From NCBI GenBank assembly GCA_031254875.1, contig JAIRTW010000063.1, forward strand, positions 1 through 43,691: 43,691 bases of DNA, in the 5' to 3' direction. This document shows, piece after piece, positions 1 to 43,691 of the stretch (within the stretch, counting starts at the first letter, position 1; each line of letters opens with the position of its first letter). This stretch comes from Candidatus Bathycorpusculum termitum. GTDB taxonomy: Archaea; Thermoproteota; Bathyarchaeia; Bathyarchaeales; Bathycorpusculaceae. The notes beneath the pieces are model-generated. The model was not told where the DNA came from, made no database searches, and saw nothing but the letters and a program-made list of their open reading frames with translations. Both the position numbers and the translations under genes were made by a program.

Positions 1-230
1 ATGCACAAACGTGCATATTCATCATATTTGTTGAACAAAAAACCAACGAAAAACCAAATTTCAACGAAAAACGAGTACTCTAAAGTCTAACAAACCGCAT
101 GAACTGAATACATACCACATATTTGTTGCAGTGCACGTAATTAGTGATTGTCTTATTTTTTGAAAAATTCAGGCGTTAGACATATGTATAATTTATAAAA
201 TTATACATATATTGTTAAGTAAAACATCAA
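1..230. other. AT-rich intergenic region downstream of the Mg ATPase
   Basis: No gene is visible here. The segment has a 6-bp inverted repeat at 1-16 (ATGCAC/GTGCAT), an 11-base direct repeat CAACGAAAAAC at 44-54 and 62-72, and a long palindrome at 182-210 that is listed separately. Confidence 0.5.
182..210 (-). terminator. 13-bp perfect inverted repeat after the Mg ATPase gene
   Basis: ATATGTATAATTT at 182-194 and its exact complement at 198-210 are separated by 3 bases. The repeat starts about 20 bases past the stop codon of the minus-strand ATPase. It could be a transcript-end hairpin or a binding site. The A/T-only character favours a termination or processing role, but archaeal termination does not require hairpins, so the role is inferred. 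Confidence 0.5.
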
Positions 231-3200
231 TTATTGGAGGGGTAAAAGGTCGTTGAATTCAGCGTTGACGGTTCCGTATTTGTTTTGGAGGATAATGCTT
301 ATTCTGCGCCATTCTTCACCCAAAGAAGCCCAGTTCGGACCCATGATGATGCTGTTTCCCACGTAGTCGCTAAGTGCTCTTTCTCGTTTGATAGTGCGCT
401 GGGCCCAGTTTACACTGATGAGGTTGGAACGTCGCAGGTATTGGAGGTTGCGGGTTACCTGATTGATGTTTATAGGGTAGGGTAAGACAGCGTTTAGATC
501 GTCGATTAGAGAGCTTATGGTGATTTCTTCTTCTTCGCGTAGACTTATGGTGGCAATCATATCTTGCATCAGCTTCGCATTGCGTGTCAGATAGAAGGCA
601 CGTTTAGGCACCAACACCTGCTCAAGACGATAGGCATTACGCTTGTAGAACCAGCTCTTAACCAGCTCTGCCACCGTCAGATAAGCAACCATCAACAACG
701 CCAATAGCGCATAGAACAGGGGTGGAGGAGCAACAAAGCCAAAGATTAGGCCCAGCGGCGAGAGCGGTAACAACAGAGCAAAGGCTATGATGATTATACT
801 GCTGATTATGAGGTATTTGCTTGGTTTGCTCTTCCAAAACGGTGTTCGGCGGGTCCGGATTACAAAGACAACCAATACTTGGGACACTATGGATTCAATG
901 AACCAAGCAGTCTGAAACAGACGATCGGGATAGGTGACGTCGCCCGCCAGCAAAGCCAATGGGATAATGGGGAAAAAGATAAAGAGCATGCTAAAGAACG
1001 TCAAGAAATCAAACAGGGAACTCACCGGACCCAGCGACACCATGAATCGGCGTATGAAAGCGATGTCCCAGCGTTTGGGGCGCTCCACATATTCGTCGTC
1101 AACTTTGTCGGTTGTTATGGTGGTCTGCGAGAAATCGTAGAGCAGGTTATTTAGTAGTATCTGCACAGGCAACATGGGCAAAAACGGAAGGAACAAAGCG
1201 GCGCCAGCGACGCTAAACATGTTGCCAAAGTTTGAGGATACACCAATCTGAATGTATTTCATGGTGTTGCCAAAGGTTTTGCGGCCCTCAAACACACCCT
1301 CGGCTAGGACGGTGAGATCATTTCGGGAAAGGATAATGTCGGCGGATTCTCGGGCAACATCCACAGCATTATCCACAGAAATTCCGACATCACATGTTTT
1401 TAGGGAAGGCGCATCATTGATGCCGTCGCCCATATAGCCCACTACATGTCCGTTCTTTTTGAGCAGGGTTATTATGCGGTCTTTCTGCACAGGGTTGACA
1501 CGACAGAAAATGTTGGCTTCCTCAACAATCGCCATTAGGGATTCGTCGGTTAGGTTGGCTATGTCGTTGCCTAATGCGACACCTTTGATTTCAAAGTCAA
1601 GCGCCTCACAAACTTTGCGGGTGACAAGTTCGTTGTCGCCTGTTAAGATCTTGAGTTCAATACCGGCTTTATTTAGCAGATAGATGGATCGTTTGGCGGT
1701 TTCTTTAGGCGGATCAAGAAACGCGACGAACCCAAGAAAAATCATGTCGGTTTCGTCGGTGATGGAGTAAACCGCTTTATCCTCTTTAAGCCGTTTATAA
1801 GCGATACCCAAGACCCGAAGGCCTTCGGCGCTATATTCGTGATATTTCTGTTCAATTTTTTGGCGTGTTTCCTCGTTTAAATCGGCAATGATGCCTCCGA
1901 GTTCAAAGTAGGTGCAGGCTCTGAGAATTTCTTCGGGTGCACCCTTGGCGATAAAGAAGCGCTGTCCCTCGCGTTCCACCACAACAGAGACTCTGCGTCG
2001 TACGAAGTCGAAGGGAACTTCATCGATTTTTTGATGTTTGGATATATCAATGTCTTTGTGTTTGAGGATGGCTTCATCGAGAGGACTGCGCAGTCCGGTT
2101 TGGAAGCTGCTGTTTAGGAAAGAGTAGAGGAGGACTTTATCATCTTCGTTGCCTTCCAGATTGACGTTTAGTATAAGTTTAATTTTGTTCTCTGTGAGGG
2201 TGCCGGTTTTGTCTGTGCACAGCACGTTCATGCTGCCAAAGTTCTCAATGGCAGAAAGCCGCTTAACGATGACCCCCTTCTTAGACATCGCCATTGCACC
2301 CCGCGATAGGTTGATGGTGATAATCATCGGCAACAGCTCAGGTGTCAACCCAACTGCTAGTGCCACTGAAAAAAGCAGGGCATTCACTACGCCTACTTCT
2401 GTAGGATTACGTAGGGAAATTACTAGAAAAACAAATATCACAAAAAGGAAAGTAAGTTGCATTATGAAGAAACCAAAGCTCTTAATGCCGCGTTCAAACT
2501 CGGTTTCAGGTGCTTTTTCGACAAGTTTTTTGGCGATTTTGCCGTATTCAGTTGAGCCGCCGGTTTTAACAACCATTGCGGTTGCGGAGCCGCTGACAAT
2601 TGAGGTTCCCATAAAACAATAGTTGTTCCAATCAACAAGTGAGCCGCCGCTCTTTACGGAGCCTATGGTTTTTTCCACTGGGAATGATTCGCCGGTTAGA
2701 GCAGATTGGTTAACGAATAGGTCTTTAGCGGCTATGATGCGGGCGTCGGCGGGGAGGATGTCGCCTGCTGATAGATAGATTACGTCTCCGGGAACGATTT
2801 CAGGAAGACCGATTTCTTGACGTACGCCATCTCTTAGCACGGTTGCGGTGGTTGTGACTTTTTGTTTTAGCAGTTCAGCGGCTTTTCCAGCCTTGCTTTC
2901 CTGATAGGAATCAAGGGCTACACTGGCGAGTATGATGGTTAAGATTATGGTCATGTTGACGATTTCTTGGAGTATTCCTGAAATCACTGCGGCAAACAAG
3001 AGAATGATAACTAGGGGGCTTTTGAAGTGAAGAAGAAAATCTTTAATGACGGAATGTTTGTGTTCACGGGCAAGTTCGTTTCTGCCGTAAACTTCGAGGC
3101 GTTCTGCGGCCTGCTCAGAGGTGAGGCCCTGTGGAGAACTCCCGATGCGCTCAAAGAGCTCCTCGATTGGGAGCACCACAAGGTTATCAGCGCTTAAAGC

Positions 3201-3269
3201 GGGCTTTATGGCAACAGCTGGAGAATTACTGGATGCGCTTTGCCTGTTGGGGAGTTGCTGTTTCGCCAT
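231..3269 (-). CDS. mgtA: Magnesium-translocating P-type ATPase (MgtA/MgtB-like) with extra C-terminal winged-helix-like domain
   Basis: P-type ATPase of the P3B (MgtA) type, which drives Mg2+ uptake across the cell membrane. Residue numbers count from an in-frame TTG at 3278; I prefer the ATG three codons later (3269), giving 1012 residues. Visible parts are a cation-transporter N-terminal domain (about 38-80), an actuator domain with TGES (195-198), the intramembrane LTPELLP motif (311-317), the phosphorylated Asp in DKTGT (D356), the hinge GDGINDAP, and C-terminal membrane helices. MgtA proteins are usually near 900 residues. Here about 130 more follow the last membrane helix. The segment starting EEITISSLIDDLNA and running through VTRNLQYLRRSNLISV resembles a winged helix. 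A long structured leader lies upstream. Family call is firm; the tail function is unknown. Confidence 0.93.
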   Translation of the reverse strand: MAKQQLPNRQSASSNSPAVAIKPALSADNLVVLPIEELFERIGSSPQGLTSEQAAERLEVYGRNELAREHKHSVIKDFLLHFKSPLVIILLFAAVISGILQEIVNMTIILTIILASVALDSYQESKAGKAAELLKQKVTTTATVLRDGVRQEIGLPEIVPGDVIYLSAGDILPADARIIAAKDLFVNQSALTGESFPVEKTIGSVKSGGSLVDWNNYCFMGTSIVSGSATAMVVKTGGSTEYGKIAKKLVEKAPETEFERGIKSFGFFIMQLTFLFVIFVFLVISLRNPTEVGVVNALLFSVALAVGLTPELLPMIITINLSRGAMAMSKKGVIVKRLSAIENFGSMNVLCTDKTGTLTENKIKLILNVNLEGNEDDKVLLYSFLNSSFQTGLRSPLDEAILKHKDIDISKHQKIDEVPFDFVRRRVSVVVEREGQRFFIAKGAPEEILRACTYFELGGIIADLNEETRQKIEQKYHEYSAEGLRVLGIAYKRLKEDKAVYSITDETDMIFLGFVAFLDPPKETAKRSIYLLNKAGIELKILTGDNELVTRKVCEALDFEIKGVALGNDIANLTDESLMAIVEEANIFCRVNPVQKDRIITLLKKNGHVVGYMGDGINDAPSLKTCDVGISVDNAVDVARESADIILSRNDLTVLAEGVFEGRKTFGNTMKYIQIGVSSNFGNMFSVAGAALFLPFLPMLPVQILLNNLLYDFSQTTITTDKVDDEYVERPKRWDIAFIRRFMVSLGPVSSLFDFLTFFSMLFIFFPIIPLALLAGDVTYPDRLFQTAWFIESIVSQVLVVFVIRTRRTPFWKSKPSKYLIISSIIIIAFALLLPLSPLGLIFGFVAPPPLFYALLALLMVAYLTVAELVKSWFYKRNAYRLEQVLVPKRAFYLTRNAKLMQDMIATISLREEEEITISSLIDDLNAVLPYPININQVTRNLQYLRRSNLISVNWAQRTIKRERALSDYVGNSIIMGPNWASLGEEWRRISIILQNKYGTVNAEFNDLLPLQ

Positions 3270-3748
3270 AAGTCGCAACCTTAGAACAGCATTAAAGCAT
3301 CGACGCCTTTTAAAGAGGTTTCTCAGCGCCTATACCGCCAACCTTTTGAAAGGTTTGTTTTTCAGCTTTTTTGGCGGTACCAAACAACTGTTAGATGTTT
3401 CCAAGGCCTACAACACCAATCAAACCGGGGTAACAGGGATGCATATTGGCTACTACTGTATTTGGGCATCCGCGTTAGAAGATAATTCGTAAGTTATACT
3501 GTTTAGTTGGAAAGTATACGTTGCATTATACTTGTTGTTATGTGGTTGAATGGTATGCCTGCTAGAAATATGGGCCTAAAGGACAGGCATCGATAAGAAG
3601 CCCCAACAACGCACTTCTCAAAGCTTTCTGCCACAAATCTACCAGCCAATCCATCAATAGTTTAGTCCATACCTGTGCTTGGAGGATAGGAGATTTTGAG
3701 GATTAACGATTGATAACTTTTTTAGATTGCATATCATAGGTTTTGGGT
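3270..3748. other. Divergent intergenic region between Mg ATPase and M16 protease
   Basis: About 480 bases with no convincing gene; an open frame over 3121-3492 is judged a shadow of the ATPase. It holds the nested hairpin at 3333-3379 and, near 3490-3535, three GTATA/TTATAC-like boxes (AGTTATAC, AAGTATAC, ATTATAC) that could be minus-strand promoter or operator elements. If transcription of the ATPase starts there, its leader is roughly 220-250 bases, long for an archaeon. Confidence 0.5.
3333..3379 (-). promoter_or_regulatory. Nested hairpin in the 5' leader of the Mg ATPase
   Basis: Outer stem TACCGCCAA (3333-3341) pairs perfectly with TTGGCGGTA (3371-3379). An alternative stem AACCTTT (3340-3346)/AAAGGTT (3349-3355) shares two bases with the outer arm. 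It lies 64-110 bases upstream of the ATPase start. Leader structures controlling Mg2+ transporters are known in bacteria (the M-box and the mgtA leader); an archaeal equivalent here is only inference. Confidence 0.45.
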
Positions 3749-4990
3749 ATGTCGGCTAATTTGGTTTGGCAACGAAAAATGTTGTCTAATGGTTTAACGG
3801 TATTGCACTATCCCCGGCATCAGGCAAATACCGCCCAGTTAGCCCTTGCAGTAAAGTATGGCTCCAATCAGGAACCCCCAACGTGCGCAGGAGTTGCTCA
3901 TTTCATCGAACATATGCTAGCAGGCGGCTCAGAACAACGCATCGAGCAGTCGCGAAGCATAGAGGACTTTGGCGGCATACTAGACGTTTACACTGACCGA
4001 GAACAGGTTGTTGGCATTGTTGATGTTTTGCCCGAAAAACTATTGGCCACTTCAAGAATTCTCTCAAATCTGTTTTTTGACGAATCCTTTGAGAAACCAA
4101 AATTTGAGATGGAGCAAAAAATAATCCTAAATGAACTAGCCGAAGTAGCTGACGCCCCAAATGTGAAAGTTGAAGAATTGTTGCTTGAAAATTTGTTTAA
4201 GCATCATCCGATTCGGCGTCCAGTCGGAGGCTACCCAAAAATCGTTAAAAAGTTAACGTTAGATCAGCTAAAGCAGGAACACAAAGCTAATTATGTGCCT
4301 CAAAACATGCGTCTGATTTTGTCGGGTAAAATCAACAGAAAAACCCTCGACAATATTTTTAGAGATTTTAGCAGTAAGGAGGAGACTAAAAAGTCAGCAG
4401 TTAATCGGGTGATTACTGAGCGGGGGAAGCCTAAGTCTTTTGTGATGGAAGAAAAGGCAGGCATAATGCAAAGTTACCTAAGCATTGGTGCCAAAACCAT
4501 CAATTCCATGCATAAGGATGGCCCGGTATTGGATTTAATTGGCACCTTGCTTGGGGGAGGCACAAGTTCTCGGCTGTTCATCGAGTTGCGAGAGAAACAT
4601 GCAGTTACCTATGATGTAAACGCGGCGCATTGTAAGGGTTTGGATTTTGGTTATTTGAGTGTTAACTGTGCAGTCAACACTCGGAAGGCAACTAAAGCTC
4701 AAAAGCTTATTCTTGAAGAGTTAGAAAAACTGCGGAGCAGTTTGGTTCCGTTGGTGGAGTTGGAGCGGGCTAAGCAAATTATGCGAGGAGGGGTCTTGAG
4801 GGGCATGGATGACGCGCAGGATACGTTGGAGATAATCAGCTATATGGAAGCTCAATTTGGCAGTGAATTTGCCCTCAAAGAATATATGGCAAAAATTCAA
4901 GCGGTTACAAGCCAGGATATCCAAAAAGCGGCTACACAATATCTAAATGAGGACAACCTTGGAATTGCGGTCTTAAAACCGTTAAAGTGA
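3749..4990 (+). CDS. M16 family zinc peptidase (pitrilysin/insulinase-like)
   Basis: Single-repeat M16 metallopeptidase, 413 residues from the ATG at 3749; a TTG two codons earlier is also in frame. The inverted zinc motif HFIEH is at residues 51-55 (H51, catalytic E54, H55). The third ligand is expected about 74 residues later and is matched by E129 in NELAEV. The C-terminal half has the M16C pattern, including GGGTSSRLF and an RxxxxxYDVNAAH-like stretch. Half-length M16 proteins act as homo- or hetero-dimers that degrade small peptides. No signal peptide is seen, so it is probably cytoplasmic. The partner, if any, is not adjacent. Confidence 0.9.
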   Translation: MSANLVWQRKMLSNGLTVLHYPRHQANTAQLALAVKYGSNQEPPTCAGVAHFIEHMLAGGSEQRIEQSRSIEDFGGILDVYTDREQVVGIVDVLPEKLLATSRILSNLFFDESFEKPKFEMEQKIILNELAEVADAPNVKVEELLLENLFKHHPIRRPVGGYPKIVKKLTLDQLKQEHKANYVPQNMRLILSGKINRKTLDNIFRDFSSKEETKKSAVNRVITERGKPKSFVMEEKAGIMQSYLSIGAKTINSMHKDGPVLDLIGTLLGGGTSSRLFIELREKHAVTYDVNAAHCKGLDFGYLSVNCAVNTRKATKAQKLILEELEKLRSSLVPLVELERAKQIMRGGVLRGMDDAQDTLEIISYMEAQFGSEFALKEYMAKIQAVTSQDIQKAATQYLNEDNLGIAVLKPLK

Positions 4991-5045
4991 CTAAGAAAGA
5001 TGAGAAAGAGACGTCATCACTCAAATTCAGCGCCAATTAACTTGA

Positions 5046-5186
5046 TTGGGATGCGAAAGCAAATTCAACGTTTACCCCGAGAACTTTTCAAACCATGAAA
5101 TCGTATTCTGTCCTATATGCGGCTTGGATCATGAAATCATCAAAAAATTAAGCCACGCAATAGTAGAATCCATACAGCTCGCATAA
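5046..5186 (+). CDS. Possible small CxxC protein or gene remnant
   Basis: A 46-residue frame from a TTG at 5046 ends with TAA at 5184-5186. The product has a protein-like composition with FCPICGLDHE at residues 21-30, giving one CxxC pair plus a nearby His, and a helical end. No clear ribosome binding site precedes it and only one metal knuckle is present. It may be the surviving 3' part of a zinc-ribbon gene or a genuine mini-protein. Confidence 0.3.
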   Translation: MGCESKFNVYPENFSNHEIVFCPICGLDHEIIKKLSHAIVESIQLA

Positions 5187-5400
5187 GCTCAGGATTACCC
5201 TCTTTTTGGAATTATACAACTTAGCATGTTGAGAACAGAAATTATTGTTCTCTGTGAACGCCCCTCTATAAAGGCGAAATGTCAAACAGACAACATGACT
5301 TTTCCGGAAATTATTTCACATCTCCATTAGGGCATATGGTAAAATTAAGAAACGGGGACAGGTACTGCCGCCAGACAGTTTGTTGGTGAAAATTATGAGA

Positions 5401-5421
5401 CACCCCCCAAAATAGGGGGTG
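5401..5421 (+). terminator. GC-rich hairpin upstream of the conserved gene at 5502
   Basis: CACCCCC (5401-5407) pairs perfectly with GGGGGTG (5415-5421) across a 7-base A-rich loop and is followed by AT-rich sequence. It could end transcription from the left or be an operator or leader element for the gene at 5502. Confidence 0.4.
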
Positions 5422-5501
5422 CAATAATTTCCAGAAAAGACAACCAGCCAACATGAGATTCTTATAAGTCACCAGCTAAATAACAGCAACAGGAGACACA
5501 A

Positions 5502-6269
5502 ATGAAGCAGTTTCTTTTAACACCCTCAGCAGGGAAGCGTTTAATCGCAAAAGCTCTCACCATTCACCCCGCAGTCCAGGGGGCCCTAAAAAACGGCACC
5601 CTTGTAATAGTCGCGGGAACCACAAACGGTTACTTGGCCGAAGAAATCCTAAACAGCCTCAACATTCAAGGTTTTTCGCGACAGTGGTTTTTCCGGGGTA
5701 TAACCATGCCGCCTAATAAAGCCATAATAACCAAAGAAGGCCGTTTACCTGATGAAAGTCAATTTCCCGGTGACATAATCGTCTCCGGCAATGTGTGGCA
5801 GAAGGGTAAAACCATAGGAGATGTCGCAGACACCCTCAAAGAAGGTGATGTCATCATTAAAGGTGCCAACGCCATTGATTTGACGCATAAGCAGGCTGCA
5901 CTTTTAATTGGGCATCCTAAAGCGGGAACGGCAGGGTTGGCTTTGCCAGCAGTTTTTGGGCGACGAGTAAAACTCATAGTAGCAGCCGGATTGGAGAAAC
6001 GTGTAACCGGCGACCTCCAGACCATAGCATCGAAAATTAACGAACCCGGCACGGGCGGTTACCGATTTATGCCTCTACCGGGAGAATTATTCACAGAACT
6101 CGAAGCGTTCAAACTGCTCTGTGGTGTCGAGGCAGATCTGATTGCGGCAGGAGGGGTCAACGGTGCAGAAGGGGCCTGTTGGATCGCAGTGTCTGGCTCA
6201 ATAGAGCAAGAGCAAACCGCCGAAAAAATCTATGCCGCCATAGCTGACCAAAACCCCTTTACCCTCTAA
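5502..6269 (+). CDS. Conserved protein of unknown function, possibly NagB/RpiA/CoA-transferase-like fold
   Basis: 255-residue soluble protein. The start is supported by AGGAG about 9 bases before the ATG. I do not recognise a named family. Visible features are repeated beta-strand/Gly-rich turns typical of an alpha/beta enzyme: LVIVAGTTNGYLAEEIL (about 34-50), GDIIVSGNVWQKG, EGDVIIKGANAID, and GGVNGAEGACWIAVSG near the C-terminus. The opening TTN loop followed by a helix is reminiscent of the phosphosugar/CoA-binding loop of the NagB/RpiA/CoA-transferase fold, but that is a weak impression. It stands alone on its strand next to the tetrapyrrole genes, so a role there is possible but unsupported. 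Confidence 0.75.
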   Translation: MKQFLLTPSAGKRLIAKALTIHPAVQGALKNGTLVIVAGTTNGYLAEEILNSLNIQGFSRQWFFRGITMPPNKAIITKEGRLPDESQFPGDIIVSGNVWQKGKTIGDVADTLKEGDVIIKGANAIDLTHKQAALLIGHPKAGTAGLALPAVFGRRVKLIVAAGLEKRVTGDLQTIASKINEPGTGGYRFMPLPGELFTELEAFKLLCGVEADLIAAGGVNGAEGACWIAVSGSIEQEQTAEKIYAAIADQNPFTL

Positions 6270-6270
6270 T

Positions 6271-6498
6271 CTAAATAGGGGTTACTTCTTGCCCAGGACA
6301 CACCATACCCGCGGCGGCTATTTCAGTCTGTTTTAGGCGTTGTCCGTTTTTTGGACCTGAACGCAGAGCATTCACACTTTGAGAAACAGCATTCACCATG
6401 GTGCCGGTGTTTTCTTTAATCAGCTCCATAGCGGCTTGATTGACTTCCAATTCAACAGTTACCTTTATTTTTCCATTTCCATTTTTGTCTATTTCCAT
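6271..6498 (-). CDS. Small conserved-looking protein of unknown function
   Basis: 75 residues. A strong GGAGGT lies 7-8 bases before the ATG at 6498; the in-frame GTG further upstream overlaps that site, so the ATG is preferred. The N-terminal half (KIKVTVELEVNQAAMELIKEN) predicts two beta strands and a helix. The rest is Ser/Ala-rich, with a single Cys near the end (GMVCPG). It ends one base from the convergent gene at 5502-6269. Function not recognised. Confidence 0.6.
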   Translation of the reverse strand: MEIDKNGNGKIKVTVELEVNQAAMELIKENTGTMVNAVSQSVNALRSGPKNGQRLKQTEIAAAGMVCPGQEVTPI

Positions 6499-6614
6499 AA
6501 AATCCACCTCCAGAAAAGCGTACTGTCAACTATTATGGGTTAACGATTAAGTGTCATAAATCTGAGTGACTGCATAACCACAGCAACAAACAAACAAGCA
6601 AAAAAGAAAAAGGG

Positions 6615-7439
6615 TTACTGCTTGGCCCAGTATTGGGCAAGAGCATCAAGGGCACTGTCAAAGAGGTAGTCGCCTGGCACTACATCGACGTTTATTTCGA
6701 GTTCTTTTAGGGCTTGAGCAGTTGTGGGTCCAATGGCAACTATTGTCACCTTTTCAGTGAGAACCTGCCGTAGCTGCTCCATGGACGCCTTTTCGGTGAG
6801 CATCTTGAATATGTTTTTAGCACTCAACCCGCTGCCAAACAATATTGCATTTATGTACCCCGATGACAGGTCTTCATAGAATTTGGTTTTAAGCACCTCA
6901 TCTATGGGCAAGCCTGATTCGTAGACATAGATTTCCTCTACATCAGCACCCAGCCGGCGAAGCGTATCAGCCAAGATTGGAGAGGCGTTGCTGGTGCGGG
7001 GGATACGGAATTTTTTGCCCCAAATATCTGTGTCAGAGAGCGCTTCAAGTAAACCGTCACTGCTGTATTTTTGTGGAATCATATCCACATGGACACCGGT
7101 TTCTATTAGGGCTTCAGCAGTTTTAGGACCAACCGCGATGACAAAGGATTTCTTTAACCCCAAATAGAGCTGGTCTGTCTGCTGCAACGCTTTGGCGGCA
7201 CTGAAGAGATGCTTGACACCGTTGGTACTCATCAAAGCCACATAGTCCACGGTGCCCTCTTGGAGTTCAGCGATAAATCTTTTGAGGTTCTCAGGATTGT
7301 TTAGGGGTTTGATTTCTATGGCTGGGATGTAGTAGGGGATACCCCCTTTTGCTCTGATGAGGGCCCCTGCCTCTTCAGCTTGCCCAGCGGGACGGGTTAT
7401 GGCGACAACGCGGCCTTTTAGAGGGGTTTTTTGAACCAT
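6615..7439 (-). CDS. hemD: Uroporphyrinogen-III synthase
   Basis: Cyclises hydroxymethylbilane to uroporphyrinogen III with inversion of ring D, in the cytoplasm. The 274-residue protein shows the usual weakly conserved two-domain pattern: N-terminal GRVVAITRPAGQAEEAGALI, YVALMSTNGVKHLF, an internal IAVGPKTAEAL, then IPRTSNASPILADTLRRLGA, a FGSGLSAKNIF segment and a C-terminal VAIGPTTAQALKE. It is the last gene of the minus-strand tetrapyrrole operon. Its start overlaps the 3' end of cobA by 22 bases, implying translational coupling. Confidence 0.92.
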   Translation of the reverse strand: MVQKTPLKGRVVAITRPAGQAEEAGALIRAKGGIPYYIPAIEIKPLNNPENLKRFIAELQEGTVDYVALMSTNGVKHLFSAAKALQQTDQLYLGLKKSFVIAVGPKTAEALIETGVHVDMIPQKYSSDGLLEALSDTDIWGKKFRIPRTSNASPILADTLRRLGADVEEIYVYESGLPIDEVLKTKFYEDLSSGYINAILFGSGLSAKNIFKMLTEKASMEQLRQVLTEKVTIVAIGPTTAQALKELEINVDVVPGDYLFDSALDALAQYWAKQ

Positions 7440-8173
7440 GCTAGTTTCCTTCCTAAATTTACGACGTCTCCTATGATAATAACTGAGGGCGGCTTGAGGC
7501 CGCTATCTTGCACTTCTTTTATGATTGTGCCCAATGTAGCGATTAAGGTGCGTTGCTGGGGAAGAGTCCCAGACTCAACCATAGCGGTGGGTTTCTGCGG
7601 ATTTATGCCGCCTGCAAGAAGTTTTCCAACGATACCTTCAAGCGATTCAACACCCATGAGGATAACCATTGTGTCAACGGCGTGTGCGATTTTTACCCAG
7701 TCCACGGGTTTTTCTGCATCCCCTGCCCGGTGTCCTGTGATGATAGCGACCGATGCAGCATAGTCGCGATGCGTGATAGGTATGCCTGCATAAGCTGGTG
7801 CAACAACTGAGGAGCTGACGCCTGGCACATACTCAAACTCTATACCCTCTGCGTGCAGTGCTTCGGCTTCTTCGCCGCCTCTGCCAAAGATGAAAGGGTC
7901 GCCGCCTTTGAGCCGCACCACCTTGCCGCCCTGTTTGGCTTTCGCTATTATGAGCTCAGTGATTTTGTCTTGTGGCACCTCGTGGAGTCCGGCGCGTTTG
8001 CCCACAAAAATCCGCTCTGCTTTGGCGGGTGCCATTGCAAGGACTTCTTCGCTGACGCCTAAGCGGTCATAGATGACTACATCAGCAGATTTGATTACCT
8101 CAACAGCTTTAACGGTGAGCAGATTAGGATCGCCAGGACCGGCGCCAACAAGAAACACTCTACCATACACCAT
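7418..8173 (-). CDS. cobA: Uroporphyrinogen-III C-methyltransferase (SUMT)
   Basis: Uses two S-adenosylmethionine molecules to convert uroporphyrinogen III to precorrin-2, the branch point to sirohaem and cobalamin. About 251 residues from the ATG at 8173, chosen because GGAGAG lies just upstream; an in-frame start at 8209 would add 12 non-conserved residues. Motifs: VFLVGAGPGDPNLLT at the N-terminus, DRLGVSEEVL, VVRLKGGDPFIFGRGGEE (SAM-site GGDPF), and VPGVSSSVVAPAYAGIPITHR. It overlaps the end of hemC by 14 bases and hemD by 22. Confidence 0.95.
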   Translation of the reverse strand: MVYGRVFLVGAGPGDPNLLTVKAVEVIKSADVVIYDRLGVSEEVLAMAPAKAERIFVGKRAGLHEVPQDKITELIIAKAKQGGKVVRLKGGDPFIFGRGGEEAEALHAEGIEFEYVPGVSSSVVAPAYAGIPITHRDYAASVAIITGHRAGDAEKPVDWVKIAHAVDTMVILMGVESLEGIVGKLLAGGINPQKPTAMVESGTLPQQRTLIATLGTIIKEVQDSGLKPPSVIIIGDVVNLGRKLAWFKKPL

Positions 8174-9095
8174 ACTTTTCTCTCCATTCCTTTTCAAAGT
8201 CTTTTGCACCCTGCCTGATTAGCTCTTCGCCCACCGTAGTGCCCAGTTCTACGGCTTGGCTTAGGGTGCCTTTGGTTTGGGCGCTGATTTTTCGGCGGTC
8301 ATTAAGCGAGAAGAGACTGCCAAAAAGGGTGAGACTGTCGCCTTGGGCTTTGGCAACTGCACCGATGGGAACACGACAGCCGCCCTCGAGTTTGAGGACT
8401 AAGCTACGTTCTGCGGTGATTTCAGCTCGGCTGGCGGGGTCTTCGATGGACTGCAAAAGCGTGATGATTTTGGTGTTGCCTTCTTTGGCGGTGACAGCAA
8501 TAGCACCCTGTCCTGCGGCTGAGGGAAATTGATCCAGCGACAGTCGCTCGGTGATTTCGTTCATGATGCCCATGCGTTCTAACCCGGCTTCGGCGATGAC
8601 TATACCGGCGAGTTCGCCCTTGTGAACTTTGCTGATGCGGGTGTCAACGTTGCCGCGGATGGGCTGCACATCAAGGTCGGGACGGAGATACTTGATTTCG
8701 GCTAAGCGCCGCAGACTGCCGGTACCGACAATGGCGCCATGCGACAAATCACTAAAGGGGATGTTGTTGTGGGAGATGAATACGTCATTGGGCGAGTCCC
8801 GTTTAGGAATCGCGGCCAGTACAGCTCCAGTTTGTAGCTCCACAATGGGTACATCTTTTAGGCTGTGTACCGCGAAATCAATTTCGCCACTAACGACTTG
8901 CTGGTCAATTTCCCGCTCAAAGATTCCTTTGGCATCAATGCTAAAGAGGGGTTTACCGTGTTCTTTGTCACCCATTGTATGGATGATTTTAAGCTCGAAG
9001 TCTATGTCGGGGTTTTTGACTTTTATCCAGTCCAAGGTACGGTTTGTCTGTGCGAGGGCAAGTTTGCTACCCCGTGTGCCAACAATTAGTTTCAT
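8160..9095 (-). CDS. hemC: Hydroxymethylbilane synthase (porphobilinogen deaminase)
   Basis: Polymerises four porphobilinogen units to hydroxymethylbilane in the cytoplasm. 311 residues, the usual family length. N-terminal GTRGSKLALAQT, then FEREIDQQVV, FAVHSLKDVP (substrate and catalytic Asp region), VGTGSLRR, RGNVDTRI, and GGCRVPIGA with C240 as the expected dipyrromethane attachment residue. The start overlaps the hemL stop as ATGA and the end overlaps cobA by 14 bases. Confidence 0.97.
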   Translation of the reverse strand: MKLIVGTRGSKLALAQTNRTLDWIKVKNPDIDFELKIIHTMGDKEHGKPLFSIDAKGIFEREIDQQVVSGEIDFAVHSLKDVPIVELQTGAVLAAIPKRDSPNDVFISHNNIPFSDLSHGAIVGTGSLRRLAEIKYLRPDLDVQPIRGNVDTRISKVHKGELAGIVIAEAGLERMGIMNEITERLSLDQFPSAAGQGAIAVTAKEGNTKIITLLQSIEDPASRAEITAERSLVLKLEGGCRVPIGAVAKAQGDSLTLFGSLFSLNDRRKISAQTKGTLSQAVELGTTVGEELIRQGAKDFEKEWREKYGVW

Positions 9096-10393
9096 GGGGG
9101 GTTCCTCGTTTTGGACGCCGCAAAGAGAGCTCTATCGAAAGCTTCTATGGTGAATTTAAGGTCGTCTTCGGTGTGTGCAGCTGAGACAAAGCAGGTTTCG
9201 TACTGAGACGGCGGAATAAACACACCCTGCTTGAGCAACTCATGGAAGTAAACCGAGAACAACGCAGGGTCGCTGTGTTTGGCGCAGGCATAGTCGGTTA
9301 TGTCTTGGGCGGTAAAGAAAATTTGATAGAGCGAGGCAATGCTGTAGACCTGTACAGACAACTTGTGTGCTGAGGCTTGGTCGGCGAGTGCTTTTCTGAG
9401 TTCAGAAGCACACCTTTCAAGCTTTGGGTAGATTTGACTTTGGTTTTTAGAGAGATAATCAAGAATAGCCATACCTGCGGCGGCCGAGACAGGGTTGCCG
9501 CTAAACGTCCCCGCCTGATATACCTTACCGACTGGACTGATGTTTTGCATAATTTCTTTTTTGCCACCAAACGCTGCCAATGGAAAACCGCCACCCAAAA
9601 CCTTGCCCAGCGTCGCCATGTCGGGTTTGACACCGAAATATTCTTGTGCACCCCCCAAAGAGAGACGAAAACCAGAGATGATTTCATCAAAAATTAAAAC
9701 GGTACCGTACTGGCTGGTTATTTTCCGCAGACTCTCCAGATAACCCTTTTTAGGCAAAATCAAGCCCACATTGGCCATCACGGGCTCAACTATCACAGCC
9801 GCAAGGCTTGCACCTTCAGCTTTGAATGTGCTCTCTAGAGCGTCGACATCGTTGTAGGGTAACACGAGGGTGTTCTGGGTGGTTTCTTGAGGAACACCCA
9901 GAGAATTGGGAGCGCCAAAGGTTGTAGCGCCTGAACCCGCTTTAACCAGTACGTTGTCATGACTCCCATGGAAGCATCCGTCAAATTTGATGATTTTTTT
10001 GCGGTTGGTGTAGCCTCTGGCGGCGCGGATTGCGTGCATGGTGGCTTCGGTGCCTGTACTGACCAGGCGCATCATCTCCATGCAGGGGGAGGCTTTGCTT
10101 ATGGCCTCGGCGAATTGGATTTCGAGTTCTGTTGGGGTGCCATATAGAGTTCCTTTTGGGAGTTGCGCTTTGACGGCTTCGAGGATTTCTTTGTTGGCAT
10201 GTCCCAAGAGCAGGGCGCCATATGCCATGCAGTAGTCGACGTATTTTTTGCCGTCGGCATCATAGAGTTTGGATCCCTGAGCACACTCCACAAAGAAGGG
10301 ATAGGGATCAAAGGCGCGGACGGGACTGTTTACACCGCCGGGCAGGGTTTTTTTGGCTCTCTCATAGAGCGTCATAGATTTAGATTCTGTCAA
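9092..10393 (-). CDS. hemL: Glutamate-1-semialdehyde 2,1-aminomutase
   Basis: PLP enzyme that converts glutamate-1-semialdehyde to 5-aminolevulinate in the C5 pathway, directly after HemA. 433 residues. Landmarks: LPGGVNSPVRAF near the N-terminus, STGTEATMHAIRAARG (PLP phosphate binding), FDEIISGFR (cofactor Asp, D236), and TLGKVLGGGFPLAAFGG with the Schiff-base Lys K264. The TTG at 10393 is used as start because it yields the normal N-terminus; an in-frame ATG at 10375 is the alternative. It lies 2 bases after the hemB stop. Confidence 0.96.
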   Translation of the reverse strand: MTESKSMTLYERAKKTLPGGVNSPVRAFDPYPFFVECAQGSKLYDADGKKYVDYCMAYGALLLGHANKEILEAVKAQLPKGTLYGTPTELEIQFAEAISKASPCMEMMRLVSTGTEATMHAIRAARGYTNRKKIIKFDGCFHGSHDNVLVKAGSGATTFGAPNSLGVPQETTQNTLVLPYNDVDALESTFKAEGASLAAVIVEPVMANVGLILPKKGYLESLRKITSQYGTVLIFDEIISGFRLSLGGAQEYFGVKPDMATLGKVLGGGFPLAAFGGKKEIMQNISPVGKVYQAGTFSGNPVSAAAGMAILDYLSKNQSQIYPKLERCASELRKALADQASAHKLSVQVYSIASLYQIFFTAQDITDYACAKHSDPALFSVYFHELLKQGVFIPPSQYETCFVSAAHTEDDLKFTIEAFDRALFAASKTRNPP

Positions 10394-10395
10394 GT

Positions 10396-11370
10396 CTAAG
10401 TCAACCAGGATTTTGCGTCTTTAGCATGATAGGTTATAATGAGGTCTGCACCGGCGCGTTTCATGCCCACCAAGATTTCTCGGACGAGATTTTTCTCATC
10501 TATCCAGCCGTTTTGTGCTGCCGCTTTTACCATGCTGTACTCGCCACTCACGTTGTAGGCAACAACAGGCACATTAAAGTTGGCTTTGGCTAATGTGATA
10601 ATGTCGAGGTATGCCAAGGCGGGTTTAACCATTATCATGTCTGCGCCTTCGGCGATGTCGAGTTCAATTTCTCGGAGGGCTTCTTGCTGGTTGCTTGGGT
10701 TCATCTGATAACTTTGTCGGTTACCAAATTTGGGTGTAGATTCAGCCGCTTCTCGAAAGGGTCCATAGAAACCTGAAGCGTATTTTGCAGCATACGCAAT
10801 GATTGGAATCTGTTCGTAGCCTGCTTCGTCGAGGGCCTCTCGGATGACGGCGATTTGGCCGTCCATCATGGCAGAGGGTGCAACGATGTCGATACCTGCT
10901 TGGGCATAGCTGACAGCTGTTTTAGCCAGAAGTGCTAGTGTAGAGTCGTTTTGGATTTCGCCGTCTTTGACTATGCCGCAATGTCCATGGTTCATGTATT
11001 CACAAAGACAGACATCGCCGATGATGACAAGTTCGTTGCCACATGCTTTTTTGAGTGCCCCTATAGCTTGTTGGATGATACCGTTTTTGGCGTAGGCACT
11101 GGTTGCTTCTTCGTCTTTTTTGGCGGGAATTCCAAATAGAAGCACACCTTTGATACCCTGTGTTAACGCCGCCTTGCCTTCTTCTGCAACCATTGAGAGG
11201 GGCAACCGATTGTAGCCGGGCATGGACTCTATGGGTATAGGTTTTTTGATACCTTCCTCAACAAAGATGGGGTAAATTAGATGCGCGGGGTTGAGCGTAA
11301 TTGGGTTTAGCATATCGCGCAATGCTTGAGTTCGGCGTAGTCTACGCATACGTACAGAGGGAAAACTCAT
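10396..11370 (-). CDS. hemB: Porphobilinogen synthase (5-aminolevulinate dehydratase), zinc type
   Basis: Condenses two 5-aminolevulinate molecules to porphobilinogen. 324 residues, full length. The zinc-type active site is visible as DVCLCEYMNHGHC, with C121, C123 and C131. The two Schiff-base lysines are K196 (in AAKYASGFYGPFR) and K249 (in MIMVKPALAYLD). The start overlaps the upstream dehydrogenase stop as ATGA, so it is translationally coupled within the operon. Confidence 0.97.
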   Translation of the reverse strand: MSFPSVRMRRLRRTQALRDMLNPITLNPAHLIYPIFVEEGIKKPIPIESMPGYNRLPLSMVAEEGKAALTQGIKGVLLFGIPAKKDEEATSAYAKNGIIQQAIGALKKACGNELVIIGDVCLCEYMNHGHCGIVKDGEIQNDSTLALLAKTAVSYAQAGIDIVAPSAMMDGQIAVIREALDEAGYEQIPIIAYAAKYASGFYGPFREAAESTPKFGNRQSYQMNPSNQQEALREIELDIAEGADMIMVKPALAYLDIITLAKANFNVPVVAYNVSGEYSMVKAAAQNGWIDEKNLVREILVGMKRAGADLIITYHAKDAKSWLT

Positions 11371-12047
11371 TTTGTTTCACCTTTTTCTACGAGTTTCATG
11401 GCTAATTTTTGAGCCTCAGCAAGATTACCTTCCAAGAGGGCTCGTTTGATGTTCACGTTATCTAATATCTCATATAACAGTTTACTTCTATCTTTTGGGT
11501 CAGAAACCCTGCTTTTTAGGGCACTGCGGACTTTTGCTTGTAGCTCAATGGCAAGCAGATCCTGTGGTGTGATCAAATTTTCGATGCGTTCACGTAGCAC
11601 ATGTGCCATAGCGGGGCTTTTGCCGCCGGTGGATATTGCGATTTTGACGTTACCGATTTTAGCGATGGCAGGCAGAATAAAGTCGCTAAGCGCAGGATTA
11701 TCAACAGCATACACCAGGCAGCCATATTTTAGGGCGGCTTCTATGAGTGCATGGTTGAGTTTGCTATTGTTAGTGGCGGCTAAGAGTACATCAGGTTTGG
11801 GGTTGAGACTATCAAGAAAGGATTGGGCGTCCTTAATTTCGGTTTTAATCAGGTTAACTTTCTTGGTTTCGCCAAGTTTAAGGGCTTCAGCGGAGAAGTC
11901 TTGACTAATCATCCAAATCACTGCGTCTGAATCGAGTAAGCTTTGGACTTTGCGTGTTGCTTCTTTGCCGCCGCCGATTACTATGACGAGTTTACCGTCG
12001 AGTTTGAGGTCAAGTAACAATGTTTTGGTCGCCGCCTCTGGAAGCAC
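11367..12047 (-). CDS. Precorrin-2 dehydrogenase/sirohydrochlorin synthase (CysG N-terminal/Met8-like)
   Basis: NAD-dependent oxidation of precorrin-2 to sirohydrochlorin. 226 residues. Seen: LDLKLDGKLVIVIGGGKEATRKVQSLL (Rossmann GGG nucleotide loop), VLLAATNNSKLNHALIEAA, VYAVDNPALSDFILPAI, and the ISTGGKSPAMAHVLRERIE helix typical of the CysG/Met8 domain. No methyltransferase domain is attached; cobA is separate. The GTG at 12047 overlaps the upstream gene by 38 bases. A TTG at 12020 would cut the overlap to 11 bases and still keep the Rossmann loop. Confidence 0.93.
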   Translation of the reverse strand: MLPEAATKTLLLDLKLDGKLVIVIGGGKEATRKVQSLLDSDAVIWMISQDFSAEALKLGETKKVNLIKTEIKDAQSFLDSLNPKPDVLLAATNNSKLNHALIEAALKYGCLVYAVDNPALSDFILPAIAKIGNVKIAISTGGKSPAMAHVLRERIENLITPQDLLAIELQAKVRSALKSRVSDPKDRSKLLYEILDNVNIKRALLEGNLAEAQKLAMKLVEKGETK

Positions 12048-13614
12048 TAAGCATATAGTTGGTTATGAGGTTTTTGAATTTAGCCGTAAATGCGTCATAG
12101 TCAACCTTTGTTATCTGAGGCGGAAAAGCAATTTTTGTGAACAAATCCAAGGCTATACTTTTTTCGACGGCTTCTATGGCCTGCGCTCCAAAGTCTTCAT
12201 AGCGGATCTCAATTTCGGGAATCATACCGCGCACGTCCAAATCCAATCGGGGCACCATACCCAGCAACTCCACCCCCGCCTGCCCAAAGGCTTGCTGTAT
12301 CATCTGTTTGGTTTCCTCTGTGATGTAGCTGATACGGAGCTTGTTTAGAATAACGCCGCGGATTTTGACACCAAGACTCTGCAATGTTTTTATGTAGTTG
12401 AGGGTGTTTATGAGGGCTCCTTCGAGGCCTTCTTTGTCACAACCCACCACAACGACCGTTGAGGCGCCCAATGCAGCTGCAACCTCGGCTGTGGACATAG
12501 GACGTTTATAGTTCTCGTTTAGCAGTCCTGTGAATGCGCTCATGGCGCCTTCAACTATGAGAAAGTTGTAGTCCAAACTTGCCGCTGTGACAGCCTGCTC
12601 AAGGGGGGTCCAACCACTTTCGCCAATCTTTATGGATGAATACTCACGGATGGGTTCTTTGATAAGATAGAGAGAGGAAACAGCGTCGCGGATGTCGCCG
12701 CCGACTTTGATGACTCCGACGTTGTAGCCGCGTTTTTTGAGGGCGCCTGCGATGCCTGTTACTATGAATGTTTTGCCTGAGCCGCTACCCAACGCGGTGA
12801 TCATGACGAGTTTAGTTGGGGTTTGGCTGAGGGCGGGTTGCTGGCGGATACCTGTGGAGATACCGACTTCGCTTTTGATGTTTTCGAGTAGTTTGGTATT
12901 TGCTTTTTTGATTTCCGCAAGATCGAGTGTGCTGATGTCAAGTGACTGCATGATGCTGTGTAGAATCGGGGGGTTCTGATCTAAGAGTCCGTGGATAAAG
13001 ACGCCGGCTACGTTGCCTTCTTTGTTGGCGACGCCTGAGATGAGGTCTTGGGGGTTTTTTTTATAGTTTATCCGGTTAGCATGTGTCACAAGGATGGGCC
13101 GGGAGTTGCCGTGGAGGACTGTCTGGCCATAGGTGTGGCAGTGGAAGCCTCTGACGTCTTGGCCGATTTCCTGTGTTATAAAGCTTTTATCGACGATGCT
13201 GGCACAGACGCGGTCAGTGCAGACCAATGGCTTGAATTCAACGTCAAGCAATCCTAATCCTTTGCGGACGAGAGGTGATGTAGATAGGCGTCCAACATCG
13301 GTTTCTTTGGCGAGCACTTGGAAGCCTGAGCAGACGCCGAGCACGTACTTTCCTGACTCGGCCATTTTGATGATTTCTTTGGTGACCGTGGGGTTGATGC
13401 TTCCCGATTCGACAAGGCTACCTCCGGGGATGATGAGCATGTCTAAAACTTCCGATGCGGGTTTGCCGTTGACTTGAGCGTCTGCATAAACGAGGTCTGT
13501 TGGGAGGTTCCCAAAATTTTCAAAGCAGGGTAAGGCACCTGAAAGATAGACTAAGCCTATTTTGTGCCGTAACACACCCGAGTAGGACGCATTTATTTTT
13601 GTTGTTGACACCAC
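12010..13614 (-). CDS. CobB/CobQ-type glutamine amidotransferase with reversed domain order (GATase then P-loop)
   Basis: 534 residues, first gene of the minus-strand operon, with a GTG start and GGAGGA upstream. Residues 15-225 form a class I amidotransferase domain of the CobB/CobQ type: MLIIPGGSL, nucleophile C95 in VLGVCSGFQ, and H208 in GVFIHGLLDQNP. After a linker, residues about 268-500 form a dethiobiotin-synthetase-like ATPase: Walker A GSGSGKT at 276-282, LIVEGAMS, VVVGCDKEGLEGALI. CbiA/CobB and CbiP/CobQ normally have the ATPase first, so this order is reversed. By context it probably amidates a corrinoid or sirohydrochlorin-type carboxylate (cobyrinic acid a,c-diamide, cobyric acid, or a Ni-sirohydrochlorin). 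Which substrate cannot be decided from sequence. Confidence 0.85.
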   Translation of the reverse strand: MVSTTKINASYSGVLRHKIGLVYLSGALPCFENFGNLPTDLVYADAQVNGKPASEVLDMLIIPGGSLVESGSINPTVTKEIIKMAESGKYVLGVCSGFQVLAKETDVGRLSTSPLVRKGLGLLDVEFKPLVCTDRVCASIVDKSFITQEIGQDVRGFHCHTYGQTVLHGNSRPILVTHANRINYKKNPQDLISGVANKEGNVAGVFIHGLLDQNPPILHSIMQSLDISTLDLAEIKKANTKLLENIKSEVGISTGIRQQPALSQTPTKLVMITALGSGSGKTFIVTGIAGALKKRGYNVGVIKVGGDIRDAVSSLYLIKEPIREYSSIKIGESGWTPLEQAVTAASLDYNFLIVEGAMSAFTGLLNENYKRPMSTAEVAAALGASTVVVVGCDKEGLEGALINTLNYIKTLQSLGVKIRGVILNKLRISYITEETKQMIQQAFGQAGVELLGMVPRLDLDVRGMIPEIEIRYEDFGAQAIEAVEKSIALDLFTKIAFPPQITKVDYDAFTAKFKNLITNYMLSASRGGDQNIVT

Positions 13615-13893
13615 ATTTCCTCCGCCCAGAGTTCCGTTAACTTCATGGGCGATAAATCTACCTGTTAGTTGTAAAAAGTTTTTGCGGAGAAAGTAGCCAT
13701 CGTATTTTGCAGTTAACGCGTTCTATTGCCTTATCTTTTCCCCAAAATTATTGCCGCTCATTAGTTTTTTCCTAAACAATATTCGTGCTAAAATAGGATT
13801 CTGGCCGCTCAGAACCAGTATTCGGCAGGCAATTTCTAATAAATGCCTCATCAGGACGCTTAGTATACCGCAAATTTAAACTCTCAGGGGCGT

Positions 13894-14028
13894 TTAATCC
13901 CCTTTGGTGTTTGTTGTGGTCTGTTTGTGGGTTGTGTAGAGTTGTCTGAATTGCCGGAGTTTAATTCCGAGATAGGGCGCGAGATACTTTTTGCTTCTTT
14001 TTCCTTTGTGATACGTTTTAGGTGTCAA
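13894..14028 (-). CDS. Possible small basic protein or pseudogene remnant
   Basis: An open frame on the minus strand runs from 14130 to the TAA at 13894-13896. The only usual start is a TTG at 14028, giving 44 residues. The translation is Lys/Arg-rich and protein-like (KGKRSKKYLAPYLGIKLRQF). Upstream of the TTG the frame stays open and includes a CTKLC pair, so the 5' end of an older gene may have been lost. Family not recognised; could be chance. Confidence 0.25.
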   Translation of the reverse strand: MTPKTYHKGKRSKKYLAPYLGIKLRQFRQLYTTHKQTTTNTKGD

Positions 14029-14299
14029 GTTTGCTTGTTTTTTAGTTGGGTCATGGTAACTATTGCTGTGGATAGATTTTAGAAAGCGGCATAATTTCGT
14101 GCAGTTGGTTGATTCGGGGTTATTTGATCGTTATTTCAGGGAGAAATATATGATTTATTGCGAAATAATAAAAAAGCGTTAATAATATTGGGAAAAGATA
14201 CGCACTCTATTGCTTTGTGACCTCTAAAAGTCAGATTATTTGGAAGTTTGGCGAAGTAAAGCATCCAAAGCACCTCATTTTGGGCATTTACCGTAAACG

Positions 14300-14307
14300 T
14301 TATATTT
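14300..14307 (+). promoter_or_regulatory. TATA box of hemA (leaderless promoter)
   Basis: TTATATTT is centred about 27 bases upstream of the ATG at 14330, the spacing expected if transcription starts at or next to the start codon. A purine-containing stretch upstream could serve as BRE. This placement argues against in-frame starts upstream of 14330, which would lie inside the promoter. Confidence 0.65.
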
Positions 14308-14329
14308 GAGCCGGTCGGTTTATCCATCC

Positions 14330-15619
14330 ATGCAGTTCTCAGCGAAGGTAGACCACGTTCTCAACGTTCGCATCACGCACAAGACAGCCCGCGTGATGCT
14401 TATGGAAAGCGCGGCATTTAAAGAGAAAAAGCAAGCGCTCGCAGAACTCAAAGCCATAGAAGGCATAGAGGAATGTCTACTTTTACAGACATGTAACCGC
14501 ATAGAGATCTACCTTACAGCTGAAGAAACCCAAAAAGCCCTCGCATCCGCCAAAGAATACCTCGCCAACAGGGCAGGCGAACATGCTGAGGAAGTTTCAA
14601 GGGCCATTGAGACTGCAACAGATAAAGATGCACTCAACCATTTACTTCGCGTAACGTCAGGCATGGAATCCATGGTTATCGGCGAAGATCAAATTCTCAA
14701 CCAAGTCTGGGACGCCTACATAGAAGCGGATAACGCCAAAACACTCGGACCGATCTTAAAGCATCTTTTTAACCGAGCCATGACTATTGGCAGACATGTA
14801 CGCAATGAGACTGGCATCAATAAGGGCGCAGTTTCAATTGGGTCAGCTGCAGTCGAATTGGCCGTTACACTACTTGAGAATTTGGAGGACAAAAAAATCC
14901 TTGTCATGGGCGCAGGCGAAATCGGCACCCTTGTCTCTAAGGCTCTTGCCCGCCGATGCCTAAGCCCCATATTCATTGCCAACCGCACCTACGACCGAGC
15001 CGTTAAACTCGCCTCAGACCTCAAAGGCGAAGCTGTACACTTCGACAAATTCAACGCCGTTATGGTAAATGCCGACGTCGTCATCTGTTCCACCTCAGCA
15101 CCCCACTATCTATTAACCAAAGAAATCATCACACGACTCATGCTACAACGCAAAAACCCTTCACCCATGATAATTATAGATATCTCCAACCCCCGTAACG
15201 TCGAGAAAACCGTCAACGAAGTATCGGGTGCCAAACTCTACAACCTCGACGATCTAAAGAGTATAGCAGACAAAAACAAAGCACAACGAGAAAGAGCCAT
15301 CGAACATGCGCAGGACCTTCTAAACGAGGAATTGATTAGCCTCGAAGACGACATGAAAAGCCTCAGCGTGCGTCTAATCATCTCAGAAATCCTCTCCGAA
15401 ACCGAAGAGATTCGCAAACGAGAACTCCTCACCGCGCTCAACAAAATGGGTAACCTCGACGAGCACCAAAAACAAGTTTTGAATGATTTAACTTCGATTT
15501 TACTCAAGCAAACCTTTATTCCTATAGTTGAAAACCTCAGGTTAGCCGCCAAAAACGATGACACAAAAAGCATCGAAGTAGCGGTTAAATTGTTTGAGAA
15601 AACGGGGAAAAAACAGTGA
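14330..15619 (+). CDS. hemA: Glutamyl-tRNA reductase
   Basis: NADPH-dependent reduction of glutamyl-tRNA(Glu) to glutamate-1-semialdehyde, first committed step of the C5 pathway. 429 residues from the ATG at 14330, supported by the TATA spacing. Catalytic Cys C55 lies in LLQTCNRIEIYL. Then RVTSGMESMVIGEDQILNQV, a Rossmann loop VMGAGEIGTLVSKAL, FIANRTYDRA, and a C-terminal dimerisation helix region. First gene of the plus-strand operon; its stop overlaps the GTG start of the next gene by 4 bases. Confidence 0.97.
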   Translation: MQFSAKVDHVLNVRITHKTARVMLMESAAFKEKKQALAELKAIEGIEECLLLQTCNRIEIYLTAEETQKALASAKEYLANRAGEHAEEVSRAIETATDKDALNHLLRVTSGMESMVIGEDQILNQVWDAYIEADNAKTLGPILKHLFNRAMTIGRHVRNETGINKGAVSIGSAAVELAVTLLENLEDKKILVMGAGEIGTLVSKALARRCLSPIFIANRTYDRAVKLASDLKGEAVHFDKFNAVMVNADVVICSTSAPHYLLTKEIITRLMLQRKNPSPMIIIDISNPRNVEKTVNEVSGAKLYNLDDLKSIADKNKAQRERAIEHAQDLLNEELISLEDDMKSLSVRLIISEILSETEEIRKRELLTALNKMGNLDEHQKQVLNDLTSILLKQTFIPIVENLRLAAKNDDTKSIEVAVKLFEKTGKKQ

Positions 15620-16698
15620 CAAAAACAGCATTGGATAATGATGTAGGTTTAATTCTAATTGGACATGGGAGCAAACTTCCCCATAACCAAGAAAATCTCG
15701 AAAAGCTCGCAGACATTTTGCGAACACAATCAGCATTTAAACTAGTAGAGATCGCATTCATGATCCGAAACACCCCTACCATCCCCGAAGCTATAGATAA
15801 TATCACCAAAAAAGGAGCAAACAAAATCGTTTTGGTGCCCGTATTCCTTGCCGCAGGTGTCCACACAACACAGGAAATTCCTGAGCTAATAGAAGTCAAA
15901 GATAAACAATCCCAGCTTTCCAAACGGGGCATCCAGCTGTTCTACGGCGAACCCATAGGTGCAGACGAATGCATCGCTGTTATCCTCGAAGAAAAAGCAC
16001 TAAAAGCTCTAGGCGATGGTTGGGAGCATCGACATGCCCACTTCAGAGGCACTGCAATATCGACTTATCCGGCGACTTCCACTAAAATTTATGAGCAAAG
16101 TATGAAACTTATTCACCCCGAGATTCAAGATGTGCTTGACAAAGCGCCCAAAAGTCAAATCCCAATAATCGAACGCGTCGTTCACACGACCGCCGACCCC
16201 GAATTTGCAAAGCTCTTAGTTATCAGTGACCGAGCCGTCGAGGCAGGTGTTGCCGCCATCAAGGCAGGTGCCAAAGTCATCACCGACACCAAAATGATTA
16301 AAGCAGGTATCCATGAGGCGCGGGTACAACGGTTTGGCGGAGAAATTTTAACCTATATCGATGATTCCCGAGCCAGCAAAGCTGCAACAGAAGAGTCTAT
16401 TACACGGTCCACTGCCGCGGTGCGGTTGGCGGTTGCTGATGATGCAGATGGGGCTATTTTCTTAATCGGCAACGCTCCCACGGCGGCTTTTGAGCTTGCT
16501 GAACAGGTTAAGCAGGGTAAAGTTAAACCTGCGTTGATAGTTGCGGTTCCAGTTGGGTATGTTGGTGCTGCAGAATCCAAAGAAGCCATCGCCCAACTTG
16601 CCGTTCCATATATAATTATAAAGGGAAGAAAGGGTAGCAGCACCATCGCGGTGGCGATCTTTAACGCACTGCTGGCGATGGTGGAAGCCAAACCATAG
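15616..16698 (+). CDS. cbiX-cbiC: Sirohydrochlorin cobaltochelatase fused to precorrin-8X methylmutase (CbiX-CbiC)
   Basis: Bifunctional 360-residue protein. Residues 1-125 are a small-type CbiX chelatase: LILIGHGSK with H17, and FLAAGVHTTQEIPELI with H83, the two expected metal-handling histidines. Residues about 161-360 are CbiC: IIERVVHTTADPEF with catalytic H190, then VITDTKMIKAGI, SITRSTAAVRLA, FLIGNAPTAAFELAE, VAVPVGYVGAAESKEA and IKGRKGSSTIAVAIFNAL. CbiX inserts Co2+ into sirohydrochlorin; CbiC moves a methyl from C11 to C12 late in the ring pathway. So one chain joins the entry and exit steps of the ring modification. GTG start overlapping hemA. Confidence 0.95.
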   Translation: MTKTALDNDVGLILIGHGSKLPHNQENLEKLADILRTQSAFKLVEIAFMIRNTPTIPEAIDNITKKGANKIVLVPVFLAAGVHTTQEIPELIEVKDKQSQLSKRGIQLFYGEPIGADECIAVILEEKALKALGDGWEHRHAHFRGTAISTYPATSTKIYEQSMKLIHPEIQDVLDKAPKSQIPIIERVVHTTADPEFAKLLVISDRAVEAGVAAIKAGAKVITDTKMIKAGIHEARVQRFGGEILTYIDDSRASKAATEESITRSTAAVRLAVADDADGAIFLIGNAPTAAFELAEQVKQGKVKPALIVAVPVGYVGAAESKEAIAQLAVPYIIIKGRKGSSTIAVAIFNALLAMVEAKP

Positions 16699-16710
16699 GA
16701 GACAAAATCA

Positions 16711-17811
16711 ATGGCGCGGTTTTTAAAGTACGGCATAACAACGGGTGCAACAGCCGCCGCAGCCGCCAAAGCCGCAACCATAGCCGCTGTTGGGGAACCG
16801 GTAGATCACGTAGTTATCCCAACTCCGATTGGACTACGCTTTGAGGTGCCGGTTAAATCCAGCCGCAAACTTACTGCAGACTCCGCTGAGGCAGTTGCAG
16901 TAAAGGATGCAGGACAAGATATTGATGCTACTGATAAAATGGAAATTACCGCCATCGTTAAACTGACTGATGATGACAAAATTACCATTAAAAGCGGCTT
17001 GGGTATAGGCACAGTCACCAAAGCAGGCTTGCAGGTGCCCATTGGCGAAGGCGCCATCAACCCTGTGCCTAAAGCCATGATAACTGAAGCCGTCAAAGAA
17101 GCACTGCCCCCCCACAGAGGCGCAGAAATCCTAATCAGCGCACCCGAAGGCGCCAACATCACCAAGAAAACCACAAACGCCAAACTGGGAATAAAAGGCG
17201 GCATATCCATCCTTGGAACAACAGGCATCGTTAAACCGCTCTCGCTGGAAGCCTGCCGGCGTTCGCTGGTTCCCCAAATCGATGTCGCATTAGCCCGCGG
17301 ATACAACCGCATTCTCTATGTCCCCGGCAACATAGGCGAACGCATCGCTAAAGAAAAATTCAAAGTTCCCGAGGATGCAATTGTGCAAACCGGCGACTTT
17401 GTCGGTTACATGCTGGATAAAGCCGTCGAAAAAGGCATCAAAGAAATCATCCTCTTGGGGCATTCAGGCAAACTTGTCAAGCTAGCCGCAAACATCTTTA
17501 ACACTCACCACAAAGTCGGCGACGCTCGAAACGAAGTCATTGCATCCTACGCTGGGGCCGTGGGAGCGGATCAAAAAACCATCAACGAACTCTTGGAGGC
17601 AAACACCTCAGATGAGGGCACAGAAATTCTCCAAAAAACAAACTTGACCGAGGCAACATATGATCGTATAGCCGAACGGGTGCATCAACGGGTCAGTGAC
17701 CGAGTGGACAGCAAGATAAAGATAAGTGTTGTTATCGTGGCTATGGACGGCAGAGTCTTGGGCATGGATACAAATGCACGGTGTAATAAGCCTTGGCAAA
17801 ACTTGACATAG
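16711..17811 (+). CDS. cbiD: Cobalt-precorrin-5B C1-methyltransferase
   Basis: Methylates C1 of cobalt-precorrin-5B in the anaerobic pathway. 366 residues, family length. It opens with the typical KYGITTGATAAAAAKAA, then LGIGTVTKAGLQVPIGEGAINPVP, ISAPEGANI, KLGIKGGISILGTTGIVKPLS, and a HSGKLVKLAANIFNTHHKVGDAR segment. AGGAGA lies upstream of the ATG. Twelve bases follow cbiX-C; the 3' end overlaps cbiE by 19 bases. Confidence 0.97.
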   Translation: MARFLKYGITTGATAAAAAKAATIAAVGEPVDHVVIPTPIGLRFEVPVKSSRKLTADSAEAVAVKDAGQDIDATDKMEITAIVKLTDDDKITIKSGLGIGTVTKAGLQVPIGEGAINPVPKAMITEAVKEALPPHRGAEILISAPEGANITKKTTNAKLGIKGGISILGTTGIVKPLSLEACRRSLVPQIDVALARGYNRILYVPGNIGERIAKEKFKVPEDAIVQTGDFVGYMLDKAVEKGIKEIILLGHSGKLVKLAANIFNTHHKVGDARNEVIASYAGAVGADQKTINELLEANTSDEGTEILQKTNLTEATYDRIAERVHQRVSDRVDSKIKISVVIVAMDGRVLGMDTNARCNKPWQNLT

Positions 17812-18455
17812 TCGGTGTCGGTCCGGGTTTAGCGGACTATGTTACACCAGCGGCAAGAAAAGCCGTAGAGAAGGCAGATTTAGTAATAGGAGCACAAAGA
17901 AGCTTGGCACTTTTTTGCGAAGTTAAGGGCGAACAGGTTGTTTTAACCGCTAAAAACCTGCAGGACACACTAAAGAAGGCCGCAGAAGCAATTAAAGCAG
18001 ATAAAAACGTGGCTTTACTCTCAACCGGTGATCCCGGCTTCTCAGGGTTATTGCATACTGTACTTGAAAGCGGCTTATTTAACACCAACAACATCCAGGT
18101 TGTTCCCGGAGTTAGCGCAATTCAGGCATGCGCCGCCCGCTTAAACATCAGCTGGGACACAGCTATACTATTCACCTTTCATGAAGGCAAAATCTCTGAG
18201 GAGCAAAAGAACAAACTGGGTTCCGCTGTTCAATACGGTCAGAACATCCTTTTGCTACCCGACCAGAAGAGTTTTACACCAAAAGATATAGCGACTTTCC
18301 TGCTCAAGAAAGGCGTGAACCCCAAAACGCCGGTTTATATCTGTGAGAACATAACCCTTGAGAACGAGAAAATCACACAAAACACCCTAGAAGGGGTTGC
18401 GAGTCAAAGTTTTGGTTCGCTATGCGTAATGGTTATCAAACAAACAAGCAGGTAA
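17793..18455 (+). CDS. cbiE: Cobalt-precorrin-7 C5-methyltransferase
   Basis: 220-residue member of the tetrapyrrole methylase family. N-terminal LDIVGVGPGLADYVTPAA, VLLSTGDPG-like ALLSTGDPGFSGL, and VVPGVSAIQACAARLNISW fit CbiE better than the other paralogues, as does its place before cbiT. It methylates C5; CbiT carries out the partner C15 methylation and decarboxylation. TTG start inside the cbiD 3' end. Confidence 0.93.
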   Translation: MAKLDIVGVGPGLADYVTPAARKAVEKADLVIGAQRSLALFCEVKGEQVVLTAKNLQDTLKKAAEAIKADKNVALLSTGDPGFSGLLHTVLESGLFNTNNIQVVPGVSAIQACAARLNISWDTAILFTFHEGKISEEQKNKLGSAVQYGQNILLLPDQKSFTPKDIATFLLKKGVNPKTPVYICENITLENEKITQNTLEGVASQSFGSLCVMVIKQTSR

Positions 18456-18476
18456 CTAATAATCAGGTGAATTGAT

Positions 18477-19082
18477 ATGGCAAAGAATTGGGCGTACAAA
18501 ACACCCGGAATCCCAGATGAAGCTTTCAATCAAAGTGATGCGGTTCCAGGACCAACAAAAGAGGAAATTCGAGTTATCACCATAGCTAAAGCACGCCTAA
18601 ATGAGGGCGCCGTTGTGATTGATGTGGGGTGCGGCACAGGCGGCTTAACCGTTGAAGCGGCACTGCAGGTCGGCGCAAAGGGTAGAGTCTATGCTGTTGA
18701 TGAAGATCTTGTAGCCGTAGACTTGGCAAAAAGCAATGCAGTGAAATTCGGAGTGGAGAACACTGTTGTAGTCGCTAGGGGGAAAGCTCCTGAGGCGCTC
18801 TTGGCTCTGCCTAGTGCGGATGCTGTGTTTATAGGGGGTGGGGGGTTTTCTTTGAGGCCAATCATTCAGACGATCCATTACAAGCTAAAAGCGGGCGGCA
18901 GAATCGTTGTTAATGCCATATTGTTAGAAACCGCAACTGTGGCAATCGCTGAATTAAGGGCATTGGGCTACAGAGACATCGACGTGGTGAATGTTTTGGT
19001 GTCAAAGGGAAGGCAAATAAACAGCGGGACCATGATGATGGCGAGAAATCCAGTAACGATAATTTCAGCAACAAAACTTTAG
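18477..19082 (+). CDS. cbiT: Cobalt-precorrin-6B C15-methyltransferase (decarboxylating)
   Basis: Class I SAM methyltransferase, 201 residues. It opens with WAYKTPGIPDEAF and GPTKEEIRVITIAKARL, then SAM motif I VIDVGCGTGGLTVEAAL, VYAVDEDLVAVDLA, and AVFIGGGGFSLRPIIQ. It methylates C15 and removes the C12 acetate carboxyl. AGGTGA lies upstream of the ATG at ideal spacing. Separate from cbiE here, whereas the aerobic CobL is a fusion of the two. Confidence 0.95.
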   Translation: MAKNWAYKTPGIPDEAFNQSDAVPGPTKEEIRVITIAKARLNEGAVVIDVGCGTGGLTVEAALQVGAKGRVYAVDEDLVAVDLAKSNAVKFGVENTVVVARGKAPEALLALPSADAVFIGGGGFSLRPIIQTIHYKLKAGGRIVVNAILLETATVAIAELRALGYRDIDVVNVLVSKGRQINSGTMMMARNPVTIISATKL

Positions 19083-19094
19083 AGGGGTATATGG

Positions 19095-19889
19095 ATGGTT
19101 GGTGTATTCATTGGAGTCGGCGTTGGTCCAGGTGATCCTGAGCTACTTACATTCAAAGTTGCAAAAGTACTCAAATCAGTAAATGTTATCTGTGTACCTA
19201 AAAGTGATACAAACAAGCCCAGTATGGCCCTGGGTATGGTTAAAGAAGTTTTAGCGGAGCGCGAAAAACCCGCTGAGATTATAGAGCTCGTTTTTCCCAT
19301 GACTAAAGATGAGTACAATAACCGTAAACTCTGGATAGAAAGTGCCGCCATAGTTGCTGAGAAAGTCAAAAAAGGGGATGTTGCCTTCATTACCCTTGGC
19401 GATCCCATGTTGTATAGCACTTTTCGCTATCTCTATGAATGTGTCAAGGAAACCTATCCTGAAATTGAACTTGAAATCATCCCGGGTGTAACTTCAGTCA
19501 CCGCGGCTGCCGCTTCATCCAAGCTACCGCTGGCAGAAAAAGATGAAGTTGTCACCATCATCCCCTCAGATCTTGATCCGGTCCACTTAGAAGATGTTGC
19601 AAGACACGCAGACAATCTTGTGTTCATGAAATGCGCCTTCCATATCAAAGAACTCATCCCCATCCTGCGTAAGGCAGGTTTCACCGAGAACTCTACGGTT
19701 GCGCTCGTTAAGCGCTGTACACTCTCAGAAGAGAAGGTGCTTGTGGGCAAGCTCTGTGAAGTCAGCACTTGGGATATAACAGAAGACTACTTTTCAGTAG
19801 CTATCGTTAAAAAACGTCAAGTTCCCATCCACTGGAAGCAAAACGGGAATGGCTGTTGTATAAACGGGTGTTGTTGTAAACATGAATAA
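19095..19889 (+). CDS. cbiL: Cobalt-precorrin-2 C20-methyltransferase with Cys-rich tail
   Basis: Tetrapyrrole methylase, 264 residues. GVFIGVGVGPGDPELLTFKV, VICVPKSDTNKPSMAL, ITLGDPMLYSTFRYLYE (the CbiL/CobI-type GDPMLYST), and IPGVTSVTAAAASSKLPLAE. It adds the C20 methyl to cobalt-factor II/precorrin-2. The last eleven residues read CCINGCCCKHE (254-264), five Cys and a His, which I do not know from typical CbiL proteins. The stop overlaps cbiF by 8 bases, so the tail is also encoded over the cbiF start. Confidence 0.95.
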   Translation: MVGVFIGVGVGPGDPELLTFKVAKVLKSVNVICVPKSDTNKPSMALGMVKEVLAEREKPAEIIELVFPMTKDEYNNRKLWIESAAIVAEKVKKGDVAFITLGDPMLYSTFRYLYECVKETYPEIELEIIPGVTSVTAAAASSKLPLAEKDEVVTIIPSDLDPVHLEDVARHADNLVFMKCAFHIKELIPILRKAGFTENSTVALVKRCTLSEEKVLVGKLCEVSTWDITEDYFSVAIVKKRQVPIHWKQNGNGCCINGCCCKHE

Positions 19890-20646
19890 AGTTGTGTTTA
19901 TCGGCGCTGGATCGGGCGATCCTGAACTTATAACCATAAAAGGCAAAAAATGGCTCGAGCAAGCAGATATAGTCATCTATACAGGCAGTCTCCTAAACCC
20001 CGAATACCTCAAATACTGCAAAAAAGACACTGAACTCTACGACAGCGCCAAGATGGGGCTTCCTGAAATGCTCAAAGTCATGATTAGCGGCGTCAAAGCA
20101 GACAAGCGCGTGGTTCGGCTCCATGACGGCGACCCAAGCTTCTATGGTGCAATCCAAGAAGTCATGACTGCATTGGATAAAGAAGGCATCGAATATTTTC
20201 GCATCCCCGGCATCAGCTGCCTGCTAGGCGGCGCCGCAGCCCTAAATAGAGAATTGACTCTGCCAAACATCAGTCAAACCGTCATAATCACCCGCCCCCA
20301 AGGACGCACCCCCGTGCCCGAGGCAGAGAGCATACAAAAACTCGCCGTTCACCAAACCACCATGGTCATCTTTTTAGGCACACCCCACATCGCCAGGGTA
20401 GTTGAGGAGCTCCAAATAGGCGGCTACCCCAAAGATACCCCCTGTCAAGTTGTCTACAAAGCAACATGGCCAGAACAGAAAATCGTCAAAGGCACACTTT
20501 GTGATATTGTTGAAAAAGTGAAAGCCCAAGACATAACCGAAACCGCACTTATCTTTGTCGGCAAGGTCTTGGATCCGCAAGCATATGATTTCTCTAAACT
20601 CTACGACCCCAAATTCACCACGGGGTTCCGTAAGGGCGAGGAGTAA
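19882..20646 (+). CDS. cbiF: Cobalt-precorrin-4 C11-methyltransferase
   Basis: 254 residues, tetrapyrrole methylase. VVFIGAGSGDPELITIKGKKWL, IVIYTGSLLNPEYLKYCK (characteristic of CbiF/CobM), VRLHDGDPSFYGAIQEVM, and IPGISCLLGGAAALNRELTL. It methylates C11, setting up the ring contraction product handled by CbiG. It overlaps cbiL by 8 bases and shares one base with the cbiG start (TAATG). Confidence 0.96.
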   Translation: MNKVVFIGAGSGDPELITIKGKKWLEQADIVIYTGSLLNPEYLKYCKKDTELYDSAKMGLPEMLKVMISGVKADKRVVRLHDGDPSFYGAIQEVMTALDKEGIEYFRIPGISCLLGGAAALNRELTLPNISQTVIITRPQGRTPVPEAESIQKLAVHQTTMVIFLGTPHIARVVEELQIGGYPKDTPCQVVYKATWPEQKIVKGTLCDIVEKVKAQDITETALIFVGKVLDPQAYDFSKLYDPKFTTGFRKGEE

Positions 20647-21731
20647 TGACTAAAAAGGGCATAGTGATCGTTGCTATAACCCATCATGGCGTCAAAACCG
20701 CATTAAAAATTCAAAAAGCCCTCGATAGGTGCGGGTTAGCTTCCAGGGTTTATGCTCCAAAAAAATACAGCGCCCCTGGTGTCACAGTTATAGACACAAA
20801 TCTTGCCGGTTTCATAAAAGATAACTATAGCAAAGCAAGTGCCCTAGTTACAGTCATGGCCACAGGGATAACTATCCGTGCTGTTGCACCTCTTTTGGAG
20901 AGTAAACTTACCGATCCTGCAGTCATAGGGGTAGATGCCACAGGCAAATTTGTTATAAGTCTTCTCGCGGGTCATTTGGGCGGTGCAAACGATTTAACGC
21001 AAACCATCGCCGCAGGCATCGGTGCCATCCCCGTTATAACCACTGCCTCTGATGCACTAGGCAAACTGAGCGCTGATGAGCTTGCCAGAAGCCAACATTT
21101 GTCGATTCAAAACCCTGATAGTCTTGTTGCGGTAAACTCGGCGATAGTAAACAACGGGCGGGTAGTTGCGGTATTGGTGGGTGATATCAAGGTTCCGCGG
21201 GATACTCTTAGCTGTTTTGATGTCAAACAAGTCCAAAACAGCACAGAAGCCCAAGAGCTTATAGAGGCATATGATGCAGGCATCATAATCACTGATAAAC
21301 CCGTTGCAACCGCTAAATTTGGCAAACCCCTCACCATACTAAAAGCTAAACGCATCATAGTTGGATTGGGCGCACGCAAAGACACACCGACAGAGAATAT
21401 AGTTGGTGCTGTGGAGGTGGCGCTGGAACGGGTGCATGTGCCGCTTGGGAGGGTGCAGGCCTTTGCGACCGTGGATATAAAGCGCACTTCTCAGCCTATG
21501 CTGGATGCTGTGGAAAGGCTGGGTGCACCGCTTGAGTTTTTAAGTGTCGATGCACTTCGTTCAGTGGCAAATGCTGATCTGTCGCCTGATTCAGTGATGG
21601 TTCAGCAAAAAATTGGTGTTGGAGGAGTATGCGAACGAGCAGCATTACTGGTAGCGGGGAACAATTCAAAGCTGATTCTCAAGAAAATCAAACTAAACGG
21701 GGCTACAGTGGCAGTAGCCGAGGCAGAGTAA
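20646..21731 (+). CDS. cbiG: Cobalt-precorrin-5A hydrolase
   Basis: Opens the delta-lactone of cobalt-precorrin-5A and releases acetaldehyde. 361 residues with all three CbiG regions: N-terminal GIVIVAITHHGVKTALKI, central VTVMATGITIRAVAPLL and ISLLAGHLGGANDLTQTIA, and C-terminal IIVGLGARKDTPTENIVGAVE plus the conserved FLSVDALRSV. The end (IGVGGVCERAALLVAG then VAVAEAE) is a normal CbiG C-terminus even though 103 bases of it are shared with cbiH in another frame. Confidence 0.95.
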   Translation: MTKKGIVIVAITHHGVKTALKIQKALDRCGLASRVYAPKKYSAPGVTVIDTNLAGFIKDNYSKASALVTVMATGITIRAVAPLLESKLTDPAVIGVDATGKFVISLLAGHLGGANDLTQTIAAGIGAIPVITTASDALGKLSADELARSQHLSIQNPDSLVAVNSAIVNNGRVVAVLVGDIKVPRDTLSCFDVKQVQNSTEAQELIEAYDAGIIITDKPVATAKFGKPLTILKAKRIIVGLGARKDTPTENIVGAVEVALERVHVPLGRVQAFATVDIKRTSQPMLDAVERLGAPLEFLSVDALRSVANADLSPDSVMVQQKIGVGGVCERAALLVAGNNSKLILKKIKLNGATVAVAEAE

Positions 21732-22459
21732 GCGTAGTCGGTATCGGACCTGGCAGTGCGGAACATCTGACACCGAAAGCCAGAGCGGAAATTGAAGCGG
21801 CCGATGTTGTCGTTGGGTATGGAACCTACATTAAACTTATCGAGAACATTGTTAAAGAGAATGTAGAAGTTGTCTCGGGTACCATGGGTAGAGAAGTTGA
21901 ACGTGCCCAAATCGCCATCGACAGAGCCAAAGCGGGTAAACATGTTGCGATGGTGTCTAGCGGTGACCCGGGGGTGTATGGTATGGCCGGTATTGTGCTT
22001 GAAGTAGCGGCCAAAGACCCAAACCCAGTACCCGTTGAAGTTGTGCCGGGTGTAACTGCTGCCACAGCGGCATCTGCCATTCTTGGAGCGCCATTGATCA
22101 GCGACTTTGCGGTTATCAGCCTCAGCGACCTGCTGACTCCTTGGGAAAAAATCGAGTGTAGATTGGAAGCCGTCTCACAAGCAGATGTGTCCATTGTGCT
22201 CTATAACCCCCAAAGTCAAGGACGCATCGAACCGCTGGCAAAAGCCTACGAAATCATGCTCAAACACATCAACCCCCAAACCCCGGTGGGCATCGTGCGG
22301 CAAGCGGGACGCGAAGGACAAACCAGCACGATCACAACACTCAAAGATATGCTGAACTACAACATCGACATGGTCACAACCATAGTTATCGGCAACTCGG
22401 CTACCAAAGTCATCAACGGAAAAATGGTTACCGCCAGAGGCTACGACCTCTCAAGCTGA
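21629..22459 (+). CDS. cbiH: Cobalt-precorrin-3B C17-methyltransferase with N-terminal extension
   Basis: Adds the C17 methyl with ring contraction. The methylase core begins at residue 33: VSVVGIGPGSAEHLTPKA, VVGYGTYIKLIENI, VAMVSSGDPGVYGMAGIV, VVPGVTAATAASAILGAPL, SLSDLLTPWEKIE, VLYNPQSQGR, GIVRQAGREGQ. The only usual start before the core is the ATG at 21629, preceded by GGAGGA. This adds a Ser/Gly/Gln-rich extension of about 32 residues translated over the last 103 bases of cbiG in a different frame. Last gene of the plus-strand operon. Confidence 0.95.
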   Translation: MRTSSITGSGEQFKADSQENQTKRGYSGSSRGRVSVVGIGPGSAEHLTPKARAEIEAADVVVGYGTYIKLIENIVKENVEVVSGTMGREVERAQIAIDRAKAGKHVAMVSSGDPGVYGMAGIVLEVAAKDPNPVPVEVVPGVTAATAASAILGAPLISDFAVISLSDLLTPWEKIECRLEAVSQADVSIVLYNPQSQGRIEPLAKAYEIMLKHINPQTPVGIVRQAGREGQTSTITTLKDMLNYNIDMVTTIVIGNSATKVINGKMVTARGYDLSS

Positions 22460-22871
22460 TACACGATAGTTTATAGATCCAAATATTTTGGATATTCTAT
22501 GAATCCAGTGTATTTTGTATTTTCAAGTTTTTTGATAGCTTAACATCAAGAGTTAACAAGCATATATTCAGCTTAATCGCAAGAGTAAGAAAAGCGGCAT
22601 TTACCAGGCGTCTATGTGTCTAATAATAACAATCTACAAATTTCCAGAAAAAGAAAACTATAACTCTGAAGGATTGGAACCCGCTCTGTAACAGGCGCTA
22701 AATCGTTATATTAACACTCGCCATCATAATCTAGTGTATGCATAAACGATATATCATCATGAATTTGACTTGTATAATTGGAATTATCAGAATAATTTTA
22801 TAATATGATATAGCAGGTAAAAGGTAGCGATAACTTATAAAGTCCACTGCCGTAAAACTATATAGAGGCCC
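22460..22871. other. AT-rich intergenic region after cbiH
   Basis: About 410 bases. A hairpin ATCCAAA (22477-22483)/TTTGGAT (22487-22493) just after cbiH is a plausible transcript end. The TATA box of the next small gene is at 22835-22840. I see no gene or structured RNA in the rest. Confidence 0.5.
22477..22493 (+). terminator. Hairpin after the corrinoid operon
   Basis: ATCCAAA and TTTGGAT pair perfectly over a 3-base loop, 18 bases past the cbiH stop, with AT-rich sequence downstream. Likely end of the plus-strand operon transcript. Confidence 0.4.
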
Positions 22872-23150
22872 ATGCAACTCACCAAAAAAACCACAACGAC
22901 AGTAATCATCGGAACAGTCATATTCTGCATGATATTCACAGCCATATACTGGCAACTATCCGACGTTACTGTATCACCCGAACAACAGCCTACACCCCAT
23001 GGCGAATTGGAAGAAATTGAAATTGCCGTTTTTGATATTGCTATAGCGGTCACTTTTGCATCTCTAGCTGTTTATGTCGTTATAAAATTAAGCCATAAGA
23101 ACATAACGATGGACTTCTTTGGAAATTGTCTTTCAATTCTGCGTTCATAA
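22872..23150 (+). CDS. Small protein with two predicted membrane helices
   Basis: 92 residues. Hydrophobic segments at about 9-28 (TTVIIGTVIFCMIFTAIYW) and 52-71 (AVFDIAIAVTFASLAVYVVI) flank an acidic, Pro-rich loop (SPEQQPTPHGELEEIEI). A TATA box TTATAA at 22835-22840 would place the transcript start about 8 bases before the ATG, which supports a real, near-leaderless gene. It lies between the corrinoid operon and the CsoR-like repressor. Topology suggests a helper or subunit of a membrane system, but no family is recognised. Confidence 0.5.
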   Translation: MQLTKKTTTTVIIGTVIFCMIFTAIYWQLSDVTVSPEQQPTPHGELEEIEIAVFDIAIAVTFASLAVYVVIKLSHKNITMDFFGNCLSILRS

Positions 23151-23353
23151 AAGATGTGCGCCGACGCTAGAAGAACACACAGCTTTGTGTGCCCGTCTGT
23201 ATGTCCAATCACAAACTCAGAGTCTATGCCTGAGACAACAATCAGGCTGTCAGTCCCTTACCAGAGCCGGCACCTACGGGGAACACCAACAATCATAGAA
23301 CAAACAACCATGGAACCAAACAGGGAGACACCGACAAACCACAGAAGAGAAAG

Positions 23354-23395
23354 ATTTATAGTCATTACACTCACTCACATCCCCTCTCAGGGGAT
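23354..23395 (+). promoter_or_regulatory. TATA box and palindromic operator of the CsoR-like gene
   Basis: TTTATAG at 23354-23360 is a TATA candidate. About 25 bases on, ATCCCC (23379-23384) and GGGGAT (23390-23395) form a perfect inverted repeat over TCTCA, ending 5 bases before the ATG at 23401. CsoR/RcnR proteins are known to bind inverted repeats with C/G tracts, so this fits autorepression by blocking transcript initiation. Confidence 0.65.
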
Positions 23396-23400
23396 AGGAT

Positions 23401-23670
23401 ATGCATGTCCATCATAAGAGAAGAAAAGAAGTACAGAACCGCTTAGCCAGAATCGAAGGTCACGTCCGCGGCCTCAGAAAAATGGTTGAGGAAGACAAAA
23501 CCTGCCCAGAAATTCTCTTACAAATTATTGCCATACGAGGGGCACTAAACAAAGTGTCCCGCATAGTACTCGAAGACCATATAGAGACCTGCCTAAAAGA
23601 AACCGCCGCCTCAGGTGAAACAGAACAAAGCCTCGAAGAACTCAAAGAAGCCCTATCCAAACTCATCTAA
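23401..23670 (+). CDS. CsoR/RcnR/FrmR-family metal-sensing repressor
   Basis: All-helical DUF156 repressor, 89 residues. RLARIEGHVRGLRKMVEEDKTCPEILLQI and LNKVSRIVLEDHIETCL are characteristic. Ligand positions C35, H60 and C64 match the Cu(I)-sensing CsoR set. The N-terminus is MHVHH, supplying His near position 3, as in the Ni sensor InrS and in RcnR. So Cu(I) and Ni/Co are both plausible. It precedes the P1B ATPase by 17 bases and presumably controls it through the palindrome upstream. Confidence 0.93.
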   Translation: MHVHHKRRKEVQNRLARIEGHVRGLRKMVEEDKTCPEILLQIIAIRGALNKVSRIVLEDHIETCLKETAASGETEQSLEELKEALSKLI

Positions 23671-23687
23671 CCCAAAAGGGAGAAATT

Positions 23688-25520
23688 ATGACTCCAAAAC
23701 TAGCGCTTCTATCGGTTTTTACAATACTGGGTTTAGCAGGCTGGTTAACAGCAGTCTTTGGGCTCTTGCCCCCCTCAATAACTTTTTGCATGCAGATTTC
23801 TTCAGCAACTATGGCTTTATGCACCATCGGATATGGCGCAATTAAATCGCTTTGCAACAAAATTTTCAGTATGGATGCCTTAGCAAGCATCGCCATACTG
23901 GCCTCAATTGTCAGTGGAGAATATTTCCCAGCAACCATGGTGGCGCTTATGCTCTTAGGCGGAGAAATGCTCGAAGATTATGCACAGGGGCGAAGCTCCA
24001 AAGCCATACAAAAACTCCTCGAAGACCAGCCTCAAACGGCCACAGTTCTAAGAGATGGGCAGGAGGTTCAGGTTAATCCTGAAGAGGTTCAAATCGGAGA
24101 GATAGTTATTGTTAAGCCGGGTGCAAAGATTCCTATCGACGGTATTATCGAGAAGGGATATGCAGCCATTAATCAAGCCGCAGTAACGGGTGAATCAGTA
24201 CCTGTTGATAAATCAAAGGGGGCAGAGGTTTACAGTGGAACTATAGTTCAGCAGGGAGCCATCTATGTGGCTACGACGGCAGTTGGCGAAAAAAGTACCT
24301 ATGGCCGGATAATCAGTATGGTCAGGGAGGCCGAAGAAAAGAAGGCCCCAATAGAGCGAACGGCGGATAAATACGCAAAATACTTCACGCCAACTATACT
24401 AGGTATAGGTTTGATTGTTTTTATATTAACTCAAGATCTCTTGCGAACAGCGGCAGTCTTTGTAATAGCCTGCCCATGCGCATTAATCTTGTCGACTCCA
24501 GCCGCCATTGTGGCAAGCATTGGAAACGCTGCAAAAAAAGGGATCCTCATACGGAATGGAGAAACCTTGGAAAAGATGTCTAAGGTTAACGTGTTGGTTG
24601 TAGATAAAACGGGAACAATCACCAAAGGCGAGCTGGAAGTTACAGGCATAAAAAGCTTCAGTCAATACACACCTAATCAGATTCTACAGTTTGCCGCCGC
24701 AACTGAAAAATGTTCTGAACACCCCTTTGCCAGAGCTATTTTAGAGGAAGCACACAAAAAAGAATTGGATGTCGCACATCCCGAATGCTTTGAACATCAT
24801 CCAGGCTTAGGAGTATGCATCACCAATAACGGATCATGTATAGTCACTGGAAATGAACGTCTAATGCAAAAATATGCCATACAGCTAACTCAGGATATAC
24901 AGAACTATGTGGGAAAACAGAATCAATCATCAGTTGTCCTTGTTGCAAAGGAGGGAGTTTTGTTGGGCGCGATAACTTTGTCAGATCAACCCAGAGAAAA
25001 CATCAAAGAGATGCTCTCAGAAGTAAAGAAAAACGGAGTTAAACAGGTCGTAATGTTAACGGGAGATAACAAAAACGTTGCCCAAGCCGTTGCAGTAAAC
25101 TGTGCAATCGACCAAGCGGCATCTGATTTGATGCCTGCTGACAAAGTTAACAGAATTAGAAGTCTCAGAGATCAAGGGTTAACAGTTGCTATGGTGGGAG
25201 ATGGAATTAATGATGCTCCAGCACTCGCCGAAGCGGATGTTGGGGTTGCCATGGGATTGTCGGGAACTGAAACAGCTATTGAAACAGCCGGTATAGTACT
25301 TGTCTCAGATGACATAACAAGGTTACCACAGATATTAAAGATAGGGAAAACAACGATGGCAGTGATTAAGCAAAACATCGCATTTGCCTTAGCAGTGAAC
25401 ATTATCGGCATAATCTTATCCAGCCAAGGGCTGATATCACCATTGGCCGCATCCATAATTCATGAGAGCAACGCATTGATAGTCATGGCTAATTCACTCA
25501 GACTCCTTAGGGTAAAATAG
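23688..25520 (+). CDS. P1B-type heavy-metal-transporting ATPase, CPC type, no N-terminal metal-binding domain
   Basis: 610 residues; exports metal ions across the cell membrane. Actuator VTGES (166-170), transmembrane CPC (262-264) in VIACPCALILSTPAAIVAS, phosphorylated D306 in DKTGT, the SEHPFA motif with the P1B His, and hinge GDGINDAPAL. No CxxC or His-rich N-terminal domain. The last membrane helix reads HESNALIVMANSLRLL, closer to the HEGGT type of P1B-4 (Co/Fe/Zn) than to the Cu signature MxxSS. CPC with an HES-type last helix leaves the substrate open (Co, Ni, Zn or Cu). Co-transcribed with the repressor. Confidence 0.93.
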   Translation: MTPKLALLSVFTILGLAGWLTAVFGLLPPSITFCMQISSATMALCTIGYGAIKSLCNKIFSMDALASIAILASIVSGEYFPATMVALMLLGGEMLEDYAQGRSSKAIQKLLEDQPQTATVLRDGQEVQVNPEEVQIGEIVIVKPGAKIPIDGIIEKGYAAINQAAVTGESVPVDKSKGAEVYSGTIVQQGAIYVATTAVGEKSTYGRIISMVREAEEKKAPIERTADKYAKYFTPTILGIGLIVFILTQDLLRTAAVFVIACPCALILSTPAAIVASIGNAAKKGILIRNGETLEKMSKVNVLVVDKTGTITKGELEVTGIKSFSQYTPNQILQFAAATEKCSEHPFARAILEEAHKKELDVAHPECFEHHPGLGVCITNNGSCIVTGNERLMQKYAIQLTQDIQNYVGKQNQSSVVLVAKEGVLLGAITLSDQPRENIKEMLSEVKKNGVKQVVMLTGDNKNVAQAVAVNCAIDQAASDLMPADKVNRIRSLRDQGLTVAMVGDGINDAPALAEADVGVAMGLSGTETAIETAGIVLVSDDITRLPQILKIGKTTMAVIKQNIAFALAVNIIGIILSSQGLISPLAASIIHESNALIVMANSLRLLRVK

Positions 25521-25532
25521 AAAAGCGCATCG

Positions 25533-26399
25533 TTAAACGCTCTTTTTGGCCTCTTTAACGGCTTCGCTTATGAGGCGCAATATTTCCTTTCTTGCCTCAC
25601 TAATTGTGAGAGGAAGCTCATCAGCTATGGGCAGGTTGTTTTCTTTCTTCAAGACTTCAAAGAGATGGGCTATACGGGGAGAGCGCAAGTTTACTTTCCG
25701 AATTAGCTCGGTATTTGAGAAGCTTGTTTTGGGGGTGCCCTCGGAGACTAGTTTGCCTTTGTTTAAAATGCAAAGTTTGTTTGCGAACAAAGGAACAATA
25801 TCGACATCATGAGTAGCTAGCACCAATGTAATGCCGTTTTCTTTGTTGAGCTGAAGCAACAGATGCAAAATATCGCTAGTTGCAATGGGGTCAAGGCTTG
25901 AGGTGGGTTCATCCATAATGATGACTTCGGGTTGCATAGCAAGAACACCGGCAAGTGCAACCCGCTTCTTTTGACCCCCGCTAAGAAAATGAGGGGGTTT
26001 ATCCGCATATTCAATCATGCCAACAGTGGTGAGGGCTTCATCTACTAGTTTTTTAACATGTTCAGGAGTGTAACCAAGATTTAGAGGCCCAAAAGCCACG
26101 TCCTGTTTTACTGTGGGAGCAAAAAGTTGATCGTTAGGGTCTTGGAAAACAAAGCCTACGCGTTTGCGTAGTTCAAGCAGGGATTTGGAGTCATATTTGA
26201 GGGGAATGTCGTCAAAGAGGATAGTACCATGGGTAGGTTTTAGGATACCGTTTAAGTGGTTGAGCAGAGTGGTTTTGCCTGAGCCATTGGAACCTAATAA
26301 AGCGATCCGTTCTGCTCTATCAAAGGCGATTGTGACCTCGTCTAATGCAATAGTTCCATCCGAGTATTCATGTGTAAGATTTTCTATTTTAAACAACAT
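25533..26399 (-). CDS. cbiO: Cobalt/nickel ECF importer ATPase
   Basis: ABC ATPase energising the adjacent CbiMNQ fusion. Walker A GSNGSGKTT, Q-loop VFQDPNDQLFAPTV (typical of ECF ATPases), signature LSGGQKKRVALAG, Walker B VIIMDEPTSSLD, and switch His in LATHDVD. Start is uncertain: the ATG at 26399 follows the cbiMNQ stop by 5 bases, while one at 26417 would overlap it by 13. The 3' end is 12 bases from the convergent P1B ATPase. Single ATPase, so it probably works as a homodimer. Confidence 0.95.
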   Translation of the reverse strand: MLFKIENLTHEYSDGTIALDEVTIAFDRAERIALLGSNGSGKTTLLNHLNGILKPTHGTILFDDIPLKYDSKSLLELRKRVGFVFQDPNDQLFAPTVKQDVAFGPLNLGYTPEHVKKLVDEALTTVGMIEYADKPPHFLSGGQKKRVALAGVLAMQPEVIIMDEPTSSLDPIATSDILHLLLQLNKENGITLVLATHDVDIVPLFANKLCILNKGKLVSEGTPKTSFSNTELIRKVNLRSPRIAHLFEVLKKENNLPIADELPLTISEARKEILRLISEAVKEAKKSV

Positions 26400-26404
26400 A
26401 TTAT

Positions 26405-28204
26405 TCAAAGGCTCCATATGTGAAGGATATTTAGGGCAATTAGTGCAAGCAGTATATCTATGATCAAGATGCCTGCAAGTGTTATTTTACTTGGTTTAGG
26501 TTGGTCTTCTAGCACGCGGATGTTTCCATCGTAGCCCCGGGCGTTCATGGCAACAAAGGTACGTTCGCCTTGTTCTAGGGTTCTTATAAAGAGGTTGGCT
26601 GTAAGCAGGGCGGTTGATCGGATGCGGCTTAGCCAGCCGCGTTGTCCGAGGCGTAGTTTCTGAGCGGTGTTCATTTTTGAGACGGTCTCCATGAAGACAA
26701 AGATGTAGCGGTAAATTAGCAGGCTGAGTTCGATGAGTATTTTGGGGATGTGGATTTTTCTTAGGCTTACAAATAGGTCGGTCATAGATGTGGTAAGCAC
26801 TAAGAAGAACATGGCCGAGACTGCGCCAAGTACTCTAAAGAAGGTTGTTAGGGCTATTGTTATGCCGTTATTGTAGATTACCCAGGTAAACCATGGAAAG
26901 GGAATTTCGACAAGAGCGGTACCGTATCCAAATAACAAGGCCAGAAAGATACAGCTCAGCGTTGCAAACAATAGGGGGTAAGTTAAGAGATCGAGGTAGA
27001 ATCTGGCAGGTATTTGTGCTACTGCAAGGATTAGCACTACTGTTATTATGAAGACAGTTAGGGGGACAATTGGTGAAAATGAGAGGACACTTAGTAATAG
27101 CATTGATAGAGCGAAGAAGATTTTGGTTGTTGGGCTTGTTTGTGCTAATCCATTGGTGTAGGCATAGCTGTCGATGTGTCCTGAAATGTTACTGTGGCCT
27201 TCATCGTGGCTATGGCGGTGTCGATGTCTAGCATGTTTATGTTGTAAAGAGGGCTGTTTTGCTTGGTTGCGGTGTGCTCGTATGGCTACATAGATTATTA
27301 TTGAGGCCCCTATGAGGGCTTGCAGGACAAACAGGGGGGTTTCAAATTCCTCAGGTAATTCTAAGACAGGATTAAACCATGGTTGATAGCCGGTCTGGCC
27401 GATTATATCTGCGGCGGCATCATCGGTACCGGTCATATTTGTGGAAATAAACACCAGGGGGGTTATGAAAAGAGTTAGCAGTACAGCGATTAAGATTGCG
27501 TAATGTTTCTTTTTGAGGTGAAACTCTTTTTCTGTGATACCGGCTAGTGGGGAACGGAGGACATTTAGAGACCTTAGAATTTGGCTTTTATATTTTATTA
27601 GGAAATCAAAGAGGAAAACCGCCAAGATGCCTTCAGCTATTGCCAGGGGAATTTGCGTTACTGCGAAAATGCCTGCAAATTGGAGGAATGCTTGTGTGAA
27701 TCCTGTTGCAGGGAAAGCCAATGCAAGTTGAAAAGATGTGGTTACATAAGTGGAGAGATCGCTTAATGCTACTGCTAAGAATATCCCTGCTTGTATGGGT
27801 ACTTTGGCTTTTTTGCAGATTAGCCATGTGAGGTAAGCAATTGCTGGTCCCACTACACCCATGGAGAAGACGTTGGCACCTAAAGTTGTTAGACCACCAT
27901 GTGCCAGTAGTGTTGCTTGGAAAATCAGGGCAATCATGGAAAGAACGGCTGCTATAGCGGGTCCAAAGATTACTGCAACTAAGCCTGAGCCTGTGGGGTG
28001 GCTGCTACTTCCGAAAAATGAGGGTAGTTTTAGTGCACTAACAACAAAGATGAAGGCGCCCATTAGAGCTAGTAGGGGTTTTGCTTCGGGGCGTTTTTTT
28101 ACTATTTTTGTTAGTTGGTAGATGCCGAGGGCTACGATTGGTATTGTGATTGCCCACCAGATTTCCCACCATGGAGATGGTAAGAACCCCTCCATTATAT
28201 GCAA
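26405..28204 (-). CDS. cbiMNQ: CbiM-CbiN-CbiQ fusion, membrane part of the cobalt/nickel ECF importer
   Basis: 599-residue membrane protein combining three normally separate subunits. Residues 1-220 are CbiM: MHIMEGFLP at the N-terminus (His2 is a known metal ligand) and SSHPTGSG. Residues about 233-310 are CbiN: a helix, an extracytoplasmic loop with DIIGQTGYQPWFNPV, and a second helix. Residues 311-345 form a His-rich linker (HKHARHRHRHSHDEGH; 8 His between 322 and 343). Residues about 345-599 are CbiQ, the energy-coupling T component, ending with the AMNARGYDG coupling motif. The TTG at 28204 is required as start to give MHIMEG and has AAGGAG 9 bases upstream. Confidence 0.95.
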   Translation of the reverse strand: MHIMEGFLPSPWWEIWWAITIPIVALGIYQLTKIVKKRPEAKPLLALMGAFIFVVSALKLPSFFGSSSHPTGSGLVAVIFGPAIAAVLSMIALIFQATLLAHGGLTTLGANVFSMGVVGPAIAYLTWLICKKAKVPIQAGIFLAVALSDLSTYVTTSFQLALAFPATGFTQAFLQFAGIFAVTQIPLAIAEGILAVFLFDFLIKYKSQILRSLNVLRSPLAGITEKEFHLKKKHYAILIAVLLTLFITPLVFISTNMTGTDDAAADIIGQTGYQPWFNPVLELPEEFETPLFVLQALIGASIIIYVAIRAHRNQAKQPSLQHKHARHRHRHSHDEGHSNISGHIDSYAYTNGLAQTSPTTKIFFALSMLLLSVLSFSPIVPLTVFIITVVLILAVAQIPARFYLDLLTYPLLFATLSCIFLALLFGYGTALVEIPFPWFTWVIYNNGITIALTTFFRVLGAVSAMFFLVLTTSMTDLFVSLRKIHIPKILIELSLLIYRYIFVFMETVSKMNTAQKLRLGQRGWLSRIRSTALLTANLFIRTLEQGERTFVAMNARGYDGNIRVLEDQPKPSKITLAGILIIDILLALIALNILHIWSL

Positions 28205-28217
28205 GCGTATTTTCTCC

Positions 28218-28250
28218 TTTGCTGGATAATCCAGCCAGCAAACTTATAAA
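28218..28250. promoter_or_regulatory. Shared palindromic TATA box and overlapping inverted repeats between cbiMNQ and its divergent regulator
   Basis: TTTGCTGG (28218-28225) pairs with CCAGCAAA (28235-28242). A second palindrome GCTGG-ATAAT-CCAGC (28221-28235) overlaps it. TTATAA (28244-28249) is self-complementary and can serve both directions: about 37 bases upstream of the regulator ATG and about 40 upstream of the cbiMNQ TTG. The repeats lie where cbiMNQ transcription would begin, so a bound protein would block it. Likely operator for the neighbouring winged-helix protein. Confidence 0.6.
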
Positions 28251-28286
28251 CATTCATTTAACTAAAGTTAACCAAAGGTTGAACAT

Positions 28287-29117
28287 ATGACTAAGCAACA
28301 AACCCTGCTCTTAAAAGACAAAGGAGAATTCACCAAATTCCAAATCCTCCTCGAAATCATGCGCCACCAACCCCACATCAAACAAAAAGACATAAGCGAC
28401 AAACTCGGCATAACCATCCAAGCCATCAGTAAATACTTCAAAAAACTAAACAAAGAAAGCCTCCTCGAATCAGGCAGCGAACGCGCCGACTACCGCCTAA
28501 CCCCCAAAGGAGTAACTAAACTACGAGAAGACCTACGAAACTTGGAAAATTATGTCAGAGAAGTTAAACAGGACCTAAAAATCGAACACGCCTGGCCAGC
28601 CATAGCCACCCAACCCGTCAAAACCGGAGAGGAAGTGGGCTTAATCATGAAAGAAGGCGTTATGTACACCTCACCCATCGAAAACCCCCAAACCCAAGCC
28701 AGAGGCATAGCACTCACCAACGCACAAACAGGCGAAGATTTGGGCCTAAAAAACCTCCACGGCAAACTATACGTTAAACAAGGAAAAATCCTCATCGTAA
28801 AACTACCCAGCATACGCCGAGGCGGCTCCAATGCAACAGACATAACAAAAGTACAAATATACTATGACGAATTCAAACCCGACCGGATAGGCGTTATGGG
28901 AGCAGTCGGCAGAGCAGTCCTCAACAAACTAGGACACAAAGCAGACATCGAATTTGGAATCAGCCGCTCCGCAGCCATCGCCGCATCCAGAGGCCTAAAC
29001 GTCTTTGTACTAGTAGTAGGCAGAATGGTCAACCGCATGATACAAGAAATCGACCAGATCAACATGAAATCCGGCGGCAACATAATCTACGAAGTCAAAG
29101 ACGCACAATTAACATAA
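28287..29117 (+). CDS. Winged-helix regulator with C-terminal sensor-like domain, divergent from cobalt importer
   Basis: 276 residues. N-terminal MarR-like winged helix (about 15-78): FQILLEIMRHQPHIKQKDISDKLGI then QAISKYFKKLNKESLLES. The C-terminal domain has a beta-rich part (residues 105-190, LYVKQGKILIVKLPSIRRGG) and an alpha/beta part (DRIGVMGAVGRAVLNKLG, then VFVLVVGRMVNRMIQ). I believe it is a conserved archaeal regulator architecture but cannot name it. Position and the palindromes in the 82-base intergenic region suggest it controls cobalt/nickel uptake and perhaps itself. The ligand might be a metal or a corrinoid. Confidence 0.8.
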   Translation: MTKQQTLLLKDKGEFTKFQILLEIMRHQPHIKQKDISDKLGITIQAISKYFKKLNKESLLESGSERADYRLTPKGVTKLREDLRNLENYVREVKQDLKIEHAWPAIATQPVKTGEEVGLIMKEGVMYTSPIENPQTQARGIALTNAQTGEDLGLKNLHGKLYVKQGKILIVKLPSIRRGGSNATDITKVQIYYDEFKPDRIGVMGAVGRAVLNKLGHKADIEFGISRSAAIAASRGLNVFVLVVGRMVNRMIQEIDQINMKSGGNIIYEVKDAQLT

Positions 29118-29158
29118 CACCTAAACTCCACAATAGACCAAACGAACCATCACATTTT

Positions 29159-29170
29159 TTCTACGTAGAA
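29159..29170. terminator. Perfect palindrome between convergent genes
   Basis: TTCTACGTAGAA is a perfect 12-base palindrome with T-runs on one side and A-runs on the other. It lies in the roughly 100 bases between the convergent regulator and surface-protein genes, so it may end both transcripts. Confidence 0.4.
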
Positions 29171-29216
29171 TGAAACAAAAAAAGGAAAAGTTGGTTGAAG
29201 CCAACAAGGGATTTAT

Positions 29217-29720
29217 TTAACTAGTTGCAAAGAGCGAGTCGCTGAGTGTTGGATTTACGCTGATGTTGGAGATAACGAAGTTAATACCGCCTTCAGTGTA
29301 GCTATAGGTCGCGTCAGTTCCGTTCCAGGCCTCTAAGTGATCGATAAAACCGTGCACTATCTCAATGTACATTGAGTCCACTTTGAAATCGCTTTTCATC
29401 CAAGTAGCACCGTCATCCATACTCATGTAAGAGGTTTCTCCATCCAGTTTTATAACGTAGTTAAAGACATCACCCTCGACGGTCATGTCTATTCTGATTT
29501 CTTCGTTAGCTTCATTGATGTTTCGGACTGCAACGTTATAGATTAGGTCATTTGTATTATCGGTAGCAGTGAATTTCAAAGAAGTCGCATTAACAACAGA
29601 GGGTGGTGTTGTATTTGAATCTGAGTCGTCATTATTGCCCATCAAAAGAACTGCGGCAGCGGCTGCAACAAGAATTATCACTAAAACCGCAACAATGAGG
29701 TAGATAGTTTTTTTATTCAA
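29217..29720 (-). CDS. Membrane-anchored extracytoplasmic protein of unknown function
   Basis: 167 residues from a TTG at 29720. It opens with LNKKTIYLIVAVLVIILV (anchor or signal helix), then a short Asn/Asp/Ser/Thr/Pro spacer and a beta-rich domain of about 130 residues ending SVNPTLSDSLFATS. A TATA-like TAATATAA at 29761-29768 supports this start. The same frame stays open to an ATG at 29858, but that extension would translate a 12-base tandem repeat as repeated CIFS and looks artificial. Secreted binding domain by appearance; no family recognised. Confidence 0.7.
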   Translation of the reverse strand: MNKKTIYLIVAVLVIILVAAAAAVLLMGNNDDSDSNTTPPSVVNATSLKFTATDNTNDLIYNVAVRNINEANEEIRIDMTVEGDVFNYVIKLDGETSYMSMDDGATWMKSDFKVDSMYIEIVHGFIDHLEAWNGTDATYSYTEGGINFVISNISVNPTLSDSLFATS

Positions 29721-29801
29721 CTGAATACACCATTTTCTGGCTTTCTCTTTGCTCAAAAAGTAATATAAGCTTTTCCAAACGCTGGCCCACTTGAGGGGAA
29801 A

Positions 29802-29844
29802 GCAAGAAAAAATGCAAGAAAAAATGCAAGAAAAAATGCAAGAT
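29802..29844. repeat. 12-base tandem repeat, 3.5 copies
   Basis: GCAAGAAAAAAT occurs three times exactly (29802-29813, 29814-29825, 29826-29837) plus a partial copy. It lies upstream of the surface-protein promoter. Copy number may vary by slippage. In the minus-strand frame it keeps the reading frame open because the unit is a multiple of three. Confidence 0.85.
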
Positions 29845-29907
29845 AAAAAGTTCTTCACATAAGTATCAGCAACACTGTAAACCTAAAAATTGAGCATCTA
29901 TACGAGT

Positions 29908-32007
29908 TTAGCGCTCGATGGATAGTTTGCTTATGCCGGCTTCTTTTTCCAGAACAATCACATGATCTGCTGCCGTCGCAAATGCTTCATTGTGGGTAAC
30001 TGCGATTATCTGTTCAACCGCTTTGAATCTGCCGATGGCCTCAGCTAGCCGCTCGATACTGCCGTCTTCGCTACCCAAATTCTCGGTGGGCTCATCTAGC
30101 ACAAGCATGCTTAAGCCGTGGCCGGTGCGGGACTGCATAATCAACTGGCCCAGGCCCATACGGTAGGCAAAGGCTAACAGTGTGCGTTCGCCGCCGGAAA
30201 GATTACTGACTTCTCGATCCACCCCGGCCTCACTTTTCACGTAGGGTGTGTAGGTTTCATCAATAACCACATTGAGCATAGGGGTTTCACCGCCCACTAA
30301 ACTATCAAGCACTTGCTGAACAAAGTTGCGCAGAACCTTTACGAATTCACTTCGAAGTTTAGGCTGGATACTACGGTAGGCATCACGAATGGCACTTAGG
30401 AGCTCGATGATGCGATAAAGTTTCTCCATCCGCTCAAGCTTCTCCTGGGCCAGATCGATGCGTTCTTTGAGATCGGTAAGGCGGCTGTCTAGGTCTATTT
30501 TACGGTTCTTTTTAGTGCGCAAATCGGATTCGACGATGTAGCACTGTTTTAGGGCGTGTTCTTTTTTGTCTTTAGCAACCTGCAATTCAGATAAATCGAA
30601 TTTGGCGATTTCATGTATGCATGCTTCGAGTTCGGTGTGCTGTGTGGTTTCGAGGTGTTGCTGGGTTTCAAGTTCAGCAGTTAGGTTTTTCAAGTTACCT
30701 TCCTCCTCAACGATTCGAGCCTTCAAATCATCACTTCTTGTCAGACAAGTCTGCAGGTCGCTGTAGGCTTGGGATGCTTCGGCTTTGGTCTTTTGTAGAG
30801 AGGCCACTTCGATGCGCAGACGGCTAATGGTTTTTTCGCGCTCAGCGTTTTCTTGTTTTAGGTTTTGGAGTAAATCGGTTTTGTAGGTACCTATTAGGGG
30901 TTGGCTGCAGACGGGGCATTTACTGTCTTCTGATGCTTCGATTAGTGTGGCGGCTTTTTTTTGGTCCTGCATGAGATTTTGTGAGGCGGCTTCCTGTGCG
31001 GCTCGTAGCTGGGAGATTTTATCGTCAAATCCAGAGAGATAGAGGTTTAGTTGCTCAAGAGATTGGTTACTGGGTAGCCCGGTCTGCGCTAATCGGTTTA
31101 GGCAGAGCTTCATTTGGCTGTTAAGAGAATTCTGGCGCTGGATCAGATTATCAAGGATTGTTTTTTTGCCTTCAATTCGTTCTATCAGTGAGGTTGAGGT
31201 TTTAGTCATGTTGGCGATGTTGGCGTTTAAGCGGGTTTCTTTGCGTTTGAGTTCTTCTACGGCAAGTTTTTTTTCTTCGGATTGTTTGAGGCGTGAGTCA
31301 GTTTCGTCGAGTGCACGCTTAGCGAGGGTGAGGTCCTGTGTGGAATCCGCCAAAGCCATATCAAGCAAGGTGAATTCTTCGCTGGCACGGTTGTATTCGG
31401 CGTTGAGTTTTTCCAAGTTGCATATATCGGAGTCTTTTTCGTATATGCCTTTTTCGATGTCATAGTCGCGCTGGTACTGGGCTATGCTATTCCATGCAGC
31501 CTCATAAGCGGATAAGCCAAAAAGTTCATCGAGTCGTGTCTGTCTGTCACGGGGTTTAGCATCCAAGAGGTCTTTTAGGTGTTCTTGGCGAAACCAAGCG
31601 ATTTCGCGGTAGAGGTCACAGTCTAAGCCTGTGAGAGCTTTAATTTGCTCTGCGACGGCATCGATTTTCATGGATGCAATGAGCTGTTCGTCTTCATAGA
31701 GTTTTAGCTGTTCGATATCTTGATGTATGGCTTTACCTTTGCGTTTTAAGCCGCGGATAAGCTTGTAGATATGGCCGTTTTGACTAAACTGCAGGGTTAC
31801 TCTACAGGATTCAGAGCCCTCACGCATTAGATATTCAAAGCTTTTGCGGCCAATCGTGTCGCCAAATAAGGCAAAATCAATGGCATAGAGCACACTGGAT
31901 TTACCACAACCTACGCCGCCAATAACGCAGTTAAAACCACGGATAAAGGGCACAGTGGATTTGGTGTGGCTACGGATATTTTCCAGCTGGACGACGTCGA
32001 TTTTCAT
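29908..32007 (-). CDS. rad50: Rad50-like SMC ATPase
   Basis: Partner of Mre11 in DNA double-strand-break processing. 699 residues, shorter than the usual 850-900 of archaeal Rad50, mainly from a shorter coiled coil. Walker A GGVGCGKSS (30-38), Q-loop EIAWFRQE, coiled coils at about 190-360 and 370-540, zinc hook CPVC (364-367) in SKCPVCSQPL, signature LSGGERT, Walker B MLVLDEPTENLG, and a C-terminal VTHNEAF switch. The start overlaps the mre11 stop by 4 bases. The usual archaeal neighbours herA and nurA are not in this window. Confidence 0.95.
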   Translation of the reverse strand: MKIDVVQLENIRSHTKSTVPFIRGFNCVIGGVGCGKSSVLYAIDFALFGDTIGRKSFEYLMREGSESCRVTLQFSQNGHIYKLIRGLKRKGKAIHQDIEQLKLYEDEQLIASMKIDAVAEQIKALTGLDCDLYREIAWFRQEHLKDLLDAKPRDRQTRLDELFGLSAYEAAWNSIAQYQRDYDIEKGIYEKDSDICNLEKLNAEYNRASEEFTLLDMALADSTQDLTLAKRALDETDSRLKQSEEKKLAVEELKRKETRLNANIANMTKTSTSLIERIEGKKTILDNLIQRQNSLNSQMKLCLNRLAQTGLPSNQSLEQLNLYLSGFDDKISQLRAAQEAASQNLMQDQKKAATLIEASEDSKCPVCSQPLIGTYKTDLLQNLKQENAEREKTISRLRIEVASLQKTKAEASQAYSDLQTCLTRSDDLKARIVEEEGNLKNLTAELETQQHLETTQHTELEACIHEIAKFDLSELQVAKDKKEHALKQCYIVESDLRTKKNRKIDLDSRLTDLKERIDLAQEKLERMEKLYRIIELLSAIRDAYRSIQPKLRSEFVKVLRNFVQQVLDSLVGGETPMLNVVIDETYTPYVKSEAGVDREVSNLSGGERTLLAFAYRMGLGQLIMQSRTGHGLSMLVLDEPTENLGSEDGSIERLAEAIGRFKAVEQIIAVTHNEAFATAADHVIVLEKEAGISKLSIER

Positions 32008-33212
32008 TTGGCGAGCTCCTCGAGGGCTTGTTTGACTTTTGCATCTTGTTTGTGTGCCAACGGAGCAATCAAACCCAAGGTGCCATGTGCAATACGGTCA
32101 GCGTCTTCTTTGCCATATCGATCAGAAAAAATCTGTACAAAATAGTCAAAAGCTTTGGTTTTTAGGTCTCGAAATTCATCCTCAAAAATAGAACGCACCA
32201 CCTCATCAGAGACTGCGGTTTCTTTAAGCTGCACAATAGGGTGTACAAGAAGAGCCTTTGGAGCGGCATAACGGATTCGGGGCACGTCCAATTCAGTACG
32301 ACTATCCTCGGCAGGCAGAGTGCCTCTTATAACAGGTATTATTATAGCGTCGGCTTCATCGACTTCTTTGACCATCTGCACGACATGTTCAGTGATCTTA
32401 GCTGAGGGTATACCGGTGTAGTCATAGTTGTCTAGGATGATAAAGCGACGGGGTGAGGATAGTTCGATTAGTTCAGGGGTAATTTGCCCCGTCTCGTCGA
32501 CTTGTACATAGTAGAAGCCTTTGGTAATTTTTGCTTCATCATATCCGGCAGATTCAGTACATCCGCTATACACTAAAATGCCGCTTTTGAATTGGCCCAT
32601 GTAACGGTTATGGATGTGTCCGGCCGCATAGTAGCAAAACCCGTCCGGTAACAGTTCAGAGGGAATATCTGCTTCGATATAGGAGGGCTTAACATCGGGT
32701 AAGTTTATGGCACCGTGAAGCACAAAGATGTTGGCGATATCACGATGGGGGGTGGGAGGATTTTCTTCTATGAAGCGGGGAAGGGCTTCGAGGGTTTTGT
32801 GGCGATTGTGGTAGCTGGGTATACCATACACATAACAACATCCGGGTTTGCTCCAGCATGAGCCGCGATGTCTGGGCAGGTGAAAGATAAGACCGGCGCT
32901 GTCAAGAGGGTAGAGGATGGTGCTGGTTATGGTGTTTGGGGCGGAGTCGTGGCTGCCATCCACAGTTAAGACGGGTATGCCCGCGTCTTTTAGGCGCTTA
33001 AAACTACGCACAGTGTTCTCCAGAGTGTGATTACTAGGACGGGCTTGATGGAAGAGATCCCCGGCGATAATCACAAAATCAGGTTTAAGCTCAAGGGTTT
33101 TATCTACGACTTCGCTAAAAGCATTGTCAAAATCCTGTCTTCGGACTTCTAAACCATACTGGGAATAGCCCAAGTGCATATCGGATACGTGAACAAAGCT
33201 AAATGGCTTCAA
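32004..33212 (-). CDS. mre11: Mre11-like DNA repair nuclease
   Basis: Calcineurin-like phosphoesterase/nuclease, 402 residues. Metal ligands: D11 and H13 (SDMHLG), D52 (AGDLFH), H166 (LHGAIN), H199 and H201 (GHIHNRY). Motif III is GSHD at 86-89, with Ser87 where GNHD/GNHE has Asn. The C-terminal region carries the capping and Rad50-binding parts. Initiates at a TTG, since the protein then begins FSFVHVSDMHLG as expected. Upstream of and coupled to rad50. Confidence 0.94.
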   Translation of the reverse strand: MKPFSFVHVSDMHLGYSQYGLEVRRQDFDNAFSEVVDKTLELKPDFVIIAGDLFHQARPSNHTLENTVRSFKRLKDAGIPVLTVDGSHDSAPNTITSTILYPLDSAGLIFHLPRHRGSCWSKPGCCYVYGIPSYHNRHKTLEALPRFIEENPPTPHRDIANIFVLHGAINLPDVKPSYIEADIPSELLPDGFCYYAAGHIHNRYMGQFKSGILVYSGCTESAGYDEAKITKGFYYVQVDETGQITPELIELSSPRRFIILDNYDYTGIPSAKITEHVVQMVKEVDEADAIIIPVIRGTLPAEDSRTELDVPRIRYAAPKALLVHPIVQLKETAVSDEVVRSIFEDEFRDLKTKAFDYFVQIFSDRYGKEDADRIAHGTLGLIAPLAHKQDAKVKQALEELAK

Positions 33213-33458
33213 GCGGCAGATCAGCCCCGTTTGTTTTTGATTGGTAAGCTATTAAGCATTCCTTGGGAAATATTACGGTTTTATCTTCAAGACCATCTAT
33301 CAAAAAATTCTCATACAGAAAGATCCCGCCGAAATATGCGGCTTACTTTTGGTACTCACGGGTTTGGCGATTTGCCAGTTTGCAGGTATATCTATACTAT
33401 ATTGTGGCGTAAAAATATAAGAAACCCCGGCATTATCAATGGAAGGCGTCAAATAATC

Positions 33459-34283
33459 ATGCAATGCCAAAAGTGCGGTACGGAAACCATGATGCCGTTT
33501 CGCTGTCCTTTCTGCGGCGGGCAATTTTGCAGTCAACACAGACTGCCAGAAAACCACAACTGCATAGGAATCAGCAACGCCCGTGCCCAAACACAGCAAC
33601 GTGTTATGACACAGCAAAGCGACAGCTCCTACAATTACAGCTACGTATACGGCCAAGCGCCCTATAAACGACAACACCGCATCCGATGGAGCCAAAAAGA
33701 AGCCAAACACTTAGGCGGCGCAGTGGCACTTGTCATTGGTATCGGCTTATCGATTGGAGTTTATGGGAATTTTTCGGGTTTCAATCCTCAGTGGTCATTG
33801 GGTGCGATGGTTGTTTTTGCGTGTGTTATGACGGCTTCTTTTTTGATGCATGAAATTGCCCACAAGGTTCTGGCACAGAAAGCAGGCATGTGGGCTGAGT
33901 TTAGATTAACCACTTGGGGGGCTGTTTTAACGTTTATCACGGTGTTTTTGCCGTTTAAGATGATTGCGCCAGGTGCTATGATGATTGGAGGTAACCCGCC
34001 CTCAGCTAGGGATATGATAAAAATTGCTATAGGGGGAGTTATAACTAACATGATTTTTGCTACGGTTTTGTTGGGTTTAGTGTTTTTGTTACCGCCTAAT
34101 GCTTACGCTGGAGCATTGTTTTTCTCAGCCTACATTAATTCGCTTATGGCAGTCTTTAACTTGATTCCCATCGGAGTTTTGGATGGCTACAAAATTTTTA
34201 TGTTAAACAAGAAAGTGTGGGTGTTAGCGTTTATCCCAGCGGTGGTTTTAATAGTGATCACTGGGTGGATGTTATTTGGCTAA
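33459..34283 (+). CDS. AN1-type zinc finger fused to site-2 (M50) membrane protease
   Basis: 274 residues from the ATG at 33459; an upstream extension of the frame overlaps mre11 and is not credible. Residues 3-34 form an AN1-like finger: CQKC, CPFC, C-x2-H, HNC. A linker is followed by four or more membrane helices with the zinc-protease motif HEIAH and a C-terminal PIGVLDGYKIF supplying the third ligand Asp. Site-2 proteases cut membrane-embedded substrates; the cytosolic finger may recruit substrate or ubiquitin-like partners. TATA-like AAAATATAA at 33412-33420. Confidence 0.9.
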   Translation: MQCQKCGTETMMPFRCPFCGGQFCSQHRLPENHNCIGISNARAQTQQRVMTQQSDSSYNYSYVYGQAPYKRQHRIRWSQKEAKHLGGAVALVIGIGLSIGVYGNFSGFNPQWSLGAMVVFACVMTASFLMHEIAHKVLAQKAGMWAEFRLTTWGAVLTFITVFLPFKMIAPGAMMIGGNPPSARDMIKIAIGGVITNMIFATVLLGLVFLLPPNAYAGALFFSAYINSLMAVFNLIPIGVLDGYKIFMLNKKVWVLAFIPAVVLIVITGWMLFG

Positions 34284-34291
34284 TTGAGGCT

Positions 34292-34459
34292 CTATTCGCC
34301 TCTGACAAACAGTAGATAATGGTTTACGGTGTAGTTCCATGCGCCGCCCATTCCAGCAGTGTTGTAGGTATGTAACCGCCAGCCTTGTGTTTCCCAATCT
34401 GTGATAGTTTTGCCAACATTGTCATGGTGCCCCACAATTATGCATCGCCATTCCTTCAA
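34292..34459 (-). CDS. Small DUF4177-like protein
   Basis: 55 residues, TTG start at 34459 with a full-strength GAGGTGA 5 bases upstream. The sequence WRCIIVGHHDN, then DWETQGWRLHTYNTAG and NHYLLFVRGE follows the small beta-alpha-beta pattern of DUF4177-type proteins (Gly-Trp after the helix, a terminal strand with aromatic/Arg). Lies 85 bases downstream of rps10 on the same strand and convergent with the M50 protease. Role unknown. The strong ribosome site makes it likely real. Confidence 0.7.
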   Translation of the reverse strand: MKEWRCIIVGHHDNVGKTITDWETQGWRLHTYNTAGMGGAWNYTVNHYLLFVRGE

Positions 34460-34544
34460 GTTTTCACCTCGTAGAAGGTTGAGGTGTAGGGGCAGAATTT
34501 AAGCGTACGCTAAACAGAGGAACAGGATTAAAAGTTAAGGATGG

Positions 34545-34853
34545 TTAGATAAGTTCGATTGTTACGTGTACTTCTTCGGGCACGCGAATACGCATGATGC
34601 GGCGCATAACGCGTTCTTCAGAATCGATATCGATAAGTCGTTTATGAATTCGCATTTCCCATCTATCCCATGTTGCAGTACCTTCGCCGGAAGGTCCTTT
34701 GAGGACTGGTACACGGAGGCGTTTTGTTGGCAACGGTACTGGACCGTTCATTTTTACGCCTGTCTTTTGAGCAATGCTTCGTAGTTCTCCGCAAACCTCT
34801 TCAAGTTTCACGTAATCAGTGCTTGTGAGGCGTATTCGTGCTTTTCTTACCAT
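34545..34853 (-). CDS. rps10: Ribosomal protein uS10
   Basis: 30S head protein, 102 residues, full length and archaeal/eukaryotic in type. [64 protein letters not shown]. In many archaea it follows the elongation factor 1A gene; here that gene is absent and rps10 has its own promoter, a CATATATTAAA box (34882-34892, minus strand) placing the transcript start within about 10 bases of the ATG. Confidence 0.97.
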
Positions 34854-34881
34854 CTTGGCCCATCAATCCATTGTTTTACCG

Positions 34882-34892
34882 TTTAATATATG
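34882..34892 (-). promoter_or_regulatory. TATA box of rps10
   Basis: Minus-strand CATATATTAAA lies 29-39 bases upstream of the rps10 ATG, giving a predicted leader of under 12 bases. Confidence 0.55.
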
Positions 34893-35124
34893 TTGAGTGC
34901 ACCTATGAGATTTAAAGCGCACATAAAAACCTTACGACTACTAAGAAACAAAGCATTTGACAAAAAAAATCCAGTGCAAAAACAAAGCGTGCTACAAATA
35001 GAGTTATTATCAACAAACCTAACACCCCTTGTTCAGAAACGAACAAACCTAAACCCAAATATCTTGACATCCATTAAGATATCTACAGCAGGTTAACTTG
35101 GCAGTTAAAGAGACCATTTTGACG

Positions 35125-36615
35125 CTACTCCGTGTTACTAACGGTTATTTTAGAGTTTGACAGCGCTTCTTCGATGTTTTGGCCTTCGATAACTTTTATT
35201 CCATGCGTCTGGGCGTAGCTGCGCGCATTTGGTGTTAAGCGGGGAATGGCAAAGAGGATAAAAGCACAATCTATGTCGATTGTTTTACCAAAGATTCGAG
35301 TTAGCTCCTCAACTTCAATGGGTTGAGTGGAGATTAACACTTCAACCAAGGTGTTGCCATTGTTGCTTTTAGACAGCGGCTTGTCATCTACGTTTGGGGG
35401 TTCTGCCCAGCGGACTTTATCCAAGATGAGTATATCAAAGAGATGTTGTATACCAGATCTACCGCTGATAAACGCCGGCGCAACAATGGTATAACCCAAA
35501 CTCTTAAAGAATTGAACACAGGTGCCGAGGGGTTTTATGCGTTGACATTCATGCAGAGGCATCTGCGCGTTAGCGCTATATTGGTAGAGCAAAATTTCGG
35601 GTTCATCATCTATATCTGCAACTGAGGTACAATCGTTACATTTGATGATAAAACGCGGTTCCCGGTTTAGGGTACTACAGCTTAGGCATATGTAACCAGG
35701 AGGCAAAACACGACAATCAACACCTTGTTCTAGTTTAGTTTTACATTTAGGGCAAACCAAGTCACCACTTTGGGTTTTAAAGGTGTTTTCCTGTTCCATG
35801 GCACCACAGGAAAAATGCTCAAGCAAGGCTTCTTTTTGCAACCAAAGAGAACCACAGTCAGGACAGGTTTTTATAACTCTGACGTTACCTGAGCCACAGG
35901 TTTGGCAAACGATAACTTTGTCGATTAATTCAGCGTGGAGGTACCCTTTGCGGACAAGTGCATCTAGCACCTGACGGGAATGTTTAGTATCCCAGTCCAG
36001 CTGGGGGATACCGTCGTAGAGGTAGCCCTCAGGCGTGTTGGGGGCGATTTTAGGAATTATTCTACTGACTTTGCCATAGAGAAAAAGCTCCATCACACTT
36101 TGCTCATCCCGCCGCAGGTTTTGGTCTTCAGTTTCCTCACGGTTTTTTGTGATGATAATGTTTGCTAAATTAGTTGCTGATATGGGTGTAGAGGCTGAAA
36201 TTTCAGGGGTTGTTTTAATGTCGAGTTCTTTTGGTGAGGCCAATTTACTTTTCAGAAGCCTATTGGTCGCCACAGAGGCAACGCCGAAACCTAAACCTAA
36301 GCCGATTTCGCCTGCGGCTATTATGAGAAGCGCAGCGATTATCGTCGCGTTGTATTTTATGATGGATATGTCTACATTTTCAAAGAGGTTAATAAAATTT
36401 TGGAACCAGCCAAGGGAATTTAGGGAACTGCTCAGGGTGCCTGTGAACAGAAAGATAACAATTAATCCTGCTGCACCGATGGTTGTAGCGAAAGCAAGCA
36501 ACGGGAGAGGTTTGTGCTTTTTAGATTTAATTGGAACAAAGCTAAAGCCCGCACCGATGGCTAATGCAATAACAAGTATGATTACTGGAAAAAGCAATGA
36601 TGAAGCTGTTATCAT
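35125..36615 (-). CDS. Membrane protein with TackOD1-like double zinc ribbon and C-terminal Mrr-like nuclease-type domain
   Basis: 496 residues. Three membrane helices (about 5-27, 39-60, 88-116), then a cytosolic linker and a helical segment around 165-240. Residues about 246-350 carry many Cys pairs: CQTCGS, CPDCGSLWL, HFSCGA, CPKCKTKL, CLSCST, CNDC. This matches my memory of the TackOD1 zinc-ribbon domain described in TACK archaea. The C-terminal 130 residues (FDILILDKVRW, TLVEVLIST, DCAFILFAIPRL) resemble a restriction-endonuclease-like fold with Asp and Glu at plausible catalytic spots, though the usual E-x-K Lys is not obvious. May be a membrane-tethered sensor. Function unknown. Confidence 0.75.
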   Translation of the reverse strand: MITASSLLFPVIILVIALAIGAGFSFVPIKSKKHKPLPLLAFATTIGAAGLIVIFLFTGTLSSSLNSLGWFQNFINLFENVDISIIKYNATIIAALLIIAAGEIGLGLGFGVASVATNRLLKSKLASPKELDIKTTPEISASTPISATNLANIIITKNREETEDQNLRRDEQSVMELFLYGKVSRIIPKIAPNTPEGYLYDGIPQLDWDTKHSRQVLDALVRKGYLHAELIDKVIVCQTCGSGNVRVIKTCPDCGSLWLQKEALLEHFSCGAMEQENTFKTQSGDLVCPKCKTKLEQGVDCRVLPPGYICLSCSTLNREPRFIIKCNDCTSVADIDDEPEILLYQYSANAQMPLHECQRIKPLGTCVQFFKSLGYTIVAPAFISGRSGIQHLFDILILDKVRWAEPPNVDDKPLSKSNNGNTLVEVLISTQPIEVEELTRIFGKTIDIDCAFILFAIPRLTPNARSYAQTHGIKVIEGQNIEEALSNSKITVSNTE

Positions 36616-36815
36616 TCTATTTCACCTGTTTTCTTAGTTAAGTTGCCTTGAGTATGGAGGGTTTTCGAGGATAGCTAAGGCATCGCTATATCTCACTGTC
36701 TATATGAGGGCTTGTTAAAGGGAATTAAGCATTTTGGAAAAATAAATTTCGCATACCTTGTCAAACCATACTCTTAGACAGCGAAGTCAACTGTGCAAGA
36801 CAAAAACGGCTTTTA

Positions 36816-37256
36816 TTAGATGTTATCGGTTTGGAGGTTCTGTCTTATTTTCTCTGCATCCAGCTCTAATGCTTCAGGCATCCGTCCCTGAGTTTGGTCT
36901 CGGTAGGCTTTGCCGTGCGCAAAACCCTCATGGGGCTTTAGAGGAATAACATGCATATGGAAATGGAAAACTACCTGTCCAGCTGCGGAGCCGTTATTTT
37001 GCACTATTCGAATGCCTTCGGCTACCATAGCATTTCTAACTGCATGTGCAATATGTTTAACGATTTTAGATAGGTAAGCAAGCTCATCTTCAGGTAGGTC
37101 ATAGATATTTTCGTAATGTTTTTTGGGAATCACCAGTGTGTGTCCTTCGTTGACGGGCCGATTGCTTAGGAAAGCCGCAACATTTTTGTCTTCATAGATG
37201 AAACTTGCCGGTGACTTTTTTTGGATGATTTTACAGAATATACAGTCCTCAGACAT
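36816..37256 (-). CDS. HIT-family nucleotide hydrolase
   Basis: 146 residues from the ATG at 37256 (AAGGAAG upstream); an ATG at 37271 adds five residues and lacks a site. N-terminal CIFCKI, middle LSNRPVNEGHTLVIPKKHYENI, and the catalytic HFHMHVIP. HIT proteins hydrolyse AMP-linked or dinucleoside polyphosphate substrates. Single copy, divergent from the MetE-like gene; no operon context. Confidence 0.94.
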   Translation of the reverse strand: MSEDCIFCKIIQKKSPASFIYEDKNVAAFLSNRPVNEGHTLVIPKKHYENIYDLPEDELAYLSKIVKHIAHAVRNAMVAEGIRIVQNNGSAAGQVVFHFHMHVIPLKPHEGFAHGKAYRDQTQGRMPEALELDAEKIRQNLQTDNI

Positions 37257-37319
37257 AGAACTTCCTTTCATGATTTGGTGGAATAGTTTTAATAGAATTC
37301 CTCCAGTGAATAATACTTT

Positions 37320-38342
37320 ATGGACACATTAATCGATGACATAGGTAGCTTTCCTTTGCCGGAGGGAGTTAAACGAGATGATTACGCCAAAGCCTATGAA
37401 CTTGCCAGAGAAGCTATAATTAGGGGACAAAAACCAAGCGATGATGGTTTTGTAGAGAGAACCTTCTGTTCGGTGGTTATTGAATCGTTTAAGAAGAAAC
37501 TGGCGGCAGGTTTGGATGTGACGAATTATCCACAGATTTATAGCGGCATGCGACAGGTTGGCGATGCCATCCATGAAGCCATGGCAGAGGGTTCTTTTGT
37601 TGTTTCCAACGAAAGAGCGGTTCTGCCAGAGGTTTATGTACTAAACCAAGAGGCTAAGCGTTTAAGTGAAGAATTCGGCAAAAAAATCCGGCTACGGGTC
37701 TCTATGTTTGGCCCCATTGCGCAGTATCTTGCTGAAGTTGGTGCAACAGCTTACCCTGATGTATTGGAGGGGTTTGCCCAAACCATAAATCGCTTTGCCA
37801 AAAACAGCATCCTAAACAGCAAATACATCGAAACCACAGTTGTCTCCATCGATGAACCCGGTCTTGGGCATTCGCCATTTACCGGTTCAGCAGAATTGGT
37901 CAGGGAAACTTTGGAGAGAGCCTACGATTTTTCGGGACCGACAAAACAGATTCACCTACATTTTGCTTCAGGCATTCATGATCTCTTAGCTGTGAAGGGA
38001 CTGGACGTGTTATCCTTTGAATATGGCGGTTCCCCCAACCACATTAACGAGGTTTCAAAAAACGTATTGGATAAGGCAGACAAACAAATTCGTGTGGGCA
38101 TCACCCGAACAGACATCGACACTATATGGGCAGAACTTTATGAAAAAGGTATAACTCAGCCAACAGCAGAGCAACTAGTTGAGCCCCTTGAAACTATACA
38201 GAACCGATATAGGTTCGCTAAGGCGAAATATGGAGAGCGCATGACATTTACCGGCCCGGATTGCGGTATGGGAAGCTGGCCCAATCAAGAGACAGCCATG
38301 CTGTTGCTTAAACGTACAGTTGAGGCAGTAAAAACCGCCTAA
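37320..38342 (+). CDS. MetE-like methyltransferase (cobalamin-independent methionine synthase family), one zinc ligand missing
   Basis: 340 residues, corresponding to the C-terminal catalytic half of MetE, as in archaeal core MetE proteins. Opens with IDDIGSFPLPEG, later VVSIDEPGLG, IHLHFASG, VLSFEYGGSPNH and TGPDCGMGSWP. Expected zinc ligands are His, Cys, Glu and Cys. Here H214, E234 and C315 fit, but the residue two after the His is A216, where MetE has Cys. Archaeal members use a methylcobamide rather than folate. The loss may mean a different substrate or a three-ligand zinc site. TTTTAATAGA at about 37287-37296 could be the TATA box of a leaderless transcript. Confidence 0.85.
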   Translation: MDTLIDDIGSFPLPEGVKRDDYAKAYELAREAIIRGQKPSDDGFVERTFCSVVIESFKKKLAAGLDVTNYPQIYSGMRQVGDAIHEAMAEGSFVVSNERAVLPEVYVLNQEAKRLSEEFGKKIRLRVSMFGPIAQYLAEVGATAYPDVLEGFAQTINRFAKNSILNSKYIETTVVSIDEPGLGHSPFTGSAELVRETLERAYDFSGPTKQIHLHFASGIHDLLAVKGLDVLSFEYGGSPNHINEVSKNVLDKADKQIRVGITRTDIDTIWAELYEKGITQPTAEQLVEPLETIQNRYRFAKAKYGERMTFTGPDCGMGSWPNQETAMLLLKRTVEAVKTA

Positions 38343-38449
38343 CCTAAAAAACACTCACCTAACACTATCAAAGCAAATAACAAAGAAAACACACCAGTAT
38401 CCCAGAGAAAAAAAGATAAGATAAAAAAAGATGCTGTTTTAGTTCCAGC

Positions 38450-38581
38450 TTAGTCTACAAAGAGACTACGCAACAAATCAGCATAATAAGGGGCAGTAGT
38501 GCTGAACTGGGGCGAAATAAAAGGACGTTTGCGCAGAGGCGGAAAAGGAATTGGAGAAGGCGGTTCAATGTCCAGCGGCAT
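38450..38581 (-). CDS. Possible small Pro-rich protein after htrA
   Basis: 43 residues starting at an ATG 8 bases after the htrA stop, on the same strand. The first half is Pro-rich (PPSPIPFPPLRKRPF), and the rest ends APYYADLLRSLFVD. A tail that could bind a PDZ domain is imaginable next to a PDZ protease, but that is speculation. No good ribosome site. Confidence 0.35.
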   Translation of the reverse strand: MPLDIEPPSPIPFPPLRKRPFISPQFSTTAPYYADLLRSLFVD

Positions 38582-38589
38582 TTTCTCTA

Positions 38590-39522
38590 TCAAGCTTGTT
38601 CATCGCCATATGCTGTTGGGATTATGGTTGCTTCGAGGAGGGTTTCTCTGCGGATTAAGGTGGCTTTGGTTTCTTTGCCTATCACGTCTTCTGTGAGTAG
38701 CCTCGGCAGATCGTAGAAGTCGGTGACGGGTTTGCCATTGAACTTGACAAGAACATCACCCATAGATAACCCCGCTTTACGGGCAGGAGAACCGACTTCA
38801 ACGCTAAAGATCATGACGCCCGTTTCTTGTTCAAGACCCGCTTGCTCTGCGATATCTTGGGGGATTGTAACAGTGTTAGCAATGACACCTATATAGCCAC
38901 GTTGTGCAGTTCTGCCGGTCATGAGGCGATCAGTGATGAGTTTAACCTTGCTTACAGGAATGGCAATGCCTCTTTGCCAGATGTATGCAGTGTTTATGCC
39001 AATGAGTTGCCCTTCAGCATCAACAAGGGGACCCCCGCTAAAACCAGGGTTAAGCTGTGCATCGGTTGCAATGACATTGTCCATTGCAGACATGCCGCGC
39101 CAGCCGCGGATGGTGCTGTTCACACCAGTCACCATACCAGATGTTGCAGTGGGCTGATGTTTGTTAAACGGATTAGCCAATGCCAAAACATATTGGCCTA
39201 CGTTTAGTTTTTCACTATCGCCTAGCGATATAGGTGTATATTCCCCTTTCTCAGCCTTGAGCAAGGCTATGTCGTTGTGGGGGTCGGTGCCCACGATTTT
39301 TGCGTTGACGGTTTTTTCGCCCTGACCGATTTTGACAGCACTACAGCCCTGGAGCACATGGTTACAGGTGACTATGTAGCCGTCTTTGGTGAGGATAACA
39401 CCTGTGCCCCGAGACATCTGTGCTTTGACGGCAACGACGGATGCAGAGGTTTTTTTGATGAGCGCACTGGCGGCGTCTGAGACGGATTTGAGGACTTCAA
39501 GGGGATTAACTAGTTGTGCCAT
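38590..39522 (-). CDS. htrA: HtrA/DegP-like serine protease with one PDZ domain
   Basis: 310 residues. Trypsin-like domain with catalytic triad H55 (TCNHVL), D84 (PHNDIALL) and S162 (NPGFSGGPL; the usual residue before SGGP is Asn, here Phe). One PDZ domain at about 205-300 (GYIGVIANTVTI, AGLSMGDVLVKFNGKPV). There is no signal peptide or anchor, so it appears cytoplasmic. Probably a protein quality-control protease. The two small or regulatory genes nearby are on the same strand. Confidence 0.93.
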   Translation of the reverse strand: MAQLVNPLEVLKSVSDAASALIKKTSASVVAVKAQMSRGTGVILTKDGYIVTCNHVLQGCSAVKIGQGEKTVNAKIVGTDPHNDIALLKAEKGEYTPISLGDSEKLNVGQYVLALANPFNKHQPTATSGMVTGVNSTIRGWRGMSAMDNVIATDAQLNPGFSGGPLVDAEGQLIGINTAYIWQRGIAIPVSKVKLITDRLMTGRTAQRGYIGVIANTVTIPQDIAEQAGLEQETGVMIFSVEVGSPARKAGLSMGDVLVKFNGKPVTDFYDLPRLLTEDVIGKETKATLIRRETLLEATIIPTAYGDEQA

Positions 39523-39598
39523 TTTCTTTCACTAAAGAGGAATGGACAAAACAGTATTTGTTGACTAAGAAACAGCCAAACCTAGTCACAAGAGGCAG

Positions 39599-40231
39599 TT
39601 AGCTACTAAATAATGCGGGACTAAGATAACCGGCTGTTTGGGTTGTAACTGGATGGGTTGAGCGGGAGCGGGTGGCGAATTTGCCGATAAGCGTCATCAG
39701 CTGGTAGGAAGCTTTGAGGGCCAAATCAAGGTTGCTGTTGGTTAAGAATTTAGCCTCGATGTTTAGGGCGGTGCCCTCTATGCTGGCAGCTATTTGGATT
39801 CCACCGTCCTCGGTAATCCATTTCAATGTTATGCCCCGACAAGTTTCAGATATGCCCAGCCAGCGGAGCATACCAAACCATTTGCCCCTGAGCTGGAGGA
39901 TAAGCTGCTGAGTCAGAAGATCAGAGGGCAAAAAAGTCTGTATAAGCGGGGCAGTCGGCGCTTCGGTGGGTGGCTGGCTGAGTTTGAGCGAGGTAATTTT
40001 GGGGGTCACGCGGTAGCCGTCAGGCTCTTTTTTGATGATGCCTTCGGCTTCAAGCCGTCCTAGAATACGTGAGAGGGTTTCGGGATGCAGGCCTGTTCGG
40101 CGTTTGAGTCCATCAAAGGTGAAGAGGGTCAAGTTTTCAGTTTCAATCAGTGAAAGCACGTTTACGTCGCGTTCGTTGAGTGAATAGTCTGCAGGTGGAC
40201 TTTGCCAATTAACGTTTAGAACAGGTATCAT
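39599..40231 (-). CDS. Winged-helix transcriptional regulator with C-terminal domain
   Basis: 210 residues. Winged helix at about 20-78: LNERDVNVLSLIETEN, LKRRTGLHPETLSRILGRLEAEGIIKKE, GYRVTPK. A Pro/Thr linker is followed by about 110 residues (WFGMLRWLGISETCRGITLKWIT, then IQIAASIEGTALNIEAKF) that form an alpha/beta ligand- or partner-binding domain I cannot name. Located 77 bases upstream of htrA on the same strand, so it may control htrA or be co-transcribed with it. Confidence 0.8.
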   Translation of the reverse strand: MIPVLNVNWQSPPADYSLNERDVNVLSLIETENLTLFTFDGLKRRTGLHPETLSRILGRLEAEGIIKKEPDGYRVTPKITSLKLSQPPTEAPTAPLIQTFLPSDLLTQQLILQLRGKWFGMLRWLGISETCRGITLKWITEDGGIQIAASIEGTALNIEAKFLTNSNLDLALKASYQLMTLIGKFATRSRSTHPVTTQTAGYLSPALFSS

Positions 40232-40689
40232 TGAAGAATGGAGGTTTCAAGAGTTTCTTTTGAAGGTTACTGTACTTTTCAGCTATATACAGGGCAAAAA
40301 ATCGTTTTGTTACTCTGAGAGCCGACCTATATTCCACAACCGATGGTTGTTTATAGAGAGGGGTATTTGTGCAGGAACATTGAGACACTATAGAAAATAT
40401 TTGTATCTGCGGGTCGAATTAAACGGGCACGTTAAAACTGGTTGCCCAGCGAATCGAACGCCAGCAGGGCAAGGGAATAAACTAGAGGTGTGATTGCTGA
40501 CACGGATTCGCTGCGCATATTTTTTCTTGTCGACTTTGCATCTTCTTTGATCAAAACTATAAAGGTATATTATCATTCTTAAGAGTTACACAAATATTCT
40601 ATATACATATAAATAAACTATTTAGTGCACCTAACTAAACGGCGTTAGGCGATATGAGCCTAAAATTGGGAAGAAGTAGGGTTCTATAA
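40232..40689. other. Intergenic region with two hairpins
   Basis: About 460 bases without a convincing gene. It contains a hairpin TTGCCC (40442-40447)/GGGCAA (40467-40472) with an inner GCG/CGC stem whose loop mimics a tRNA T-loop, and CCTAAC (40630-40635)/GTTAGG (40644-40649) just after the winged-helix gene. Short open frames over it look accidental. Confidence 0.45.
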
Positions 40690-40956
40690 TTATGGGGATT
40701 GTTTTTCCCATGCCTCAATCAAGCCTGCAACGGCTTGAGCTTTTGCTGAACTGCTAAATCGATACATGCGCACACGCCCATAGGTCCGAAGCTCCAATAG
40801 ACCCTCAGACTCTAAAACTTTGATATGACCACTGGTGGCGGTATAGTTCATGTTGATTCTTCGCCCTACATCTGAAACGTTTAACTGCCCTAGGGTATAG
40901 ATGAGTTTTAGGATTTTTAGGCGGGGTTTAGAGGAGAGAACCACTTCGAGTTCCAT
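40690..40956 (-). CDS. ArsR-like winged-helix protein co-transcribed with orc1
   Basis: 88 residues: ELEVVLSSKPRLKILKLIYTLGQLNVSDVGRRINMNYTATSGHIKVLESEGLLELRTYGRVRMYRFSS. A compact winged helix without a metal-site Cys pair, so probably not a metal sensor. Its ATG follows the orc1 stop with no gap, and GGTGA inside the orc1 end is its ribosome site, so the two are tightly coupled. It may be an origin-linked or orc1-autoregulatory DNA-binding protein. Confidence 0.85.
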   Translation of the reverse strand: MELEVVLSSKPRLKILKLIYTLGQLNVSDVGRRINMNYTATSGHIKVLESEGLLELRTYGRVRMYRFSSSAKAQAVAGLIEAWEKQSP

Positions 40957-42147
40957 TTAGGGTTCACCTTTTTCCTTTTGGAGGCTGAACTGCATTTCCT
41001 GTTCCAGTTCAAAGGCAGGAATCGAAGGTAGAGAAAGCCGGTTTGTTCTACCGCGGGTTTCAGCGGCTACAACTTCGGCTTTTAAGATGCCTAGTTTTGA
41101 GAGGTATTGCACATAAGTCCAAATTTGTGTGTGGCTCTTGGGGGATTCATCATATTCTTCGCAGATGACCTTGTATGCTTTTTCGGCTTCGCCAATTTGA
41201 ACGTATGCTTCTTGGTTTTCTTTAAAGTAACGTGCGATGGCTAGCAGGAAGAGTTTTTCATGGAACCCCAAGGAAGCTAAGTCGCTTCGGCGCAGTGTGG
41301 GAAGGATGGCAGAGACCGCACTGCGGATACATTCGGCTCTAACATGGCTAAACTCTGAGGCATCAGCATATTTTCCGGCACGCCACAAAAGCTCAATGCC
41401 AAATCGTGCGTTGCCGGTTTCTAAATATGCCAGCTCAGCAACTAAATCTACCACATCCTCCTCCACAGCGCCTAACCTAAACGCCAAAGCGACACGGGCA
41501 TTTAAGATGTCGATAAGCTGGGGTTTACCATAACGTTCTAGACGGATGATGTTTCGCTGCAGGGTGCTTTTTGTGCTGTCGTCGAGTTGTTCGGTGGCTT
41601 TTAGGTCGCGCATGATGAAGATAAAGGAGAGCCGTTGGGGTTTGCCTTGTCGGGTTTCATGTATTCGGGTGAGTTTGTAGACGGCGTCGGAACCTTCTTT
41701 TTCGATAAGGCTGTCAAATTCATCTAGGGTCACTATTAGAGTGGTTTCTTCTTCATCGAGCACCTGCATTAAGGTGGAGAGGATTTCATCAGCCGCATAT
41801 CCCCGGGCGGGATAGTTGGAACGAAAAGCGGTGACGATTTTGTGCAAAATCGGCTGGAGACTACCCCGGAATTCGCGGCAGTTGATGTGAATGTAGTGGA
41901 ATTTGAGGTTTTTTCTTTTGGTTTGGCTTGTAAGATCTGCACCAAAACTCTGAGCAAGAGCGGTTTTGCCAGTGCCCACATCACCAACTAAGATGACGCG
42001 TTGGGTCATCCGCCCCGGACACTGCAAAATAAAGCTAAAAAATTCCTCCAAAAGCCGCTGTTCACGCTCACGGTGCGGCAGCTCTGCTGGAATATAGTTT
42101 ATATCAAGTTTGGATTCATCTCTAAATACACTACACAGTGAGGTCAT
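40957..42147 (-). CDS. cdc6: Orc1/Cdc6 replication initiator
   Basis: AAA+ ATPase that binds origins and loads the MCM helicase. 396 residues. Walker A GDVGTGKTALAQ, Walker B LIVTLDEFDSL, sensor 1 region LSFIFIMRD, sensor 2 region TGNARFGIELLWRAGKYA, and a C-terminal winged helix (about 300-380: SPKSHTQIWTYVQYLSKLGILKAEV). N-terminal FRDESKLDINYIPAELPHREREQRLL is the usual opening. The upstream region is a good place for the origin. A winged-helix gene follows without gap. Confidence 0.95.
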   Translation of the reverse strand: MTSLCSVFRDESKLDINYIPAELPHREREQRLLEEFFSFILQCPGRMTQRVILVGDVGTGKTALAQSFGADLTSQTKRKNLKFHYIHINCREFRGSLQPILHKIVTAFRSNYPARGYAADEILSTLMQVLDEEETTLIVTLDEFDSLIEKEGSDAVYKLTRIHETRQGKPQRLSFIFIMRDLKATEQLDDSTKSTLQRNIIRLERYGKPQLIDILNARVALAFRLGAVEEDVVDLVAELAYLETGNARFGIELLWRAGKYADASEFSHVRAECIRSAVSAILPTLRRSDLASLGFHEKLFLLAIARYFKENQEAYVQIGEAEKAYKVICEEYDESPKSHTQIWTYVQYLSKLGILKAEVVAAETRGRTNRLSLPSIPAFELEQEMQFSLQKEKGEP

Positions 42148-42509
42148 TGCTGTCTCAGGACGCCATTTTTTGGTGGTAATTATTCTTAGAACAAAAAACA
42201 GTGATAAAGGGTTTTCCTACATAGAGAAAAGCTACAGCAGAGCAGTCATACAAAAATTATTTCCAATACGAGGAATGCCATCTGAGGCGCTCATTTTTAA
42301 ACCGTGACAATTTGTCACGGTTTCATTCCCCTACATTTCTTTATGGGATTGTCTCATGCTGTGCTGTTTGTTTAGGAATTCGTCTAATCGGTGCACTACA
42401 GGTTCCCGCCAATAGGCATACTAGAAGGAAACCCCATTATCAACATATTCGTTCTTAGAACAAAAGCCTAATAAATGCATTCTGCAATCCATATTTTCCG
42501 ATATACAAG
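42148..42509. other. Candidate replication origin upstream of orc1/cdc6
   Basis: 362-base AT-rich region between divergent orc1 and pdaD. A palindrome AAACCGTGACA-ATT-TGTCACGGTTT (42299-42323) is flanked by two copies of TTCTTAGAACAAAA in the same orientation (42183-42196 and 42452-42465). Archaeal origins typically sit beside orc1/cdc6 and carry repeated Orc1-binding elements around an unwinding region. The known ORB consensus is not clearly matched, so the call rests on position and repeats. Confidence 0.5.
42299..42323. repeat. Perfect 11-bp palindrome with 3-base centre
   Basis: AAACCGTGACA and its exact complement separated by ATT. The strongest dyad in the window outside the mgtA end. 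Initiator or repressor binding site, or a divergent terminator-like element, in the orc1 upstream region. Confidence 0.8.
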
Positions 42510-43076
42510 ATGATACCGAAATATTTCTTTTTTACAAAAGGAGTCGGGAAACACAAAGAACAGCTTCAGTCGTTTGAATTAGCCCTCCGAGACGCAGGCA
42601 TACAAATGTGCAACCTAGTCAGCGTATCTAGTATTGTTCCACCTGGATGCGAACTGGTTACACGTGAAAAAGGTCTCAAAATGATTTATCCCGGAGAAAT
42701 CACTTTTGTTGTCATCGCCCGCAACGCAACCAATGAACCCCATCGGCTTGTTGCCTCATCTGTAGGCGTCGCTATCCCCTCAGGAAAAAACCAATACGGC
42801 TACCTATCAGAGCATCATAGTTTTGGGCAAACTGATGAAACCGCAGGCGACTACGCTGAAGACCTTGCAGCCACCATGCTCGCAACCACCATGGGTATCC
42901 AGTTTGACCCCGAAACGGCATGGGACGAACGCAAACAACTCTTCAAAACCACCGGTTTGATCATAAAAACAGCAAACACTACCCAGTCAGCAGCAGGCGA
43001 TAAAAACGGCTTGTGGACCACAACCGTTGCGGCGGCAGTTTTGGTCCCAGCAGAAGGCAACATAAAAGAAAAATAA
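42510..43076 (+). CDS. pdaD: Pyruvoyl-dependent arginine decarboxylase
   Basis: Makes agmatine from arginine for polyamine synthesis and tRNA-Ile2 agmatidine in archaea. 188 residues. It self-cleaves at [11 protein letters not shown], between S40 and S41, producing the pyruvoyl group on the beta/alpha boundary. Other family marks: [29 protein letters not shown], and [18 protein letters not shown]. In some Crenarchaeota a homologue acts on S-adenosylmethionine; the arginine form is the default call. Transcribed away from orc1. Confidence 0.95.
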
Positions 43077-43222
43077 ACGACAACAAAGAGCACCGCTCTT
43101 AAGAACTATCCGATTTTTTCATTTTCACCATCAAATAGAGCTAACCCTACCGCACACAAACTATAGCCGCCCGATTAAGAAATAAAGTTAAGACAGCAAA
43201 CAGTTTTCTGGGAGTAAAATAG

Positions 43223-43573
43223 TTAGTTTAGTCGTTGCATTTTTGTTTTTCGAACAGACCCAAAAAATATTGCAAACCTATCCATCGGATACACCGCAAG
43301 CATTAAGAGATATCGGGTTTTATAGGCCATGTGAACGGCGCGTACTGGACTTGTTAACAGGAGCCTCAGGTTGCGCCAACGCGTACGTGGTGCGGGGAAA
43401 TAAATTTGCATCTTGTAATCATGCATGATGTTCCCCCAAAAACTATCACGGATATGATCCGAAACCATCGAACGGTCCAAGACCCATTTTAAGCCAGCTG
43501 CTTGCAACACCGACGGCGTTCCCACCTCATTATAACCAAACTTTCGTATCTCTTCGGTTCGGGCTATATTGTT
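43223..43573 (-). pseudogene. 3' remnant of an unrecognised gene truncated by an insertion sequence
   Basis: About 115 residues of protein-like sequence (ARTEEIRKFGYNEVGTPSVL, then DSFWGNIMHDYKMQIYFPAP) end at the TAA near 43223. Upstream of about 43573 the reading runs into the AT-rich left end of the IS630-like element, so the 5' part is presumably on the far side of the element or lost. Family not recognised. The exact junction is an estimate. Confidence 0.5.
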
Positions 43574-43691
43574 ATAGCAAGTTGACTTTAAATTAATCCA
43601 TGTGTATAGTCTCATTAAAGAAGGTGTGTTTAATGAGGCCGATTTCAAACGAAAAAAGAGAACTAATAATCGAAGCAAAAAAACGTGGCGA
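43574..43691 (+). mobile_element. Left end of an IS630-like insertion sequence (partial)
   Basis: The start codon of a transposase-like reading frame is at 43633, preceded by about 60 bases of AT-rich non-coding sequence starting around TATAGCAAGTTGAC. The element continues beyond the window, so the terminal repeat and TA target duplication cannot be confirmed. Confidence 0.5.
43633..43691 (+). CDS. IS630-family transposase, N-terminus only
   Basis: Reads MRPISNEKRELIIEAKKRG and then leaves the window. This opening is typical of the N-terminal helix-turn-helix of IS630/Tc1-type transposases. Only 19 residues are visible, so the family call is tentative. Confidence 0.55.
   Translation, partial: MRPISNEKRELIIEAKKRG

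Follow-up and report, generated by a model that had tools for sequence, protein, structure and literature searches.

One open reading frame for CbiM, CbiN and CbiQ: a predicted single-chain membrane part of a cobalt importer in Candidatus Bathycorpusculum

Can the S component and the T component of an ECF metal importer be made as one polypeptide, and what would such a linkage change in the working of the transporter? The question is raised by a gene in a stretch of 43,691 nucleotides of Candidatus Bathycorpusculum termitum (contig JAIRTW010000063.1; hereafter the window), in which an initial annotation saw CbiM, CbiN and CbiQ fused into one polypeptide. The open reading frame coincides exactly with the coordinates given there, runs through 599 codons without internal stops, and carries all three Pfam domains above their curated gathering cut-offs (CbiM, E = 8e-54; CbiN, E = 4.5e-10, PF02553 score 39.8 over a cut-off of 25; CbiQ, PF02361, E = 1.4e-45; Table 1). 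NCBIfam models recognised CbiM (TIGR00123, 276.9 bits with a cut-off of 184.15), CbiQ (TIGR02454, 161.1 bits with a cut-off of 111.8) and the neighbouring CbiO (TIGR01166, 249.9 over 211.8), and the NCBIfam cbiN model TIGR01165 reached 47 on the window protein, below its cut-off of 104.85.

Table 1. Features of the fusion gene and its surroundings in the window
Feature	Positions	Strand	Description
cbiMNQ fusion gene	26405..28204	-	599 aa, TTG start; ORF and Pfam
CbiM (S component) domain	27581..28201	-	residues 2-208; Pfam; His2 and His69 align with His2 and His67 of NikM (4m58)
M/N junction	27503..27574	-	residues 211-234; K/R-rich; no in-frame ATG, GTG or TTG in the window gene
CbiN domain	27317..27496	-	residues 237-296; acidic loop (0 K/R, 7 D/E) between two hydrophobic segments
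N-Q linker	27179..27286	-	residues 307-342; His/Lys/Arg-rich; probably cytoplasmic
CbiQ (T component) domain	26525..27145	-	residues 354-560; Ala-Arg-Gly at 555-557
Shine-Dalgarno-like AAGGAG	28214..28219	-	9 nt before the TTG of the fusion gene
cbiO, ABC ATPase	25533..26417	-	ORF overlaps the 3' end of the fusion gene by 13 bp
Palindrome TGGATAATCCA	28223..28233	.	lies between the start and the TATA-like box; elements resembling it precede cbiM in many relatives (by eye)
TATA-like TTATAAGT with upstream inverted repeat TTAACtttaGTTAA	28242..28284	-	similar in relatives (by eye)

The TTG codon is taken as the true start because of the AAGGAG upstream of it and because the resulting N terminus, (M)HIMEG, contains the His2 conserved in all six fused genes described below. 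The codon at this position is ATG in four of the six, TTG in one and CTG in one; L004 and L036 also have longer frames that begin further upstream. We take His67 of the NikM structure, the counterpart of His69 in the window protein, to belong to an N-terminal His metal site. According to an excerpt of PMC6828968, the first two residues participate in substrate binding. The Ala-Arg-Gly of CbiQ is invariant in the three fused proteins of one alignment, which concerns the second of the two motifs, and its meaning is taken from an excerpt of PMC3246461.

Group I CbiMNQO features are present at the locus: CbiM with an N-terminal His site, CbiN, CbiQ with an Arg motif, and CbiO in the operon. In place of the normally separate M, N and Q there is one open frame; this was not counted against membership, because systems with an MN fusion are also assigned to this group. 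A group II ECF transporter, with S units exchanging on a shared module, is unlikely in view of the S-T fusion and the gene's own cbiO. Because cbiO is directly adjacent and a B12 operon adjoins, we predict with good confidence that all membrane components of a group I ECF cobalt importer are made from this gene as a single chain, in the order S component CbiM, accessory CbiN and T component CbiQ, and that this chain is energised by a CbiO dimer. Cobalt for B12 is the likely substrate, since B12 genes adjoin the transporter. One strand of the window carries hemA, a cbiX-cbiC fusion, cbiD, cbiE, cbiT, cbiL, a further tetrapyrrole methylase, a cbiG-like gene and cbiH, and the other carries hemB, hemC and hemD together with a hemL-like aminotransferase, a methylase and siroheme-synthase-like genes. 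Two further CbiQ-family proteins are encoded elsewhere in the genome (C50 and C98).

Several other genes of this neighbourhood may be recorded here. The CbiX-CbiC protein (15616-16698), which joins a chelatase to a precorrin-8X methylmutase, is another fused cobalt-handling gene of the same cluster. A CobB/CbiA-like protein (12010-13614) has its glutamine amidotransferase domain ahead of the nucleotide-binding domain, the reverse of the usual order. Adjoining the importer, a CsoR/RcnR-family repressor is followed by a heavy-metal P-type ATPase (23401-25520); of eight neighbourhoods fetched, only L082 (G023) has this pair. A divergent HTH regulator with DUF7839 lies at 28287-29117, and such a regulator is found beside the transporter or some kilobases from it in seven of the eight. 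In many of the relatives compared by eye (35), the inverted repeat TTAACtttaGTTAA, a TATA-like box and then TGGATTATCCA precede cbiM, and the region 28223-28284 of the window is a candidate operator. TGGATTATCCA occurs at five places in the genome versus one for the reversed control, and once in the window versus 0.8 expected by chance with one mismatch allowed; the single window occurrence of the palindrome TGGATAATCCA is likewise not above chance. As regards a riboswitch, the window gave no Rfam match at gathering thresholds.

To what extent is the fusion shared? Six of the 32 Candidatus Bathycorpusculum genomes searched, that of the window included, carry it at full length without an internal stop (for L006, as read with a stop-inclusive end). 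The other five proteins are 80% (G023 and G042), 74% (G007), 73% (G015) and 68% (G043) identical to that of the window, and each has the same three domains over the Pfam cut-offs. Close cbiM, cbiN and cbiQ genes, separate from one another, are present in 17 of the remaining 26 genomes; the other nine (G003, G005, G009, G016, G017, G021, G022, G024 and G047) gave no match or only distant paralogues or fragments at contig ends. In a class-wide survey CbiM was matched in 91 of 256 genomes; seven matches lie in frames of more than 400 codons (next longest, 371), all within this genus, namely the six cbiMNQ fusions and G020:C74. A phylum sample, overlapping with that of the class, gave matches in 117 of 398 genomes, with five in frames of more than 400 codons, all of this genus (next longest, 315). 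Outside the fused clade, the orthologous loci of 32 genomes (31 loci and that of G161) without exception have M, N and Q as separate ORFs, with CbiM 58-73% and CbiQ 55-65% identical to the window. Beyond Thermoproteota, where plasmids were covered, no fused product is named among the matches listed (40 of 42, with some rows unannotated), and the three matching plasmids inspected (H1, H3 and H4) all have separate M, N and Q ORFs. Within Thermoproteota the M-N-Q fusion is rare, and the suspicion that a chain including CbiQ is unusual was borne out among the genomes surveyed.

The fused proteins form a single clade in a maximum-likelihood tree of 39 loci that was built from the M and Q domains; the branch between fused and split loci has a support of 99 in the tree file (100 in the rerooted version), and L037, from G043, branches earliest within the clade. 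Fused and split genes are regarded as orthologous because cbiO lies directly downstream in all eight fetched neighbourhoods (four fused, four split) and because the cbi operon stands beside both kinds, that is, in four of the eight (fused L080 and L081, split L083 and L086) and also in the window. Gaps between cbiM, cbiN and cbiQ in the split loci are mostly short, or the genes overlap, and in 4 of 31 loci the three genes already stand in one frame; three of these four, in which the gaps are 3 and 27 nt, are almost identical to one another, and the fourth has a 153-nt gap. Judged from sequence, such split loci are the raw material for fusion. As a separate observation, cbiN has about 168-179 codons in 13 of the 31 split loci. 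In six split loci with a long cbiN (L009:2293-2802, L013:1246-1755, L014:1291-1800, L039:1240-1746, L041:2457-2996 and L075:1414-1941) a weak BLAST match is also found in the first half, which suggests two CbiN-like units; Pfam recognised only the second unit in the four long cbiN tested (L009, L015, L017 and L039).

The seventh long frame, G020:C74 (L035:2144-3826), is by its open frame a second M-N-Q fusion, in a different, nickel-like system that is 28% identical to the query. Its CbiM and CbiQ parts exceed the cut-offs, its middle segment has no Pfam match, and an ABC ATPase lies directly downstream. The separate counterpart of this middle segment in the window genome bears a weak resemblance, below cut-off, to PDGLE, presumably a nickel-type domain. 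The expected start codon, after GGAGGT, reads ATA, and the first ATG, GTG or TTG comes only near position 41 in the CbiM profile. L035 is thus weaker evidence, being a single case with ATA at the expected start. Fifteen further genomes of the genus, that of the window included, have comparable operons, and in these the ORFs are separate. A second fused system in many genomes was considered and rejected, since the DNA shows stops between separate M, N and Q genes.

A simple hydropathy scan of the window protein gave 13 segments, five of them in CbiM and five in CbiQ before the Arg-motif loop. The M/N loop contains eight K/R, the CbiN loop none (with seven D/E) and the N-Q loop seven; these loop charges are as expected if the C terminus of CbiM, both ends of CbiN and the N terminus of CbiQ lie inside. 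Counting the CbiQ segments as crossings from inside would put the Arg-motif loop outside, where it is not expected; the scan is not a full topology, and only the local K/R pattern was used. By that pattern alone, the fusion probably requires no added membrane crossing.

Could the open frame be an artefact of sequencing or assembly that masks stops between separate genes, a possibility raised for CbiN and CbiQ in the initial annotation? Relatives indeed have separate genes, and yet the frame is open in six genomes, five of them at 68-80% identity to the window. Moreover, the carriers include assemblies of 3 contigs (G007) and about 10 contigs (G015), so it is not a feature of fragmentary assemblies alone, and canonical start codons have gone from both junctions of the window gene. 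Such an error is therefore hardly conceivable. It is less far-fetched, though still improbable, that one gene gives several working proteins, either by cleavage of the linker or by internal initiation, leaving CbiMN and CbiQ. The basic, fast-evolving linker could accommodate this, and L037 retains the in-frame ATG found at the cbiN start of split relatives, preceded by AGGAG at a distance of only 1 nt. However, no in-frame ATG, GTG or TTG occurs at either junction (M/N, N/Q) of the window gene, the junction starts in the other five lack a Shine-Dalgarno-like motif in the stretch tested except for AGGT before residue 352 of L037, and the frame has been preserved throughout a linker stretch of 30-34 residues in the six proteins.

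The linker itself invites another explanation, that its His residues bind Co2+ or Ni2+ and collect, chaperone or sense metal; collecting or sensing was suggested in the initial annotation. For the window, the stated 8 His in 22 residues (322-343) are correct, and none of 2000 shuffles of the window protein reached this number. Over residues 311-343 there are 9 His in L001, 6 in L004, 6 in L005, 5 in L006, 3 in L036 and 2 in L037. The cluster exceeds nearly all shuffles in four of the six (matched in 0, 2, 0 and 4 of 2000 for L001, L004, L005 and L006), but is common in those of L036 (1036) and L037 (1983); three His positions of the window are Tyr in L036, and the earliest-branching L037 has no cluster. 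If a function depended on the cluster, L036 must hence have lost it and L037 must lack it. The linker is also the fastest-changing segment, with a mean identity among the six of 36% (M 80%, M/N junction 58%, N 65%, Q 72%) and a rough mean pN/pS of 0.59 (M 0.19, M/N junction 0.35, N 0.29, Q 0.24; low in the three domains), all ratios being rough with pS near saturation at 0.69-0.77. From its K/R content it is probably cytoplasmic, past the transport step, and so it would not collect metal from outside. Metal collection as the main function of the linker was rejected on its low conservation and its His count of 9 down to 2, and a metal-binding linker in any of these senses is very unlikely. The sequences fit a tether inclined to carry basic and His residues better than a metal collector; most likely, its His residues are incidental or contribute some minor tuning, and the cluster may have a role in the subgroup of L001, L004, L005 and L006. 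Next to CbiQ, the linker can be aligned with the N terminus that CbiQ has in split relatives, where the sequence is often M-S/A-H-S. More serious is the possibility, which we entertain tentatively, that the fusion is a neutral, lineage-specific loss of stop codons without effect on the working of the transporter. The four split loci already in one frame (three of them near-identical), the loose constraint on the linker and the limitation of fused forms to a single clade all speak for it; maintenance of the fusion across six genomes and the M-N-Q fusion in the nickel-like paralogue of G020, one case only, speak against it.

Compared with known systems, the window CbiM aligns with that of CbiMQO from Rhodobacter capsulatus (5x3x and 5x41) over residues 1-203 (E = 5.8e-61) and the window CbiQ with 5x3x_Q over residues 363-593 (E = 1.4e-20); a longer match to 5x41_Q starts inside the His stretch of that chain. 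The solved complex has M and Q as two chains, whereas M, N and Q are one chain in the window, where CbiN and CbiO are also present as in group I CbiMNQO systems. Other Bathyarchaeia have orthologous cbiM-cbiN-cbiQ-cbiO genes with the same order and neighbours, but as separate ORFs. Fusions of CbiM with CbiN, described as familiar in the initial annotation, are in print: GSU3004 and GSU1279 of Geobacter sulfurreducens are CbiMN and NikMN fusions (excerpt of PMC7726332); the joining stated there concerns M and N, and the window adds Q. YkoD, a fused ATPase pair of an ECF system (excerpt of PMC5037267), is likewise a fusion of components, although two A domains are joined there and S is joined to T here. 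The weight placed on a fixed 1:1:1 stoichiometry was overstated, as CbiMQO already has a stoichiometry of 1:1:2, with CbiN weakly bound and failing to co-purify (excerpt of PMC7689651); what the M-N-Q linkage would alter is the freedom of CbiN and the S unit to part from the T unit. No M-N-Q or other S-T fusion is mentioned in the excerpts of open-access ECF literature covered (PMC11109136, PMC6828968, PMC2667541, PMC7689651, PMC10368641, PMC5037267, PMC12075633, PMC7726332, PMC2700814, PMC7761784 and PMC3246461). Each part is of a known family, and a conserved M-N-Q architecture is not found described within these excerpts.

How might a transporter of this kind work? In our model of the single-chain importer, Co2+ would be bound at the N terminus of CbiM, with loading aided by the outer loop of CbiN, and ATP-driven movement of CbiQ would tip CbiM and thereby release the ion inside. 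A short basic segment would connect CbiM to CbiN, and a flexible tether of about 30-35 residues would lead from CbiN to CbiQ; the two connections are probably cytoplasmic. The tether would hold S and T together through the cycle, making full release of the S unit unnecessary here: the S unit would be barred from diffusing off the T unit, and a tether of about 30 residues could still permit tipping. For group II, a single-molecule study of 2025 describes dissociation of the S unit with ATP hydrolysis, notes that expulsion has not formally been shown to be essential, and considers a comparison with a group I system interesting (excerpt of PMC12075633). A study of 2023 points to a possible diversity of mechanisms and mentions a power stroke proposed for the group I system BioMNY (excerpt of PMC10368641). 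As plausible as its opposite, in our judgement, is the wider reading that this is a natural covalent S-T ECF transporter, tethered all through its cycle, which would make S-unit release dispensable in group I metal importers, and that such a transporter arose twice in the genus, in the cobalt type of six genomes and once in a nickel-like type.

The fusion would mean that neither CbiN nor the S unit is able to leave the T unit. It would also provide a CbiN that purification cannot lose, which matters since CbiN is reported not to co-purify (excerpt of PMC7689651). Moreover, a naturally tethered version and untethered orthologues within the same genus would make a ready pair for testing the need of S-unit release.
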